Part shown: positions 1-64,000 of the stretch, in pieces
How the letters are laid out: the number at the start of each line of letters is the position of its first letter
Position numbering within the stretch: the first letter of the stretch is position 1
From: Halorubrum ruber
GTDB lineage: Archaea > Halobacteriota > Halobacteria > Halobacteriales > Haloferacaceae
Assembly (NCBI RefSeq): GCF_018228765.1
Contig: NZ_CP073695.1
Coordinates: 558,001 to 622,000, forward strand
DNA length: 64,000 nucleotides
Direction of reading: 5' to 3'
The notes under the pieces: model-generated
Databases searched by the model: none
The model's input: the letters and a program-made list of their open reading frames with translations, nothing else
What the model was told of the DNA's origin: nothing
Translations under genes and position numbers: made by a program

Positions 1-587
1 ACCTCTCCGCGCTCCGGGCCACCGCGCGCAACGCGGGCGGCCTCACGGGCGAGGGAGAGCTCACACTCACCGTCGACAACGGCAGCGAGACGGGGTCGTG
101 GGGCGTTCGGCTCGCCCCTGACGAGTCCCGAACGTACGGGTTTGGCTCGGTGACCCCCGACCTCGACCCGGGGACCTACCCGTTCACCCTCCGGCTCGAC
201 GGCGACACTCACGGCGGGACGCTGATCGTCGAGAAGGACCCGGCGACGACGACGATCGAAGACGACGGGAACGGTTCCGACGCGAGCGCCCGGAACGGGA
301 CTGACGCGAGCGCCCGGAACGGGACCGATACCGGCGACGGCGACCCGACCGACACCAACGAGTCGGCCGACGGCAACGAGACCGACGGCAACGAGACGGA
401 CGGTTCGGCCGACAACGAGACCGACAGCACCGATAACGGAACCGACGCCGACGGACCGACGAACGACGCGCCTTCGGACGAACAGACCGGGGGTCCCGGC
501 CTGCTTCCGCTCCCGTTCGGGACCCGCGAGGCGCTCGGCGGCACGGTCCTCGTCGGCGCGGTCCACCTCCTCGGTCACTGGGTGTAG
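1..587 (+). CDS. C-terminal part of a secreted or surface protein (5' end outside window)
   Basis: An open frame enters from the left edge (codons begin at base 3) and stops at 585-587, so only about 194 residues are visible. The first part looks like a beta-sandwich of the kind that follows secreted haloarchaeal domains (segments such as LTLTVDNGSE and GTYPFTLRLDG). It is followed by a low-complexity linker rich in Thr, Asp, Asn, Glu and Gly (about residues 80-155) with many Asn-X-Thr/Ser sites, and a short hydrophobic end, GGTVLVGAVHLLGHWV, that could be a membrane anchor. It does not carry a clear PGF-CTERM motif. Function is not recognisable. It lies upstream of cheY on the same strand, separated by about 110 bases with a separate promoter. 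Confidence 0.6.
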   Translation, partial: LSALRATARNAGGLTGEGELTLTVDNGSETGSWGVRLAPDESRTYGFGSVTPDLDPGTYPFTLRLDGDTHGGTLIVEKDPATTTIEDDGNGSDASARNGTDASARNGTDTGDGDPTDTNESADGNETDGNETDGSADNETDSTDNGTDADGPTNDAPSDEQTGGPGLLPLPFGTREALGGTVLVGAVHLLGHWV

Positions 588-661
588 CGGCCGTTCGCTC
601 AGGCATCGACTGCGGCCGCGCCGCTCTGGTCCGTTCTCATCGCTGAGAACCGCGGGGGAGC

Positions 662-669
662 GATTAAGT
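662..669 (+). promoter_or_regulatory. TATA-like box upstream of cheY
   Basis: The AT-rich octamer GATTAAGT lies about 30 bases before the cheY ATG in an otherwise GC-rich gap. That spacing would give a very short leader, as is usual in haloarchaea. It is the best candidate promoter for the che-arl gene run. Confidence 0.45.
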
Positions 670-696
670 GATCGCTGCGCCCGGTTTCAGACAACA

Positions 697-1053
697 ATGG
701 CTACGCGGGTACTCATCGCCGACGACTCGGAGTTCATGCGGAACCTCCTCCGGGAGATCCTCGAAGGCGAGTTCGAGATCGTCGGGGAGGCGGAGAACGG
801 CGTGGAGGCGGTGAACATGTACGAGGAACACGGCCCGGACCTCGTGATGATGGACATCGTGATGCCGATCCGCGACGGGATCGAGGCGACCACGGAGATC
901 TTAGAAGAGAACCCGGACGCGACGGTGATCATGTGTACCAGCGTCGGGCAGGAGGAGAAGATGAAGGCGGCGATCAAGGCCGGCGCGGAGGGGTACATCA
1001 CGAAGCCGTTCCAGAAGCCGAACGTGCTCGACGCCATCGGCTCGGCGGTATAA
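697..1053 (+). CDS. cheY: chemotaxis response regulator CheY
   Basis: A single receiver domain of 118 residues, the normal CheY length. The acidic pocket (D9, D10), the phospho-acceptor D53 in the MMDIVMP segment, the switch Ser/Thr pair T81-S82 and the conserved K103 before Pro are all present. Phospho-CheY in archaea acts on the archaellum motor through adaptor proteins, notably ArlCE, which is encoded four genes downstream here. The stop codon overlaps the ATG of cheC by one base (TAATG), indicating co-transcription and probably translational coupling. Confidence 0.95.
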   Translation: MATRVLIADDSEFMRNLLREILEGEFEIVGEAENGVEAVNMYEEHGPDLVMMDIVMPIRDGIEATTEILEENPDATVIMCTSVGQEEKMKAAIKAGAEGYITKPFQKPNVLDAIGSAV

Positions 1054-2242
1054 TGCGCGTCGACGTCCGCGCGCTCGGCGCCTGTAACCGCCTCGCGGAG
1101 CAGGGGGCGAAACAGGCCGCCGGCGCGCTCTCGGACCTCACCGGGACCGACCTCGCGGTGGAGGTGACGGGCGCGAGCGTCGCGAGCGGCGAGGACCTCG
1201 CGGAGTCGTTCGCCGGCCGGGAGTCGATCGGCGTGAGCGTCGGCCTTCGCGGCGGGTTAGACGGCGAGGCGGTCCTCGCGTTCGACGCCGCCAACGTCGA
1301 CGCCCTGCTCTCGCTGCTCCCCGGGGGCAGTCGATGGAGCGGAGCGCGGTGACGGAGGTCGGCAACATCGCGCTCGGCGGGTTCCTCGACGGGTGGGCGA
1401 ACTACCTCGGCAAGGCGATCGACATGTCGCCGCCGCGCTACTTCGAGGCGGACGGCGCGGCGGTGCTGCCCGACGGCGCGCTCGCCGGCGACGGCGTGTT
1501 CCTCTTCGAGAGCCGTCTGGACGCGACGACGACGGACCTCGACTTCTCGATCTACATGCTGCCCGACTCGGGGCCGTTCCGCGACCTCATCGTCGGGAAG
1601 ACGGCGCCCGCGGCGACGGCCGGCGGCGAGGCGGACGGCGGCACTTCGAGCACGGCGGTGCCGTACGAGTCGCTGTCGACGTTCTCGTCGCTGGCGAAGA
1701 AGGGGTCGGCGAACGCCGCCGACAACATCGCGATGATGACCGGGTTAGAGACCAGCGTCGACGTGAGCCGGCTCCGGTTCGTCCCGCTCGCCGACGTGCC
1801 CGCGGAGGTCGGCACCGAGCCGCACGCGGGCACGGTGTTCGAGCTACAGGGCGAGCCGAGCGGTTACCTCGCCATCCTCTTCGAGGAGTCCTCGGCGGCG
1901 GCGGTCGCGGACGCAATGTTACCGATGGAGTCTGACGAACCCCTCGGCGACATGGCACAGAACGCGCTCTGCGAGCTCGGCAACGTGATGACGAGCGGGT
2001 TCATCGACGGGTGGGCGAACGTCCTCGGCACGTCGATCACCCACTCGCCGCCGGAGTTCGTCCACGACATCGGCGCGTCGACGATCAGCCCGCTCGTCGC
2101 GAAGCTGAGCGAGCGGCAGGACTACGGGTTCGTGATCGACACCGCGATCCAGACGGAGGGGATCCAGGCGCGCTGCGACGTGTACGCGCTCCCCGACGAG
2201 CGCGAACTGGCCCGGGCGCTCGACCGGCTCTCGGAGCCGTGA
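1053..2242 (+). CDS. cheC: CheY-P phosphatase CheC, two-domain, interrupted by a frameshift
   Basis: Two reading frames make up one CheC protein. The first begins at the ATG at 1053 (MRVDVRALGACNRLAEQG) and ends out of frame at 1352; the second carries MERSAVTEVGNIALGGF at 1334 onward to the stop at 2242. The break is at the CCCCGGGGG run (1319-1327); one added base there fuses the frames into about 396 residues. Both CheC active-site motifs (ExxN inside EVGN and ELGN, each followed by GF-DGWAN-LG) are intact. CheC removes phosphate from CheY and binds CheD. The alternative of two real proteins is unlikely because the split falls inside the first domain. A sequencing indel is the simplest explanation. 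Confidence 0.85.
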
Positions 2243-2826
2243 CCCGCTCGCTCTCCGACGATCGGCCGGACGAGCCGGCGGACCGAACGGAGAGCGGCGG
2301 GGACGCGGTCGCCGACGCCGAGCCGGCGACCGTCACCGGCGGCGCGGCTGGCGACGACCCCGGCCGGATCAAGGTCGGCGTGGGGGAACTGGCGGTCACG
2401 AGCGACGACGCGGTCCTGACGACCAGCGGGCTCGGCTCCTGCGTCGCGGTCGCGCTCGTCGACCAGCGGGCGGGCGTCCGCGGCCTCCTCCACGCCATGT
2501 TGCCCGCCGGGGAGGGACGAACGAAGGCGATCTCCCGGCCAGCGAAGTACGTCGATACCGGGATCGACTCGCTGATCGGGGCGCTCGACGACGCCGGCGC
2601 CGACCCCCGCCGCCTGGAAGCCCGAGTCGCCGGCGGCGCCGAGATGCTGGACCTCACCGACGCGGTCGGCCCGCGGAACGTCGAGCGCGTCGGCGAAGTG
2701 CTCGACGCCGCGGGCGTCCCCGTCGTCGCCAGCGACGTCGGCGACGCGGTGGGCCGGACCGTCCGGTTCGGGCCGGACGGCCGGCTCGTCGTCCGGGCCG
2801 CGGACGGCTTCGAACGAGCGATCTGA
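2239..2826 (+). CDS. cheD: chemoreceptor glutamine deamidase CheD
   Basis: 195 residues from a GTG at 2239 that overlaps the cheC stop (GTGA). An acidic, variable N-terminal extension of about 40 residues precedes the CheD core. The catalytic Cys68 in GLGSCVAVAL and His85 in RGLLHAML are visible, with the Thr/Ser residues of the TKAISRPAKY segment following. CheD deamidates Gln residues of methyl-accepting receptors and stimulates CheC. The cheC-cheD adjacency and overlap match their known complex. A later start would lose only the acidic extension. Confidence 0.92.
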   Translation: MTRSLSDDRPDEPADRTESGGDAVADAEPATVTGGAAGDDPGRIKVGVGELAVTSDDAVLTTSGLGSCVAVALVDQRAGVRGLLHAMLPAGEGRTKAISRPAKYVDTGIDSLIGALDDAGADPRRLEARVAGGAEMLDLTDAVGPRNVERVGEVLDAAGVPVVASDVGDAVGRTVRFGPDGRLVVRAADGFERAI

Positions 2827-2946
2827 CCGGACTGGGCCGTTCCGTCCCGGCTACGGCCCGTTTCCGCGTTCGATCGCGCTCCGATCTCTCCGTGCCCGTG
2901 CCCCTCAACCAGCGATGTACACGCTGCGCCGTGCTTTCTCATGGCT

Positions 2947-2954
2947 GATATTTT
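2947..2954 (+). promoter_or_regulatory. possible TATA box upstream of arlCE
   Basis: GATATTTT sits in the 169-base gap between cheD and arlCE, 42 bases before the arlCE ATG. It is the only AT-rich octamer in that gap and may give the arl genes a promoter of their own. Position-based inference only. Confidence 0.35.
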
Positions 2955-2995
2955 GAGGGGTGAATTGAAGTGGGTTCTGCGGGTGGTACACGGTA

Positions 2996-4912
2996 ATGGG
3001 CCTCGAACTACCGGTGTGGGGAGCTCCAACCGCCGCCTGGGCAGTCGCCACGCTGGGGCTCGTCGGTGCGAGCGTCCTCGACAGGTTCCTCGACGACGAC
3101 GGATCCGACGACGACGGTTCCGGAGGTATGGACGGCGACGACGATCCCTTCGGCGGCGACATGGGCGGCGGAGGGATGGGTGGCGGCATGGGCGGCGGCG
3201 GTGGCGGCGGAGGCGGCGACGGCTTCGACGACTTCGACGGCATGGACGAGTGGGACGACGAGTTCGACGACGGCGGCGGCGGTGGCGGCGGCGCGGCCAC
3301 CGACGAGCTGGAGAACCGGCTCGACGAGCTCGAAAACGAGGTCGCCTCGCTCTCCTCGACCGTCTCGACGGTCCGCTCGGAGAACGAGGAGATATCGAAC
3401 GCCGTCGACGACATCGAGGAGGACGTCCGCAACCTCCTCGACATCTACGAGATGGTCACCCGCGGTATCAACCCGTTCGTCGACGACTCCGGCGGCTTCG
3501 ACAGCGTCGCCGGCGGCGGCGAGGGCTCGTTCGGCATCTTCGACGACGAGGACGGCGGCGAGGAGGAGGACCTCGACGAGGACGTCGCGAACGCCGACGC
3601 GGACGGGTTCTTCGACGACGACCTCCTCGACGAAGAGGAGGAGGGAGACGAGTTCGACGACCTGGACGGCGACGCGGACGGCGACGACGAGTTCGACGAC
3701 CTCGACGACGATCTCGACGACGAGTTCGACGAACTGGACGACGACAGCACGGACGACGCCGCGTCCGAGACCGAAACGGCGGACGACGGAGACGACATGA
3801 ACGACGATGGAAAGAGTTTCAGCGAACTGAAAGAAGAGTACGACTCCGGGGAGGCCGACTGGGCCGAGGAGGGCGACGACGCCGCGGACGAGGACCCGTT
3901 CGAGGACGGGGACGACTCGTTCGCCGACCCCGGCGACGAACCCGACTCGTTCGACGACGCCGACGACGGTCTCGGAGGCGACGACCTCGGCGGCGTCGAG
4001 GACGACGGCGTCGACTTCGACGAACCGGTGGACCCCGGGCCGGCGGGCGGCGCGGCCGACCCGGATCCGGCGGGCGGCGCCGATCCGGAGCCGGCGCCCG
4101 ACCGCCGACCCGGCGGTGATCCCGCGGAAGCCTCCGGGGGCTTCGAGTACGTCGGGAAAGACGACCTCTCGAGCGGGAACGGCCGCGGCAAGCCGTACCT
4201 CACCGAGCTGCCCGGCGACTACGTCGGCGACCTCCTCGTGATGGAGTGGCTGGAGTTCCTCGTCTCCGAGAGCGACGTCACCGACGCGGTGCGCGCGATC
4301 AACTACTACGAGCGGATCGAGTGGATCGGGCCCGACGCCGCGGCGCGGCTCCGGGACTTCCTCTCCGGGTTCGGGACGATCGACCGCAACCTCGTCGACC
4401 GGCCGGGAACCGATCGGCTCGTCCGCGAGCACCACACCCGCAGCCTCCGGTACGTGACCCAGCTCAACGGCACCAACAGCCACACGGTCCTCTTAGACCG
4501 CTGGGACGACCTCGCCGGCGGCTCGATGGTCGGTGGCGGGCCCGTCAACGGGCGCCGCGGCGGCGGCCGCCGCGGCGGACGCGTCGATTCCGGTCGCGGC
4601 GGACGTGACGGGCGAGACGGGCGCGACGGCAGGAACGGCCGCGACGCGCGGAGCGACCTGCCGCCGGCCGAGCGGAACGGCCACGACGCCGGCGGGCGGG
4701 ACGCGCCAGACGAGCGCGAGCGACGCACGAACGGCGCAGACCGCGACGAGGCGAAGCGCGACGGCGCGGGACGCGAGGCGGACGCGGACCGCCGCGACGG
4801 CCACCGCGACGACCGGCGCGACCGGAACGGTTCCACGCGACCGATGAACGATCCGAATCCCCGTTCCGACCGCGCCGATCCGGCCGACGGAGGGTGGGGA
4901 GATGGGCGTTAG
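2996..4912 (+). CDS. arlCE: archaellum cytoplasmic hub protein ArlCE (FlaCE)
   Basis: 638 residues. After a short hydrophobic start come a Gly/Asp-rich stretch, a heptad-like coiled coil with the ArlC signature (about residues 101-165, ending EMVTRGINPFVDD), a very acidic low-complexity segment to about residue 395, and the ArlD/E domain (about 398-510, beginning KPYLTELPGDYVGDLLVMEW). The last 120 or so residues are a Gly/Arg/Asp-rich tail with GRRGGGRRGG and repeated GRD. ArlCDE proteins link the chemotaxis machinery to the ArlIJ motor on the cytoplasmic side. The long acidic block plus RG-rich tail makes this copy much longer than the domains need. The end overlaps arlF by 11 bases. Confidence 0.93.
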   Translation: MGLELPVWGAPTAAWAVATLGLVGASVLDRFLDDDGSDDDGSGGMDGDDDPFGGDMGGGGMGGGMGGGGGGGGGDGFDDFDGMDEWDDEFDDGGGGGGGAATDELENRLDELENEVASLSSTVSTVRSENEEISNAVDDIEEDVRNLLDIYEMVTRGINPFVDDSGGFDSVAGGGEGSFGIFDDEDGGEEEDLDEDVANADADGFFDDDLLDEEEEGDEFDDLDGDADGDDEFDDLDDDLDDEFDELDDDSTDDAASETETADDGDDMNDDGKSFSELKEEYDSGEADWAEEGDDAADEDPFEDGDDSFADPGDEPDSFDDADDGLGGDDLGGVEDDGVDFDEPVDPGPAGGAADPDPAGGADPEPAPDRRPGGDPAEASGGFEYVGKDDLSSGNGRGKPYLTELPGDYVGDLLVMEWLEFLVSESDVTDAVRAINYYERIEWIGPDAAARLRDFLSGFGTIDRNLVDRPGTDRLVREHHTRSLRYVTQLNGTNSHTVLLDRWDDLAGGSMVGGGPVNGRRGGGRRGGRVDSGRGGRDGRDGRDGRNGRDARSDLPPAERNGHDAGGRDAPDERERRTNGADRDEAKRDGAGREADADRRDGHRDDRRDRNGSTRPMNDPNPRSDRADPADGGWGDGR

Positions 4913-5375
4913 CGTCTCCGCGTCCACGGCCATCATCGTCGCGGGGCTGTTCTTCGCGTTCACGACGTTCTACCCCGTGGCGGCCAACGGGCTCGACCGC
5001 GTCTCGAACGCCCAAGAGGGCATTAACGAGCGCGCGCTGGAGCGGCAGAACACCGACTTCGCGGTGACGAACGCGACCTACGACGCCGACACCGAGACCC
5101 TCACCGTCAACGCCACCAACGAGGGGGCGGTCGGCCTCGTCGCTGGCGACGCGACGCTCGTCGTCGGCAACGAGTACGTCGACGTGGGCGGGGCGAACGC
5201 GGACACGACCGTCGACGGCGACGGCGACACCGCGCTCTGGCTCGGCGACGAGACGCTGTCGGTGAGGGTCACACAGGGCGAGACGGAGACGACGATCGAG
5301 GAGGGCACGCGGGTCGTCCTCGTCGTCGAGTCTGGCGTCCGCGACGCCGCGACCGTGACGGAGGTGAGCGCGTAG
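4902..5375 (+). CDS. arlF: archaellum stator-type protein ArlF
   Basis: 157 residues with one N-terminal membrane helix (ASTAIIVAGLFFAFTTFYPV) followed by a beta-rich extracytoplasmic domain. This is the layout of ArlF, which with ArlG anchors the rotating archaellum to the S-layer. The start overlaps the end of arlCE, and arlG begins directly after the stop codon, so the genes are tightly coupled. Confidence 0.92.
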   Translation: MGVSVSASTAIIVAGLFFAFTTFYPVAANGLDRVSNAQEGINERALERQNTDFAVTNATYDADTETLTVNATNEGAVGLVAGDATLVVGNEYVDVGGANADTTVDGDGDTALWLGDETLSVRVTQGETETTIEEGTRVVLVVESGVRDAATVTEVSA

Positions 5376-5873
5376 ATGGCCAGCGTTCCCGTCTCACATC
5401 TCATCCTGTTTATCGCGAGCCTCGTGATCGCCGCGGGTGTCGTCGGCACGATCACGACCGGCGTCGACCGCGTGAGCGCGGCCGTCGACGACGCCGGCCT
5501 CGACGCGACCGAGCAGCTCCGGACCGACGTGACGATCATCTCGGACCCCAGCGCGGGGGTGTACAACGCGAGCGGCGACCAGAACGTTACGCTGTTGATA
5601 AAGAACACCGGCACGTATCGGTTGGCGCCCGACGGCTCCGACCTCGACGTCGTCTTCGACGGCGCGTACGTCCGGCCGGACGCGCTCTCCGGGGAGCTGG
5701 TCTCTGCGGACGGCGCGAACGCGTGGAGCCGCGGCGACGTGTTGCGGCTCACGATCGACGTGAGCGAGCTCGAGGGGCAGGACGGGGGGCTCGTCGACGG
5801 CGACCACCGCGTCTACCTCACCGTGAACGGCGACGAGGAGCTGTTCCAGTTCCGCGTGGAGGGGGGTAACTGA
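5376..5873 (+). CDS. arlG: archaellum protein ArlG
   Basis: 165 residues: N-terminal membrane segment (SHLILFIASLVIAAGVVGTI) and a beta-sandwich domain resembling ArlF and archaellin C-terminal domains. ArlG polymerises and is capped by ArlF to form the pseudo-periplasmic stator. Its ATG immediately follows the arlF stop, and arlH starts one base after its own stop. Confidence 0.92.
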   Translation: MASVPVSHLILFIASLVIAAGVVGTITTGVDRVSAAVDDAGLDATEQLRTDVTIISDPSAGVYNASGDQNVTLLIKNTGTYRLAPDGSDLDVVFDGAYVRPDALSGELVSADGANAWSRGDVLRLTIDVSELEGQDGGLVDGDHRVYLTVNGDEELFQFRVEGGN

Positions 5874-5874
5874 G

Positions 5875-6624
5875 ATGCCCCACGACAACCTCCTCTCTCT
5901 CGGTCTCGGCGACCGCGACCGGCTCAACAAGGAGCTCGGTGGCGGTATCCCCCGCGGCAGCATCGTCCTCATGGAGGGCGACTACGGCGCGGGCAAAAGC
6001 GCCATCTCCCAGCGGTTCGCCTACGGACTCGTCCAAGAGGGGGCGTCGGTGACGATGATGTCGACGGAGCTCACCGTCCGCGGGTTCATCGACCAGATGC
6101 ACTCGCTGGAGTACGACATGGTGAAGCCCCTCTTACAGGAGGAGCTGCTTTTCCTCCACGCCGACTTCGACTCCGGCGGCGCGTTCTCCGACGGCGACGG
6201 CGAGCGCAAGGAGCTGCTGAAGCGACTGATGGAGGCCGAGGCGATGTGGAACTCCGACGTCGTCTTCCTCGACACGTTCGACGCCATCTTCCGGAACGAT
6301 CCCACCTTCGAGGCCTTGGTGCGGAAGAACGAGGAGCGGCAGGCCGCCTTAGAGATCATCTCCTTCTTCCGCGAGATCATCTCGCAGGGGAAGGTGGTCG
6401 TGCTCACCGTCGACCCCTCGGCGGTCGACGACGACGCGATCGGCCCGTTCCGGTCGATCGCGGACGTGTTCCTCCAGCTTGAGATGATCGAGGTCGGCAA
6501 CGACATCCGCCGGCAGATCAACGTGAAGCGCTTCGCGGGCATGGGCGAACAGGTCGGCGACACGATCGGGTTCTCGGTCCGGTCCGGAACCGGAATCGTC
6601 ATCGAGAGCCGCAGCGTCGCCTGA
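5875..6624 (+). CDS. arlH: archaellum KaiC-like ATPase ArlH
   Basis: 249 residues of the RecA/KaiC fold. The Walker A motif GDYGAGKS lies at residues 35-42 and a Walker B-like strand is seen in SDVVFLDTFDAIF. ArlH binds ATP and regulates ArlI at the base of the motor. The size is normal for the family and the gene sits in the canonical F-G-H-I-J order. Confidence 0.95.
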   Translation: MPHDNLLSLGLGDRDRLNKELGGGIPRGSIVLMEGDYGAGKSAISQRFAYGLVQEGASVTMMSTELTVRGFIDQMHSLEYDMVKPLLQEELLFLHADFDSGGAFSDGDGERKELLKRLMEAEAMWNSDVVFLDTFDAIFRNDPTFEALVRKNEERQAALEIISFFREIISQGKVVVLTVDPSAVDDDAIGPFRSIADVFLQLEMIEVGNDIRRQINVKRFAGMGEQVGDTIGFSVRSGTGIVIESRSVA

Positions 6625-6627
6625 CAC

Positions 6628-6720
6628 ATGACCCGCCGACGCACAGCCGGTCCGCGCGTGCGGACCGCGACCACGACGACCGGGTGTAGGCCCGCCACGA
6701 CGACCGGGTGTAGGACATGA
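6628..6720 (+). CDS. possible 30-codon leader ORF ahead of arlI
   Basis: The arlH-arlI gap holds an ATG-started frame of 30 sense codons whose TGA overlaps the arlI ATG (ATGA). It is Arg/Thr-rich and has no recognisable domain. It is built on a 20-base sequence (CCACGACGACCGGGTGTAGG, at 6671 and 6695) repeated with a 24-base period, which keeps the frame. It could couple translation of arlI to arlH or be chance; there is no protein-level evidence. Confidence 0.25.
   Translation: MTRRRTAGPRVRTATTTTGCRPATTTGCRT
6671..6714 (+). repeat. 20-bp direct repeat before arlI
   Basis: The sequence CCACGACGACCGGGTGTAGG occurs at 6671-6690 and again at 6695-6714. It looks like a recent slippage duplication in the spacer between arlH and arlI. 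Confidence 0.9.
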
Positions 6721-8390
6721 CCGAACACGGCACCGCCAAACCGTCCGAGGAGCTCCGCAAGGCGGCCATGCGGCGGCCGCACCTCCGGGAGCACCTCCGC
6801 GAGTTCAAACAGATCACGGGGGAGTTCCCGCAGTTCATCGAGGAGCCGAAAGACGAGTACGAGTCCGACCGGCCGAACGTCATCTACCCGGTCGGCGGCC
6901 CCATCTACAGCCACATCTACGGCGACCTCGGGCAGGACACGAAGTACTACGCCATCGAGCCGGAGGTGTCCGGCCCGCAGGCGGAGATCCTCAACGAGGT
7001 GAAAAACCGGCTGCTCACCGTGAGCGGCCAGCACACCGCGCCGGAGAACGAGGCGGAGTACGACGACCTCATCGAGGAGCTGTTAGAGGAGGTGACCCAC
7101 GTCGACGACAGTTCAACCGGCTGGCGTCGCGGGCTCTCGAAGCTGAAGAACTTCGGGAAGCTGTCGGTCACCGAGGAGACGTACGAGAACATCCGCTACC
7201 GGCTCAACCGCGACATCGTCGGGCTCGGCCCGCTCGAACCGGTGATGCGTGACCCGGCAAACGAGGACATTCATGTCATCGGCCCCAAGGAGTGTCACGT
7301 CGATCACGGCACCTACGGCATGCTGGAGACGACCGTCGACTTCGGCACCCCGAAGGAGTTCGACAACTGGCTGCGCAACATGGGCGAGCGGATCGGCGAC
7401 CCGCTCTCCGACTCCGACCCCATCGTCGACTCCACGCTGCCCGATGGGTCGCGTATCAACATCATCTACTCCGACGACGTCTCGCTGAAGGGCTCCTCGC
7501 TCACGATCCGGCAGGGCGAGGAGGTGCCGCTGTCGATCAACCAGATCACCAACTGGGGGACGCTCTCGCCCGAACTCGCGGCGTACCTCTGGCTCTGCCT
7601 CGAAAACGAGCAGACGGTGTTCGTGGTCGGGGAGACGGCGTCCGGGAAGACGACGACGCTGAACGCCATCCTCTCGTACATCCCGGACGACTCGAAGATC
7701 TACACCGCGGAGGACACCGCCGAGGTCATCCCGCCCCACAGCACCTGGCAGCAGCTGTTGACCCGCGAGGGCGGCGGCGAGGGCTCCTCCGATGTCGACA
7801 TGTTCGACTTAGTCGCCGCCGCGCTGCGGTCGCGCCCCGACTACATCATCGTGGGTGAGGTGCGGGGCGCCGAGGGACGCATGGCGTTCCAGGCGGCCCA
7901 GACCGGCCACCCGGTCATGCTGACGTTCCACGCGTCCGACATCGTCTCGATGATCCAGCGGTTCACCTCCGAGCCGATCAACGTCCCCGAGACGTTCATG
8001 GACAACGCCGACGTGGCGCTGTTCCAGAACCGCGTGAAACAGGGCGATCAGGTCCTGCGCCGCGTGACGAGCGTCCAGGAGATCGAGGGGTACTCCAAGG
8101 AGATGGAGGGGGTCGTCACCCGCGAGGTGTTCAGCTGGGACCCCGTCGAAGACGAGATCGTCTTTCAGGGGATGAACAACTCCTACGTGCTCGAAGAGCA
8201 GATCGCGACGCTGCTCGGGTACGCGGACACCCGCGACATCTACGACGACCTCGACTTCCGCGCGGAGCTGATCGAGCGGATGATTCAGGAGGGAATCCTC
8301 GGCTACCACGAGGTGAACGACGCGATCAACTCGTTCCAGCGCGACGGCGTCGAGGGGCTCCCCTTCGACATGCACCGGAACACGAGGTAG
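6717..8390 (+). CDS. arlI: archaellum motor and assembly ATPase ArlI
   Basis: 557 residues of the type II/IV secretion ATPase family. Walker A (GETASGKTT) is at about residues 305-313; the Asp box, Walker B and His box follow in DYIIVGEVRG and MLTFHAS. ArlI hydrolyses ATP to export archaellins and to turn the archaellum, in complex with ArlJ and ArlH. The N-terminal extension (to about residue 140) is the halophile-type acidic one. The start is the ATG overlapping the stop of the small preceding frame. Confidence 0.96.
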   Translation: MTEHGTAKPSEELRKAAMRRPHLREHLREFKQITGEFPQFIEEPKDEYESDRPNVIYPVGGPIYSHIYGDLGQDTKYYAIEPEVSGPQAEILNEVKNRLLTVSGQHTAPENEAEYDDLIEELLEEVTHVDDSSTGWRRGLSKLKNFGKLSVTEETYENIRYRLNRDIVGLGPLEPVMRDPANEDIHVIGPKECHVDHGTYGMLETTVDFGTPKEFDNWLRNMGERIGDPLSDSDPIVDSTLPDGSRINIIYSDDVSLKGSSLTIRQGEEVPLSINQITNWGTLSPELAAYLWLCLENEQTVFVVGETASGKTTTLNAILSYIPDDSKIYTAEDTAEVIPPHSTWQQLLTREGGGEGSSDVDMFDLVAAALRSRPDYIIVGEVRGAEGRMAFQAAQTGHPVMLTFHASDIVSMIQRFTSEPINVPETFMDNADVALFQNRVKQGDQVLRRVTSVQEIEGYSKEMEGVVTREVFSWDPVEDEIVFQGMNNSYVLEEQIATLLGYADTRDIYDDLDFRAELIERMIQEGILGYHEVNDAINSFQRDGVEGLPFDMHRNTR

Positions 8391-8413
8391 CGACGATGGG
8401 GGCGATCTAAGCG

Positions 8414-10150
8414 ATGGCGGTGAAACAGTTCGGCGACGGGCTCGCGACGGCCGCGCAGCTCACCTCCGAGGTGATGGAGTCGTACGAGCAGCTCGACATC
8501 TCCAAGGGGAAGTACGTCGGCCTCGTGCTGCTGCCGGCCGTGTTCGTGTTCCTCGGCAGCGTCGTCGGGCTGGTCGCGCTCCCGCTCCCCTTCGCCGCCC
8601 GGGTCCCGATCCCGATGTTCGGCGGGCTCGTCCTGTTCGCGGCCGTCATCTACCCGAAGATCTACCTCTCAAGCCTTGAGACGAAGATCGACAACCAGCT
8701 GCACCTCGTGATGACCCACATGACGGTGCTGTCGACGACGAACATCGACCGGATGGAGGTGTTCCGGACGCTGGCCCAAGAGGAGGAGTACGGCGTCGCC
8801 GCCGAGGAGATCGGCCGCGTCGTCCACCTCGTCGACACGTGGAACCAGAGCCTCGACGACGCGTGTCGCCGCCGCGCGCAGGAGGTTCCCTCCGACGCGA
8901 TGGCCGACTTCTTCGACCGCCTCGGCTACACGATGGGCGCGGGCCAGTCGCTCGAGGAGTTCCTCGTCTCCGAGCAGGACGTCATGCTCGCGCAGTACGA
9001 GACGCGCTACGAGTCCGCGCTCTCGAACTTGGAGGTGATGAAGGACCTGTACATGTCGATGATCCTCTCGATGACGTTCGCCCTCGTGTTCGCCGTCGTC
9101 CTCCCGATCCTCACCGGCAACGACCCGACTGCGACGGTGGCGGCCGTCATCGTCCTCTTCGTGTTCGTCCAGCTCGGCTTCTACGCGATGATCCGCGCGA
9201 CGTCGCCGTACGACCCGATCTGGTACCACCCGGACGAGCGCGCGCCCGGCGACGTGAAGCTGTGGGGGTCGCTGATCGGCGGCGGCGGGCTCACCTTCGT
9301 CCTCATCGGGATCACGGCCGCCGGGATGTTCGGCTACGGTCCCGGGCTCCCCGGCCTCCTCTTCTTCCTCGACGACGTCCGGCTCCCGCTGTACCTCGCG
9401 GTCCCCATCTCGCCGCTCATCATCACCGGGGTAGTCCTCCGGCAGGAGGAGCAGGCGATCACCGCCCGCGACGGCGAGTTCCCGTCGTTCGTGCGCGCGC
9501 TGGGCGCGACCGAGAGCGCGAAGCAGTCGACGACCACGGACGTGCTGACGACGCTGCGCGACAAGAACTTCGGCGAGCTCTCCGAGGCGATCGAGCGGCT
9601 CTACCGCCGTCTCAACATGCGGATCAGCACCGAGGGTGCGTGGCGGGCGTTCACGCGTGACACGCGCTCGTACCTCATCCAGAAGTTCTCCGAGATGTAC
9701 CTCGTCGGCCGGCGGATGGGCGGGGACCCGAAGATGCTCGGCGAGCTGATCTCGAAGAACATGAACGCCGTCAACCAGCTGCGCGAGCAGCGCCGCCAGG
9801 CGGCGATGACGTTCATCGGGCTGCTGTACGGGATCACCGCGGCCGCGACGTTCGCCTTCTTCATCGGGCTGGAGATCGTCGCGATCTTGGCCGACCTGAC
9901 CTCCGACTTCGGGCTCGACCAGATGGATATCGGCCAGATCGTCTACCCCGGCGCCTACGACATTCCGCTCATCGAGTACCTCCTCCTGACGGTCGTGCTG
10001 TTCAACGCGGCGCTCTCCTCGCAGATGATCCGCCGGATCGACGGCGGCAACCCCGCGAACGGCTACATCCACTTCGTCCTCCTGACGTGGCTCGGCGCGG
10101 GCACCGCCATCGCGACGCGGACGCTCGTCAACGCGATCCTGTCGATCTGA
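8414..10150 (+). CDS. arlJ: archaellum membrane platform protein ArlJ
   Basis: 578 residues with two T2SSF-type halves and several membrane helices in clusters (about residues 35-80, 215-290, 300-345, 470-570), separated by basic cytoplasmic loops. ArlJ is the membrane core of the archaellum motor and binds ArlI. It is the last gene of the run; 114 bases separate it from the next gene. Confidence 0.94.
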   Translation: MAVKQFGDGLATAAQLTSEVMESYEQLDISKGKYVGLVLLPAVFVFLGSVVGLVALPLPFAARVPIPMFGGLVLFAAVIYPKIYLSSLETKIDNQLHLVMTHMTVLSTTNIDRMEVFRTLAQEEEYGVAAEEIGRVVHLVDTWNQSLDDACRRRAQEVPSDAMADFFDRLGYTMGAGQSLEEFLVSEQDVMLAQYETRYESALSNLEVMKDLYMSMILSMTFALVFAVVLPILTGNDPTATVAAVIVLFVFVQLGFYAMIRATSPYDPIWYHPDERAPGDVKLWGSLIGGGGLTFVLIGITAAGMFGYGPGLPGLLFFLDDVRLPLYLAVPISPLIITGVVLRQEEQAITARDGEFPSFVRALGATESAKQSTTTDVLTTLRDKNFGELSEAIERLYRRLNMRISTEGAWRAFTRDTRSYLIQKFSEMYLVGRRMGGDPKMLGELISKNMNAVNQLREQRRQAAMTFIGLLYGITAAATFAFFIGLEIVAILADLTSDFGLDQMDIGQIVYPGAYDIPLIEYLLLTVVLFNAALSSQMIRRIDGGNPANGYIHFVLLTWLGAGTAIATRTLVNAILSI

Positions 10151-10220
10151 AGCGTGAAGTCGGCGCCGACGCCGCCGTCGGTTTCATGATGCGCGGCGAA
10201 CGCGGTAGCCACGACCGTCC

Positions 10221-10250
10221 ACAGTATTATTACATGTACTGTCGTACAGT
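10221..10250 (+). promoter_or_regulatory. TATA region with three ACAGT/ACTGT half-sites
   Basis: An AT-rich block TATTATTA (10225-10232) lies about 35 bases before the HTH gene ATG. It is bracketed by ACAGT (10221-10225), ACTGT (10238-10242) and ACAGT (10246-10250); the last two form a 5-bp inverted repeat with a 3-base spacer. The layout suits a DNA-binding antitoxin blocking TBP access and its own transcription start. Confidence 0.5.
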
Positions 10251-10264
10251 TACGCACGTTTACA

Positions 10265-10642
10265 ATGCCGGTCGACTTCGAGAGCTACCGTCCGAGCGAC
10301 CTTCCGGACGAAGACACCAACGGGCGTCGGATCCTCGAGTTCCTCGCTCGGAACCCGGAGCTGGGATTCCGGCCGAGCGAGCTCGCGGAGGAGCTCGACA
10401 TCCCCCGCGGGAGCGTCGGCACGACCCTCAGGCGACTCGAACAGCGGGGGCTCGTGCGGCACAAAGGCGAGTACTGGGCCATCAACGCCGAGGCGTACGA
10501 CGCCCACACCGCAGCCCAGATCGGTCTCCGCGCGGTCGCGGACGCGTTCGCGGGCGACGGCTACGACCGGACCGACGACTGGGACGCCGACCTTCCGGAT
10601 CTCGACGCGGACGAGTCGGGAGACGAATCGACCGACGGCTGA
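10265..10642 (+). CDS. winged-helix DNA-binding protein, probable antitoxin or autoregulator
   Basis: 125 residues. The centre (about 20-80) is a MarR-like winged helix (NGRRILEFLARNPELGF, then SELAEELDIPRGSVGTTLRRLEQRGLV); the last third is acidic and unstructured. The stop overlaps the ATG of the MazF-like gene (TGATG), so the two are translated together. In haloarchaea such HTH genes are commonly paired with PemK/MazF-like proteins, and the acidic tail could cover the toxin surface. Role as antitoxin is inferred from the pairing; it could simply be a repressor. Confidence 0.7.
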   Translation: MPVDFESYRPSDLPDEDTNGRRILEFLARNPELGFRPSELAEELDIPRGSVGTTLRRLEQRGLVRHKGEYWAINAEAYDAHTAAQIGLRAVADAFAGDGYDRTDDWDADLPDLDADESGDESTDG

Positions 10643-10971
10643 TGTATCGACGCGGAACCGTCGTCGTCGCGTCGGACCCGTTCGGCGACGCGCCGCGACG
10701 GCCCTACCTGATCGTCAGCGACGGCTCCCACCCGTTCGCGGGTGAGCAGTATATCGGCGCCGGTATCTCGACGAAAGAGTACGACGCGTCGGTCCCGCTC
10801 GCCGGCGCGTTCATCGAAGGAGGGCTCGACCGAGAGTCGTTCGTCGCTCCGTGGGCGGTCGTGTCGCTGCGCGAGGCGACCGTCGACCGCGCGGTCGCCC
10901 GGGTCGAAGACGACGTCACCGAGACGGCAGTTCGTCGGATGGTTCAGTTCGTCGGCTATTCCGGTGAGTAA
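10642..10971 (+). CDS. PemK/MazF-like toxin
   Basis: 109 residues from an ATG inside the preceding stop (TGATG). The start MYRRGTVVVASDPFGDAPRRPYLIVS matches the first beta strands of MazF/PemK folds, including the Arg-Pro before the strand that forms the RNA-binding cleft. Known family members are ribosome-independent mRNA endonucleases. Catalytic activity cannot be confirmed by eye, as the family is divergent in haloarchaea. The partner gene and palindromic promoter support a toxin-antitoxin or autoregulated module. Confidence 0.7.
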   Translation: MYRRGTVVVASDPFGDAPRRPYLIVSDGSHPFAGEQYIGAGISTKEYDASVPLAGAFIEGGLDRESFVAPWAVVSLREATVDRAVARVEDDVTETAVRRMVQFVGYSGE

Positions 10972-11023
10972 GGGGCCGTTCGGTCGAATTTCGGTTTGGT
11001 ACCGCGAAGGGGATTCCTCGGGT

Positions 11024-11962
11024 CTACTCCTCGAACAGCGTCGGCTCCTCGACCGCCTCGTCGGCCGCGTCGCGCCACGAGCGCGACGGCGCCCACCCGA
11101 ACAGCTGCGCCGCCTTCTCGATCGCGTAGGCGCCGCGGTCGTCGCCCTCGGCGAGTTCGCGCTCGTCGACCGCGCAGTCGTCGGGAATCTCGCCATACGA
11201 CTCACGCAGGAGGTCGAGTAGGGGTCGGCCGAGCGCGTTGTCGGCCGCGACGCAGTTGACCGCCTCGTGGGTGCCGGGGGCGACGGCGGGGTCGTCGCCG
11301 AGGAGGTCCGCGAGCGCGGCCGCGACGAGGTCGGCGACGTCGCGGGCGTCGACGTACGACCAGAAGTTACCGGCGCCCGCGTCGAGGTCGGTCACGTACT
11401 CCTCCGCGCGACAGGCGTAGTCGCCGGGGTACTGGATCCACGACGGGCGGAGCGAGACCGCGGGCACGTCGTGGCGCCGCGCGACCGCGCCCGCGGCCGC
11501 CTCCGCGGTCACCTTCGAGAGCCCGTACGGGTCCTCGGGGCGGAGCGGGTGGGCCTCGGTGACCGGAAGCTCGTCCGGGAAGGGAGTGGGATCGGCGAAG
11601 AAGAAGCCGTAGGCGCCGTCGCTGGAGGCCTGAACGACCGGGGCGTCCGCCCGGCCGGCCGCGTCGAGGACGTGTTTCGCGGCGAGCGCGTTCGTCTCGA
11701 ACACCCGCCCCTCGGGGTGCGTGCCGGCGACGGGGATCGCGGCCCAGTGGACGACCGCGTCGGGGTCGACGGCGGCGACGACGTCGAGCGCCTGGTCGCG
11801 CTCGGCCAGGTCGGCCGCGCGGAACGAGACGTTCGGGGCCGGGTCGACGCCGAGTCCGGGGTGGTCGTAGTCGACGACGACGACCTCGTAGTCGCCGGCG
11901 AGCCGGTCGACGACCCAGCGCCCGGAGGCGCCGCGGCCGCCCGTGACGAGGACTGTCTCCAT
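11024..11962 (-). CDS. NAD(P)-dependent sugar epimerase/dehydratase family protein
   Basis: 312 residues of the extended short-chain dehydrogenase fold. The nucleotide-binding TGGRGASG motif is at the N terminus, an acidic residue (VVVDYDH) after beta-2 suggests NAD preference, and the catalytic Ser (ASSDGAYG) and YxxxK (YGLSK) are present. The exact substrate is not clear; UDP-sugar or uronate-type substrates are typical for the family. It is transcribed divergently from htpX with a 140-base gap. Confidence 0.82.
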   Translation of the reverse strand: METVLVTGGRGASGRWVVDRLAGDYEVVVVDYDHPGLGVDPAPNVSFRAADLAERDQALDVVAAVDPDAVVHWAAIPVAGTHPEGRVFETNALAAKHVLDAAGRADAPVVQASSDGAYGFFFADPTPFPDELPVTEAHPLRPEDPYGLSKVTAEAAAGAVARRHDVPAVSLRPSWIQYPGDYACRAEEYVTDLDAGAGNFWSYVDARDVADLVAAALADLLGDDPAVAPGTHEAVNCVAADNALGRPLLDLLRESYGEIPDDCAVDERELAEGDDRGAYAIEKAAQLFGWAPSRSWRDAADEAVEEPTLFEE

Positions 11963-12072
11963 GTCCGTCCCTCGGGGAGCGCCCGAAAAAGGGCGTTGTT
12001 CGTCGGTTCGCCGCGGTCGCCGCTCGTCGATACGGGCGTCGATCGGCGACCACGGCCTCCCGCTCCGGCAAC

Positions 12073-12078
12073 CTTTAA
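12073..12078 (+). promoter_or_regulatory. TATA-like box of htpX
   Basis: CTTTAA lies 25-30 bases upstream of the htpX ATG, which predicts a leaderless or nearly leaderless transcript. Confidence 0.45.
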
Positions 12079-12102
12079 CGCGCCGAGCGGTAACTTCCGG
12101 GT

Positions 12103-12975
12103 ATGGACTGGAAGACAGACTGGGGACTCCGTGGACGGATGGGGTTCACGATGTTCCTCCTCTTCGCCCTCTACGTCGTGTTCATCGGTGTCCTGATCGA
12201 GGTGTTCAACGTCGGGATCATCTTCACGCTCGCGATGTTCGGCGCGTTCTCGCTCGCGCAGTACTTCTTCAGCGACAAGCTGGCGCTGCGGAGCATGGGC
12301 GCCCGGGAAGTGAGCGCCGACGAGTACCCGGACCTCCACCGCCGGATCGAGCGGCTGAGCCAGCAGGCCGACCTCCCGAAGCCGACGGTCGCGGTCGCGG
12401 ACACGCAGGTGCCGAACGCGTTCGCGACCGGCCGGAACAAGAAGAACGCCACCGTCGCGGTGACCACCGGGCTGCTCCAGGCGCTCGACGAGGACGAGCT
12501 CGACGGCGTGCTCGCCCACGAGCTCGCCCACGTCAAGAACCGCGACGTGATGGTGATGACCATCGCGTCGTTCCTCTCCACTATCGCCTTCTTCATCGTC
12601 CGGTGGGGGTGGCTGTTCAGCGGCGACAACCGGCAGGGCGCGCCCGTCATCGTGGCGATCCTCGTGTCGATCGTGGTGTGGGTGATCTCGTTCCTGCTCA
12701 TCCGCGCGCTCTCGCGCTACCGCGAGTACTCCGCCGACCGCGGCGCGGCGCTCATCACCGGACAGCCCGGCGCGCTCGCCTCGGCGCTGATGACGATTGA
12801 CGGCCGGATGGACAAGGTGCCCAAAGAGGACCTCCGCGAGGAGGCGGAGATGAACGCGTTCTTCATCATCCCGATCAAGGCCGGCTTCGTCGGCAAGATC
12901 GCCTCGACGCACCCCTCGACGGAGAACCGCATCGAGAAGCTCCGTGAGTTGGAAAAGGAGATGGAGACGGCTTGA
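12103..12975 (+). CDS. htpX: membrane zinc metalloprotease HtpX (M48)
   Basis: 290 residues: two N-terminal membrane helices (about 14-56), the zinc motif HELAH (H139, E140, H143), two more helices (about 160-205) and the third ligand E208 in YREYSADRG. HtpX degrades misfolded membrane proteins and is stress-related. Size and topology are typical. The next 700 bases downstream hold repeats only, then the RNase P RNA gene on the other strand. Confidence 0.94.
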   Translation: MDWKTDWGLRGRMGFTMFLLFALYVVFIGVLIEVFNVGIIFTLAMFGAFSLAQYFFSDKLALRSMGAREVSADEYPDLHRRIERLSQQADLPKPTVAVADTQVPNAFATGRNKKNATVAVTTGLLQALDEDELDGVLAHELAHVKNRDVMVMTIASFLSTIAFFIVRWGWLFSGDNRQGAPVIVAILVSIVVWVISFLLIRALSRYREYSADRGAALITGQPGALASALMTIDGRMDKVPKEDLREEAEMNAFFIIPIKAGFVGKIASTHPSTENRIEKLRELEKEMETA

Positions 12976-13004
12976 GACGGATCTGAATCGGAATTTTCGA
13001 TTGG

Positions 13005-13403
13005 TTATTTATAAGTCGTTGAGCGCAGTTTGGCGACGAATATCGCCGAAGTCCCAGCCGCTCGTTTATAAATCGTTGCGGGCAGGTCGGTGACGAACAC
13101 CGCCGAAGCCACAGTCGCTCGTTTATAAATCGTTGCGGGCAGGTCGGTGACGAACACCGCCGAAGCCACAGTCGCTCGTTTATAAATCGTTGCGGGCAGG
13201 TCGGTGACGAACACCGCCGAAGCCACAGTCGCTCGTTTATAAATCGTTGCGGGCAGGTCGGTGACGAACACCGCCGAAGCCACAGTCGCTCGTTTATAAA
13301 TCGTTGCGGGCAGGTCGGTGACGAACACCGCCGAAGCCACAGTCGCTCGTTTATAAATCGTTGCGGGCAGGTCGGTGACGAACACCGCCGAAGCCCCAGC
13401 CGG
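13005..13403 (-). repeat. 57-bp tandem array, about seven units
   Basis: Seven head-to-tail 57-base units start at about 13005, 13062, 13119, 13176, 13233, 13290 and 13347. The middle five are essentially identical; the first is diverged and the last runs into element copy A. Each unit carries TTTATAA at the same phase, a variable-looking centre and GAAGCC-CAG. Read on the minus strand the units resemble the tail of element copies B, D and E, so the array is an expansion of that tail. The 19-residue repeat frame read on the minus strand is a by-product of 57 being divisible by three. Confidence 0.9.
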
Positions 13404-13656
13404 GAGGGCGGCGCACGCTCGCTGCGCTCCTCACTCGTTCGCTCCGCTCACTCGTTGCGGTGCTTGCGTCGCCTGCGCCGCCCTCCCGGCTGCCCCTTCG
13501 AGTCCCGCCCCGCACCGCTCCGCACAGCACCTCACGCCTCCCCAGCCTCGTCAGTCGCCGTCGCTTCGCTCCGGCGACTGACTCCCTCGCGCGTGCTGGC
13601 TCGCGACCGCCTTCGGCGGCCGCTCGCAGGCACGCGCCACCGCCGTTTATTTATAA
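13388..13656 (-). repeat. structured intergenic element, copy A
   Basis: This fills the gap before the RNase P RNA gene. On the minus strand it begins at TTATAAATAAA, then a long stem-loop (GCGCGTGC pairing with GCACGCGC), a second perfect 11-bp stem (plus 13550-13560 with 13572-13582), the conserved block GAGGCTGGGGAGGCGTGAGG, the block GGGGCGGGACTCGAAGGGGC, and a closing pair GCCGGGAGG / CCTCCCGGC followed by TGGGGCTTCGG. No coding potential is credible. Copies B, C, D and E elsewhere share the same blocks. Confidence 0.85.
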
Positions 13657-13681
13657 GCAACTTCGGGACAGCCGCGCCGCT

Positions 13682-14017
13682 GGTCGGTCTGAGCGGACTG
13701 AGGGGAGTAAGCCCCCTTCGGTTCGTCCCGACATTCGGCTGAGCGTCCGCGCCGTGGCCGGACTACCTTGTGGCGCGGACTTGCACCGGCGAGGATTCGC
13801 CGTTCCATCCGTTCCCGCCCGTCGGCCCTCGTCGGGTTAACTCCCTCCCCTTGCGGGTCGGTTCGCTCGACTCATCGGTCGAGGCGGGGGGTGTCGTTGC
13901 TGTTCCAGAGCCAGCCGTCTCCGACTCCGGGCGTGTGCCCGGTCGCCCGTCCGGCCGGTGGGGGACTTTCCTCATGCCAAGGGCACGGGAGTCGGGCTCC
14001 CTCTGTCCGGTCCGTCC
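13682..14017 (-). ncRNA. rnpB: RNase P RNA, archaeal type A
   Basis: On the minus strand the conserved core GAGGAAAGTCCCC, the GGTGCAAGTCCG region and the 3' core GGGGGCTTACTCCCC are all in order. The 5' segment GGACGGACCGGAC pairs with 3' GTCCGCTCAGACCGACC to form P1, which sets the approximate ends. The transcript would be about 336 nucleotides, near the short end for haloarchaea, so the exact termini are uncertain. It is the catalytic RNA that trims the 5' leader of pre-tRNAs. A protein subunit gene (Rpp29 type) is in this window at 56821. An AT-richer stretch (CGCTTATTCG on the minus strand, near 14030-14041) may be its TATA box. Confidence 0.9.
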
Positions 14018-14183
14018 TTTCGCCCGCCGGCGAATAAGCGGTTCGGTCGGCCGCGTCTTTGGGCGGGGTTCGGCGGGTCGTCGAGCGGGTCTTCGGGCCG
14101 GGTAGCGACGGCTTTCGGGCGAGACGCCGCGAGCGCGGCGTGTAAGGGAAGCGTTCAAGTCGTCAGGACTGTAATGGACTCTC

Positions 14184-14786
14184 ATGTCCGAGGCTCAGAC
14201 CGTTCAGCTGTCGTACGACGACGGTGCACGAGCGGTCGAACTCGCGCGGGAGGCGGTCGAGTCGTTCGTTCGACACGGGCAACGCGAACAGCCCGGCAGC
14301 ATGCGAGAGGCGTTCTACGCCCGCACCGGGGCGTTCGTTCGATTGGAGTCCACCAGGGGCCGCGGCCGTCTCCGCGGCTGCGCCGGCGCCTGGGACACCT
14401 CAGATCAGCTCGGCCACGCGATCGTCGAGGCCGCCATCAAGGCGGCCTCGGGCGACTCCTGCGGCTCCGAGGTCGAGCCGAAGGAACTGGACAACATCAC
14501 CGTCTCCGTGTTCGTCGTCTCCAACACCGTCCTCACGAACGACCCCGCCGAGGACCTCGAGGTCGGCACCCACGGCGTCGCCGTCGACAGCGGCAACGCC
14601 CACGGCTGGCTCTACCCGACGGTCCCCGTCGAGAACGGCTGGTCGGCCGCGGAGTTCCTCTCGCGCACCTGCCGCAAGGCGAAGCTCTCGCCGACCGCGT
14701 GGCAGGAGGAGGACACGATGGTGACGCTCATCGAGGGCCAGGTGTTCCGAGAGCGCGCCGACGGCGGCGCAGTCGAAGAGCTGTAG
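14184..14786 (+). CDS. AMMECR1 domain protein
   Basis: 200 residues matching the AMMECR1/TIGR00296 family, with the signature LRGCAG (in GRGRLRGCAGAWD), the SVFVVSN strand and GWLYPTVPVENGWSAAEFL. The domain is conserved across archaea and eukaryotes, and its biochemical role is not established. Haloarchaeal members occur as single genes as here. Start chosen at the ATG giving the usual length. Confidence 0.9.
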   Translation: MSEAQTVQLSYDDGARAVELAREAVESFVRHGQREQPGSMREAFYARTGAFVRLESTRGRGRLRGCAGAWDTSDQLGHAIVEAAIKAASGDSCGSEVEPKELDNITVSVFVVSNTVLTNDPAEDLEVGTHGVAVDSGNAHGWLYPTVPVENGWSAAEFLSRTCRKAKLSPTAWQEEDTMVTLIEGQVFRERADGGAVEEL

Positions 14787-14798
14787 CCAGCCGCCCCG

Positions 14799-14808
14799 TT
14801 TTCCTTTT
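14799..14808 (+). terminator. T-rich terminator after the AMMECR1 gene
   Basis: TTTTCCTTTT follows a C-rich stretch about a dozen bases past the AMMECR1 stop. T tracts of this kind end archaeal transcripts. The convergent pncB gene ends at the same place. Confidence 0.5.
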
Positions 14809-15968
14809 CAGCCGTCGTTCCCGTACCCGACCGCCGCCGCGTCCGCGAGCGCCCGCTCCGTCGCCGCCGACAGGTCGAAGGCGTCCTCGGCGACCACCTC
14901 GCCGTCGCGGATCACGGGTTCCATGAGCGACTCCGCGCCCTCGGGCCCCGAGCGCTCCGCGAGCCCGACCGCGTGTGCGCCGTCGGCGGTGCGGTAGACG
15001 TCCTTCGCGCCCGAGAGCTTCCCCCGCTTGGCCGCCGGCTCGCCGTCGACGGCGACGAGGTCGAGCGCGAAGTCGACCGGGTCCGCGTTCGAGACGTACC
15101 CGCCGACGCCGAACCCGTCGACGACGTCGCGCAGGTCGCGGAGGTCCGCAGGCCCCAGTCCGCCGGAGACGTACACGTCGACGTCCTCGTGGCCGCGCAC
15201 GTCGAGTTCCAACCCGACCTCGCGGATGATGTGCCGAAAGTCGCCGCGCCGGGAGCCGGTCGTGTCGAGGCGGACGCCGTCGAGGTCGTCGCCGAGCGTC
15301 TCGACCGCGCGGAGGGCCTCGTCGACCTCGTCGGAGTAGGTGTCACACAGCGCGATCCGCGGTGCGTCCTCGGGGACGCCCTCGTCGTAGGCGCGCCACG
15401 CGGCCTCCTGTTCGCCGCGCCCGAAGCAGATGGCGAGCGCGTGCGGCATCGTCCCGGACGCCTCCCGGCCGATCAGCTCGCCGGCCGCGACGTGCGAGAA
15501 GCCGTCGAACCCGCCCACCAGCGCCGACCGCTCGACCGCCGCGGTCATCGCGGGGTGGACGTGGCGCGCCCCGAACGAGAGGATCTGCGAGTCGGGCGCG
15601 GCAGTCCGGCAGTCGAGCGCCCCCGTCGCCATGCCGGAGGCGTGCGAGAGGAACCCGAGCAGCGACGTCTCCAGCCGCGCGAACTCCAGGTACGGCCCCT
15701 CGATCCGCATCACCGGGCCGCCGTCGAACAGGCGCCCCTCCGGGATCGCATCGACGTCGACGTCGCGGCCGGCCAGCAGCTCGACGGCGTTCCCGAGCCC
15801 GGCGAACAGCTCGAACTCCCCGTCCGGGAACTGGTCCGCGGTCACCTCGGCGACCACGCGGGGGTTCCGCCCGGCCGCCTCCAGCGCCGCCTCGGTCCGC
15901 TCGAAGTACGCGTCGGTCGCGCGCCCCTCCCGGACCGCGGCCGCGTCGACGATGTCGAACTCGCTCAT
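14808..15968 (-). CDS. pncB: nicotinate phosphoribosyltransferase
   Basis: 386 residues of the archaeal NAPRTase family. Recognisable parts are the N-terminal TDAYFERTEAAL with a Tyr in the phosphoribosyl site, ILSFGARHVHP, the loop GFDGFSHV, and the TIM-barrel C-terminal part DGVRLDTTGSRRGDF and YVSGGL. It joins nicotinate to PRPP, forming nicotinate mononucleotide in NAD salvage. A nicotinamidase-like hydrolase is encoded at 18022, on the far side of one gene, which suits a salvage pair. Confidence 0.88.
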   Translation of the reverse strand: MSEFDIVDAAAVREGRATDAYFERTEAALEAAGRNPRVVAEVTADQFPDGEFELFAGLGNAVELLAGRDVDVDAIPEGRLFDGGPVMRIEGPYLEFARLETSLLGFLSHASGMATGALDCRTAAPDSQILSFGARHVHPAMTAAVERSALVGGFDGFSHVAAGELIGREASGTMPHALAICFGRGEQEAAWRAYDEGVPEDAPRIALCDTYSDEVDEALRAVETLGDDLDGVRLDTTGSRRGDFRHIIREVGLELDVRGHEDVDVYVSGGLGPADLRDLRDVVDGFGVGGYVSNADPVDFALDLVAVDGEPAAKRGKLSGAKDVYRTADGAHAVGLAERSGPEGAESLMEPVIRDGEVVAEDAFDLSAATERALADAAAVGYGNDG

Positions 15969-16063
15969 GCCCGTCGGTTCGGCCGCGGGGACGAAAAGCC
16001 ACCCGTGTCGCGGCGGGGCGCGGGGAGCGAGCGTCCGGGACTCCCGGCCGAGCGAGCGCCGCG

Positions 16064-17863
16064 CTACGTCGACCGTCGCGCGAACAGCCCGAGCGCCGCG
16101 GCGAGCGCGACGAGCGCCGTCGCGACGCCGAATCCGGGCGTGCTATCGCCGGTGTCACCGCCTCCGTTCTCGCCGTCGCCGTCCGTGCCGTCGCTTCCGC
16201 TCCCGCCGTCGCCGTCCGTGCCGTCGCTTCCGCTCCCGCCGTCGCCGTCCGTGCCGTCGCTTCCGCTCCCGTCCGTACCGTCGCTCCCGTCCGTGGTGTT
16301 TCCGTCGTCCGTGCCGTCGCCGTTCGCGCCGTCGCTCCCGCCGGCGTCCGGGAGCGCGAGGTCGGCGTCCGGGCGGAGTTCGAGGACGCCCTCCGGCGAG
16401 GGCGCGTGCGTTACCGTCACGCTCGTCCCGTCGCGCTCGACGCCGTACGCGCCGGGGAAGTCGCTCTCCGAACCGATCTCGTAGACGGTGCCGTCGGCGT
16501 ACTCGCCGTCGCCGTGCGCGGTCAGCATCCGCACGTAGGCGTCGCGGAACGCCGCGGCGTCGTCCTCGGTCTGCCACTCGGTCGCCCAGACGTAGCCGTC
16601 GCGGTCGCCGTTCTGGTAGGGGTACAGCTCGTCGCCGGCCCAGCCGGCCGTCACGGGGTGCGCGTAGTTGTAGACCTGCCGCGTTTCGAGCTCGGCCTCG
16701 GCGTCGAGGTGGATCTGGACGTTCTGCCGGACGGTCGCGTCGGGCTCTAACACGGCGTGATCGTACTCTAAGCTCTGATACCAGAACATCACGAACATCG
16801 ACGCCTCGCCAGCGGTCTCCGCGCCCTCGACCCCCTGATCCGGGTACGTTTCCCACCCGTCGGTCGCGGTGTCTTCGAACGTGACGTTGCCCTCCTCGTA
16901 GTCCGGGTTCCGGTGGATGACCTCCGCCGTCGACTCCGGCGGGTCGTTCATCGTCGCGTTGACCGCCGCCCACCCGCCCTCGTCGCGGAGCTCGCGGACG
17001 TACAGCGCGCCGTCTCCGTACGGCTGGAGGACGGTCTGGAGGATGCCGAAGTTGAAGTCGGCGCCGCCGCCGCCCCCGTCGCTCTCGGGCGCCTCGGCGC
17101 AGGTCCAGTTGTCGGCACAGCGGGCGGCGTACCGCTCCTCGACGTGGACCGCCTCCCCCTCGATGATCCCGTCGACCGCGAGGTCGCCGTCCTGCGTCGC
17201 GCCGACGTAGCGCGGGTCGGTGAGGTCGTGGTACTGGTCTTGCATCGCGTGGAGCAGCTCGTGTGCGAGCGTGGAGGGGTCGATGTCGGGGGACTCGCCG
17301 TCGGGGACGACGATGACGATCCGGTCCTGCGAGGGCGAGTAGAAGCCGGAGACCGCGCCGCCGAACACCGAGTCGATCTCGTCGTTCGCGTTCGTGTCGT
17401 CGCCGACGACGAACAGCGCCTCCCACACCCCGTCGTTCCAGCGCCGGAACGCCTCGGAGCTGTTGCCGCTCGCGGTGTCGTTGGCGTACTCGCTCCGGGT
17501 GACCGTCTCGACCGGCACGTCTTCCTTGAACGGTCGCTCTCGGACGTGTTCGACGCGCGCCATCGTCAGGTCCGTCAGCGCCGACAGCTGGGACTCGTTG
17601 AGTCCGTCCGTCTCCTCGAAGTCCACCGACTCCTCGTAGTGGGTCCCGTTCCAACAGCCCACCAGTTCGGTGCCGTCGCCGGTGTCGCACTCGTCGGCGG
17701 ACGCGGAGAGCGTTGCGCCCGGCTCCGTCGGCCCGCTGCCGGAGGCGGAGGGCGCTGCGCCGGCGTCCGGAGCGGCGGCGACGCCGGCAGTGCAGGCGAC
17801 ACACAGGAGGGCGACCGCGGCGACGACCGCGGTCGCGGTCGAGGGGGTGAGAACCCGTCGCAT
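16064..17863 (-). CDS. Hvo_1808-type surface protein with HELLH motif and PGF-CTERM anchor
   Basis: 599 residues if the start is the ATG at 17863, which gives a signal peptide (RRVLTPSTATAVVAAVALLCVACTAGVAAA). The body contains a metalloprotease-like HELLH (H201-H205 in STLAHELLHAMQDQYHDL). The C terminus is a Gly/Ser/Asp/Thr repeat linker followed by the archaeosortase signal TPGFGVATALVALAAALGL and basic residues. It is exported and probably lipid-anchored at the cell surface. The family resembles the Haloferax Hvo_1808 surface proteins; peptidase activity is not proven. A longer frame upstream is open but lacks a signal-peptide start. Confidence 0.85.
   Translation of the reverse strand: MRRVLTPSTATAVVAAVALLCVACTAGVAAAPDAGAAPSASGSGPTEPGATLSASADECDTGDGTELVGCWNGTHYEESVDFEETDGLNESQLSALTDLTMARVEHVRERPFKEDVPVETVTRSEYANDTASGNSSEAFRRWNDGVWEALFVVGDDTNANDEIDSVFGGAVSGFYSPSQDRIVIVVPDGESPDIDPSTLAHELLHAMQDQYHDLTDPRYVGATQDGDLAVDGIIEGEAVHVEERYAARCADNWTCAEAPESDGGGGGADFNFGILQTVLQPYGDGALYVRELRDEGGWAAVNATMNDPPESTAEVIHRNPDYEEGNVTFEDTATDGWETYPDQGVEGAETAGEASMFVMFWYQSLEYDHAVLEPDATVRQNVQIHLDAEAELETRQVYNYAHPVTAGWAGDELYPYQNGDRDGYVWATEWQTEDDAAAFRDAYVRMLTAHGDGEYADGTVYEIGSESDFPGAYGVERDGTSVTVTHAPSPEGVLELRPDADLALPDAGGSDGANGDGTDDGNTTDGSDGTDGSGSDGTDGDGGSGSDGTDGDGGSGSDGTDGDGENGGGDTGDSTPGFGVATALVALAAALGLFARRST
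16172..16270 (-). repeat. 33-bp tandem repeat in the surface protein linker
   Basis: Three consecutive 33-base units encode GSGSDGTDGDG repeats just before the PGF-CTERM anchor. This is a stalk-like spacer that probably varies in copy number between strains. Confidence 0.85.
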
Positions 17864-18021
17864 ACGAATCGTATCGGACGCGCCGGTAAGTAGTTTGTCG
17901 GTTCCTTCGGCGCCGCGGCCGGCGGATTTTTCGGCGCGGGTCGCCGGCCGCGCCCACGACGCGCTCGGCGCGGCCGGCGCCCGCACGACGGTTTTTGAGG
18001 AGCGCGCCCGAACGCCTCGGC

Positions 18022-18594
18022 ATGGCGTTCGATCCGACAGCAACCGCGGTGGTCGTCGTCGACATGCAAAACGGGTTCTGTCACCCGGACGGGAGCCTCT
18101 ACGCCGAGCCGAGCGAGGCGGCGGTCGAGCCCGTGACGGCGCTCGTCGACCGCGCCCGCGAGGCCGGCGCGAGCGTCGTCTACACCCGCGACGTCCACCC
18201 GCCCGAGCAGTTCGACGAGACCCACTACTACGACGAGTTCGACCGGTGGGGCGAACACGTCGTCGAGGGGTCGTGGGACGCCGAACTCGTCGCCGACCTC
18301 GACGTGCGCGACGACGACCACGTCGTCGAGAAGCACACCTACGACGCCTTCTATCAGACCGACCTGGAGGGGCACCTCGACGCGCACGGGGTCGACGATC
18401 TACTGATCTGCGGGACGCTCGCGAACGTCTGCGTCCTCCACACCGCCGGCAGCGCGGGACTCCGGGACTACCGCCCGGTCGTCGTCGAGGACGCGCTCGG
18501 CTACATCACCGAGGAGCACCGCGAGTACGCCGTCGACCACGCCGACTGGCTGTTCGGCGAGACGACGACGCGCGACGAGGTCGCGTTCGCGTAG
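18022..18594 (+). CDS. isochorismatase-family hydrolase, probable nicotinamidase
   Basis: 190 residues from the ATG at 18022. The Cys-hydrolase triad is present: D14 in VVVVDMQNGF, K104 in EKHTYDAF and C137 in GTLANVCV, with metal-binding candidates in RDVHPPEQFDETH. Nicotinamidases convert nicotinamide to nicotinate, the substrate of the pncB product encoded nearby. Other family members hydrolyse isochorismate or ureides, so the substrate is an inference. It is divergent from the surface protein gene. Confidence 0.8.
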   Translation: MAFDPTATAVVVVDMQNGFCHPDGSLYAEPSEAAVEPVTALVDRAREAGASVVYTRDVHPPEQFDETHYYDEFDRWGEHVVEGSWDAELVADLDVRDDDHVVEKHTYDAFYQTDLEGHLDAHGVDDLLICGTLANVCVLHTAGSAGLRDYRPVVVEDALGYITEEHREYAVDHADWLFGETTTRDEVAFA

Positions 18595-18723
18595 CCGCGG
18601 TTGACCCGCCACCGTCCGCACGGTCGCGGACTCCCACCGACGGCGAACGTTCCGGATTTCCGTAATTATCGCGCGCGGAAATCGGCGTGTAACCCTTTTT
18701 ACCGCTCGCCGGAACCGCGAGGT

Positions 18724-19275
18724 ATGGACATCTCTCGGCGGGGCGTGCTCGGCGGCCTCGGCGCGGCCTGCGCGGTCGGCGCCGTCGGTTTCGCGGGCGC
18801 GGCGACGGTGACGGACGGCGAGGCGGTCGGCGGGCTCGGCGGCGGATCGGGCCCGGCCGGCGGGAGCTCGGAGGAAGGCGACGACGGTCCCGAATCGGCC
18901 GCGGTCGACCCGGACGCGCCGTTCGAGGCGCGGCTGACCGGCGACGACGGGACCGACGCGCTGCTGTTCGACGCGAGCGACCTCGACCGCGTCAAGGGCG
19001 TCTTCGCCGAGGAGGGCGAGTACCTCGTTCAGGTCGTGCTCCCCGACGCGGGCGTCGAGGCGTTCCGGACTCGGCTCGACGAGGCCGGCGCGACCGACGA
19101 CCCGGCGGCGTTCGTGGTGTCGATGACGCTCGACGGGACCGAGGTGCGGCGCGTCGAGCTCGACGGGGAGACGGTCGACGCGCTCACCGGGTCCGACTGG
19201 GAGGGCGTGTTGACGCTCCCGTTCGGCGAGGAGCGGGTGGCTCGGTCCGTCTACGACCGGCTGGCCGACAGCTGA
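18724..19275 (+). CDS. Tat-exported protein of unknown function
   Basis: 183 residues starting MDISRRGVLGGLGAACAVGAVG, a twin-arginine signal. A Gly/Ser-rich linker (about 35-60) is followed by an acidic alpha/beta domain with no motif I recognise. It is probably folded before export and active outside the membrane. The ATG at 18724 is chosen because it places the twin arginine at residues 5-6. Confidence 0.7.
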   Translation: MDISRRGVLGGLGAACAVGAVGFAGAATVTDGEAVGGLGGGSGPAGGSSEEGDDGPESAAVDPDAPFEARLTGDDGTDALLFDASDLDRVKGVFAEEGEYLVQVVLPDAGVEAFRTRLDEAGATDDPAAFVVSMTLDGTEVRRVELDGETVDALTGSDWEGVLTLPFGEERVARSVYDRLADS

Positions 19276-19401
19276 TCGGACTCGGAGCCGGCCGACAGCC
19301 AGTCGGTTCGCGGTCGACCGACCCCGGACGACTGACTGGTCAGGTGTCGCGGTGGTTCGCCCGTCGGACAGTGTTTTGACTATCGGGCGCATAGCCCCGC
19401 C

Positions 19402-19533
19402 GTGAGCGACGAACCGGAGAACGACGGCGGCCGCCCGTGTCCGGTCTGCGAGACGCCGATGTACCACCGGCACTGTAAGTACGTCTGTCCGGCTCACGGC
19501 GTCGTCTACGACTGTAGCGACACGTTCTACTGA
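19402..19533 (+). CDS. small zinc-finger protein
   Basis: 43 residues from a GTG start at 19402. The sequence has CPVC, then MYHRHCKYVCPAHGVVYDC, giving five Cys and several His as zinc ligands, and it ends in DTFY. This matches the tiny zinc-finger proteins seen in haloarchaeal proteomes (HVO_2523-like, from memory). Its role is unknown. It is too short for most gene finders. Confidence 0.7.
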   Translation: MSDEPENDGGRPCPVCETPMYHRHCKYVCPAHGVVYDCSDTFY

Positions 19534-19693
19534 GCTGCCGGTCGCCTCGCGCGCCGCGTCTGGTCGCCGGAGTTAACAGGGGTGACAGAGAACCAGACTG
19601 GGTCGTGCGAACTGTTATGTTCTTGGAGGCCGACTTTTCTTCCATGATGGGCGACCCGTACGTGATCCTCCACGCCGACCCTCCGAGGTCAGC

Positions 19694-20659
19694 ATGGTAG
19701 AGCAAAAACAGGTTGCCCGGAGCAAGCGGATCCAGCGCCGCACCGGGAAGACGTTCCACGTCGCCACCCGGCTGCTGCCCCAGCGGATCCGCCATCCGAC
19801 GTACGTGCTGTACGGATTCTTCCGTATCGCCGACGAGGTCGTCGATGCCGAGGACACCGGAACGCCCGCTGAGCAGCGGGCCGAACTCGACCGGCTCCGG
19901 GCGGCCGCGCTCGGCGAGGAGCCGACCGACGACCCCGTCTTGGAGGCGTTCGCCGAGGTGGTCGAGCGCAACGACATCCCCGACGAGGACGTCCACTCGT
20001 TCGTGGACGCGATGGCGAGCGACATCGACACCGACCGCTACGAGACGTACGCGGACCTCGAGGCGTACATGGACGGCTCCGCGGCCGCCGTCGGGCGGAT
20101 GATGACGGCGATCATGGACCTCGATCCGGAGGAAGAGGCCGAGGCGCTCCCGCACGCCACGAAGCTCGGCGAGGCATTCCAGATGACGAACTTCCTCCGC
20201 GACGTCCGCGAGGACGTCGTCGAGCGCGACCGGATCTACCTCCCCTTGGAGACGCTCCGGCGCCACGGCGTGAGCGAGCAGCAGATCCTCGATCTGGAGT
20301 TCGACGAGGACGTCGCGGCCGCGATCCGCGAGGAGATGGCCCGCACCGAGCGGCTCTACGAGGAGGGCGTCGCGGGGATCAAGTACCTCCCCGAGGACTG
20401 CCAGCTCGCGGTGCTGCTCTCGGCGGTGCTGTACGTCGACCACCACCGCCTCATCCGGAACCGCGGCTACGACACCGTCTCGACCACCCCCGAGCTGTCG
20501 CTCACCCGGAAGCTGTCGCTGCTCGTCCGCACGCGCTGGAAGTGGCAGTGGAACAAGGACCCCGAGGCGGTGTTCTACGACATGTGTACCGACTTCGAGC
20601 CCCGCCGCGACCGCCACGGGCACGGCCCGCACGGCGCGGGCGTCCCGCAGACGGACTGA
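19694..20659 (+). CDS. crtB: phytoene synthase
   Basis: 321 residues of the squalene/phytoene synthase family. Both diphosphate/Mg-binding aspartate motifs are present: D47-x3-D51 in IADEVVDAED and D170-x3-D174 in NFLRDVREDVV. It condenses two geranylgeranyl diphosphates to phytoene, the first step toward bacterioruberin. A 27-codon frame (19617-19700) precedes and overlaps its start; whether it is translated is unknown. A small membrane protein gene follows 8 bases later. Confidence 0.92.
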   Translation: MVEQKQVARSKRIQRRTGKTFHVATRLLPQRIRHPTYVLYGFFRIADEVVDAEDTGTPAEQRAELDRLRAAALGEEPTDDPVLEAFAEVVERNDIPDEDVHSFVDAMASDIDTDRYETYADLEAYMDGSAAAVGRMMTAIMDLDPEEEAEALPHATKLGEAFQMTNFLRDVREDVVERDRIYLPLETLRRHGVSEQQILDLEFDEDVAAAIREEMARTERLYEEGVAGIKYLPEDCQLAVLLSAVLYVDHHRLIRNRGYDTVSTTPELSLTRKLSLLVRTRWKWQWNKDPEAVFYDMCTDFEPRRDRHGHGPHGAGVPQTD

Positions 20660-20667
20660 GCGGCCGC

Positions 20668-20877
20668 ATGGACCGCTCCCGGTTCGTCTCGCTCGCCGTC
20701 GCCGCGTTCGGCCTCGTGTTCGTCTCCTTCCTCATCCGCGGTACGACGCGGCTGGTGGCCCCCTACGAGGTCGCCGTCGCCGTGTCGTCCCCCGTCCTCT
20801 TCGCGGCGGCCGCGCTCATGGCCGTCCTCGTCGTCCTCGCCGTCCTCGACGCGACCGGGATCCGCCGGCTGACCTGA
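20668..20877 (+). CDS. small two-helix membrane protein downstream of crtB
   Basis: 69 residues with two hydrophobic helices (FVSLAVAAFGLVFVSFLI and VLFAAAALMAVLVVLAVL). It starts 8 bases after the crtB stop and is presumably in the same transcript. No family function is known to me; a role beside carotenoid synthesis is only suggested by position. Confidence 0.65.
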   Translation: MDRSRFVSLAVAAFGLVFVSFLIRGTTRLVAPYEVAVAVSSPVLFAAAALMAVLVVLAVLDATGIRRLT

Positions 20878-20950
20878 GTCGACGGGCGGTCGCGTCCGCG
20901 CCGTTCGACCGAGTCGGAACGCCCTTGCCCCGCCGTCCCCGACGGCGCGT

Positions 20951-22228
20951 ATGGACGTACGAACCGTCGCGGACCTCTCGCCCGCCGAGCGGCGCGCGTT
21001 CTTCGAGCGCGACGCCGGGGTCGAGGGGGTCCGCGAAGACGTGCGGGAGATCGTCGAGCGGGTCCGCGAGGAGGGCGACGTCGCGGTCCGCGAGTTCGCC
21101 GAGGAGTACGACGGCGTCGCCGTCGGCAACGTCGACATCACCGACGACGCGGCGCGGGCGCACGAGGAGCTGGCAGACGCCGACGACCCGGTCCTCGACG
21201 CGGTTCGGGAGGCGGCCGCGAACGTCCGCGAGTTCCACGAGCGACAGCGCCCCGACGACTGGCGCGATGACTTCGGCGGCCGGGAGCTGGGCCGCCGCTT
21301 CCGCCCGATCGACCGGGTGGGGGTGTACGTGCCCGGCGGCGCGGCGGCGTACCCCTCCAGCGCGCTGATGGGGATCATTCCCGCGGTCGTCGCCGGCGTC
21401 GACCACGTCGCGGTCGCGACGCCCCCGGCCGAGGAGCTCAACCCCGTGACCCTCGCGGCGATCCACGAGGCGGGCGCCGACGCGGTGTACCAGGTCGGCG
21501 GCGCGCAGGCCATCGGCGCGCTCGCGTACGGGACGGAGACCGTGACGCGGGTCCAGAAGGTGGTCGGGCCGGGCAACAAGTGGGTCACCGCCGCCAAGTC
21601 GGTCGTCCAGGGCGACGTCGAGATCGACTTCCTCGCCGGCCCGAGCGAGGTGCTCGTCCTCGCGGACGGGACCGCGGACCCGGACCTCGTCGCGGCCGAC
21701 CTCGTCGCGCAGGCCGAACACGACCCGAACGCCTCCGTCGTCGCCGTCACCGACGACGCTGACCTCGCGGACGCGGTCGCCGAGGCGGTCGACGCGCAGG
21801 CGGCCGAGCGCGAGCGCGAGGAGACGATCCGGGCCGCGCTCGACAACGAGGCCTCCGGCGTCCTTCACGCGCGGTCGATGCCCGAGGCGGTCCTCTTCGC
21901 CGAGGAGTACGCGGCCGAGCACCTCTCGATCGTCGCCGAGGACGACGAGGCGCTCTTAGACCGGATCACCAACGCCGGCTCGGTGTTCCTCGGGCCGTAC
22001 TCGCCGGTCGCCGCGGGCGACTACGCGGCCGGCACGAACCACGTGCTGCCGACCAACGGCGGCGCGAAGCGGTACGGCGGGCTCTCCGTCGACACGTTCC
22101 TCCGGTCGTCGACGGTCCAGCGGCTCGACCGCGACGCGCTCGACGACCTCTCGGAGACGATCACGACGCTCGCCGAGGCGGAGGGGTTAGAGGCCCACGC
22201 CGAGAGCGTGCGGAAGCGGTTCGAGTAG
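20951..22228 (+). CDS. hisD: histidinol dehydrogenase
   Basis: 425 residues, the normal length. The catalytic Glu-His pair is E323-H324 in EYAAEHLSIV, the NAD region contains VGPGNKWVTAAK, and GPSEVLVLADGTADP is characteristic. It oxidises histidinol to histidine in the last two steps of histidine synthesis. It stands alone, as his genes are scattered in haloarchaea. Confidence 0.95.
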   Translation: MDVRTVADLSPAERRAFFERDAGVEGVREDVREIVERVREEGDVAVREFAEEYDGVAVGNVDITDDAARAHEELADADDPVLDAVREAAANVREFHERQRPDDWRDDFGGRELGRRFRPIDRVGVYVPGGAAAYPSSALMGIIPAVVAGVDHVAVATPPAEELNPVTLAAIHEAGADAVYQVGGAQAIGALAYGTETVTRVQKVVGPGNKWVTAAKSVVQGDVEIDFLAGPSEVLVLADGTADPDLVAADLVAQAEHDPNASVVAVTDDADLADAVAEAVDAQAAEREREETIRAALDNEASGVLHARSMPEAVLFAEEYAAEHLSIVAEDDEALLDRITNAGSVFLGPYSPVAAGDYAAGTNHVLPTNGGAKRYGGLSVDTFLRSSTVQRLDRDALDDLSETITTLAEAEGLEAHAESVRKRFE

Positions 22229-22312
22229 CGACCGGACCGGCCGGTCTCGACGCCGATCGATACCGGAGGCGCCGCAGAAACGGTTATCTCGCACTGTCGC
22301 GTTCCGAGTGAC

Positions 22313-23491
22313 ATGATTCCGTCGCTCGCGGCGCTGTTCGAGGGGTTCTCCGCGGTCGAGGCGACGGTCGCGGTCCTCGCAGTCTCGGTCGCCGCCGCGG
22401 TGGGGATGGAGTTCGTCGTCCTCCGGTTCGCCCGCCGCTACGTCTCGCACACGGACACCGGGTACGACGACATTGTCATCTCCTCGCTGCGAGCGCCGCT
22501 CGTCGTCACCGCCGGGCTCGCCGGCGTGTTCGTCCTCACGCAGGTCCCCGCGGTGCGGGCGTCGGTCGTCGTGGAGCCGCGCCTGCTCGACGCGGCGTTC
22601 GGGCGGCCGTCGCTGTCGGTGATCGTCCTCGTCTGGGCGTACGCCGCTAACGCCGTCGTGAACCGGGTCGTCGCCGCGGTCAACGCGGAGGGCGGCCGGT
22701 TCGACTTCGCGCCCGTCTTCTCGAACGTCTGGACGCTCGCGGTGCTGGTCGGGAGCGCTGGCACCCTGCTGTGGCTGTGGGGCATCGAGATCACGCCGCT
22801 GCTCGGCGCGGCGGGGGTCGCGGGTATCGCGGTCGGCTTCGCCGCGAAGGACACGGTGGCGAACTTCTTCGGCGGGATCGCGCTGTACTTCGACGACACG
22901 TACAAGATCGGCGACTACATCGTCTTGGACGACGGCACCGCGGGAACGGTGATCAAGGTGGGCGTGCGCTCGACGACGCTCCTCACCCGCGACGAGGTGC
23001 TGGTGACGGTGCCGAACGCGGCGCTCAACGCCGCGAAGGTGACCAACGAGTCCGCCCCCCAGCGCCGCCGGCGCATCCGGGTTCCAATCGGCGTCGCCTA
23101 CGGCACCGACGTCGACGCCTTCGAGGCGCTCGCCATGGAGGTCCTGGCCGCGGAGCCGCTGGTCCTCGACTCGCCGAAACCCCGCGCCCGCTTCCGGTCG
23201 TTCGGCGACTCCGCGCTCCAGTACGAGCTCCTCTGCTGGGTCAACGGTCCGACCCGGCGCCGCCGCGCGCAACACGAGCTCAACCGCGCGCTGTACGTGG
23301 CGCTCGGCGACGCCGGGATCGAGATCCCGTACCCGAAACGCGACGTGACCGTCGGCACCGCCGCCGCGCCCTCCCCGGCGCCCCGCGCCCCCGATCCCGA
23401 CTCTCCCCACGATCCGGGGGCCGACGCGGAGCCCGGCGTCGATCCGGACGCCGACGTGGCGGGTCCCGATTCCCGCGCAGAGACGCCGTGA
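22313..23491 (+). CDS. MscS-type mechanosensitive channel
   Basis: 392 residues. Four hydrophobic segments lie in the first 190 residues; the pore helix region has GAAGVAGIAVGFAAKDTVANFFGG with the Gly/Ala pattern of MscS TM3. The beta domain and alpha/beta vestibule follow (to about 350), then a Pro/Asp-rich tail. It is expected to release solutes on osmotic downshock. The stop codon lies in a short tandem duplication. Confidence 0.92.
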   Translation: MIPSLAALFEGFSAVEATVAVLAVSVAAAVGMEFVVLRFARRYVSHTDTGYDDIVISSLRAPLVVTAGLAGVFVLTQVPAVRASVVVEPRLLDAAFGRPSLSVIVLVWAYAANAVVNRVVAAVNAEGGRFDFAPVFSNVWTLAVLVGSAGTLLWLWGIEITPLLGAAGVAGIAVGFAAKDTVANFFGGIALYFDDTYKIGDYIVLDDGTAGTVIKVGVRSTTLLTRDEVLVTVPNAALNAAKVTNESAPQRRRRIRVPIGVAYGTDVDAFEALAMEVLAAEPLVLDSPKPRARFRSFGDSALQYELLCWVNGPTRRRRAQHELNRALYVALGDAGIEIPYPKRDVTVGTAAAPSPAPRAPDPDSPHDPGADAEPGVDPDADVAGPDSRAETP

Positions 23492-23536
23492 GCGTGCGGA
23501 GACGCCGTGAGCGTGCGGAGACGCCGTGAGCGCGAG
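23480..23536 (+). repeat. 19-bp tandem repeat across the mscS stop
   Basis: GAGACGCCGTGAGCGTGCG is present at 23480-23498 and 23499-23517, with a third, diverged unit to 23536. The first unit contains the mscS stop codon, so two extra stop-bearing copies trail the gene. Confidence 0.85.
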
Positions 23537-23616
23537 ACCCTCGACGCCCGAGACGACCGACCGACCGGTCCGCGCCCGCCGGCAGGGTTTTGAGTGTCCG
23601 TGCCGAACGCGTTCGC

Positions 23617-23991
23617 ATGAGTACCGAACCGGCCGACACCGGGACCGAGGGGAACGACCCGGCGATCGAGGTGACTCCGGACGCCGCGGAGGAGGCGCTC
23701 TCGCTCCTCGACGGCGAGGGGCTCGATACCGACATCGCCGGATTACGGCTGTTCGTCCAGCAGGGCGGCTGCGCGGGGCTGTCGTACGGGATGCGTTTCG
23801 ACACCGAACCGGAGGACGACGACCTCGTCGTCGAGCATCACGGGCTCCGGGTGTTCGTCGACCCCGCGAGCAAGAACTACATCGGCGGGAGTACGCTCGA
23901 CTACGAGCACGGCCTCCAGGCCGCCGGCTTCGAGGTCGAGAACCCGAACGTCGTCTCGGAGTGCGGCTGCGGCGAGTCGTTCCGGACGTAG
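23617..23991 (+). CDS. IscA/HesB-type iron-sulfur carrier
   Basis: 124 residues. The three ligand cysteines are visible: one in QQGGCAGLSYGM and two in SECGCGESF near the C terminus. A-type carriers accept Fe-S clusters and pass them to target proteins. The start at 23617 gives a short acidic N-terminal extension, as in other halophiles. It lies alone downstream of mscS. Confidence 0.92.
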   Translation: MSTEPADTGTEGNDPAIEVTPDAAEEALSLLDGEGLDTDIAGLRLFVQQGGCAGLSYGMRFDTEPEDDDLVVEHHGLRVFVDPASKNYIGGSTLDYEHGLQAAGFEVENPNVVSECGCGESFRT

Positions 23992-24079
23992 CGGGTCGCG
24001 GTCCGATTCTCGGATTTCCTTCGGTTCCCTCCGACGCGCGAGTCCGCCGCTTAAGTCGCTCGGGCGGGTACGGGACGCC

Positions 24080-24325
24080 ATGAGCTTAGAAGCGTCGACG
24101 ACGCCGAGCGGCGAGCGGGTGTACACCGACCGGTCGCGCACCGAGCGCGGCGCGGACGGGCCCTTCTACCTCGTGTTCGAGGACGAGGCGGGCGACTCCC
24201 GCTGGGGGTTCCGCTGCGGCAACTGCGGCTCCTTTGACACCGCGATGGACACGATGGGGCGGATCCAGTGTACCGAGTGCGGCAACCTCCGGAAGCCGGA
24301 CGAGTGGGACGCGGCCCACGAGTGA
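24080..24325 (+). CDS. DUF5816-like zinc-ribbon protein
   Basis: 81 residues with a zinc ribbon CGNCGSF...CTECGNL in the second half and a beta-rich first half (FYLVFEDEAGDSRWGFRC). It matches a haloarchaea-restricted family whose function is unknown. The ATG at 24080 is preceded by a short TTAAGT stretch (24051-24056) that may be the promoter. Confidence 0.75.
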   Translation: MSLEASTTPSGERVYTDRSRTERGADGPFYLVFEDEAGDSRWGFRCGNCGSFDTAMDTMGRIQCTECGNLRKPDEWDAAHE

Positions 24326-24427
24326 GCCGCGTTCGCTGCGCTCCGGACGGTTCCCGACGGCGCCGCGATTCTCCGCGCTCGAAATCGTGAGAAAGTTTAT
24401 CACGGATGGTGCCGAACTTCGAGGTAG

Positions 24428-24766
24428 ATGGCCACTGCGAGCATCCCCCCGACGACCGAGGCCAGAGACGTCTTCCGCGAACTGGGATACACCGTCTCCG
24501 AGGACGGACGCGAGTTCGTCGCGGAACGCAAGTGGCGGCGCGTGTTCGTGACGGTGCTGTGTATGGACGACGACGAGCTCGACCCGTATCTCGCAGACGG
24601 GGGCGACCCGGCGCGGCTCCGGTGTTTCGTCACGTGGCGCGACCGCGCGAACGATCTCCAAGAGCGGCTGGTCGACGCGAAACCGCCCTACGACTGGGCG
24701 GTCATCGGTATCGACCGCGACGGCGAGGACTTCGCGGTGATGGAAGGCGCGCCAGGCAGCCCCTGA
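24428..24766 (+). CDS. conserved haloarchaeal protein of unknown function
   Basis: 112 residues with no motif I recognise beyond a compact alpha/beta character (RKWRRVFVTVLCMDDDEL, WAVIGIDRDGEDFAVM). Codon use matches its neighbours. It is flanked by small single-gene units on the same strand and has an AAGTTTATCA promoter-like patch (24392-24401). Confidence 0.6.
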   Translation: MATASIPPTTEARDVFRELGYTVSEDGREFVAERKWRRVFVTVLCMDDDELDPYLADGGDPARLRCFVTWRDRANDLQERLVDAKPPYDWAVIGIDRDGEDFAVMEGAPGSP

Positions 24767-24902
24767 CCCCCTCCACCCTCACTTCCCCCGCGGTTGCGGT
24801 TCCCTGCGCCTGCCTCGACTACCGGTGGGCCGGCGGCCGGTAGCGTTCTCGGTCGGCTCTCTCCCCGAGTGTCTATTTGCGGCCCCGCCGCGTACGGTCC
24901 CC

Positions 24903-25337
24903 ATGGAGCACGTCGAGTACGTCTACACCAGCGGCATGTCCGAATCCGAGGTCGATAGCCGCCTCCGGGGCGGCGAACACGGTGTCTTGGGGCTCGCGAA
25001 CGGCGACGACGCGTACGCCGTCCCGCTGAGCTACCACTACGACGGCGACCGCCTCCTGCTTCGCGTGAGCGAACACGACGGCGACGGCGAGAAGATGCGG
25101 TTCCTCGAGACGACCGACACCGCCACGTTCGTGTGCTACGAGGCGTCGACGGACGAGTCGTGGAGCGTCCACGTTCGCGGACCGATCCGGCGGTGGGAGC
25201 GGAGCGTCGACGAGGCGACGCTCAACGAGTGGTTTCAGCCGTTCCGCCTCTTTGACGAAGCGGTCGAGGACGTCGCGTTCGCCCTCTACGAGCTGCGCAT
25301 GGAGACCGTCATCGGTCGCACAACCGTGGACAGGTAG
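24903..25337 (+). CDS. pyridoxamine 5'-phosphate oxidase-fold flavoprotein
   Basis: 144 residues of the FMN-binding split barrel. HGVLGLANGDDAYAVPLSYHYDGDRLLLR and TATFVCYEA are typical of this group in haloarchaea (often called NimA-like). It probably binds FMN or F420 and reduces small molecules; the substrate is not deducible. The ATG at 24903 is chosen over an upstream in-frame start because it fits family length. Confidence 0.8.
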   Translation: MEHVEYVYTSGMSESEVDSRLRGGEHGVLGLANGDDAYAVPLSYHYDGDRLLLRVSEHDGDGEKMRFLETTDTATFVCYEASTDESWSVHVRGPIRRWERSVDEATLNEWFQPFRLFDEAVEDVAFALYELRMETVIGRTTVDR

Positions 25338-25466
25338 CCCGTGGGCCGGGGAACGGGGCCGGGGGTGCGGCGCGTTCGGGGTGATCGAGCTCCAGTCCCA
25401 GTGATCCCGCTCCGCGAGGTCCCGCTCCGCGAGGTCCCGCTCCCGCCCGCGCCCTCCGCGGACGCG

Positions 25467-25475
25467 TATTTTTAT
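25467..25475 (+). promoter_or_regulatory. TATA box of the dodecin gene
   Basis: TATTTTTAT stands out in a very GC-rich region, about 30 bases before the dodecin ATG. It predicts a nearly leaderless transcript. Confidence 0.6.
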
Positions 25476-25503
25476 CCCCCCGTGCGTCCTACCAGCACGT
25501 GAC

Positions 25504-25704
25504 ATGGTGTTCAAGAAAATCACGCTGATCGGGACGAGCGACGAGAGCTTCGACGCGGCGGCCGACGAGGCCATCGACCGCGCAGAAGACACCCTCGAGA
25601 ACGTCTACTGGGCGGAAGTAGAGGAGTTCGGGGTCGAGCTTCAGGGGGACGCCGAGCGCGAGTACCAGGCCGAAGTCGAGGTCGCGTTCGAACTCGAAGG
25701 CTGA
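25504..25704 (+). CDS. dodecin
   Basis: 66 residues beginning [21 protein letters not shown] with the flavin-stacking Trp in [14 protein letters not shown]. Dodecin forms a 12-subunit shell storing riboflavin/lumichrome in haloarchaea and protects against light damage. Size and sequence match the family closely. A terminator follows. Confidence 0.95.
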
Positions 25705-25715
25705 GCGAGACGCGG

Positions 25716-25729
25716 TTTTTGATCTTTTA
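25716..25729 (+). terminator. T-rich terminator after dodecin
   Basis: GTTTTTGATCTTTTATC starts about 12 bases after the dodecin stop; the T tracts fit archaeal intrinsic termination. Confidence 0.55.
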
Positions 25730-25758
25730 TCAGTAGTCGTGAGCCGTGCCGGCGTCTG

Positions 25759-26077
25759 TTTATAAGGACCTGTTCGCGGATCGTCGACGAACACTCCCGA
25801 AGCCCCAGCCGGGAGGGCGGCGCACGCTCGCTGTGCTCCTCGTCACTCGCTACGCTCGTTCCTGCGGTGCTTGCGTCGCCTGCGCCGCCCTCCCGGCTGC
25901 CCCTTCGAGTCCCGCCCCGCACGGCACCGCCCCGCACCTCACGCCTCCCCAGCCTCGCCGCTCGCTCGGGGCTCCCTTCGGTCGCCCTCGTCGCTCGCGG
26001 CGTCCCTCGCGCGTGCTCCTCGCGGCCGCCGAGGGCGGCCGCTCGGAGGCACGCGCCACCGCCGTTCATTTATAAAT
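25759..26077 (-). repeat. structured intergenic element, copy B
   Basis: It fills most of the gap between dodecin and alaX. On the minus strand it starts at ATTTATAAAT, continues with GCGCGTGC / GCACGCGC around a perfect inner stem GCGGCCGCC / GGCGGCCGC, then a CGCCGC / GCGGCG stem with an enlarged loop, the conserved GAGGCTGGGG and GGGGCGGGACTC blocks, the closing GCCGGGAGG / CCTCCCGGC pair, and one 57-base tail module ending at TTATAAAC. Open frames read through it are not credible genes. Confidence 0.85.
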
Positions 26078-26125
26078 GCTCGCGCGGCGGTCACCTATTT
26101 ATCCAACCGCTACCACGACCCGGCA

Positions 26126-27370
26126 ATGACCGCTTCACGCGCGCCGGCCGAGCCGACGGTCCGGGAGTTCGAAGCGACGGTCGAGTCCGTCGACGGCAGC
26201 GAGGTCGTCCTCGACGAGACGTACTTCTACCCCGAATCGGGCGGTCAACCGGCCGATAGGGGAACGCTCGACGGCCATCTCGTCGACGACGTGGTGGAAC
26301 GCGACGGCGAGGTCGTCCACGCGCTCGACCCCGACGCGGACATCGATCTCGCGCCCGGCGACGAGGTCACAGGCCTCATCGACGACGCCTTTCGTACCTA
26401 CTGCGCCCGGGCGCACACCGCCTCGCACGTGCTGTACGGGGCCGCGCGCCGGATCGCCGACGACCTCGGCTACGCCGGCTTCGACATCTCCGAGACGAAG
26501 GTCCGCGTCGACCTGACGACCGCCGAGCCGCTGGGCGACGGCGACCTGATCGAGTTAGAGCGGCTCGCCAACCGCGCGGTCTGGGACTCGCTGCCCGTCT
26601 CGTGGGCGACCCACTCGGCCGACGAGGCCCGCGAGATCGATGGGATCGCGTTCAACACGAAGACCGAGGAGGGCGCGATGAGCGGCGGCGACGCGGTCCG
26701 GGTCGTGACGGTCGGCGAGAGAGAAGATCCGTGGGACGTCGCCGCGTGCGGGGGGACGCACGTCGAGAACACCGCGGAGATCGGGCCGATCGCGGTCTTA
26801 GAGCGGTCGAACCCCGGCGAGGGCGTCACCCGCGTCGAGTTCGCGGTCGGCCCGACGGCCATCGACGAGCTCGGCGCGGTCCACGCCGCCGCGCTCGACG
26901 CCGCGACGACGCTCGACGCGCGCGTCGGCGACCTCCCGGACGCGGTCGCGCGCCTCCGCGACGAGGCCGACCGACTGGAGGCGGACCTCCGGGATGCCCG
27001 CGAGGAGCTGCTCGCCGCCCGCCTTCGCGATCTCCCGACCGCCGAGGTCGACGGCGCGCGGTGGGCGATCGGGACCGTCGCCGACGCCGACCCGAACGAA
27101 CTCCGCGAGCCGGCGACCGAGGCGGTCGGCGGCGACGAGGACCTCGACGCCCTCGCCGCGGTCGGAACCGGCGACGCACCGTTCGTCGTGGTCGCGGTCG
27201 GCGACGCAGCGGACGGTGACGGAGCCGCAGCCGAAATCGACGCGGGCGACGTCGTCGGCGCGGTCACCGACGAGTTCGGCGGCGGCGGGGGCGGCGGCCC
27301 GACGTTCGCGCAGGGCGGCGGCCTCGACGCAGACCCCGAGGCCGTCGCGGCGTGGCTCCGCGAGCGATGA
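26126..27370 (+). CDS. alaX: alanyl-tRNA editing protein AlaX (long form)
   Basis: 414 residues from the ATG at 26126; a longer open frame upstream runs into repeat copy B and is rejected. The zinc and editing motifs are present: HxxxH in AHTASHVL and CxxxH in CGGTHV. The C-terminal half has a coiled coil and a DHHA1-like domain ending GGGGGGGPTFAQGGG. It hydrolyses Ser- or Gly-mischarged tRNA-Ala in trans. A TATA-like CTATTTATCC (26095-26104) predicts a leaderless start. The stop overlaps the ATG of the next gene. Confidence 0.92.
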   Translation: MTASRAPAEPTVREFEATVESVDGSEVVLDETYFYPESGGQPADRGTLDGHLVDDVVERDGEVVHALDPDADIDLAPGDEVTGLIDDAFRTYCARAHTASHVLYGAARRIADDLGYAGFDISETKVRVDLTTAEPLGDGDLIELERLANRAVWDSLPVSWATHSADEAREIDGIAFNTKTEEGAMSGGDAVRVVTVGEREDPWDVAACGGTHVENTAEIGPIAVLERSNPGEGVTRVEFAVGPTAIDELGAVHAAALDAATTLDARVGDLPDAVARLRDEADRLEADLRDAREELLAARLRDLPTAEVDGARWAIGTVADADPNELREPATEAVGGDEDLDALAAVGTGDAPFVVVAVGDAADGDGAAAEIDAGDVVGAVTDEFGGGGGGGPTFAQGGGLDADPEAVAAWLRER

Positions 27371-28392
27371 CCGGGAAGCTGGGTCCCGACGCGCTCGCGA
27401 CGGCGCTCGCGGCGACCGGCGCGGCCGACGACGCGGTGACGCAGGGGCCGGCGTACGGCGAGGACGCGGCCGCGATCGACTTGGCCGGCGCCGGGGAGAC
27501 GCTCGTCGTCGCGGCCGACCCCCTGTCGCTGGCCGCGGAGTCGGTCGGCACCTTGGCCGTCCACGTCGCCTGTAACGACGTCGCCGCCAGCGGCGCCGAC
27601 CCGCGGTGGCTCACGCACACCCTGTTCCTCCCGGACGACGACCCCGACCGCCTCCGGACCGTCGTCGACCAGGTCGACGCGACCGCGCGCGACCTCGGCG
27701 TGTCAGTCGTCGGGGGCCACACCGAGGTGCTCGACGCGCTCGACCGCCCGCTCTGCTCGATGACGGCGATGGGGACGACGGACCGCTTCGTGTCGAGCGG
27801 CGGCGCCGAGCCCGGCGACCGCCTCCTGCTCACGAAGGGGGCGGCGATCGAGGCGACCGCGATCCTCGCGACCGACTTCCGCGAGGAGTGCCTGGAGGCG
27901 GGCGTCCCGGCCGCGACGCTCGATTCGGCCGCCGAGTTCCTTGACGAGGTGAGCGTCGTCCCCGACGCGGCCGCGGTCCGCGACGCCGCGACCGCGCTCC
28001 ACGACCCCACCGAGGGCGGCGTCGCGACCGCGCTCGTCGAGATGGCGGCCGCGAGCGGGGCCGCCTTCGCCGTTGAGCGCGACGCGGTCCCGGTCCGTCC
28101 CGAGACGCGGGCCTGCTGTGACGCGCTCGGCGTCGACCCGCTCGCGACGTTCGGCTCCGGCGCGCTGCTGGCGGCCGTCCCGCCCGACCGGGTCGACGAC
28201 GCGCTCGACGCGCTCGACGTGGCCGGGATCGCGGGGGCGGAGATCGGCGTCGTCGAGACCGGCGCCGAGGGTGACGGCGTCGTCGAGGCCGCCGAGGGCG
28301 CCGCCGAGCCGGGGGCCGTCTGGATCGACGGGGAGCCGCTCGCGGAGCCGCCGCGGGACGAGCTGTACCCGCTCTGGGAAGCCCGGGAATAG
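27367..28392 (+). CDS. AIR synthase (PurM/HypE-like) family protein
   Basis: 341 residues from the ATG in ATGA at the alaX stop. The ATP-binding N-terminal half (GEDAAAIDL, VAADPLSL, VHVACNDVAASGADP) and C-terminal half (DPTEGGVATALVEMA, TFGSGALLAAV) match the PurM superfamily, closest to HypE/ThiL-like members. The substrate is not known, and no hydrogenase genes are nearby to support a HypE role. Translational coupling to alaX is clear. Confidence 0.82.
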   Translation: MTGKLGPDALATALAATGAADDAVTQGPAYGEDAAAIDLAGAGETLVVAADPLSLAAESVGTLAVHVACNDVAASGADPRWLTHTLFLPDDDPDRLRTVVDQVDATARDLGVSVVGGHTEVLDALDRPLCSMTAMGTTDRFVSSGGAEPGDRLLLTKGAAIEATAILATDFREECLEAGVPAATLDSAAEFLDEVSVVPDAAAVRDAATALHDPTEGGVATALVEMAAASGAAFAVERDAVPVRPETRACCDALGVDPLATFGSGALLAAVPPDRVDDALDALDVAGIAGAEIGVVETGAEGDGVVEAAEGAAEPGAVWIDGEPLAEPPRDELYPLWEARE

Positions 28393-28447
28393 CTCCCCTC
28401 CCCCGCCGATCGCGCACCTTTTTCGGTGAGGGACCGAAGGCGGTGAC

Positions 28448-29631
28448 ATGACCGGAGCACGCGTCGGGTCGGCGCTCACCGACGAGCAGGCGGCCGTCCG
28501 CGACCTCGTCGAGGAGTTCGCGGCCGAGGAGGTCCGGCCGACCGCGGCCGCGGCCGACGAGACGGAGACGTTCCCGGAGGAGGTGTGGGACGGGCTCGCG
28601 GAGCTCGGCCTGACGGGGCTGACGGTTCCCGAAGCACACGGCGGGTTCGGTGCCGACGAGACGACCTACGCGGTCGTCAACGAGGCGCTGGCGCACGGGT
28701 CGCTCGCGGTCGCGACCGCCCTCTCCGTCCACTGCCTCGCCACCTCCTGTATCGCCGAGTTCGGGACGGAGGCGCAGCGCGAGGCATGGCTCCCGGAGAT
28801 GGCCGAGACCGGCCGTCCGGTCGGCATGTTCTGCCTCTCCGAGCCGCAGGCGGGGTCGAACCCGGCCCAGATGTCGACGACCGCGACGTACGACCCCGAG
28901 ACCGACGAGTACGTCCTCAACGGCGAGAAGCAGTGGATCACGAACGGGGAGCGCGGCGGCGTGGCTATCGTCTTCGCGAAGGCCGCGGGGGAGGACGGCG
29001 ACGGAGGCTCCGACGAGTCCGACGACGCGATCACCCAGTTCCTCGTCCCCGCGGACACCGACGGGTTCGAGGTCGGCAAGAAGGAGGAGAAGCTCGGGCT
29101 CCGCGCGTCGGACACGACCGGGATCACGTTCGACGACTGTCGCGTCCCCGCAGAGAACCGGCTCACCGAGGATGGGAAGGGACTCTCCGCGGCCTTCCGG
29201 ACGCTCACCGAGGGCCGGATCGGCATCGCGGCGCAGGCGGTCGGCGTCGCGCAGGCCGCGCTCGACGAGGCGACGTCGTACGCGCAGGAGCGCGAACAGT
29301 TCGACCGCCCGATCGGCGACATCCAGACGATCCGCCACAAGATCGCGGAGATGGAGACGGACGTGTCGGCCGCCCGCCTCCTCGTCCGCGAGGCGTGCCG
29401 GCAGGCGGAGGCGGGCGAGGACTACCGCGTCGCGGCCTCGAAGGCGAAGTACCGCGCCAGCGAGGCCGCGATGTCAGTGACGAACGAGGCGGTCCAGATC
29501 CACGGCGGCTACGGCTACACGACCGAGTTCGACGTCGAGCGGCTCTACCGCGACGCGAAGATCACGGAGATCTACGAGGGAACGACCGAGATCCAGAAGA
29601 CGATCATCGCCCGGGGGTGTTCGGCGAGTGA
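28448..29631 (+). CDS. acyl-CoA dehydrogenase, frameshifted at its last codons
   Basis: About 394 residues of a complete acyl-CoA dehydrogenase: FAD/substrate segments (FCLSEPQAGSNPAQM, WITNG), RIGIAAQAVGVAQAALDEA, the catalytic base region IHGGYGYTTEF and the final YEGTTEIQKTIIARG. It introduces a double bond alpha-beta in acyl-CoAs for beta-oxidation. At the G5 run 29613-29617 the frame slips: one more G would give the expected GVFGE ending with TGA at 29629-29631. As sequenced, the frame runs on to 30751 through two other genes as a false 767-residue product. Confidence 0.88.
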
Positions 29632-30230
29632 GCGACGGGGATCCGGAGCCGGCGCAGACCGGCTCCCGCCTTGCTGGCTACGACGCGGTCGTCTACGACC
29701 TCGACGGCACCCTCGTCGAGCTCGCGGTCGACTGGGACGCGGTGGCGGACGCGGTCCTCGACGTCTACGCCGAGCGCGCGCTCATCCCCCCGACCGAGGA
29801 GCTGTGGGACCTGCTCGGCGCGGCCGACGACTACGGGGTCCGGGACGAGGTCGAGGAGGCGATCGCGATCCACGAGCGCCCCGGCGCCCGCGAGTCGACG
29901 CGGCTCCCGCTCGGGGACCGACTGACCGAAACCGCGGACGGCGGCGGTCCGCATCCCCCCGCGGGCGTCTGCTCGCTCAACTGCGAGGAGGCGTGTCGGA
30001 TCGCGGTCGAGACGCACGGGCTCGGCGACGCGCTCGTCTCGGACGCGATCGTCGGCCGCGACACGGTCGGGAGCTTCAAGCCGGCCCCGGAATCGCTGCT
30101 CGCGGCTGTCGACCGGCTCGGCGCGGCCCCCGAGGACGCGCTGTTCGTCGGCGACTCGCGGAGCGACGCGGTCACCGCCGAGCGCGGCGGCGTCGACTTC
30201 GCGTGGGTCTCGGACCTGCTCGCGGAGTAG
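29628..30230 (+). CDS. HAD-family phosphatase
   Basis: 200 residues from a GTG overlapping the expected acyl-CoA dehydrogenase stop (GTGA). The nucleophile motif DLDGTLV, the Ser/Cys strand (GVCSLNCEEA), the Lys in SFKPAPESLL and the acidic GDSRSD motif are all present. Phosphoglycolate phosphatase-like enzymes have this layout, but the substrate is unknown. Confidence 0.88.
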   Translation: MSDGDPEPAQTGSRLAGYDAVVYDLDGTLVELAVDWDAVADAVLDVYAERALIPPTEELWDLLGAADDYGVRDEVEEAIAIHERPGARESTRLPLGDRLTETADGGGPHPPAGVCSLNCEEACRIAVETHGLGDALVSDAIVGRDTVGSFKPAPESLLAAVDRLGAAPEDALFVGDSRSDAVTAERGGVDFAWVSDLLAE

Positions 30231-30256
30231 GGCGTTCAAAACAGCGTCGCGCGCGT

Positions 30257-30625
30257 TCAGTCCCGCTTTCCTGCTTCGTTCGTCGTCGGATCGCCGTCCT
30301 CGGTCCGCCTTCCGTCGTCGTCCGTAGCCGCGTCGTCGGCCGAGCCGGCTTCCTCGTCCGGAACCGCGTCGTCGTTCGTCCCCGCGCCGCCGTCGCCGGC
30401 CTCGGCCCGCCTCGCGTACAGCGCGACGGCGACCGCGGTGACGAACCAGATGGGGGCGCCCACCCGGACCGCGAACGCGGCGCGCGCGCCCCACGACTCC
30501 AGCGTCACGAGCGTCGACAGCAGGGCCGCGGCGGGGGCGCCGACGAGGATGGTGACGACGAACGTCGTCTGCATCACCCACGCGTAGTCAACTCCCTCGT
30601 ACTCGGCCCGCTCGACTGGTTGCAC
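30257..30625 (-). CDS. DUF5822-like membrane protein
   Basis: 122 residues if a GTG at 30625 is used (VQPVERAEYEGVDYAWVMQTTF); an internal ATG at 30574 is the alternative. Two membrane helices (FVVTILVGAPAAALLSTLV and VGAPIWFVTAVAVALYA) are followed by a long acidic tail. The GVDYAWVMQTT start is typical of a haloarchaeal family of unknown function. Convergent with the HAD gene and divergent from panB. Confidence 0.65.
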   Translation of the reverse strand: MQPVERAEYEGVDYAWVMQTTFVVTILVGAPAAALLSTLVTLESWGARAAFAVRVGAPIWFVTAVAVALYARRAEAGDGGAGTNDDAVPDEEAGSADDAATDDDGRRTEDGDPTTNEAGKRD

Positions 30626-30776
30626 ACCGCGGACTCCGCGGCGGAGCGGCAAATCGGTGGCGGTCGGCGGCGAGAGCGGCGGTCCGAGCGGCGGCGGACG
30701 CGCCGGCGACCGCGCCGCCGCGCTCGGTTTCCGGTTCCCCGACGAATTTAGGGCGGCGCGCGGGTGACTCCGAGGT

Positions 30777-31583
30777 ATGACCACGACGCGGGGACTCCGG
30801 GACGCCGAGGATCCGATCACGATGCTGACCGCCTACGACGCCCCGACGGCGGCGATCGTCGACGAGGCCGGAATCGACGTGGTCCTCGTCGGCGACAGCA
30901 TGGGCAACGCCGCCTTAGGCTACGACTCCACGCTCCCCGTCACGTTCGACGAGGTCGCGAGCCGGACCGCGGCGGTCGCGCGCGCGACCGAGGAGGCGCT
31001 GGTCGTCGCCGACATGCCGTTCCTCTCGTTCGGCGTCGACGAGGCCGAGTCCGTGCGGAACGCCGGCCGCCTGCTGAAGGAGGCGAACGCGGACGCGGTG
31101 AAGATCGAGAGCGGCCCGCACACCGTCTCGACCACGCGCCGCATGACCGAGGTCGGGATCCCGGTGATGGCGCACCTCGGTTTGACCCCGCAGCACGTGA
31201 ACCGGCTGGGCGGCTACACCCGACAGGGGACCGAGCAGGAGGCCGCCGAGGAGATCATCGAGCTGGCGGGGGACCACGCCGACGCCGGGGCGTTCGCGCT
31301 CGTGTTGGAACACGTCCCGGCGAACCTCGCGGGCGCGGTGACCGAGGCGCTGGAGATCCCCACGATCGGCATCGGAGCTGGCTCCGACTGCGACGGGCAG
31401 GTGCTGGTGATCAACGACGCCGTCGGCCTCGGCGAGTGGTCGCCACCGTTCGCGCGGCAGTTCGGCGACGTGCGCGGGGAGATGGTCGACGCCGTCGAGG
31501 CGTACCGGGAGGCCGTGACGAGCGGCGAGTTCCCGGCCGAGGAGCACTCGCACGTCGAGGAGGATCTGGACGACTTGTACTGA
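30777..31583 (+). CDS. panB: 3-methyl-2-oxobutanoate hydroxymethyltransferase
   Basis: 268 residues of PanB: ITMLTAYDAPTAAIVDEAGI, VLVGDSMGNAALGYDSTLPVT with the metal-binding Asp, MAHLGLTPQHVNRLGGY, and IGIGAGSDCDGQVLV. It makes ketopantoate from 2-ketoisovalerate in pantothenate and CoA synthesis. It starts about 150 bases from the divergent DUF5822 gene and is followed by repeat copy C. Confidence 0.95.
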   Translation: MTTTRGLRDAEDPITMLTAYDAPTAAIVDEAGIDVVLVGDSMGNAALGYDSTLPVTFDEVASRTAAVARATEEALVVADMPFLSFGVDEAESVRNAGRLLKEANADAVKIESGPHTVSTTRRMTEVGIPVMAHLGLTPQHVNRLGGYTRQGTEQEAAEEIIELAGDHADAGAFALVLEHVPANLAGAVTEALEIPTIGIGAGSDCDGQVLVINDAVGLGEWSPPFARQFGDVRGEMVDAVEAYREAVTSGEFPAEEHSHVEEDLDDLY

Positions 31584-31648
31584 GTGCCTTTCCGAGACGA
31601 GTACGGCATCGTTTCTGGTGGAAACTCGCTGATCATCGCGAACCACTC

Positions 31649-32005
31649 CGAAGCCCCAGCCGGGAGGCGGGCGCACGCTCGCTGTCGCCCGAAAATCGGC
31701 GATTTTCGGGATGACGAGAGAGCTTTGCTCTCTCGAACCACGCTCCTCGTCGCTCGTTTCACTCGCTCCTGCGGTGCTTACGTCGTCATCAGAACGCTCT
31801 GCGTTCTGATTGGCTCACGAGAGCTTCGCTCTCGTGAACGCCTGCGCCCGCTTCCCGGCTGCCCCTTCGAGTCCCACCCCGCACAGCACCTCACGCCTCC
31901 CCAGCCTCGTCAGTCGGTCTCCGCTTCGCTCCGACCGACTGACTCCCTCGCGCGTGCTGGCTCGCGGCCGCCTTCGGCGGCACGCTCGCAGGCACGCGCC
32001 ACCGT
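31649..32005 (-). repeat. structured intergenic element, copy C, with extra hairpins
   Basis: It fills the space between the convergent panB and CPBP protease genes. It has the GCCGGGAGG and CCCGGCTG ends, the conserved blocks and a perfect 11-bp stem (31909-31919 with 31933-31943). Four perfect hairpins not found in other copies lie inside it at 31688-31710, 31715-31735, 31788-31810 and 31816-31836. The TTATAA motifs seen at the edges of other copies are missing here. Confidence 0.82.
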
Positions 32006-32054
32006 GGAAAATCGGAAACCCTGTCGGGAACTCCCCGTCAGCGGGTTCGACCGC

Positions 32055-32930
32055 TCAGACGGGGAAGAACCTGAGGACCGCCGGCATCGCGTCTGGACCG
32101 ACCTGCGTGACGGTAACGTAGAGGACGGTGAAGATCACGGCGTTGTGGAGGCCGTGGAGCAGCGCGGGGACGACGAGGTTCTCGGTGTACTCGTACACCG
32201 CGCCGAACACCAAGCTCGGGACGAAGAGGATGGAGACGGTCGTCAGCCGCGCGGAGAGGCCGCCGGTCAGCGCCATCACGTGGATGGTCGCGAAGATGGC
32301 GGCCGAGAGCAGGATCGACGGGGCCGCCGGCAGCGACTCGCGGAGCCGCCCCTGAACGACGCCGCGGTAGAGGATCTCCTCGCAGGGGCCGATGACGAGG
32401 AACGAGGCCGCGATGAACAGCGGGATGATCGCCGGGTTCCCCATCGCTAACTCCGCGCTCTGATTCGCCGCCGTCTCCGTCCCGAGCAGCTGGACGATCG
32501 TCGAGATCACGAGGATCAAAACGAGGATCACGACCCAGCTGCCGAGGACGATCCCGACCTCCTTGAGGCTCGGAACTCGGACGCCGAGGTACGAGACGAT
32601 CCCCTCGCGGTCGAACCCGCGCCACGCGAGGTAGCCGACTGCGAGCCCGCCGAACGCGACGTACTGGCCGAATATCAGCGTGAGAACGACGCTCGCGGTC
32701 AGCGAGAGCCCCCCGACCGCCGCGTCGATCGCGAAGATGGCCACGCCGCTCGCGAGCGCGATGACCGGCCCGAGGACGCCGAGGAGCAGCGCGGTCGCGA
32801 CCGCGATACCGGGCGACCCGCCGGCCCGTTCGGGGCCGTCGGCGTCGTCGACGGGGTCCGGGTCGATCTCGTCGAACTCCTCGGACACCCCGCCGTCCGG
32901 GGCCGGATCGCCGCTGGAGGGATCTGTCAT
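32055..32930 (-). CDS. CPBP-family intramembrane metalloprotease
   Basis: 291 residues with an acidic N-terminal region and about eight membrane helices. The family motifs are present: EExxxR in CEEILYRGVVQ, a His in ATIHVMALTGG and HGLHNAVIF. CPBP/Rce1-like proteins cleave prenylated or membrane substrates; bacterial members often protect against bacteriocins. The substrate here is unknown. Confidence 0.85.
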   Translation of the reverse strand: MTDPSSGDPAPDGGVSEEFDEIDPDPVDDADGPERAGGSPGIAVATALLLGVLGPVIALASGVAIFAIDAAVGGLSLTASVVLTLIFGQYVAFGGLAVGYLAWRGFDREGIVSYLGVRVPSLKEVGIVLGSWVVILVLILVISTIVQLLGTETAANQSAELAMGNPAIIPLFIAASFLVIGPCEEILYRGVVQGRLRESLPAAPSILLSAAIFATIHVMALTGGLSARLTTVSILFVPSLVFGAVYEYTENLVVPALLHGLHNAVIFTVLYVTVTQVGPDAMPAVLRFFPV

Positions 32931-33015
32931 TGCCCGGAATAGGCGGCGCTCGGCAAAATGGTTGTCCGTGTCGGAAGCCGCGCGGACAGCTATCTCTCGG
33001 GCGCGTGAGTCGCGG

Positions 33016-33594
33016 TCACCGGTGGAGCAGCTCGTACCACAGCACCGCGGTGACGGCCCGCCCGTCGCGAAGCTCGTCGTCGACGACCGCGGCGAGCAGA
33101 TCGTCGTACGGCACCGTCTCGACCGAGATCGACTCGTTGTGGTCCAGGTCGCGGTCCGCCGTCGGCTCGCAGCCGGTCGCCAGCACGTGGTGGTGGACCG
33201 AGTCCGCCATCCCGTTCGTCGGCTCGACGGTCGTCAGCCGCTCGAAGGCGTCGGCCTCGTACCCCGTCTCCTCGGCGAGCTCGCGGGCCGCGGCGCGCTC
33301 GATCGCGTCGTCGGTCGGATCGCCGGCTGCGCTCCCCTCGCCCCCATCCTCGGGCTCCATCGTCCCCGCCGGAATCCCGCGGTTCACCCGCCCGACCGCC
33401 TGCCGCCACTCGTCGATGACGACGGCGTCGCCGTCCGGCGTCAGCGGGAGTACGACGACTGCGGGCGGCTCGTCGACGTAGTGGAACCCGTCGGTCTCGC
33501 CGTCCGGGAACCGCACCTCGTCGCGGCGCACGTCGAAGCCGGGGCAGGCGTAGTCGATGTCGGTGCCGAGCGTCTCCCACGAGAGGTCGTCCAT
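33016..33594 (-). CDS. Nudix hydrolase
   Basis: 192 residues. The Nudix box is recognisable in AIERAAARELAEETGYEA (RELxEExG core); an acidic Gly-rich insert precedes it. Upstream residues resemble the ADP-ribose pyrophosphatase subgroup (VVIDEWRQAVGRVNRGIPAG). It probably hydrolyses a nucleoside diphosphate linked to another group. Single gene on the minus strand. Confidence 0.85.
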   Translation of the reverse strand: MDDLSWETLGTDIDYACPGFDVRRDEVRFPDGETDGFHYVDEPPAVVVLPLTPDGDAVVIDEWRQAVGRVNRGIPAGTMEPEDGGEGSAAGDPTDDAIERAAARELAEETGYEADAFERLTTVEPTNGMADSVHHHVLATGCEPTADRDLDHNESISVETVPYDDLLAAVVDDELRDGRAVTAVLWYELLHR

Positions 33595-33673
33595 GCGTTC
33601 GGGTCGGCGGTCGGGGACCTAAATCCCCGCACTCCGCGGCGTCACTCGGCGGGCGCGTCGCCCGTCGGGGGCG

Positions 33674-34129
33674 CTACTCCGCGGAAGCGTCCCGTCGCCG
33701 GTCCCGGAGCTCGTCGACTGCTCGCCTCGCGACCGCGCCGGCGATCCACGCGATCGTTCCCAACGCGAGGGCCTCGACGCCGACGAAGACGAGCCCGTCG
33801 ACCTCGACGAGCGCGGCGACACGCTCGCCGAGGGGACGACCCGGGAGTCCGAGCAGGTAGTGGTCGGCGTTGCTCCCGAGCAGCGCCCCGTAGACGGTGG
33901 CCCACGCGAGCGCCATCCCGGCCCCTCGGTAGGCGAGGCCCGCGGTCACGAGGATCCCGAGGGCCGCGGCGTCGAACGCGAGGAACACGACCCCGCCGGA
34001 GACGGAAAAGACGCCCAGCGCGTAGGCGGCGAAGGAGATCAGAAAGAGCAGCGGCGGGGCGAGGAGTCGGTACCGACGCGGCGAGCCGTTCGGGTTCGAG
34101 CCGAGGAGGACGCGGCGAGCGAGGGACAT
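33674..34129 (-). CDS. four-helix membrane protein of unknown function
   Basis: 151 residues from the ATG at 34129; the longer open frame upstream is low-complexity and overlaps the intergenic promoter. Four hydrophobic helices (LLAPPLLFLISFAAYALGVF, VVFLAFDAAALGILVTAGLAY, ALAWATVYGALLG, GVEALALGTIAWIAGAVA) with a basic N terminus and C terminus. No family is recognised. Confidence 0.6.
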   Translation of the reverse strand: MSLARRVLLGSNPNGSPRRYRLLAPPLLFLISFAAYALGVFSVSGGVVFLAFDAAALGILVTAGLAYRGAGMALAWATVYGALLGSNADHYLLGLPGRPLGERVAALVEVDGLVFVGVEALALGTIAWIAGAVARRAVDELRDRRRDASAE

Positions 34130-34178
34130 GCCCGCGGATCGTTTCGACTGCGTGATAACTCTGCGTGTCAGGCGAGAT

Positions 34179-35620
34179 TCACGACCAGTCGCCGAGGGAG
34201 GCCTGTCCCTCGTCGGTGCTTCGTCGCTCGCGGTCCGCGATCGAGCCGGACTCGTCGCCGTCGCGGTCCGGCGGTCCGTCGACCCAGTCGGTGAGCTTGC
34301 CGCCGTCGCCCCCATCGTCTCGCTCGGTTCGGTCGCCGCGACGCGTCGGATCGCCGCCGCTCGCCTCGAACCCGCCGAGCGTCGCCTGGTCGGTCTCGGC
34401 GAAGTCGAGCTTGGAGACGCGCACGCCGAGCTTGCGGACGCGCGCGTTGTCGAACTCGCCGAGCAGGTCCAGCGCCACCTCCTCGACGAGCTCCGGGTCG
34501 TCGACAGGGCCGGGGAGGCTCCGCGCGCGGGTGTTGACGTCGAACGGCGGCTCGACGGCCTTGATCCCGATGGTCCGGTAGAGGCAACCCCGTTCGCGGG
34601 CGCGGCGGGCCACGTCCGCGGCGAGCGCGGAGACGGTCTCCCGCTTCGTCGCCTCGTCGGCGGTCGTCGGCAGCGCCGACTCCCGCGAGAGGCTCTTCGG
34701 GAGGCCGGTCGGCGTCACCTCGCGGTCGTCGTCGCCCGCGGCGCGCCGGGAGAGCTCCGGGCCGCGCTCGCCCAGCGCGTCTGCGAGGCGGTCGCGGTCG
34801 GCGACGGCCAAGTCGCCCGCGGTCTCGATCCCCAGCTCCGCGAGGGTCTCCTCGGTCACCGGCCCGACCCCGTGAACGTCGGCGGTCGGCAGCGGCGCGA
34901 GGAACTCGGCGACCGACCCGGGCGGCACGACGACGAGGCCGTCCGGCTTGTCGGCGTCGCTGGCGACCTTCGCGGCCGACATGTTCGGCGCGACGCCGAC
35001 GCTCGCCGGCACGCCGGCCTCCCGCCCGATCCGGTCTTTCACGTGGCGGGCGTACCCCTCGGCGAGCGTCCGCGCCTCGGCCGGGCCCGCGGCGCCGCTC
35101 GGCGGGGGTCAGTTGCCTCTCCGTTGGCTCCGCCCCCCGCCACCGCCCACGAGGTCCGGTCGGTGACGTCGAGGTACGCCTCGTCGATGCTCACCTCCCG
35201 GCGGGTGTCGGCGCAGTCGCGTAAGACCTCCTTCACCTCGCCCGCCACGTCCTCGTAGAAGTCGAGATCGACGGGGACGTACCGGCCCGTCTCCCCGGGG
35301 TCGGGCGCGTCCGGGTCGTCGGGGTCGGCGTCCTCGCGGCGGGGGAGCAGCTCCAGCGCCTTCGAGATCGGCATCGCGCTGTCGACGCCGAACTCGCGGG
35401 CCTCGTAGCTCGCGGTCGCGACCGCGCCGATCGAGTCGCCCGGCTCGTACCCCATCCCGACAACGACGGGCTCGCCCGCGAGGTCGTCGTGACGCAACCG
35501 CTCGCAGGAGGCGTAAAAGCAGTCCATGTCGACGTGGCAGACGACGCGGTCAACGGCGTCGTCGCCCTCGTCGCCGGCGCCCGGGAGCGTCTCCCCGGCG
35601 GCGGGCGTCCCCCCGGTCAT
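34179..35620 (-). CDS. dinB: DNA polymerase IV, interrupted by a frameshift
   Basis: Two frames together give a Y-family polymerase. The first (from 35620) carries the catalytic HVDMDCFYASCE and VSIDEAYLDVTD; the second (to 34179) carries KDRIGREAGVPASVGVAPN, the HhH GVGPVTEETLAELGI and the little-finger domain, ending in the clamp-binding motif QASLGDW. They join at the plus-strand G5 run 35104-35108: one more base gives TLAEGYARHVKDRIGREAG in frame. It performs translesion synthesis. The intact motifs on both sides argue for a sequencing indel rather than decay. Confidence 0.88.
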
Positions 35621-35736
35621 CGCGTTCGGGTCCGCGCTCCGCGGCCTTAAGAACCAGCCACGCGGGCCGGAAGTGGACGCGGAGCGCGGTCGGCGTCGGA
35701 CCCGGATCCAGATCCGATACCCGAGGCGGTAGTCGT

Positions 35737-35742
35737 TTATTC
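35737..35742 (+). promoter_or_regulatory. TATA box of the LOV kinase gene
   Basis: TTTATT centred about 25 bases before the ATG at 35765. The spacing predicts a leaderless transcript. Confidence 0.5.
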
Positions 35743-35764
35743 CGTGCGTCCGTACTACGCCGGT

Positions 35765-37555
35765 ATGCCCGGAGCGATCGACGTGCTACACGTCGACGAC
35801 GACCCCTCGGTCCTCGACCTCACGGAGGCGTACTTCGAGCGGGAGCTCGACGCGGTGGCGGTGACGAGCGTGGCTGACCCGGAAACCGCGTTAGACCGGC
35901 TTGACGAGGCCGCGTTCGACTGCGTCGTCAGCGACTACGACATGCCCGCGATGGACGGGCTGGAGTTCTTCGAGGCGCTGCGCGAGCGCCACCGGAAGAT
36001 ACCCTTCGTATTGTACACCGGCAAGGGGTCCGAGGAGATCGCGAGTCAGGCGCTCAACGCCGGCGTCACCGGCTACTTCCAGAAGGGCGGCCCCGAGCAG
36101 CTCCGCCGGCTCGCGAACCGCGTCGACCAGGCCGTCGAGGAGCACCGGACCAAGGAGATCGCCGAGCGCTACTCGACGGTTATCGAGGCGCTCGGCTACC
36201 CCGTCTACGTCGTCGACGAGACCGGCGTCTTCCGGTTCGTCAACGAGCCGTTCGCCGAGCTCACCGGCTACGACCGCGAGGAGATCATCGGCCAGACGCC
36301 CGGGTTCATCAAGGACGACGCGGCGGTTCAGGAGGCGGAAAATCGGCTCGGCACGATCCTCTCGGACGACGGCCCCAACGTCCAGCACTTCGCGGTCGAC
36401 ATCGTCCCCAAGGAGGGCGAGCCGATCCCCTGTCGCGACCACATGGCGGCGCTGCCGTACGAGGGCGATTCCTTCGACGGCAGCGTCGGCATCCTCCGCG
36501 ACGTCTCCGACGAGCGCGAGCGCCGCGAGGAGCTGGAGACGAAGACCCGCGCGCTCGACGAGGCGCCCGTCGGGATCACCATCACGGACCCCGCGCAGGC
36601 GGACAACCCGATGGTGTACGTCAACGACCGGTTCGTCGAGATGACCGGCTACGACCGCGAGGAGTCGATCGGCGTCAACTGCCGGTTCCTCCAAGGGCCG
36701 GACACAGAGGAAGAATCGGTTCAGGCGCTCCGCGAGGCGATCGACGCCGAGGAGTCGACGAGCGTCGAGCTGTTGAACTACCGGAAGGACGGGACGGAGT
36801 TCTGGAACCGGGTGAGCATCGCCCCGATCTGCGACGCCGACGGCGCCGTCACCCACTGGGTCGGCTTCCAGGAGGACATCACGGCGTTCAAGGAGCGCGA
36901 GGCGGCCCTCGAACGGCAGAACGACCGGCTCGACTCCTTCGCGAGCATCGTCTCGCACGACCTGCGGAACCCCCTCAACGTCGCGCAAGGGCGCGTCCAG
37001 CTCGCCCACGACGCGGCGAACGACGGGGGCGACGAGAACCTGTCCGCCGCGCTCGACGCGCTGGAGCGGATGGAGTCGATCGTCGAGCGCACGCTCACGC
37101 TGGCGCGGGAGGGCGAGACGGTCGGCGACCCCGAACCCGTCGATCTCGCGGCGGTCGTCACCGACAGCTGGTCGACCGTCGACACCGCCGACGCCTCCCT
37201 CTCCGTCGAAACGGACCGCGAGGTGCTCGCCGACCCGGACCGCCTCCGGAACCTCTTCGAGAATCTGATGCGCAACGCGGTCGATCACGTCGGCTCCGAC
37301 GTCGCGATCCGCGTCGGCGACCTCCCGGACGGCTTCTTCGTCGAAGACGACGGTCCGGGAATCGACCCCGCGGTCGCGGACTCCCTGTTCGAGCCCGGCG
37401 AGAGCGGCACCGCGGGCAACACCGGGTTCGGGCTCGCGATCGTTCAGGAGATTGCCACCGCGCACGGCTGGACGGTCGAGGCGACGACCGGCGAGGACGG
37501 CGGCGCGCGGTTCGAGATCCGCGGGATCGACAAGCGGACGCCGGCGGCCCACTGA
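35765..37555 (+). CDS. REC-PAS-LOV histidine kinase, probable blue-light sensor
   Basis: 596 residues. An N-terminal receiver (acidic HVDDDPS, phospho-acceptor D57 in SDYDMP, to about 120) is followed by a PAS domain (about 135-250), then a second PAS domain (about 262-375) with the full LOV signature: GVNCRFLQ with the adduct Cys at 306, NYRKDGTEFWN and VGFQEDIT, which supply the FMN contacts. A HisKA domain (H398 in SHDLRNP) and HATPase (NLMRNAVDHV, DDGPGI, GFGLAIV) end it. It is cytosolic with no membrane segment. Blue light should form a flavin-Cys adduct and alter kinase activity; the partner regulator is not adjacent. Confidence 0.92.
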   Translation: MPGAIDVLHVDDDPSVLDLTEAYFERELDAVAVTSVADPETALDRLDEAAFDCVVSDYDMPAMDGLEFFEALRERHRKIPFVLYTGKGSEEIASQALNAGVTGYFQKGGPEQLRRLANRVDQAVEEHRTKEIAERYSTVIEALGYPVYVVDETGVFRFVNEPFAELTGYDREEIIGQTPGFIKDDAAVQEAENRLGTILSDDGPNVQHFAVDIVPKEGEPIPCRDHMAALPYEGDSFDGSVGILRDVSDERERREELETKTRALDEAPVGITITDPAQADNPMVYVNDRFVEMTGYDREESIGVNCRFLQGPDTEEESVQALREAIDAEESTSVELLNYRKDGTEFWNRVSIAPICDADGAVTHWVGFQEDITAFKEREAALERQNDRLDSFASIVSHDLRNPLNVAQGRVQLAHDAANDGGDENLSAALDALERMESIVERTLTLAREGETVGDPEPVDLAAVVTDSWSTVDTADASLSVETDREVLADPDRLRNLFENLMRNAVDHVGSDVAIRVGDLPDGFFVEDDGPGIDPAVADSLFEPGESGTAGNTGFGLAIVQEIATAHGWTVEATTGEDGGARFEIRGIDKRTPAAH

Positions 37556-37588
37556 GCCGCTCGACGCCGGCGGCCCACTGAGCCGCTC
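37537..37588 (+). repeat. 26-bp tandem duplication across the kinase stop
   Basis: GACGCCGGCGGCCCACTGAG plus six bases is present at 37537-37562 and directly again at 37563-37588. The first copy holds the stop codon of the LOV kinase. Confidence 0.9.
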
Positions 37589-37678
37589 GACCTCGGTGAC
37601 CGCTCCGGTTCTCTCGAAAGCGGATCGACTCCCCCCGTTCAAAAGGGCCTTTATGCTCCGTTTCGAAGCTCCGGGCGA

Positions 37679-38995
37679 ATGGGCTCGCTCTCCGACATCG
37701 CCGAGACTGACCGGCGCGTGATCGTCTTGGCGCTCGCGCGGATGGTCGGCGCGGCCGGGAACTCCTTCCTCATCGTCGTCCTCCCGCTGTACATCACCAG
37801 CGACGTGGTCGACATCGAGGGGTTGCTCGGCACGGAGGTCGGGGTCGGCGCGGCCGCGGTCACGCTGACCGAGCCGCTCCTCATCGGGGTCGTCCTCTCG
37901 CTTTTCGGCTTCCTCAACAGCCTCTCGCAGCCCTTTACGGGAAGACTGTCCGACCGCGTCGGCCGGAGGCGGCCCTTCGTCCTCGCCGGTATCTTACTCC
38001 TCGGGACCGCCAGCGGGCTATACACGATTGCGACGAGCTACCCGGCGCTGGTCGCGCTGCGCGCGATTCAGGGGCTCGGCGCGGCGCTCATCATCCCCGC
38101 GACGGTCGCCCTCGTGAACGAGTACGCCGCGAGCGACACCGACCGCGGCGGGAACTTCGGGGTGTACAACACGTTCCGGCTCATCGGCTTCGGCTTCGGC
38201 CCGGTCCTCGCGGGCGCCGTCGTCGAGGCCGGCCCGTACGACCTCTCGCCGATCGGCCTTCCGGTCCTCGACGGCTTCGACGCCGCGTTCGTCGCGGCCT
38301 GCGCGGGGGCGTACCTCAGCTTCACGCTGGTGTTCCTCCTCGTCCGCGACGCCGACGTCGAGGGCGAGGCGGGCGACGACGTCTCGATTCGGGTCCGCGG
38401 CGAGGACCGCCTGCTCGACCCCGTGTTCACGCTGGGGCTCGCGACCGTCGCGATGGGCGCGTGCATCGCGCTGTTCGCGACGCTCCAGAATCAGGTGAAC
38501 GTCCGCTTAGACCAGCCGCCGGTCTGGTTCGGCGCCCAGTTCGCGGCCGTGACGATCGCCAACGTGATCTTCCAGGTCCCGGTAGGGCGCGCCAGCGACC
38601 GAATCGGCCGCCGGCCGTTCCTGCTCGCCGGGTTCGTCCTGCTCGTCCCGACCACGCTCCTCCAAGGGATCGTGACGGAGTCCGCGCTGATGATGCTCGT
38701 CCGGCTCGGGCAGGGGATCGCGGTGGCGTGCGTGTTCGCCCCGTCGCTCGCGCTCGCCGGCGACCTCGCGCGGGAGGGCGAGTCCGGGACCACCCTCTCC
38801 GTGCTCACGATGGGGTTCGGCTTCGGCGTCGCCTTGGGCCCCCTCGCCTCCGGCTGGCTCTACGGCTTCGGCTTCCTCGTCCCCTTCGCGGTCGGGGCCG
38901 CGGCCGCCGCGCTCGCGCTGATCGCCGTCTTCACGCAGGTCGAGGAGACGCTGGACGTCGGAGAGGAACCGGCAGCGGCGCCGGGCGCGGACTGA
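37679..38995 (+). CDS. MFS transporter
   Basis: 438 residues with twelve predicted membrane helices and MFS loop motifs (GRLSDRVGRRRPFVLAG after TM2 and GRASDRIGRRPFLLAGF after TM8). A central cytoplasmic loop is short. The substrate, probably a drug or sugar by general resemblance, cannot be assigned. It is followed by 880 bases without a confident gene. Confidence 0.88.
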   Translation: MGSLSDIAETDRRVIVLALARMVGAAGNSFLIVVLPLYITSDVVDIEGLLGTEVGVGAAAVTLTEPLLIGVVLSLFGFLNSLSQPFTGRLSDRVGRRRPFVLAGILLLGTASGLYTIATSYPALVALRAIQGLGAALIIPATVALVNEYAASDTDRGGNFGVYNTFRLIGFGFGPVLAGAVVEAGPYDLSPIGLPVLDGFDAAFVAACAGAYLSFTLVFLLVRDADVEGEAGDDVSIRVRGEDRLLDPVFTLGLATVAMGACIALFATLQNQVNVRLDQPPVWFGAQFAAVTIANVIFQVPVGRASDRIGRRPFLLAGFVLLVPTTLLQGIVTESALMMLVRLGQGIAVACVFAPSLALAGDLAREGESGTTLSVLTMGFGFGVALGPLASGWLYGFGFLVPFAVGAAAAALALIAVFTQVEETLDVGEEPAAAPGAD

Positions 38996-39039
38996 GCGAG
39001 GGCGGCGCCGAAAGCGCGCACGCCGGCACGCGTTTTTAT

Positions 39040-39250
39040 ATCGGTGGCCTCGTCGAAATCTTCAGTCGACGATAAGTTTCAGCGGTCGTGCTGAATTCAA
39101 AGAATGTAGGCAGCACGGGTACTACGCTATTTTCCCAAAATGAACCCCGAATTAGCTGATAGAACACGCCTGCTTCTTGATTTTGTGCGGGAGTGCGTGT
39201 AGTGCGTCATGAGTGAGGCCATTTATAAGGAATTTAGCTGTGTTGCTGTC
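39040..39250. other. AT-rich patch, possible remnant of an insertion
   Basis: This stretch is clearly richer in A/T than the surroundings and contains a 20-codon frame (39140-39202) with codons rare in this genome (TTA, AGA, ACA). The frame reads MNPELADRTRLLLDFVRECV and then stops. It resembles a truncated piece of foreign sequence, such as the remains of an insertion sequence, but no ends or full transposase are visible. Confidence 0.35.
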
Positions 39251-39655
39251 GGTTGTTTATACGTGATCGGTGCTGCCGCGGTGAACGGCTTCAAAGCCCA
39301 GTCGCTTGCTTATAAATGGTCAACTGTGGATCGACCACGAACGGCTTCAAAGCCCCAGCCGGGAGGACTCGATGCGCTCGCTGCGGTCCTCGGTCGGTCG
39401 CTATCGCTCCCTCCCTGCGGTCCTTGCGTCGCGCGTCTTCGTCCTCCCGGCAGCGTGGCGCGACGCGCCACGGGCAGCCGGCGGCGAAGCCGCCGGCGAC
39501 TGCCCCTTTGAGTCCCGCCCCGCACAGAGACCGCACCTCACGCCTCCCCAGCCTCGCCGCTCGCTTCGCTCGCGGCGTCCCTCGCGGGCTGGCTCGCGGC
39601 CTCCGCTTCGCTCCGGCCGCTCGCAGGCGCGCCACCGCACCGGCTGTTTATAAAC
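39230..39655 (-). repeat. structured intergenic element, copy D, with two tail modules
   Basis: On the minus strand it runs from TTTATAAAC (39647-39655) through a CGCCGC / GCGGCG stem, GAGGCTGGGGAGGCGTGAGG, GGGGCGGGACTC and the closing GGGAGG / CCTCCC ends to two 57-base tail modules with TATA-like motifs near 39310 and 39257. Two perfect hairpins unique to this copy are at 39455-39471 and 39477-39497. The rest of the 880-base gap (38996-39877) holds the AT-rich patch and the promoter of the next gene. Confidence 0.82.
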
Positions 39656-39877
39656 GACGGTCGGCGCCGCTGGCGACTATTTAAATACAGAATCGTTGCT
39701 ACCGATCTGTGATACATTCTCCCGCTATCGCTCGCCGCTACCGCTGTACTGAGCGATACGGCCTGATCGAACTAGGAGACGGGTCTGTGAGAGATACGTG
39801 CCCCGTATTCGGCAGTCGTTCCGACCGGCCCCTACGCAGTCAACAGAGCCATACCGATCACAACCGAACCGCCGCCC

Positions 39878-40156
39878 GTGCCGAACGACCGCCTCCGCTG
39901 CGTCGACTGCCGCGAGCCGATCCCCGCGGACGCGCGGATCTGCCCGCACTGCCGGACCATCCAGCCCTCTCCGCTGCTCGACGTCGGTGTCGTCGTCGCG
40001 GGCGTGTTCGCGCTGCTGTTCGGCGTCGTCCTGACGGTGATGACCGTTGGGACGAGCCGTCTTCTCGGGTTCCTCCTGCTCGTCGTCGGCTTCGGGCTGG
40101 CCATCGGCGGCTACACGCGGTACATCGACCGGCAGGCGGCGAGCCGGGCGCGCTGA
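39878..40156 (+). CDS. small zinc-ribbon membrane protein
   Basis: 92 residues from a GTG. A zinc ribbon (CVDCREPIPADARICPHC) precedes two membrane helices (VGVVVAGVFALLFGVVLTVMT and LLGFLLLVVGFGLAIGGY). Such proteins are common in haloarchaea with no assigned role. The next gene, also membrane-bound, begins 78 bases later with its own TTTAAG promoter patch. Confidence 0.7.
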   Translation: MPNDRLRCVDCREPIPADARICPHCRTIQPSPLLDVGVVVAGVFALLFGVVLTVMTVGTSRLLGFLLLVVGFGLAIGGYTRYIDRQAASRAR

Positions 40157-40234
40157 GCCGTCGCAGTCCCCGATCGCCCTTCCCGTCGCTTCCGTCGCGA
40201 CAATTTAAGTACCAGCGCGCGCCACGATACGCAC

Positions 40235-40921
40235 ATGCTTTCCCCACTCACGGGCGGCTTGGTCCTCGCGGGGCTGGCGCTCGCGTTCGTCGGCGCGGCG
40301 GTCTCCGTCTACGCGGTGACGCTGACGGGGCTGCTCGTCGGCGCCGGCGCCGGCTACCTGTTCGCGCCGAACGTCGTCGGCCTGATCGCGGTCGACGGCG
40401 CGGTCCTCACCGCCGGCGTGGTCGGGGTCGGCGGCCTCCTCGGCGGCTTCCTCGCGTACGCCGGTCTCTCCTTCGCGGTCCTCGGGATCGGCGCGGTCGT
40501 CGGCGGCTTCGCCGGGCGGTTCGCGGTCGGCCCCTTCTACGCGGCGGACGCGGCGGGGATCGAGGGGACGGCGCTGCTCGTCGGCGCGACGCTGGCGGGC
40601 GTCGCTGTCGGCGCGCTGTTCGGGTTCGTCCTCACGCGGACGACGCTCGTGGTCTCGACCGCGCTCATCGGCGCGGCGTTCGCGTCGCGGTCGCTGACGC
40701 CCGCAGACTTCGAGGCGGCCGCCGCGGAGACCACGGTCCAGCCGCTCCTCTTCGACCTCTCCGCGCCCGCGTTCCTCGCGGTGTTCGTCCTCGGGGCGCT
40801 CTCGCAGCTCGGCCTGTTCAGGTTCGGCTACGTGACGAAGCTCGTCGGCTTGCTGCCGGGCGCGCGCCGGTGGACGGCGGACGACGACCGTGACGGCGAC
40901 GCGGACGCGAAGGGGGCGTGA
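40235..40921 (+). CDS. multi-helix membrane protein (TMEM198/DUF4203-like)
   Basis: 228 residues with about seven hydrophobic, Gly/Ala-rich helices arranged in repeats, followed by a short basic and acidic tail. The Gly-rich helix pairs (GLLVGAGAGYLFAP, GIGAVVGGFAGRFAVGP) resemble TMEM198-type proteins. The function is unknown. It converges on the 3-hydroxyacyl-CoA dehydrogenase gene. Confidence 0.65.
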   Translation: MLSPLTGGLVLAGLALAFVGAAVSVYAVTLTGLLVGAGAGYLFAPNVVGLIAVDGAVLTAGVVGVGGLLGGFLAYAGLSFAVLGIGAVVGGFAGRFAVGPFYAADAAGIEGTALLVGATLAGVAVGALFGFVLTRTTLVVSTALIGAAFASRSLTPADFEAAAAETTVQPLLFDLSAPAFLAVFVLGALSQLGLFRFGYVTKLVGLLPGARRWTADDDRDGDADAKGA

Positions 40922-40943
40922 CCCTCGCGGAGTCGACTCTTGT

Positions 40944-41801
40944 TCAATCGTACTCGTAGAACCCCCTCCCCGTCTTCTTGCCGAGGTCGCCGGCCTCCAC
41001 CTTGCGCTTGAGGAGGTAGGCGGGCTTGTAGCGGTCGCCGAGCTCCTCGTGGAGCGTCTCGCTGGCGTCGAGCGCCACGTCGAGCCCGATGTGGTCGGCG
41101 AGTTCGAGCGGGCCCATCGGGACGTTCGTGCCGAGCTTCATCCCGCGGTCGATGTCGGCCTTCTCGGCGACGCCCTCGTCGTACGCCCGGATCCCCTCGT
41201 TGATCCACGGCATCAGGATGCGGTTGGTGACGAAGCCGGGCTTGTCGTCGGCCTCCCACGTCTCCTTGCCGAGATCCTCGGCGAAGGCGTGCGCGAAATC
41301 GACGACCGCGGAGTCGGTGCGCTCGCCCACCACGACCTCGACGCCGTCCATGATCGGGACGGGGTTCATGAAGTGGAGGCCGACGACGCCGCTCGCGCGG
41401 TCGGTCGCGCTCGCGACGCTCGTGATCGACAGCGTGGAGGTGTTCGTCGCGAGGACGACGCCGTCGTCGGTGACGCGATCGAGGTCGGCGAACACGTCGC
41501 GTTTCACGTTGAGGTCCTCGACCACGGCCTCGACCGCGAGATCGACGTCGGCGAGGTCGTCGAGGTCGGTCGTCCCAGTGATCCGGTCGCGAATCACCTC
41601 TGGTTCCTCGTCAAGCGCGTCCTTCCCGGCCAAGCGGTCGAGGCTGTCCTCGACGCTGTCGAGGCCGCGCTCGACGTACTCGGCCTCCACGTCTCGCATC
41701 ACCACGTCGTAGCCCGCGGTCGCCGCGACCTGCGCGATGCCGTTGCCCATCGTCCCGGCGCCAACGACGCCGACGATGTCCACCTCGGAGAGTTCTCGCA
41801 T
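40944..41801 (-). CDS. 3-hydroxyacyl-CoA dehydrogenase
   Basis: 285 residues from the ATG at 41801. The Rossmann motif GVVGAGTMGNGIAQVAA, the catalytic HFMNPVP and the C-terminal KPGFVTNRILMPWINEGI and GPLELADHIGLDV are typical of the short 3-hydroxybutyryl/hydroxyacyl-CoA dehydrogenases. It oxidises 3-hydroxyacyl-CoA with NAD in beta-oxidation or related routes. Its start faces the aldolase gene across a 213-base divergent gap. Confidence 0.93.
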   Translation of the reverse strand: MRELSEVDIVGVVGAGTMGNGIAQVAATAGYDVVMRDVEAEYVERGLDSVEDSLDRLAGKDALDEEPEVIRDRITGTTDLDDLADVDLAVEAVVEDLNVKRDVFADLDRVTDDGVVLATNTSTLSITSVASATDRASGVVGLHFMNPVPIMDGVEVVVGERTDSAVVDFAHAFAEDLGKETWEADDKPGFVTNRILMPWINEGIRAYDEGVAEKADIDRGMKLGTNVPMGPLELADHIGLDVALDASETLHEELGDRYKPAYLLKRKVEAGDLGKKTGRGFYEYD

Positions 41802-41983
41802 GCGGACCGCTGCCGCGCCGCAGGTGGTAAGTATTGCGGAAGCCCGAGGCGACGCCGTTTCTCGCAAAGAAATTAACAATTTGAGTAGTAATGAATTGAT
41901 TTACTTGATCGCCCGGCACTCGCCCGGAGACGCCACGTAAACGGCCGTTCCGATTCTTTACGTTCGGTGAAACCACCATAGCC

Positions 41984-41990
41984 CTTTTTA
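41984..41990 (+). promoter_or_regulatory. TATA box of the aldolase operon
   Basis: CTTTTTA lies about 28 bases upstream of the aldolase ATG in an unusually AT-rich gap. The same gap must also contain the minus-strand promoter of the 3-hydroxyacyl-CoA dehydrogenase (TTGTTAATTTC on that strand, near 41868-41878). Confidence 0.55.
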
Positions 41991-42014
41991 CGTGTGTAAC
42001 GGAACTACGAATTG

Positions 42015-42818
42015 ATGCTTCCTCACGCCGCCGACGACATCGAGCGCGACGGTAAATCCCTGATCCTCGCGTACGACCACGGGCTCGAACACGGCCCGGT
42101 CGACTTCGAACCGAACCCGGACACGGCGGACCCGGAACGGATCTTCGAGCTCGCCACCCACGAGGCGGTCACCTCGCTGGCCGTTCAGAAGGGGCTCGCG
42201 GAGGCGTACTACCCCGACTACGAGGACGAAGTAAACCTCCTGTTGAAGCTCAACGGGACCTCGAACCTCTGGCGGGGCGAGCCCGACAGCGCGGTCAACT
42301 GCACGGCGGAGTACGCGGCCGAACTGGGCGCCGACGCGGTCGGGTTCACCGTCTACGGCGGGTCGAACCACGAGGTCGAGATGGCCGAGGAGTTCCGCGA
42401 GGCGCAGGAGGGCGCCCGCGAACACGACATGGCGGTCGTCATGTGGTCGTACCCGCGCGGGCAGGGGCTCCGTAACGACGGGAGTCCGGACGTGATCTCG
42501 TACGGCGCGCGGCTCGGCTTGGAGCTCGGCGCCGACGTGGTGAAGGTGAAGTACCCCGGCTCCGCCGAGGCGATGGGCCACGCCGTCGAGATGGCCGGGC
42601 CCGCCGACGTCGTCATGTCCGGCGGAACGATGCGCGACGACAAGGCGTTCCTCCGGAACGTCTCGAACGCCATCGACGCCGGCGCGACCGGGATCGCCGT
42701 CGGCCGGAACGTCTTCCAGCGCGACGACCCCGAGCGCATCCTCGACGCGCTGGAGGCCGTGATCTTCCAGGAGGTCGACCCGGCCGAGGCGCTGGCCATC
42801 GCCGAGAGCGACGACTGA
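42015..42818 (+). CDS. fba: class I fructose-bisphosphate aldolase (archaeal DhnA type)
   Basis: 267 residues of the DeoC/FbaB barrel. ILAYDHGLEHGPVDF, KLNGTSNLWRGE and the Schiff-base Lys in ADVVKVKYPG are clear, with GGTMRDD for phosphate binding. It interconverts fructose 1,6-bisphosphate with triose phosphates. An in-frame TTG at 42012 is less likely than the ATG at 42015. The FBPase gene overlaps its stop, forming a gluconeogenic operon. Confidence 0.92.
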   Translation: MLPHAADDIERDGKSLILAYDHGLEHGPVDFEPNPDTADPERIFELATHEAVTSLAVQKGLAEAYYPDYEDEVNLLLKLNGTSNLWRGEPDSAVNCTAEYAAELGADAVGFTVYGGSNHEVEMAEEFREAQEGAREHDMAVVMWSYPRGQGLRNDGSPDVISYGARLGLELGADVVKVKYPGSAEAMGHAVEMAGPADVVMSGGTMRDDKAFLRNVSNAIDAGATGIAVGRNVFQRDDPERILDALEAVIFQEVDPAEALAIAESDD

Positions 42819-43744
42819 TGACCGACTCCGACCCCCGCGCCGACGGCGGCCCCGCCGACTCGACCGTCGCGGCCGTCTTCGACGCGGTCGCGGCGACCGC
42901 CCCCGAGATCCGCGCCGCGCTCCCCGGCCGCCGCGTCGAGAGCGGGACGGAGAACGCCTCCGGCGAGTCGGTGCTGGCCGGCGACCTCTACGCCGACGAA
43001 CTGCTCGGCGAGGCGATCACGGCGGTCGACGGGGTCGGCTCGTTCGTCAGCGAGGAGCGCGAGGACGCGGTCGACGCCGGCGGCGCCGTGGGGAGCGGAC
43101 CCGACGACGCCTACGCGGTGGCGATCGACCCCCTCGACGGCTCCTCGAACCTCCGGTCGAACAACGCGATGGGGACCGTCGTCGGGATCTACGACGCGCC
43201 GCTGCCCGCGAGCGGCCGCGACCTCGTCGCCGCCGGGTACGTCCTCTACGGCCCGATCACGACGATGGTTGTCGCCGACGACGCCGGCGTCCGCGAGGAG
43301 GTCGTCGAGCGCGCGCCCGACGGCGGCGGGGTCGAGCGCTCGGTCGTCGAGGCTGACCTGCGGCTCCCGGAGACCCCGACCGTCTACGGCTTCGGCGGCC
43401 GCGTCCCCGACTGGCCCGCCGACTTCCGGGCGTACGCCCGCTCGATCGAGGACGAGCTGAAGCTCCGCTACGGCGGCGCGATGGTCGGCGACGTGAACCA
43501 GGTGCTCACCTACGGCGGGGTGTTCGCGTACCCCGCGCTCCGGAGCGCACCCGAGGGGAAGCTCCGCCTCCAGTTCGAGGCGAACCCCATCGCCTATATC
43601 ATCGAGCGCGCCGGCGGCGCCTCCTCGGACGGGACCGGCTCGATCCTTGACGTCGAGCCCGAGGCGGTCCACCAGCGCGTCCCGCTGTACGTCGGCAACG
43701 AGGCGCTGATCGAGCGGCTGGAAGCCGCCGTCGGCGACGACTGA
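42818..43744 (+). CDS. fbp: class I fructose-1,6-bisphosphatase
   Basis: 308 residues starting inside the aldolase stop (TGATG). The metal-binding DPLDGSSNL motif, VSEEREDAV, YGFGGR and KLRYGGAMVGDVNQVLTYGG are typical of FBPase class I. It removes the 1-phosphate of fructose bisphosphate in gluconeogenesis. Coupled translation with the aldolase makes the two enzymes a functional pair. Confidence 0.94.
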   Translation: MTDSDPRADGGPADSTVAAVFDAVAATAPEIRAALPGRRVESGTENASGESVLAGDLYADELLGEAITAVDGVGSFVSEEREDAVDAGGAVGSGPDDAYAVAIDPLDGSSNLRSNNAMGTVVGIYDAPLPASGRDLVAAGYVLYGPITTMVVADDAGVREEVVERAPDGGGVERSVVEADLRLPETPTVYGFGGRVPDWPADFRAYARSIEDELKLRYGGAMVGDVNQVLTYGGVFAYPALRSAPEGKLRLQFEANPIAYIIERAGGASSDGTGSILDVEPEAVHQRVPLYVGNEALIERLEAAVGDD

Positions 43745-43838
43745 CGCCGCCGCGGCCCGCCGGGACGCGGCCGGTCGCCCCGCCCGGGCCAAATCCCGCA
43801 TGGAAAACTGTTTAGGACTCTCCGCAAATCTTGCGTCC

Positions 43839-45665
43839 ATGAAAGTCCACGTCGGCGCGGCGGCGACCCCCGAGGAGGCCGAGGCGATCGCGAAGTCGCT
43901 CGCGGAACACCTCGGCGTCGACGTCGACGTCCACATCGAGGGCGAGGAGACGCCGCTCGCGAGCGCCGAGCCGTCCGAACCGAGCTACCCGCTCGACGAC
44001 GACCTCGGGCCCACGGAGCGCGAGCGCGACCTCCGCGCCGAGATCGCCGACATCCGCGAGGGCGGCCCGGAGAAGTACCGCGACCGGCTCTCCGAGCAGG
44101 GGAAGCTGTTCGTCCGCGACCGCCTCGACCTCTGGTTCGGCGGCGAGGGCGGGACGAGGGGTGCGGGCGACGCGAGCGCGGCCGACGGCGACCCCGCGGG
44201 CGTGAAGTTCGAGGACGGGAAGTTCGCCGCGTTCGACGACTGGCACCCCGACGCGCCCGGACGCGGCGATGACGCGGACGAGGACGGGGAGGACGATGCG
44301 GGCGACGGCGACCGCCTCCCGGGCGACGGCCTCCTTACCGGCGCCGCCGAGTTCGAGGGGCGCGACGTCCACTTCATGGCCAACGACTTCACCGTGAAGG
44401 CGGGGTCGATGGCGTCGAAGGGCGTCGAGAAGTTCCTCCGAATGCAACAGCGCGCGCTGAAGACGGGGAACCCGGTCCTCTACCTGATGGACTCCTCGGG
44501 CGGCCGGATCGACCAGCAGACCGGCTTCTTCGCCAACCGCGAGGGGATCGGGAAGTACTACTACAACCACTCGATGCTGTCGGGCGCCGTGCCGCAGATC
44601 TGCGTCCTCTACGGTCCCTGTATCGCCGGTGCCGCCTACACGCCCGTCTTCGCCGACTTCACCGTGATGGTCGAGGACATGTCCGCGATGGCGATCGCCT
44701 CGCCCCGGATGGTGGAGATGGTCACCGGCGAGGAGATCGACTTAGAGGAACTGGGCGGCCCGCGCGTCCACGCCGAGGAGTCCGGCTCCGCCGACCTGAT
44801 CGCGCGCGACGAGGAGCACGCCCGCGAGCTGGTCGCGGACCTGATCGGCTACCTCCCGGATCGGGCCGGCGAGAAGCCCCCGAAACGCGAGACGAAGCCG
44901 CCGAAGTTCTCGCCCGACGGGATCGACGAGCTGATCCCGGAGGCGCCGAACCGCCCGTACGACGTTCACGACCTCATCGACCGGATCGCAGACGCCGAGT
45001 CCGTCTTCGAGCTGAAGGAGGGGTACGGCCCGGAGATCGTCACGGCGTTCTGCCGGATCGACGGGCGGCCCGTCGGCGTCGTCGCCAACCAGCCAACGGA
45101 GCGCTCCGGCGCCATTTTCCCGGATGCGGCGGAGAAGGCCGCGGAGTTCATCTGGACCTGCGACGCCTACGAGATCCCCCTGTTGTACCTCTGTGACACG
45201 CCCGGCTTCATGGCCGGCTCGCAGGTGGAGAAGGACGCCATCCTCGAGAAGGGGAAGAAGATGATCTACGCCACCTCCTCGGCGACGGTCCCGAAGCAGA
45301 CCGTCGTCGTGCGGAAGGCGTACGGCGCGGGCATCTACGCGATGGGCGGGCCCGCCTACGACCCCGAGAGCGTCATCGGGCTCCCCTCGGGCGAGATCGG
45401 GATTATGGGCCCGGAGGCCGCGATCAACGCGGTCTACGCCCGCAAGCTCGCCGAGATCGACGACCCGGAGGAGCGCGCGGCCGAGGAGGAGCGCCTGCGC
45501 GAGGAGTACCGCGAGGGGATCGACGTCCACCGGATGGCCAGCGAGGTCGTCATCGACGAGATCGTCCCGCCATCCGACCTCCGCGCGGAGCTGGCCGCGC
45601 GGTTCGACTTCTACGAGGACGTTCAGAAGGATCTGCCCGACAAGAAACACGGGACGGTCCTCTAG
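43839..45665 (+). CDS. acyl-CoA carboxylase beta (carboxyltransferase) subunit
   Basis: 608 residues of the carboxyltransferase family (propionyl/acetyl-CoA carboxylase beta type). An N-terminal extra domain of about 130 residues is followed by two crotonase-like halves with YLMDSSGGRIDQQ, YGPCIAGAAYTPVFADF, CDTPGFMAGSQVEKDAI and GAGIYAMGGPAYDPE. It transfers CO2 from biotin to acyl-CoA; the biotin carboxylase subunit is not in this window. The ATG at 43839 is preferred; an earlier in-frame ATG at 43800 would add 13 residues. Confidence 0.9.
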   Translation: MKVHVGAAATPEEAEAIAKSLAEHLGVDVDVHIEGEETPLASAEPSEPSYPLDDDLGPTERERDLRAEIADIREGGPEKYRDRLSEQGKLFVRDRLDLWFGGEGGTRGAGDASAADGDPAGVKFEDGKFAAFDDWHPDAPGRGDDADEDGEDDAGDGDRLPGDGLLTGAAEFEGRDVHFMANDFTVKAGSMASKGVEKFLRMQQRALKTGNPVLYLMDSSGGRIDQQTGFFANREGIGKYYYNHSMLSGAVPQICVLYGPCIAGAAYTPVFADFTVMVEDMSAMAIASPRMVEMVTGEEIDLEELGGPRVHAEESGSADLIARDEEHARELVADLIGYLPDRAGEKPPKRETKPPKFSPDGIDELIPEAPNRPYDVHDLIDRIADAESVFELKEGYGPEIVTAFCRIDGRPVGVVANQPTERSGAIFPDAAEKAAEFIWTCDAYEIPLLYLCDTPGFMAGSQVEKDAILEKGKKMIYATSSATVPKQTVVVRKAYGAGIYAMGGPAYDPESVIGLPSGEIGIMGPEAAINAVYARKLAEIDDPEERAAEEERLREEYREGIDVHRMASEVVIDEIVPPSDLRAELAARFDFYEDVQKDLPDKKHGTVL

Positions 45666-45672
45666 TTCCCGG

Positions 45673-46206
45673 CTACAGCGCCGCGACCAGCTCGCTGCCG
45701 TACGCCCCGACGGCGCCGTCCAGCCCGAAGCCGACGGCCAGCCCGACCGCGAGCAGCGCGCCGGCGTAGGCGGCGGACCCGACCAGTGACGCGGCGGCGA
45801 ACCGCGGCGCGGAGACGGTCGAGGCGTTCGCGGTCGGCACGGCGAGCCAGCCGCGCGTCCCCGGGACCGCGTTCGAGGCCGCCACCGCGGGGAGCCCCCA
45901 CCGGTCGAACCAGCGGCCCGCGCCGTCGAGCCGCGCCTCGCCAACCGGGACGATGGGGAGCGACGTCGGGTCCGCGTCGAACCGGCGGACGCCGACGAAG
46001 AGGAGGGACTGGCCGACCGTCGCGCCGGTCACCGCCGCGGCGAACACCGGGAGCACCGCGAGCGCCTCGACGCCCGCGGCGACCACCGCCGCGACGAACA
46101 GCGTCCGCGCCGGCAACACCTTCCCTACGAGGGCCCCTTCGAGGGCGAAGACGGCGAAGACCGCGACGGCCCCGTAGGTACCGACGAGGGCGAGCAGCGT
46201 CTCCAC
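45673..46206 (-). CDS. DedA-like membrane protein
   Basis: 177 residues from a GTG at 46206 (an earlier GTG at 46221 is possible). Hydrophobic helices cover most of the length, with the DedA/SNARE-like features GALVGKVLPARTLFVAA and FDRWGLPAVAASNAVPGTRGWLAVPTA. DedA proteins move lipid carriers or act as envelope transporters. Convergent with the carboxylase gene, 7 bases apart. Confidence 0.7.
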   Translation of the reverse strand: METLLALVGTYGAVAVFAVFALEGALVGKVLPARTLFVAAVVAAGVEALAVLPVFAAAVTGATVGQSLLFVGVRRFDADPTSLPIVPVGEARLDGAGRWFDRWGLPAVAASNAVPGTRGWLAVPTANASTVSAPRFAAASLVGSAAYAGALLAVGLAVGFGLDGAVGAYGSELVAAL

Positions 46207-46382
46207 GTGGGGTCCATACACGGCTCGTCTTCGGCGGCGACGCGTAAAACACCCACCGAGAGAGGCGGTAGCACCCGTCAAAGCGCCGATTCCCGTGCGT
46301 CGCGGGGCCGACACTTTCGGCTCGTTCCGCTCCGTCTCGGCTCGGGAGTGGCTATTTACCTTGTACGCGCGCACCGAACCAC

Positions 46383-46916
46383 ATGATCGGCGTCGGCGAC
46401 ACGGCCCCGGACTTCATCGCGCCCGCGGTCAGCGGCGGGACCGCGATCGAACTGGAGCTGTTCCGGCTCGTTCGCGGGCACGACGCTGTCGTCTGCTGTT
46501 TCGCGCCCGCGACGTTCGTTCCGACGTGTACGGCCGAGCTCGCCGCGGTCCGCGACGCCGGCTGGGACGACCGCGACGACCTCGCCGTCGCCGCGCTCGC
46601 GGGCGACTCGCTGTACGCGGCGTTCGCGTACGCCGACCGGTTCGAACTCTCCTTCCCCGTCGTCGCCGATTTCCACGGCGGCGTCGCGGAGTCGTACGAC
46701 CTGCTCGCCGAGTCGTGGGAGGGACACTCGGACATTCCGCGCCGCGCGACCGTCGTCGTCGACGGCGACTGGACGGTCCGGTTCGCCGCGGCGACTGACG
46801 ACGCGCTCGACCGCGCCGAGCCGGCCCCCGTCGAGCGCGCGACCGAGGCGCTCCGCGAGGTCGGCGTCGACGTCGAGCGGCCGCGGGTCGACTACGACGC
46901 GAATTGGGAGCGGTGA
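46383..46916 (+). CDS. peroxiredoxin-like redoxin
   Basis: 177 residues of the AhpC/TSA thioredoxin fold. The peroxidatic Cys is C49 in FAPATFVPTCTAEL, and the Arg in IPRRATVVVDGD fits the active site. No second resolving Cys of the usual 2-Cys layout stands out, suggesting a 1-Cys or BCP-like enzyme. It probably reduces peroxides or acts as a thiol redox protein. Confidence 0.82.
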   Translation: MIGVGDTAPDFIAPAVSGGTAIELELFRLVRGHDAVVCCFAPATFVPTCTAELAAVRDAGWDDRDDLAVAALAGDSLYAAFAYADRFELSFPVVADFHGGVAESYDLLAESWEGHSDIPRRATVVVDGDWTVRFAAATDDALDRAEPAPVERATEALREVGVDVERPRVDYDANWER

Positions 46917-47004
46917 GGTCGTCGCGGCCGCCGGTCCGATCGGGCCGCCGCCCGGCCGCGGGCACCTGCGGGGTTATTTGACGCCCCCGGACGGAGGGGC
47001 CGAC

Positions 47005-48099
47005 ATGCAAGCCGCCTTCGCGGAGTACCTCGACGAGTTCACGCGCCGGGACTGGGAGACCCTCGAACCGGACGCCGTCGCCGACCCCGTGCGAGTCGCG
47101 GTCGTCGGCCTCGGCTGGTTCGCGCGCGAGTGGGCGCTGCCCGGCATCGCCCGGTCGGCGTACACCGATGCGACCGTGGTCACCGACGTCGACGCCGCCG
47201 CGGTCGAGGCGGTCGCGGCCGAGCGCGACCTGACCGGCGTGACGCCCGACGAGTTCCGGTCGGGCGCCGTCGCCGACGAGTACGACGCGGTCTACATCGC
47301 CACGCCGAACGCGACCCACCTGGAGTACGTCGAGGCCGCCGCCGATCAGGGGAAGGCGGTTCTCTGCGAGAAGCCGCTGGAGGTGACGCCGGACCGCGCT
47401 CGTCGGCTCGTGAGCGCGTGCCGCGACGCCGACGTGCCGCTGATGGTCGGCTACCGGATGCAGACCGACCCCGCCGTCCGGCGGCTCCGCGACCTTCTCG
47501 ACGCGGGCGTCGCGGGCGAGGTGACCCACGTCCACGCGACGATGTCGCAGACGATGCTGGGCGAGCTCGGCGGCGACACGGACCAGTGGCGGCTCGACCC
47601 CGAGCTCTCCGGCGGCTGCGCGGTCATGGACCTCGGCGTCTACCCGCTCAACACGACGCGGTTCGCGCTCGGTGAGGACCCGGTCCGCGTCTCCGGGCGG
47701 ACGCGCTCGGAGCACGAGGCGTTCGCCGACGTCGACGAACACGCCTCGTTCCGGCTGGAGTTCCCCGGCGACGTCGACGCCTTCTGTACGGTGAGCCAGA
47801 ACGCACAGCACGCGAGCCGATTGGAGATCACCGGCACGGAGGCTCGACTAATCCTGGACCCGGCCTTCTACGAGCGCGAGGACCGCGGGTTCGCCGTCGT
47901 CCGCGACGGCACCCGGGTCGACGTCGAGTTCGACCAGGTCCACCAGATCGAAGAGGAGTTCGCGTACTTCGGCCACCAGCTCCTCGCGGGCGAGCCGTTC
48001 CACGCGGACGGCGAGCACGCCCTGACGGACATGGAGGCGCTCGCCGGCGTCTACGAGTCGGCCGAGACGGGGGCACCGGTCGACCTCGGCGGCGACTGA
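47005..48099 (+). CDS. Gfo/Idh/MocA oxidoreductase, probable D-xylose 1-dehydrogenase
   Basis: 364 residues. The Rossmann start VRVAVVGLGWFAREWALPGI, ATPNATHLEYV, the catalytic CEKPLE and MVGYRMQTDP, and WRLDPELSGGCAVMDLGVYP closely follow the D-xylose dehydrogenase of Haloferax volcanii as I remember it. That enzyme oxidises xylose with NADP in the oxidative pentose route. Other xylose-pathway genes are not adjacent, so the substrate is likely but unproven. The ATG at 47005 fits better than an upstream TTG. Confidence 0.8.
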   Translation: MQAAFAEYLDEFTRRDWETLEPDAVADPVRVAVVGLGWFAREWALPGIARSAYTDATVVTDVDAAAVEAVAAERDLTGVTPDEFRSGAVADEYDAVYIATPNATHLEYVEAAADQGKAVLCEKPLEVTPDRARRLVSACRDADVPLMVGYRMQTDPAVRRLRDLLDAGVAGEVTHVHATMSQTMLGELGGDTDQWRLDPELSGGCAVMDLGVYPLNTTRFALGEDPVRVSGRTRSEHEAFADVDEHASFRLEFPGDVDAFCTVSQNAQHASRLEITGTEARLILDPAFYEREDRGFAVVRDGTRVDVEFDQVHQIEEEFAYFGHQLLAGEPFHADGEHALTDMEALAGVYESAETGAPVDLGGD

Positions 48100-48135
48100 G
48101 ACACGGCCTGCGCCGCGCCCGCGGCCGCGAGCCCG

Positions 48136-48978
48136 CTACTGCTCGATCCCGTACACATCGCTCGTCCAGTCGCGCGCGGGGGTGTCGTACACCGGCGCGT
48201 CGCGGTCGCGCTCGTCGAGCCGGCGCCGGTCGGCGTCGTCGAGCTCCCAGTCCATTTCGGCGTTGGCCCGGACGTGGTCGGGGGTCGACGAGCGCGGGAG
48301 CGGGACCACGCCGCGGTCGACCGCCCACCGGATCACGACCTGCGCGGGGTGCTTGTCGTACTTCTCCGCCAGCTCGGCGACGACCTCGTCGCCGAACACG
48401 TCCGTCCGCGCGAGCGGCGCCGCGGCCTCGACCACGGTGTCGGTCTCGCGGCAGTAGTCGACGAGGTCCGGGCGCTGGAACCACGGGTGGAACTCGATCT
48501 GGTTCACCGCGATGGGGACGTCCGAGACGTGGTGCGCGCAGCTGAGCTGGTACGCGCTGAAGTTCGAGACGCCGACGTCGCGGACGAGCCCGCGCTCGCG
48601 AAGCTCCGCCATCGCGCGGAGCGTCTCGCGCAGCGAGATGGCCGGATTGGGCCAGTGGATCAGATACAGGTCGAGGTAGTCGACCCCGAGCCGATCGAGC
48701 GACGCCTCGCACGACTCGATCACCGACTCGTAGTTGAGGTTCTTCGCGAGCACCTTCGAGGTGAGGAACACGTCGTCGCGGTCGACGTCGCTCGCCGCGA
48801 GCGCGTCGCCGATCGCTCGTTCGTTTTTATACCCCTCCGCCGTGTCGATGTGCGCGTAGCCGGCGTCGAGCGCCGCGCGCACGCTGTCGGCCGTCTCGCC
48901 GTCGTTGAGGTCGTACGTGCCCAGTCCGAGCGCCGGCAGCTCCGCGCCGCTCGGGAGCGTCTTCGTTGGTACGGTCAC
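48136..48978 (-). CDS. aldo-keto reductase
   Basis: 280 residues from a GTG at 48978. The catalytic tetrad is visible: Asp and Tyr in HIDTAEGYKNE, Lys in LTSKVLAKN and His in YLIHWPNP; the NADPH-binding end (PLPRSSTPDHVRAN) is also present. It reduces carbonyl groups of small sugars or aldehydes. It converges with the xylose dehydrogenase-like gene; a shared sugar role is possible but not shown. Confidence 0.88.
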   Translation of the reverse strand: MTVPTKTLPSGAELPALGLGTYDLNDGETADSVRAALDAGYAHIDTAEGYKNERAIGDALAASDVDRDDVFLTSKVLAKNLNYESVIESCEASLDRLGVDYLDLYLIHWPNPAISLRETLRAMAELRERGLVRDVGVSNFSAYQLSCAHHVSDVPIAVNQIEFHPWFQRPDLVDYCRETDTVVEAAAPLARTDVFGDEVVAELAEKYDKHPAQVVIRWAVDRGVVPLPRSSTPDHVRANAEMDWELDDADRRRLDERDRDAPVYDTPARDWTSDVYGIEQ

Positions 48979-49093
48979 ACGACACGCGTTCGGGGGATCA
49001 CCGATTGAAACTACCGGTCGGGGAACCCGCCTCGGTCGCGGTTCTCGGCAGCCGCGTAGCGGCATTTAAGCCGCAAGCCGAGTTGCTCGACAG

Positions 49094-49445
49094 CTTATAA
49101 ATGACAGGCGGTGGCGCGTGCCTGCGAGCGGCCGACAGGCCGCGAGCCAGCACGCGCGAGGGAGTCGGCCGACCGTAGGGAGGCCGACGAGGCTGGGGAG
49201 GTGTGAGGTGCTGTGCGGCGCGGTGCGGGGCGGGACTCAAAGGGGCAGCCGGGAGGACGAAGCACGACGACGCAAGGACCGGAACGAGGGAGCGGTAGCG
49301 ACCGAGTGAGGACCGCAGCGAGTCGCGCGAGTCCTCCCGGCTGGGGCTTTGGAGGTGTTCGTCGCCGGGTCAGTATCAACAACTTATAAGCGAGCGGCTG
49401 GGGCTTTAGAAGTGTTCGCCGCCGATCTGCCGTCCATTTATAAAT
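49094..49445 (+). repeat. structured intergenic element, copy E, with two tail modules
   Basis: This is the only copy whose first TATA-like motif (CTTATAAAT, 49094-49102) is on the plus strand. It then has GGTGGCGCGTGCCTGCGAGC, a stem GTCGGCC / GGCCGAC (49164-49170 with 49182-49188), the GAGGCTGGGGAGGTGTGAGG and GGGGCGGGACTCAAAGGGGC blocks, the closing GCCGGGAGG / CCTCCCGGC pair and two tail modules ending at ATTTATAAAT. It fills the space between the aldo-keto reductase and tRNA-Gly. Confidence 0.85.
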
Positions 49446-49498
49446 CACCGATAGCGTTCAAATCTCTCTCGGTGATTTTGCTCACTTCGTTCGCAAAA

Positions 49499-49569
49499 TG
49501 CACCGGCCGAGATTTGAACTCGGGTTGCAACCATGGCAAGGTTGCGTGATACCACTACACTACCGGTGC
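49499..49569 (-). tRNA. tRNA-Gly (anticodon GCC)
   Basis: On the minus strand the seven-base acceptor GCACCGG pairs with CCGGTGC, followed by the discriminator A. The anticodon arm is CAACC-TTGCCAT-GGTTG, so the anticodon is GCC, and the T arm contains GTTCAAATC. CCA is not encoded. A TTTT tract follows the 3' end directly and probably terminates transcription. The gene is 71 bases with no intron. Confidence 0.96.
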
Positions 49570-49676
49570 GTGCTTCGCATTCGATCGTAGCCCGGGTCGG
49601 AGATATAAGGGTTCCGAACGAGCGTCGGCGGAAGGGTCATCGGTGGCGCGTCCCCACACGGATCCGTATCCGAACG

Positions 49677-50978
49677 ATGACCGATCTCCCCGACCGCATC
49701 GACAGACGCACCGCCCTCCGCGCGGCCGGCGGCCTCGCCGGACTGACCGCCCTCCCTGCGCTTTCCGGCTGCCTCGGCGGTAGCGGAGACGAGGGTGACC
49801 CCGACGGGGGCGACGGCCCCGACGACCCCGACGACGACCTCCCGCCCGACGACGGCGCCGACGTCGCGTACGACGTCGAGACCGTCGCCGAGGGGTTCGA
49901 GAATCCCTGGGGGCTCGCGTTCCTGCCCGACGACGGCCGCCTGCTGGTCACCGAACGGGCCGGCCGACTCTCGCTTGTCGACCCCGCGGACGGGAGCGTC
50001 GAGGACGTCGCGGGCGCACCCGAAGTGTTCGCCGAGGGACAGGGCGGGCTGCTCGACGTCGCGGTCCACCCCGACTACCCCGACGACCCGCGCGTGTACC
50101 TGACGTACTCGGCGAGCGCCGCGGACAGCCCGGCCGGCGACGGTGCGGACGGCGCGACGACCCACGTCGGCGTCGGCCGGCTGTCGCTCGACGGCGGCGA
50201 TGCGCCCGCGCTCGACGGCTTCGAGCCGATCTTCGTCGCCGAGCCGTTCCGCGACACGGACCTCCACTTCGGGTCGCGGGCGACGTTCGGGCCGGACGGC
50301 GCGCTGTTCGTCACGGTCGGCGACCGGCGCGACACCGACTTCGGCCCGGACCACGTCTCGCAGGACCGGTCGAACGAGCTGGGCGCGACCCTCCGCCTGA
50401 CCCCGGACGGCGACGCCCACCCGGACAACCCGTTCGTCGACGACTCGGACGCGGCCGACGCGGTCTACAGCTACGGCCACCGCAATCCGCAGGCGATGGC
50501 CGTGCGCCCGGAGACGGGTCGGATCTGGCAGTGCGAACACGGCGAGCGCGACGGCGACGAGATCAACGTCGTCGAGCGCGGCGGCAACTACGGCTGGCCG
50601 ATCGCCAGCGAGGCGTGTCGCTACGGGACGGACGACCCCGTCGCGCCGGGCCACGACGAGCGCGACGGCGTGGTCGCGCCGGTCCACTACTGGCCCTGCG
50701 GCTCCGGGGGCTTCCCGCCGAGCGGGGCAGTCTTCTACGACGGCGACGCGTTCCCGGAGTGGCGCGGCGACCTGTTTGCGGGCACGCTCGCGGCGCGGTA
50801 CCTCGGGCGGTTCACGGTGGACGGCGACGGGCTCGACGCGACGGTGACCGAGCGCGACCCGCTGCTCGACGACCGGGAGTGGCGCATGCGCGCGGTCGCG
50901 GTCGAGCCGACCACCGGTCACCTCTACGTCGCGGTCGACGCGGGCGACGCGCCCGTGGCGCGGATCGTTCCGGCGTGA
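49677..50978 (+). CDS. secreted PQQ-type sugar dehydrogenase (GSDH family), lipoprotein
   Basis: 433 residues from the ATG at 49677. A twin-arginine signal (DRIDRRTALRAAGG) ends in a lipobox LSGC, so the protein is exported folded and lipid-anchored. An acidic linker precedes a six-bladed propeller (about 60-433) with ENPWGLAFLPDDGRLLVTER, LLDVAVHPDY and GHRNPQAMAV typical of glucose/sorbosone dehydrogenases. It probably oxidises sugars outside the cell; whether it binds PQQ cannot be seen. Confidence 0.88.
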   Translation: MTDLPDRIDRRTALRAAGGLAGLTALPALSGCLGGSGDEGDPDGGDGPDDPDDDLPPDDGADVAYDVETVAEGFENPWGLAFLPDDGRLLVTERAGRLSLVDPADGSVEDVAGAPEVFAEGQGGLLDVAVHPDYPDDPRVYLTYSASAADSPAGDGADGATTHVGVGRLSLDGGDAPALDGFEPIFVAEPFRDTDLHFGSRATFGPDGALFVTVGDRRDTDFGPDHVSQDRSNELGATLRLTPDGDAHPDNPFVDDSDAADAVYSYGHRNPQAMAVRPETGRIWQCEHGERDGDEINVVERGGNYGWPIASEACRYGTDDPVAPGHDERDGVVAPVHYWPCGSGGFPPSGAVFYDGDAFPEWRGDLFAGTLAARYLGRFTVDGDGLDATVTERDPLLDDREWRMRAVAVEPTTGHLYVAVDAGDAPVARIVPA

Positions 50979-51104
50979 GCTCGGATCCCGCTTCGCGGGG
51001 ACGGCTTTCGGATCGCGACCCGTGAGAACGGTTCGCTCGGATCGGCGGGGCGATTCGGCCGCCAGACCCCGTGTGAACGCGCCACAGCCCGAAATCGGGA
51101 CCGC

Positions 51105-51114
51105 TATCCTTTTA
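51105..51114 (+). promoter_or_regulatory. promoter of the S10/spc ribosomal operon
   Basis: TATCCTTTTA sits about 40 bases upstream of the methyltransferase ATG at 51153, in a GC-rich gap. It is the last clear TATA-like element before the ribosomal genes, which follow with almost no gaps. Confidence 0.5.
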
Positions 51115-51152
51115 CGGTGGCGTCCGGAATCGAGGTGTACAGTCTCGCCACG

Positions 51153-52019
51153 ATGCGTACCGAAGACGGACTCACGATATGTGTTCCGTCTTCGCTCGTC
51201 CGGGAAGCCGAGGACGACCGCGAGGCGACTCGCAAACTCGGCTACGTCGCCCGTGCGGCGGCGGTGTTCCGGGCGGATCGGCTCGTCGTCTTCCCCGACG
51301 CGGAAGGCGACGGTCGACGGGGCGGGGAGTACGTCCGTACCGTGCTGGGGTACGCCGCGACGCCGCCGGAGCTCCGGAAGGATCTCTGGGGGCAACGCGA
51401 CGAGCTCCGGTACGTCGGCGTACTCCCCCCGCTCCGCGTGCCGTGGCGGACCGGCTCGACCCCTAGCGGGGGAGAGTCGAAAACACAGGGACTCGTGACC
51501 GAGGTCGGACCTGAAGGCCGCGTCCGGGTCAATTCCCCGCTGCGGGAACACCCGATCTCCCTGCTCGTTCCCTCCGGAATGGAGGTCGAGCAGGGGGAGC
51601 GCGTCACCATCAGGGTCTCTTCGAGAGAACCGGTCCGCGCCCGCATCGCCGGGAAGCCCGAGGAGGGCTTCCAGGTCGTGGCCGCGGACCTGTCGGAAGC
51701 GCTCGCCGGCGACGGAGTGGCCGTCGCGACGTCGCGACACGGAGAAGCACTCTCCGTCTCGCGGCTCGGCGACCTCGTCTCGGACGCCCGCGAGGCCGGC
51801 GGTTACACCGTCGCCTTCGGGGCGCCCGAGCGGGGGCTTCCGGAGATGCTCGGGCTTTCGCCCGACCGCATTCGGGCGGCCGTCGCCGACGGCCGCTCGG
51901 TCGAACCCGATCCGGGGTTCGACCTCTGGCTGAACACGATCCCGGCACAGGCGAGCGAGGTCGTCCGGACGGAGGAGGCTCTGTTCGCGACCCTCGGCTC
52001 GCTCACACTCACGGAGTAA
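51153..52019 (+). CDS. SPOUT-family RNA methyltransferase (DUF171-like)
   Basis: 288 residues from the ATG at 51153; a GTG at 51117 in frame is less likely because the promoter sits just before it. It has an OB-like insert (TQGLVTEVGPEGRVRVN...) inside a SPOUT domain and ends GFDLWLNTIPAQASEVVRTEEAL. This family is encoded ahead of the uL3 gene in archaea and is thought to methylate rRNA uridine. Position at the operon head supports a ribosome role. Confidence 0.85.
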   Translation: MRTEDGLTICVPSSLVREAEDDREATRKLGYVARAAAVFRADRLVVFPDAEGDGRRGGEYVRTVLGYAATPPELRKDLWGQRDELRYVGVLPPLRVPWRTGSTPSGGESKTQGLVTEVGPEGRVRVNSPLREHPISLLVPSGMEVEQGERVTIRVSSREPVRARIAGKPEEGFQVVAADLSEALAGDGVAVATSRHGEALSVSRLGDLVSDAREAGGYTVAFGAPERGLPEMLGLSPDRIRAAVADGRSVEPDPGFDLWLNTIPAQASEVVRTEEALFATLGSLTLTE

Positions 52020-52023
52020 ACAC

Positions 52024-53040
52024 ATGCCACAACCAAGCCGACCACGAAAAGGCTCGCTGGGCTACGGCCCGCGCACCCGCGCAGACAGCGAGGTGCCGCG
52101 CATCCGTTCGTGGCCAGAAGACGATGGGGCCCCTGCGCTGCAGGGATTCGCCGGCTACAAGGCCGGGATGACCCACGTCATGATGGTCAACGACGAGGCG
52201 AACTCGCCGCGTGAAGGGATGGAAGAGGCCGTCCCCGTCACCGTCGTCGAGACGCCGCAGATGTACGCCGTCGCCGTCCGAGCCTACGAGGATACGCCGT
52301 ACGGACAGAAGCCGGTCGAAGAGGTCTGGGCGACCGAGTTCCACGAGGAGCTCGACCGCGCGCTCGACCTGCCGGCCGAGGAAACATTCGAGGAGGACGC
52401 CGACGAGCTTCGCGCGCTGCTCGACGACGACGTCGTCGACGACGTGCGCGTCATCACGCACACGGCCCCCTCGGACCTCTCGAACGTCCCCAAGAAGAAG
52501 CCCGACGTCATGGAGACGCGCGTCGGCGGCGGCTCCTTAGAGGAGCGCGCCGACTTCGCGCTGGACCTGGTCGCCGAGGGCGGCGCCCACGAGTTCGGCG
52601 ACGTCTTCCGCGCCGGCCAGTACACCGACGTCTCCGGCATCACGAAGGGGAAGGGGACGCAGGGTCCCGTCAAGCGCTGGGGCGTTCAAAAGCGGAAGGG
52701 CAAACACGCCCGCCAGGGATGGCGGCGCCGGATCGGTAACCTCGGTCCGTGGAACCCCTCCCGCGTCCGCTCCACCGTGCCCCAGCAGGGCCAGACCGGC
52801 TACCACCAGCGCACCGAGCTCAACAAGCGCCTCATCGACTTCGGCGAGGGCGACGACGCCTCCGTCGACGGCGGCTTCGTCAACTACGGCGAGGTCGACG
52901 GCGAGTACGCGCTCATCAAGGGCTCGCTGCCCGGACCGGACCAGCGCCTGCTTCGACTTCGCCCGGCCATCCGGCCGAACGACCAGCCGCGCCTCGACCC
53001 CGAGGTCCGGTACGTTTCCACCGAATCCAACCAGGGATAA
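52024..53040 (+). CDS. rpl3: ribosomal protein uL3
   Basis: 338 residues starting MPQPSRPRKGSLGYGPRTR. The tip sequence WGVQKRKGKHARQGWRRRIGN and GQTGYHQRTELNKRL, which reach the peptidyl transferase centre, are conserved. It starts 4 bases after the methyltransferase stop and opens the S10-type gene order L3-L4-L23-L2-S19-L22-S3-L29. Confidence 0.98.
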   Translation: MPQPSRPRKGSLGYGPRTRADSEVPRIRSWPEDDGAPALQGFAGYKAGMTHVMMVNDEANSPREGMEEAVPVTVVETPQMYAVAVRAYEDTPYGQKPVEEVWATEFHEELDRALDLPAEETFEEDADELRALLDDDVVDDVRVITHTAPSDLSNVPKKKPDVMETRVGGGSLEERADFALDLVAEGGAHEFGDVFRAGQYTDVSGITKGKGTQGPVKRWGVQKRKGKHARQGWRRRIGNLGPWNPSRVRSTVPQQGQTGYHQRTELNKRLIDFGEGDDASVDGGFVNYGEVDGEYALIKGSLPGPDQRLLRLRPAIRPNDQPRLDPEVRYVSTESNQG

Positions 53041-53043
53041 CCA

Positions 53044-53790
53044 ATGAACGCAACAGTACACGACCTGGACGGCGACGAGGCGGGCAGCATCGAGCTGCCG
53101 GCCGTCTTCGACACCGCGTTCCGACCGGACCTCATCGGTCGCGCGGTCGGCGCCGCTCAGGCAAACCGGAAGCAGGCCTACGGGGCCGACGAGTTCGCCG
53201 GGCTGCGGACGCCCGCCGAGTCGTTCGGCTCCGGCCGCGGGCTCGCGCACGTGCCACGTTCCGAGAACGTCGCCCGTCGCGTCCCGCACGCCGTGTCGGG
53301 CCGCGCCGCGCACCCGCCGAAGGCCGAGAAGGACCAGACGAAGAGCCTCAACGACAAGGAGCGACAGTTCGCGATCCGGTCGGCCATCGCGGCCACGACC
53401 GACGCCGAGCTCGTCGCCGAGCGCGGCCACGCGTTCGACGAGGACCTCGACCTCCCGCTCGTCGTGAGCGACGAGTTCGAGGACCTGAAGAAGACTCAGG
53501 AGGCCCTGGGCGTGCTCGAAGCGGTCGGCGTCGACGCCGACATCGCGCGCGCCGAGGAGGGCCGCTCCGTCCGCGCCGGACAGGGGAAGGCCCGCGGTCG
53601 GAAGTACCGCCAGCCCAAGTCCGTCCTCGTGGTTACCAGCGAGGAGCCGTCGCGCGCCGCCCGCAACCTCGCGGGCGTCGACGTCGCGACCGCGCGAGAA
53701 GTCAACGCTGAGGACCTCGCGCCCGGCGCGCACCCGGGCCGCCTCACGCTGTGGACCGAAAGCGCCGTCGCGGAGGTGGCGGACCGATGA
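53044..53790 (+). CDS. rpl4: ribosomal protein uL4
   Basis: 248 residues. The extended loop GAD EFAGLRTPAESFGSGRGLAHVPRSE and AHPPKAEKDQTKSLNDKER are the archaeal L4 hallmarks lining the exit tunnel. The stop overlaps the uL23 ATG (ATGA). Confidence 0.98.
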   Translation: MNATVHDLDGDEAGSIELPAVFDTAFRPDLIGRAVGAAQANRKQAYGADEFAGLRTPAESFGSGRGLAHVPRSENVARRVPHAVSGRAAHPPKAEKDQTKSLNDKERQFAIRSAIAATTDAELVAERGHAFDEDLDLPLVVSDEFEDLKKTQEALGVLEAVGVDADIARAEEGRSVRAGQGKARGRKYRQPKSVLVVTSEEPSRAARNLAGVDVATAREVNAEDLAPGAHPGRLTLWTESAVAEVADR

Positions 53791-54041
53791 ACTCGATCAT
53801 CGAGCATCCGATCGTCACCGAGCAGGCGATGAACGAGATGGACTTCAACAACAAGCTGCTGTTCCTCGTCGACGTGGACGCGACCAAACCGGAGATCGAA
53901 TCCGAGGTCGCCGAGCGCTACGACGTGGGCGTCGTCAACGTGAACACGCAGGTGACGCCGCAGGGCGAGAAGAAGGCGATCGTCACCCTGTCCGCGGACG
54001 ACGACGCGACCGAAATCGCCTCGCGCATCGGGGTGTTCTGA
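53787..54041 (+). CDS. rpl23: ribosomal protein uL23
   Basis: 84 residues from the ATG overlapping the uL4 stop. MNSIIEHPIVTEQAMNEMDF and the C-terminal ITPQGEKKA-like stretch identify the exit-tunnel protein that docks SRP. An earlier in-frame start lies inside uL4 and is rejected. Confidence 0.97.
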   Translation: MNSIIEHPIVTEQAMNEMDFNNKLLFLVDVDATKPEIESEVAERYDVGVVNVNTQVTPQGEKKAIVTLSADDDATEIASRIGVF

Positions 54042-54042
54042 G

Positions 54043-54765
54043 ATGGGACGACGAATTCAAGGACAACGGCGCGGACGCGGCGGCCCGACGTTCCGGGCCC
54101 CCTCCCACCGTTACAAGGCGGAACTGTCGCACAAGAAGCTCGAAGACGTGGACACGATCACCGGCGAGATCGTCGGGATCGAACACGACCCGGCCCGCTC
54201 GGCCCCCCTCGCGGAGGTCGAGTTCGAGGACGACGACCGTCGCCTCGTGCTCGCCCCCGAGGGCGTGCGCGTTGGCGAGACGATTCAGGTCGGCGTCTCG
54301 GCCGAGATCAAGCCGGGCAACACGCTCCCGCTGGCGGAGATCCCCGAGGGCGTTCCGGTCTGTAACGTCGAGAGCAACCGCGGGGACGGCGGGAAGTTCG
54401 CGCGCGCCTCCGGCGTGTCGGCGACGCTTCTCACCCACGACCGCGACGTCGCGGTCGTCCAGCTCCCCAGCGGCGAAGTGAAGCGGCTCGACCCCCAGTG
54501 CCGCGCCACGATCGGCGTGGTCGCGGGCGGTGGCCGGACGGAGAAACCCTTCGTCAAGGCCGGTAACAAGCACCACAAGATGAAAGCGCGCGGCACCAAA
54601 TACCCGCGCGTGCGCGGCGTCGCGATGAACGCCGTCGACCACCCCTTCGGTGGCGGTGGTCGCCAACACCCCGGCCAGCCGAAGTCCGTCTCGCGGAACG
54701 CTCCGCCGGGACGCAAGGTCGGTGACATCGCATCCAAGCGCACCGGACGAGGTGGCAACAAATGA
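54043..54765 (+). CDS. rpl2: ribosomal protein uL2
   Basis: 240 residues. [38 protein letters not shown] and the conserved His-containing [19 protein letters not shown] are diagnostic; the last includes the residue tied to peptidyl transfer. It starts one base after the uL23 stop. Confidence 0.98.
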
Positions 54766-55187
54766 GTTCAGATTACCGAACCGGCCGCGAGGGCAAGGAG
54801 TTCGCCTACCGCGGTCACTCGCTCGACGAGCTGCAGGAGATGGACGTAGACGAGGTCGCGGAACTGCTCCCCGCACGCCAGCGGCGAAGCATCGTTCGCG
54901 GACTCGGCACCGAACAGCAGAAGCTGCTGGAGACGGTCCGAAGCCGCGACAAGGAGACGACGGCGGACGACCCGATCCGGACGCACCTGCGCGACATGCC
55001 GGTGCTCCCGGAGTTCGTCGGCGTCACCTTCGCCGTGTACAACGGCCACAGCTTCGAGCGCGTTCAGGTCGAGCCCGAGATGATCGGGCACTACCTCGGC
55101 GAGTTCCACCTCACGCGAAGCACCGTCGAACACGGTCAGGCCGGCATCGGCGCGACCCGGTCCTCGAAGTTCGTGCCCCTCAAGTAA
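54762..55187 (+). CDS. rps19: ribosomal protein uS19
   Basis: 141 residues starting in the uL2 stop (ATGA). The domain RSKFVPLK-like end, [20 protein letters not shown] and [15 protein letters not shown] match archaeal S15/uS19. It binds the small-subunit head. Confidence 0.97.
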
Positions 55188-55190
55188 CCC

Positions 55191-55655
55191 ATGGGAATCA
55201 ACTACAGCGTCGAGGCCGACCCGGAGACCACCGCCAAGGGGATGCTCCGCGACCGGCCCATCAGCGTGAAGGACAGCAAGGAGATCTCCCGAGAGATCAA
55301 AGGCGAGACGGTCGCCGACGCGGAGGAGTACCTCCACGAAGTGATCGACGAGGAGACCTCGGTGCCGATGCGCCAGCACAACGCCGGCGCGGGCCACCGC
55401 TCCGACATCGACGGCTGGGACGCGGGACGGTACCCCGAGAAGGCCGCCAAGGACTTCCTCAAGCTCTTGGAGAACGTCAAGAACAACGCCGACGAACAGG
55501 GGTTCGACGGCGAGGAGATGGTGATCAAACACGTCGCTCCCCACAAGGTCGGCGAGCGACCCGGCCGGAACCCCCGCGCCGCGGGCGCGACGGAGTGGAA
55601 CACCACCCTCGCGGACGTCGAACTGATCATCGAGGAGCCGGAGGCTGACAACTAA
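55191..55655 (+). CDS. rpl22: ribosomal protein uL22
   Basis: 154 residues. [21 protein letters not shown] and [19 protein letters not shown] are typical; the long hairpin reaches the exit tunnel. The last base of its stop is the first base of the uS3 ATG. Confidence 0.97.
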
Positions 55656-56602
55656 TGGCTGACGAACACCAATTCATCGAGGACGGCCTGCGCCGTTCCC
55701 AGATCAACGAGTTCTTCGCGGACGAGCTCGGCCGCGCCGGCTACGGCGGGATGGACGTCGCCCAGACGCCGATGGGCACCCAGATCGTCTTAAAGGCCGA
55801 AAAGCCCGGCATGGTGATCGGGAAGGGCGGGAAGAACATCCGCAAGATCACCACCGAGCTCGAGGAGCGCTTCGACATGGACGACCCGCAGATCGACGTT
55901 CAGGAGGTCGACGAGCCCGACCTGAACGCCCAGATCGTCGCGGACCGTCTGGCGAACGCCCTCGAACGCGGCTGGTACTTCCGGAAGGCCGGTCACACGA
56001 CGATCGACCGGATCATGGACGCGGGCGCGCTGGGCGCCGAGATCGTCCTGTCCGGCAAGGTCACCGGCGCGCGCTCGCGCGTCGAGAAGTTCAACCGCGG
56101 CTACATCAAGCACAACGGCGAGCCCGCCGAGGAGGTCGTCGACCACGGCCAGGGCGTCGCCGTGATGAAGCTCGGGACGATCGGCGTCAACGTGAAGATC
56201 ATCCCGCCGGGCGCGACGCTCCCGGACGACTTCGACGTCCGCGAGGACGCCGAGGTCCCGGAGGTCGAGCAGGCGGCGGTCGACGCCGACGCCGACGAGG
56301 GCGTCGAGTCGCTCCTCGAGGAGGAGCCCGACGAGGTTCCGGACGTGGGCGACGACGACGAGGACGTCGAGGTGCCCGACGAGGACCCCACGGACGTCAT
56401 CGACGAGGAGGTCGTCGAGGAAGTCGTCGAGGAGACGCAGGAGACGGCCGACGAGGCGACGGACGTCGCCGCGGAGGAACCGGTCGACGAGGACGTCGAG
56501 GCCGACGAACTCGACGAGCTCGACGAGGAGATCGAGTCCGAGGCGGCCGACCTCGTCGCGGAGATGGAAGCGGCCGACGAGGAAGACGAGGAGGACGAGT
56601 AA
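55655..56602 (+). CDS. rps3: ribosomal protein uS3 with long acidic tail
   Basis: 315 residues. The KH domain shows [15 protein letters not shown], and the C-terminal S3 domain ends near residue 200. The last 110 or so residues are a Glu/Asp-rich tail with repeated DE and VVEE segments, a halophilic feature likely disordered. It forms part of the mRNA entry site. Confidence 0.96.
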
Positions 56603-56603
56603 T

Positions 56604-56819
56604 ATGGCGATCCTCTACACCGACGAGATCCGCGACATGACCGCGGCGGAGCGGGAGGTCGAACTCGAGGAGCTCGAGACCGAGCTGCTCAATTCGAAGG
56701 CGCAGCGGGCGGCCGGCGGCATGCCGGAGAGCCCGGGCCGCGTCAACGAGCTGAAGAAGACCATCGCGCGGATCAAGACGATCCAGGCGGAAGAAGGCGA
56801 CTTCGACGACGAACAGTAA
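56604..56819 (+). CDS. rpl29: ribosomal protein uL29
   Basis: 71 residues, mostly helical, with [20 protein letters not shown] and [14 protein letters not shown]. It lies at the tunnel exit beside uL23. Confidence 0.96.
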
Positions 56820-56820
56820 G

Positions 56821-57279
56821 ATGATCTCCCCCGACACCCTCGTTCGACACGAGCTCGTCGGCCTCCCGATTCGGGTGGTCGACGCCGACAGCGACGCCCA
56901 CGTGGGCATCGCCGGTCGCGTGCTCGACGAGACGTTCGGCACCCTCGTGGTCCGGACGGGGTCGGGGGACAAACGCGTGCCCAAATCGGGCGCGACGTTC
57001 GAGTTCGGCGTCGTCGAGACGCCGACCGCTCGCACAGATGAAGCCGCCGGCGACGGAGAGTCGCCGGGGTCCGCGTCCCAACTCGGGTCGGATACTACGG
57101 GGGTCCGCCCCCGTCAGTCTGGCCCGTCCGGGTCCGAAAGCGTCGTCACCGGTGACGGCGCGGGTCCGGCGAGCCGACGAGGCGAGTGCAAAGACGCGGT
57201 CTACGCGACGGTGGATGGCGATCGGTTGCGGCATCGGCCCGCCGAACGCACCGAACGAGGTGCCACACAATGGCGATAG
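56821..57279 (+). CDS. rnp1: RNase P protein component 1 (Rpp29/Pop4)
   Basis: 152 residues. The Sm-like core (DTLVRHELVGLPIRVVDADS, GRVLDETFGTLVVRTG) is followed by a Ser/Gly/Thr-rich low-complexity insert and an end ([20 protein letters not shown]) that overlaps the uS17 start by 10 bases. It binds RNase P RNA (encoded at 13682-14017) and helps tRNA 5' processing. Its place between uL29 and uS17 is standard for archaea. Confidence 0.93.
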   Translation: MISPDTLVRHELVGLPIRVVDADSDAHVGIAGRVLDETFGTLVVRTGSGDKRVPKSGATFEFGVVETPTARTDEAAGDGESPGSASQLGSDTTGVRPRQSGPSGSESVVTGDGAGPASRRGECKDAVYATVDGDRLRHRPAERTERGATQWR

Positions 57280-57611
57280 GAATCGACGTACCCACGCCTC
57301 CGGAGCCAGACAACCCGGAGGATTACGACTACGAGAAGTGCCCGTTCTACGGGCAGCTCTCCGTCCGCGGCCAGACTCGCGAGGGAACGGTCGTGTCGAC
57401 GGATATGGCAAAGACCGTCATCGTCGAGCGAGAGTACGACGTGTTCGTACCGAAATACGACCGGTACATGAAGCGTCGCTCGCGCATCCCGGCCCACGTG
57501 CCGGGCGTGCTCGACTCGCTCGAAGTCGGTGACGAAGTGAAAATCGCGGAGACGCGACCGCTCTCGAAGACGAAGTCCCACGTCGTCGTCGAGATCCTGG
57601 GTGATCAGTGA
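57270..57611 (+). CDS. rps17: ribosomal protein uS17
   Basis: 113 residues from the ATG at 57270, inside the end of rnp1; the longer open frame upstream is in the rnp1 coding region. [19 protein letters not shown] and [19 protein letters not shown] are conserved. Confidence 0.96.
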
Positions 57612-58009
57612 TGGAGGCGCTCAAGGCCGACGTCACGCAGGGGCTCTCGAAGGGCTCGCTGATCACGTGCGCCGACAACACCGGCGCCCGTGAGCTGAAG
57701 GTCATCTCCGTGTCGGGCTACTCCGGCACGAAGAACCGCCACCCGAAGGCAGGAATCGGCGACAAGGTGACCGTCTCGGTCACCAAAGGGACCCCGGAGA
57801 TGCGGCGGCAGGTGCTGGAGGCGGTCGTCGTCCGCCAGCGCAAGCCGATCCGCCGTCCGGACGGCACGCGCGTGAAGTTCGAGGACAACGCGGCCGTCAT
57901 CATCGACGACCTCGAGGAGCCGCGGGGCACGGAGATCAAAGGCCCCGTCGCCCGCGAGGTCGCCGAACGATTCGGGAGCATCGCCTCGACCGCGACGATG
58001 ATCGTCTAA
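57611..58009 (+). CDS. rpl14: ribosomal protein uL14
   Basis: 132 residues starting at the ATG that shares a base with the uS17 stop. [19 protein letters not shown] and [15 protein letters not shown] match archaeal L14/L23e. It contacts the subunit interface. Confidence 0.97.
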
Positions 58010-58011
58010 CT

Positions 58012-58368
58012 ATGACGAAACAGCCACGCAAACAGCGAAAACGGTCGGAGACCGCGCCGCTCCACGAGCGGCAGAATCAGGTCCGGGCCACCCTCACCGA
58101 GGATCTCCGCGAGGAGTACGGACAGCGGAACGTCCGCGTCAACGCCGGCGACACCGTCGAGGTGCTTCGCGGCGACGCGGCCGGCACGGAGGCGGAGGTC
58201 GTCTCCGTCGACCTGTCCGCCGAGCGGATCACGGTCGAGGACGTCACCGTCGAGAAGGCGGACGGGGAGGAGGTTCCCCGCCCCATCCCGGCGAGCAACG
58301 TCCGGGTGACCGAACTGGACCTGGAAGACGAGCGCCGGGAGGCGCGGCTCCAGGAGGACAACGAATGA
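58012..58368 (+). CDS. rpl24: ribosomal protein uL24
   Basis: 118 residues: basic N terminus, then the KOW motif ([24 protein letters not shown]). It overlaps the eS4 start by 4 bases. An early assembly protein at the exit side. Confidence 0.97.
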
Positions 58369-59090
58369 CGCGACACCAGAAGCGACTGTCAGTACCGAAC
58401 TCCTGGCCGGTCGAGCGCAAGACGAACACGTTCACCGTGAAGGCGGGCGCGGGCCCGCACGGCGAGGCGGGCGTTCCGCTCGTCGTCCTGCTGCGGGACG
58501 TGCTCGGCTACGTCGACTCGACGAAGGAGGCGCGCTACGCGCTGAACAACGACTCGATCCTCGTCAACGGGGACGCGGTCTCGGACGAGCAGCGTCCGAT
58601 CGGGATGTTCGACATCCTGGCGTTCCCCGAGCGCGGGGAGTTCTTCCGCGTCTTCCCCGACGAGGGCGGTCGGCTCGCGCTGACCTCCGTCGACGAGGAG
58701 GCCGCGGGCAGCCGGCTCGGGAAGATCACGAACAAGTCCGTCGTCCCCGGCGGGGTCGTCCAGCTGACGCTCCACGACGGGACGAACGTCCGCGTCGACG
58801 ACGACGCGGACTACGACACGAACGACTCGATCGTCGTCGACAACGAGACGAAGGAGATCGTCGCCCACTTCGAGTACGAGGAGGGCGCCCTCGTCACCGC
58901 CGTCGCCGGCCAGCACGCCGGCCAGATCGGCGAGATCGACGACATCGACGTGACGCTCGGCTCCGGCGACAACACCGTCACCGTCGCCAGCGACGACGGC
59001 GGCTACGAGACCGTCGAGGAGTACGTCGTCGTGATCGACGAGAACTTCACCGACGACGACGCCGACGAGGCGGGTGATTCGGATGAGTGA
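58365..59090 (+). CDS. rps4e: ribosomal protein eS4
   Basis: 241 residues. [19 protein letters not shown], an S4-like domain with [22 protein letters not shown], and a KOW domain ([15 protein letters not shown]) are typical. It has an acidic C terminus and overlaps uL5 by 8 bases. Confidence 0.97.
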
Positions 59091-59607
59091 AGCCGAGAGC
59101 GCCGACCACGAGATGCGCGAGCCGTACCTCGAGAAGGTCGTCGTGCACATGGGCGTCGGGCAGGGCGGTGAACCCCTCGCCGACGCCGAGGAGATCATCG
59201 AGGAGATCACGGGCCAGCAGTCGGTCCGGACCACCTCGAAGCGCACCATCGCCGAGTTCGGGATCCGCAAGGGCGACCCGATCGGCGTCAAGGTGACGCT
59301 GCGGGGCGAGGACGCGCACGCGTTCCTCGCGACCGCGCTGGAGCTGGTCGAGATCGGCCGGAGCCAGTTCGACGACACGGGTAACCTCAGCTTCGGGGTC
59401 GAGGACCACACCGACTTCCCGAGCCAGGAGTACGATCCCAACACCGGGATCTACGGCCTCGACGTGACGACGACGATCGTCCGTCCCGGCTACCGCGTCT
59501 CGAAACGCGACAAGGCGACGGGGACCATCCCCGCTCGCCACCGGATGACAGCCGAGGACGCGGCCGCGTTCCTCGAAACGAACTTCGACGTCGAGGTAAC
59601 CGAATGA
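59083..59607 (+). CDS. rpl5: ribosomal protein uL5
   Basis: 174 residues from the ATG at 59083. [36 protein letters not shown] and [10 protein letters not shown] identify it. It binds 5S rRNA and the P-site tRNA elbow. Confidence 0.97.
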
Positions 59608-59777
59608 GCGAAGCGAACAACGACACGGGCGAGCACGCCGCGAAGCGCACCGACTCCCGGCACACGTGCCGGCGGTGCGACCGCGAGCAGGGACTCGTCG
59701 GCAAGTACGACATCAACCTCTGCCGGCAGTGCTTCCGCGAGGTCGCCCGAGACATGGGATTCGAGAAGTACAGCTGA
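59604..59777 (+). CDS. rps14: ribosomal protein uS14 (zinc type)
   Basis: 57 residues, short enough to be missed by length filters. The zinc knuckles are CRRC and CRQC, and the end [13 protein letters not shown] is conserved. It starts inside the uL5 stop (ATGA) and ends 2 bases before uS8. Confidence 0.96.
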
Positions 59778-59779
59778 TC

Positions 59780-60172
59780 ATGACGGGAAACGATCCATTC
59801 ACCAACGCGCTCGCCGGCATGGACAACGCCGAGAGCGTTGGCCACCTGTCGTACACGGTAGAGCCCGCTTCGAACATCATCGGCTCCGTCCTCGAGGTCC
59901 TCTACGACCGCGGGTACGTCGACGGCTTCGAGTACGTCGACGACGGAAAAGCCGGGAAGTTCGAGGTCGAACTGAAAGGCGCGATCAACGAGTGTGGCGC
60001 CGTCAAGCCCCGCTACTCGGCGGGCGCAGACGAGTTCGAGAAGTGGGAGAAGCGATACCTCCCCGCCCGTGACTACGGGACGCTCATCGTCACGACGAGC
60101 CACGGCGTCATGAGCCACTACGAGGCCCGCGAGGAGGGCATCGGCGGCCAAGTGATCGCATACGTCTACTAA
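59780..60172 (+). CDS. rps8: ribosomal protein uS8
   Basis: 130 residues from the ATG at 59780; a longer frame upstream overlaps uS14 and is rejected. NDPFTNALAGMDNAESVGH and DYGTLIVTTSHGVMSHYEA match archaeal S8. It binds the central domain of 16S rRNA. Confidence 0.97.
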   Translation: MTGNDPFTNALAGMDNAESVGHLSYTVEPASNIIGSVLEVLYDRGYVDGFEYVDDGKAGKFEVELKGAINECGAVKPRYSAGADEFEKWEKRYLPARDYGTLIVTTSHGVMSHYEAREEGIGGQVIAYVY

Positions 60173-60174
60173 CA

Positions 60175-60708
60175 ATGAACAGAGTCGAAATCGAGATTCC
60201 GGACGACGTCTCCGCCGAGACCGATCACCTCGAACTCACCGTCGAGGGGCCCAACGGGAGCGTCACGCGACGCCTCTGGTACCCCGACGTCGACGTTTCC
60301 GTCGAGGACGGCGCGGTGGTCATCGCGGCCGAAAACGAGGACGCGAAGACCAACGCCACGGTCGGCACCTTCGAGAGCCACGTCGCCAACATGATCCACG
60401 GCGTCACCGAGGGCTGGGAGTACGCGATGGAAGTGTACTACGCCCACTTCCCGATGCAGGTGAACGTGGAGGGCGACGAGGTCGTCATCGAGAACTTCCT
60501 CGGAGAGAGCGCTGCGCGGCGCACCCCGATCCGCGGAGACACGGACGTACAGGTCGACGGCGAGACGGTCACGCTGACGGGCTCCGACAAGGAGGCCGTC
60601 GGGCAGACCGCCGCCGACATCGAACAGCTGACGAAGGTGACCGACAAGGACACGCGCGTCTTCCAGGACGGCGTGTACATCGTCGAGAAGCCCACCGGAG
60701 GTGCCTAA
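60175..60708 (+). CDS. rpl6: ribosomal protein uL6
   Basis: 177 residues. Two L6 half-domains with the conserved TVGTFESHVANMIHGVTEGW and FQDGVYIVEKPT. It lies near the factor-binding site. Confidence 0.97.
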   Translation: MNRVEIEIPDDVSAETDHLELTVEGPNGSVTRRLWYPDVDVSVEDGAVVIAAENEDAKTNATVGTFESHVANMIHGVTEGWEYAMEVYYAHFPMQVNVEGDEVVIENFLGESAARRTPIRGDTDVQVDGETVTLTGSDKEAVGQTAADIEQLTKVTDKDTRVFQDGVYIVEKPTGGA

Positions 60709-60711
60709 TCA

Positions 60712-61419
60712 ATGGCAGACGAACTGGAAGACATCAGCGGTGTCGGTCCCTCGAAGGCGGACGCGCTTCGCGAGGCCGGCTACGAGACGGTCGAGGACGT
60801 GAAGGCCGCCTCCCAGTCGGAGCTCTCCGAGGTCGACGGCGTCGGCAACGCGCTCGCCGCGCGTATCAAGGCCGACGTCGGCGGACTGGAGGTCGACGAG
60901 GAGGCGGACGCGGAGATCGAAGACGAGACGGACGAGGGGGAGGCCGACGAGGCCGACGCCGACGAGACCGTCGAGACGGAGCTTCGCCCCCGCGGCCACG
61001 CCGACAAGACGCCGGAGCTGGACGACGAGACCGCTCGCGCGCTCGCACAGAAGCACCGCGAGGGGAAACCGCAGTTCAACCGGCAGGATTACCACAAGAA
61101 AAAGCGGATCCCGACGTCGTGGCGCAAGCCGCGCGGCGGGCTCTCCAAGCAGCGCCGCCGCATGAAGTCGAAGGGCCCGGTCGTCGAGGCCGGCTTCCGC
61201 TCGCCGACGGCGTCGCGCGACCTGCACCCGAGCGGCTTCGAGGAGGTCCGCGTGCACAACACGGACGACCTCGAGGGCGTCGACGGCGACACGCAGGCGG
61301 TGCGTATCGCCTCGAAGGTCGGCGGTCGCAAGCGCGAACTGATCGAAGACGAGGCGGAGGAGCGGGGCATTCGCGTGCTGAACCCGACCTACGTCGAAGT
61401 GGAGGTCGACGATGAGTGA
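60712..61419 (+). CDS. rpl32e: ribosomal protein eL32 with helix-hairpin-helix N terminus
   Basis: 235 residues. The first 60 form an HhH domain ([36 protein letters not shown]), then an acidic linker, then the eL32 core ([38 protein letters not shown]). The HhH extension is seen in halophiles and some other archaea. It overlaps eL19 by 8 bases. Confidence 0.96.
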
Positions 61420-61873
61420 TCTGAAGGCGCAGAAACGGCTCGCAGCGGACGAGCTCGACGTCGGCAAGCGCCGCGTCTGGCTCGACCCCGACGCACAGGA
61501 GGAGATCGAGGACGCCATCACGCGAGAGGACGTCCGCGAACTCATCGAACAGGGAACGATCCGCGCGAAAGACGAGAAGACGAACTCGCGCGGTCGCGCC
61601 CGAGAGCGCGCCGAAAAGCGCTCGTACGGGCACCAGTCGGGCGCCGGTACCCGGAAGGGCCGCTCCGGCGCGCGGCAGGACACGAAAGACGACTGGAAGG
61701 CGCGCATCCGCGCACAGCGGGCCCGCCTGAAGGAGCTTCGCGACGAGGAAGACGTGCTCGACGCCTCCGAGTACCGCACGCTCTACAACAAGGCGAGCGG
61801 GGGAGACTTCGAGGACGTCGCCCGTCTCGAGGCGTTCATCGAGACGCAGTACGGTTACGAGGTGACGGACTAA
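61412..61873 (+). CDS. rpl19e: ribosomal protein eL19
   Basis: 153 residues. [39 protein letters not shown] and [16 protein letters not shown] are conserved; the long basic helix bridges the subunits. The stop shares a base with the uL18 ATG. Confidence 0.97.
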
Positions 61874-62430
61874 TGGCGACAGGACCACGATACAAGGTGC
61901 CGATGCGGCGCCGCCGCGAGGTCCGGACGGATTACCATCAGAGGTTGCGCCTGCTGAAATCGGGCAAGCCTCGCCTGGTCGCTCGGGTGAGCAACGCTCA
62001 CGTCAGGGCGCAGCTGGTGACCCCCGGATCCGACGGCGACGAGACCCACGCGGCCGCCTCCAGCGAGGAGCTCGGCGAGTACGGCTGGGACGCCCCCACG
62101 GGCAACCTCCCCAGCGCGTACCTCACCGGCTTCCTCGCGGGCGCCCGCGCAGTCGACGCCGGCCTCGACGAGGCCGTCCTCGACATCGGGCTCAACACGG
62201 CGACGCCCGGCAACAAGACGTTCGCGGTACAGGAAGGAGCGATCGACGCGGGCCTCGAGATCCCGCACAACGACGACGTGCTGGCGGACTGGTCGCGCAC
62301 GCGCGGCGAGCATATCGCCGACTACGCCGAGCAGCTCGACGAGCCGCTGTACAGCGGTTCGTTCGACGCCAGCGAGCTACCCGAGCACTTCGATTCCGTG
62401 CTCGAGACAATCCAGGAGGACCATGAGTAG
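61873..62430 (+). CDS. rpl18: ribosomal protein uL18
   Basis: 185 residues. [38 protein letters not shown] and [10 protein letters not shown] match archaeal L18, the 5S rRNA partner of uL5. It overlaps uS5 by 8 bases. Confidence 0.97.
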
Positions 62431-63070
62431 ACACAACGACGGCTGGGAGCCGCGGACGCGACTCGGCCGCAAGGTACAGGACGGGGAGATCTCGTCGATG
62501 GAACAGGCGCTCAACTCCGGCCTCCCGCTGAAGGAGGCGGAGATCGTCGACCAGCTCCTCCCGGGGCTCGAAGACGAGGTGCTGGACATCAACATGGTCC
62601 AGCGCATGACCGACTCCGGCCGGCGCGTGAAGTTCCGCTGCGTGGTCGCCGTGGGCAACCGCGACGGCTACCTCGGCTACGCGCAGGCCCGCGACGACCA
62701 GGTCGGCGGCGCGATCCAGAAGGCGATCGACGTCGCGAAGCTGAACATCATCTCGGTCGACCGCGGCTCCGGCTCCTGGGAGGACCAGCCCGGCGGCACC
62801 AACTCCCTGACCCGCACGGCGAAGGGGAAGGCCGGCTCCGTCACGGTCGAGATCAAGCCCGCCCCGCAGGGGCTGGGCCTCGCGGCCGCGGAGACGGTCC
62901 GCAACATCCTGGAGCTCGCCGGCGTCGAGGACGCCTGGACGAACTCCGACGGCAACACGCGCACCACGGTGAACCTCGCGAAGGCGACGTTCAACGCCTT
63001 GGAGAACGCGGCGCAGTCCCGCACTCCGCAGCACGCGCGTGAAGTCCACTACGACGAGGTGAGCGAGTGA
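62423..63070 (+). CDS. rps5: ribosomal protein uS5
   Basis: 215 residues. The double-stranded RNA-binding half ([20 protein letters not shown]) and the C-terminal half ([20 protein letters not shown]) are intact. It sits at the mRNA entry and affects fidelity. Confidence 0.97.
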
Positions 63071-63534
63071 TGCAGGCGATCGTGCAGCTCCGCGGCGACG
63101 TCAACCTCGACTACGGCGTCGAGGACACGCTCGACATGCTGAACGTCGGGCGCGTCAACCACGCGACGTTCGTCCCCGAGACGGACTCGTACCGCGGCAT
63201 GATCGCGAAGGTCAACGACGTCGTCGCGTTCGGGGAACCGAGCGTCGAGGCCGTCGCGCGAACGATCGCGCGGCGCGGCGAGCCGATCGAGGGCTCGGCC
63301 GACGTCGACGACGAATGGATCGACGACAACACCGACTACGCCGACTTGGAGGCGCTGGCCGAGGCGCTCGTCGACGAGGAGACGACCCTGCGCGATCAGG
63401 GCCTCTCGCCGACGCTGCGGCTCCACGCCCCCCGCGGCGGTCACGAGGGCATCAAACACCCCGTGATCGAGGGCGGCGAGCTCGGGAAACACACCACCGA
63501 GGAGATCGACAGTCTCCTGGAGGCGATGCGATGA
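63070..63534 (+). CDS. rpl30: ribosomal protein uL30
   Basis: 154 residues from the ATG sharing a base with the uS5 stop. The core VQLRGDVNLDYGVEDTLDML and LGRVNHA-type start are followed by the long archaeal extension (DQGLSPTLRLHAPRGGHEGI). It overlaps uL15 by 4 bases. Confidence 0.96.
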   Translation: MQAIVQLRGDVNLDYGVEDTLDMLNVGRVNHATFVPETDSYRGMIAKVNDVVAFGEPSVEAVARTIARRGEPIEGSADVDDEWIDDNTDYADLEALAEALVDEETTLRDQGLSPTLRLHAPRGGHEGIKHPVIEGGELGKHTTEEIDSLLEAMR

Positions 63535-64000
63535 CGAGCAAGAAACGACGACAGCGCGGCTCTCGGACGCACGGCGGCGGCACGCACAAGAACCGGCGCG
63601 GCGCCGGACACCGCGGCGGCCGCGGCGCGGCCGGCCGCTCGAAACACGAGTATCACAACTACGGCCCGCTCGGCAAACACGGGTTCAAGCGGCCCGAGGA
63701 CGCCCAGACGGAGGTCCTCGAAGTGAAGGTCCAGAAGCTCGACGAGGACGCGGCGCTGTACGCCGCCGAGGGCCTCGCCGACGAGGACGGCGACGCGTAC
63801 GTCTTCGACGCGCGCGACGTCGTCGAGGACGGCCACGAGGCCGACGTGGTGAAGGTGCTCGGCGGCGGGCAGGTCCGCCACGAGCTCCGCGTCACGGCCG
63901 ACGCGTTCACGGCCGGTGCGGTCGAGCTCATCGAGGACGCCGGCGGCGAGGCGACGCTCTCCGAGCGCGCCGAGGAAGCCGCTGACGAACCGGAAAACAC
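63531..64000 (+). CDS. rpl15: ribosomal protein uL15 (3' end outside window)
   Basis: An ATG in the uL30 stop opens a frame to the window edge, 156 complete codons so far. MTSKKRRQRGSRTHGGGTHK, GAGHRGGRGAAGRSKHEYHN and FKRPEDAQ are uL15. An acidic tail is beginning at the edge. SecY is expected next in the usual order. Confidence 0.96.
   Translation, partial: MTSKKRRQRGSRTHGGGTHKNRRGAGHRGGRGAAGRSKHEYHNYGPLGKHGFKRPEDAQTEVLEVKVQKLDEDAALYAAEGLADEDGDAYVFDARDVVEDGHEADVVKVLGGGQVRHELRVTADAFTAGAVELIEDAGGEATLSERAEEAADEPEN

Follow-up and report, generated by a model that had tools for sequence, protein, structure and literature searches.

The hairpin-bearing element that occurs five times in the window (the whole stretch of 64,000 nucleotides that was analysed, positions 558001-622000 of the 3.02-Mb chromosome of Halorubrum ruber) belongs to a family of non-coding, intergenic, dispersed repeats of about 250 bases, with approximately 160 to 195 copies on this chromosome (one contig). 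Its helices P1, P2, HP2 and P3 remain paired although their sequences change, and the hairpins appear to behave as cassettes that are replaced whole between copies. As the overall explanation, to which we give an even chance, we propose a haloarchaeal family of structured non-coding elements in which the folded sense strand is selected, hairpin cassettes move between copies and the sites are fixed.

Copies were counted over the whole genome as exact CCCCAGCCTC-N(15-44)-TCCCTCGC matches (strict) or as occurrences of box GAGGCTGGGGAGGYGTGAGG with at most 2 mismatches (relaxed). The strict pattern was found 86 times on one strand and 75 times on the other (161 in all), with 0 matches for the reversed-pattern control, and the relaxed search gave 195. 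Copies A-E of the window are thus members of a family of at least 161 strict and 195 relaxed copies. Spacing of the copies along the chromosome was near-random (CV 0.91) and the idea of regular spacing was dropped. The features in the window were the following.

12951-13387, no strand assigned: tandem array of 57-bp units adjoining copy A; each unit carries TTTATAAA and repeats the 3' end of the element (GGCTTCGG)
13388-13643, minus strand: element copy A, flanked by a Peptidase_M48 gene and the gene for RNase P RNA
13388-13502, minus strand: long helix P3 of copy A, basal pairing CGAAG/CTTCG
13550-13582, minus strand: HP2 of copy A, sense GTCAGTCGCCGGAGCGAAGCGACGGCGACTGAC, arms GTCAGTCGCCG/CGGCGACTGAC
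13591-13643, minus strand: P1-P2 helices of copy A, the 5' end of the element in sense
25797-26062, minus strand: element copy B, upstream of an alanyl-tRNA-synthetase-like (tRNA_SAD) gene
25957-26002, minus strand: HP2 of copy B, CGCCGCGAGCGACGAGGGCGACCGAAGGGAGCCCCGAGCGAGCGGC, beginning CGCCGC/GCGGCG
31648-32005, minus strand: element copy C, between convergent panB and an Rce1-like gene
31684-31741, minus strand: type II double-hairpin insert, nested in P3 of copy C
31785-31841, minus strand: type III double-hairpin insert, nested in P3 of copy C
31909-31943, minus strand: HP2 of copy C, arms GTCAGTCGGTC/GACCGACTGAC
39326-39638, minus strand: element copy D, its P3 unmatched by the search pattern
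39556-39577, minus strand: HP2 of copy D, CGCCGCGAGCGAAGCGAGCGGC, beginning CGCCGC/GCGGCG
49108-49352, plus strand: element copy E, between an aldo/keto reductase gene and tRNA-Gly
49164-49188, plus strand: HP2 of copy E, GTCGGCCGACCGTAGGGAGGCCGAC, arms GTCGGCC/GGCCGAC

For analysis, 167 elements were extracted from this genome and 120 from other species. Read in sense (the minus strand for copies A-D, plus for E), the element consists of P1/P2, GCGAGGGA, HP2, GAGGCTGGGGAGGYGTGAGG, a G-rich stretch, CTCRAAGGGGCAG, the long P3 and CTGGGGCTTYGG. P1 (GGCGCGUGC/GCACGCGC) encloses hairpin P2, and HP2, directly following box GCGAGGGA, is the second stem that the original prediction had described; every stem sequence given there for copies A-E was located as described. 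In RNA letters, the box after HP2 reads GAGGCUGGGGAGGYGUGAGG and is followed by a variable G-rich stretch, the box before P3 reads CUCRAAGGGGCAG and the one after it CUGGGGCUUYGG. Any likeness of the conserved boxes to a tRNA T-arm or SD was dropped as coincidental. Folding of the sense RNA of copy A yielded P1, P2, HP2 and P3 (MFE -152 kcal/mol, z -6.5), the antisense fold being weaker (MFE -124 kcal/mol, z -5.3). Alignment of the element termini showed no terminal inverted repeats, and at about 250 bp the non-coding element is too short to encode a transposase.

The original prediction held that the second stem keeps its pairing although its sequence differs, and took an absence of covariation among aligned copies as the result that would speak against it. 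Covariation was found, and pairing is retained not only in HP2 but also in P1, P2 and P3. HP2 occurs as 98 distinct sequences among the 167 copies of this genome, and its outer stem averages 8.1 bp compared with 2.0 in shuffles (175 distinct hairpins, own and other-species sets), with mismatches at about 1% of positions (G.U 12, A.C 7, against 1404 Watson-Crick pairs). Among the 39 distinct HP2 sequences of equal length, 98.0% of cells were paired (shuffled, 86.9 ± 0.8) and both sides had changed in 65 cells (shuffled, 15.7 ± 5.8), counts that do not represent independent events, as the copies are related and exchange sequence. When the partners were slid against each other, pairing fell to 20-54%. 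Following background correction of the mutual information, the six variable paired column pairs of GTC-type HP2 were the top six of 153. In P3, many positions of which hold three to four Watson-Crick types, the six highest-ranking column pairs likewise were all paired positions. The basal pairs of P3, lying more than 100 nt apart, also covary, with CAAAG/CTTTG in 194 elements, CGAAG/CTTCG in 43 and one intermediate.

The folding strand could be named from three asymmetries. A C(GNA)G loop lies on the sense strand in 140 of the 175 distinct HP2 hairpins and the inverse, CTNCG, in 8; tandem G.A steps are placed on the sense strand too, as GA/GA and GGA/GGA internal loops. In distinct stems G.U exceeds A.C in HP2 (12:7), P2 (10:1) and P3 (22:9), giving 44:17 in total (p=0.0007), or 33:17 (p=0.03) when one P3 position is left out; these are non-independent events and strand-biased C-to-T mutation could add to the excess. 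In one common P1 subtype a G.U pair is fixed. The loops, the G.A steps and the wobble excess all point to the reverse complement of the strand written in the original prediction, that is, minus sense for copies A-D. The GAAGC-type loops reported there are present, but for A-D they are found on the complement of the strand written. Selection on the folded strand is likely. As to the proposal that folded RNA or a cruciform is selected, a folded single strand is favoured by the G.U:A.C ratio, the GNA loops and the basal P3 pair sets, whereas a symmetric double-stranded cruciform is weakened, because neither a cruciform nor palindrome repair would give a strand asymmetry in loops and wobbles. RNA and single-stranded DNA would both do so, and the selected strand may be either.

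Many elements contain nested double hairpins of 49-60 nt, of at least five types, with near-perfect stems of arbitrary sequence and, unlike HP2, loops in both orientations (GAA/TTC, GTA/TAC). Such loops are expected from palindrome inversion, and together with the stems they would suit maintenance at the DNA level only, in which hairpin-templated repair or template switching keeps palindromes perfect and the folded strand is unselected. Under this process, however, G.U and A.C should be equally frequent and the loops should show no strand bias, whereas 44:17 and, for HP2, 140:8 were observed, and pairs more than 100 nt apart at the base of P3 still covary; as an account of the family it is therefore unlikely. 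Mitochondrial double-hairpin or repetitive hairpin elements, including the sponge RHE, are GC-rich mobile double hairpins with variable stems that occur as solitary inserts in organelle genomes; the nested inserts resemble them in form. Arrays of units of about 57 bp, which repeat the 3' end of the element and carry TTTATAAA, often lie downstream of it in sense.

Between species, most element sites are retained. Both flanks were syntenic with an element of this genome, in the same orientation, for 56 of the 120 other-species elements, which were drawn by exact 28-mer and are not an unbiased sample; the series for the RNase P site and site B, chosen independently of element sequence, agree with this. 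Site B is filled in the same orientation and at a similar distance in most Halorubrum species examined. In the RNase P series, one clade has retained the element at about 100 nt from the 3' end of RNase P; in a second clade it is inverted, and it is absent from some species. One site is empty in a 96% relative and filled in others. The spacers around the empty sites that were compared had diverged too far to define insertion junctions or target duplication. The length of the RNase P RNA matches in Halorubrum (window 13696-14007 and loci L271-L300) varied between about 312 and 421 nt, commonly by increments of about 20 nt, which suggests variable helices or hairpin insertions within the gene. 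In two species (L284, L293) the RNase P 3' spacer contained an apparent IS1341/TnpB-type element end, and this spacer may be an insertion hotspot.

The hairpins do not follow the sites. HP2 was common to only 1 of 55 ortholog pairs, and identities in orthologous and random pairs, respectively, were 0.743 and 0.733 for HP1, 0.702 and 0.661 for HP2, 0.780 and 0.780 for the core and 0.700 and 0.700 for P3. Within the genome, modules are unlinked (correlations 0.03-0.05); copies with identical HP2 were no closer to each other in HP1 (identity 0.761 versus 0.757), and their HP1 and flanks were unrelated. Hairpins are also common to unrelated loci and species. Single pairs illustrate the independence of the modules: one (X87/O21) has an unusual P1-P2 in common but not HP2, and another (X88/O20) an unusual P3 but neither HP1 nor HP2. 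Turnover is not instantaneous, since at site C the HP2 of a 94% relative is identical to that of window copy C. In this relative (L313), a clean 49-nt double-hairpin insertion with no obvious target duplication interrupts the GCGAGGGA box beside the identical HP2, an ortholog being uninterrupted there, and the array holds one extra unit of about 57 nt; unit number likewise differs between the site C orthologs L311 and L313. Inheritance of the basal P3 type by locus, though striking at the RNase P site, did not reach significance when 40 ortholog pairs were taken together (p=0.34).

Since modules are unlinked and those at orthologous sites are close to random, the differences between the window copies are mainly whole-hairpin replacement. 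The compensatory change that had been read from these copies is thus borne out as far as pairing is concerned, but mostly it is not site-by-site substitution, and with hairpins exchanged whole, five copies could not have shown compensation. Near-zero linkage and the occurrence of the same hairpins at unrelated loci and in different species could also mean that pairing is kept merely through whole-cassette hitch-hiking, with single hairpins unselected. Unselected cassettes would gather mismatches, however, and HP2 outer stems are mismatched at only about 1% while the cassette pool has diverged at many pair positions, so that we consider this most improbable. The simplest mechanism for hairpin movement is probably gene conversion, because conserved boxes flank each hairpin and efficient conversion has been described in polyploid Haloferax volcanii (PMC8223754, PMC11276520). 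In the explanation that we favour, the folded sense strand (either non-coding RNA or an intermediate of single-stranded DNA), whatever cellular role it may have, would be selected for pairing, GNA loops and conserved unpaired boxes, leaving helix sequence free to vary. The boxes on either side of each hairpin would act as homology arms, and gene conversion in the polyploid cell would be the likeliest route by which hairpins move among some 170 copies. Genomic sites would stay fixed between species and hairpins would turn over independently as cassettes.

Gene context was determined from gene calls made by a simple GC3 method. Elements were flanked by 60 convergent, 72 tandem and 22 divergent gene pairs (6, 53 and 6 in the whole window), so that convergent spacers are preferred: they hold 39% of copies, while in the window about 9% of neighbouring gene pairs are convergent. 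Copies adjoin tRNA and RNase P genes. Both observations are compatible with a cis-acting 3'-UTR or terminator element that acts as RNA on adjacent transcripts. The element showed no preferred orientation with respect to the genes beside it and stands at 3' ends either way round: the left gene read into it in sense in 100 of 161 cases and the right gene in antisense in 99 of 159. This independence argues against a 3'-UTR role, as do the occurrence of both orientations downstream of RNase P and of some copies in 5' regions (copy B), and we rate such a role as very unlikely. About half of the copies have a TATA-like box (TTATA) 17-21 nt before GGCGCG. An own promoter was rejected, as the usual archaeal spacing from this box would place the start inside P1, not at an RNA 5' end.

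Convergent spacers would also suit a transposase-dependent mobile family, PATE- or REP-like, whose hairpins are recognised as single-stranded DNA in transposition; pairing and strand bias would then be explained with no cellular function. Such a family would be in keeping with the many copies, with the patchy presence and uneven copy number outside the genus, with insertions beside RNase P that face opposite ways in different Halorubrum clades, with the site empty in the 96% relative yet filled in others, and with the one Y1 transposase in the genome. Positions are mostly conserved across the genus, however, so recent transposition must be rare, and the cassette pattern itself requires recombination between copies. 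In a search for near-terminal palindromes like IS605-type ends, the single Y1 locus of the genome (L371, IS605-type) gave no BLAST match at E<=1 to the 167 elements, which counts against the mobile family, and IS605 parentage was rejected. On balance we regard transposase-dependent mobility as possible yet rather doubtful.

The palindrome-associated transposable elements (PATEs) and SMRs of Haloquadratum walsbyi are short, transposase-free, palindromic and high-copy, often with smaller nested repeats, and PATEs have no terminal inverted repeats, insert without duplicating their target and carry near-terminal palindromes that resemble IS605 ends (PMC3119063). The present element is like them in being short, transposase-free, palindromic and high-copy, with nested repeats and without terminal inverted repeats. 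It differs from PATEs in having no detectable similarity to the IS605 locus of its own genome; it also has four helices and boxes that are conserved, its sites are for the most part fixed and its hairpin cassettes shuffle. Bacterial REP/BIME are extragenic palindromic modules in mosaics, present in tens to hundreds of copies, with enrichment at 3' ends and in convergent spacers and compensatory stem changes. Dispersed extragenic imperfect palindromes in mosaics are likewise found here. Unlike REP/BIME, the modules stand in one fixed order within about 250 bp, and it is the hairpins that are hypervariable and the boxes between them that are conserved. No cognate RAYT gene (Y1 family) with the repeat on its flanks was found, the single Y1 locus being without similarity to the element. 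REPs have been reported in archaea (RepRanger paper, PMC12306157).

The GAGGCTGGGGAGGYGTGAGG box was present in 64 of 292 sampled Halobacteria-class genomes (control counts 0 or 1). All 35 Halorubrum genomes counted contain the family, with 15-195 copies each, and named matches were Halorubrum in nearly all cases. Outside this genus presence is patchy and copy number variable, with scattered genera, a few of them above 100 copies. In other genera the head (P1/P2, GCGAGGGA, HP2, GAGGCTGGGGAGG) is kept and the 3' part differs. Other haloarchaeal families (L301-L307) showed this head joined to different 3' parts, for example ending in GGCAGTAGCTAGC or containing GTGGACTGAAAGGGCGAGGCGCGCTCGCG. No copy was found on viruses in the phage collection searched, and five haloarchaeal plasmids carry partial matches. 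Covarying helices that surround conserved unpaired boxes, with a wobble asymmetry naming one strand (G.U 44, A.C 17), liken the element to structured non-coding RNAs such as those in Rfam. It is matched by no Rfam family, whether the window was searched at the gathering threshold, copy E at E<=10 or six loci at E<=0.5, and no paper with its conserved sequence strings was found in the literature searched. An L4-Archaeoglobi ribosomal protein leader (RF03135, 74.5 bits) was matched at window positions 51511-51613, in a haloarchaeon. A tentative wider reading, possible but short of an even chance, is a structured-RNA class, new and spread broadly among haloarchaea, with up to about 195 genomic copies, a common head domain, lineage-specific 3' domains and helices that evolve by cassette swaps between copies.

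The family, a candidate structured-element family absent from Rfam, offers a natural case in which helix sequences have been almost fully turned over with fold and genomic address unchanged, the paired changes being supplied by recombination between copies and not by point mutation alone. Covariation tests usually assume independent substitutions, and the family therefore warns that cassette exchange can carry covariation. Gene conversion within the genomes of polyploid archaea could also be followed with it, as a dense and testable marker.
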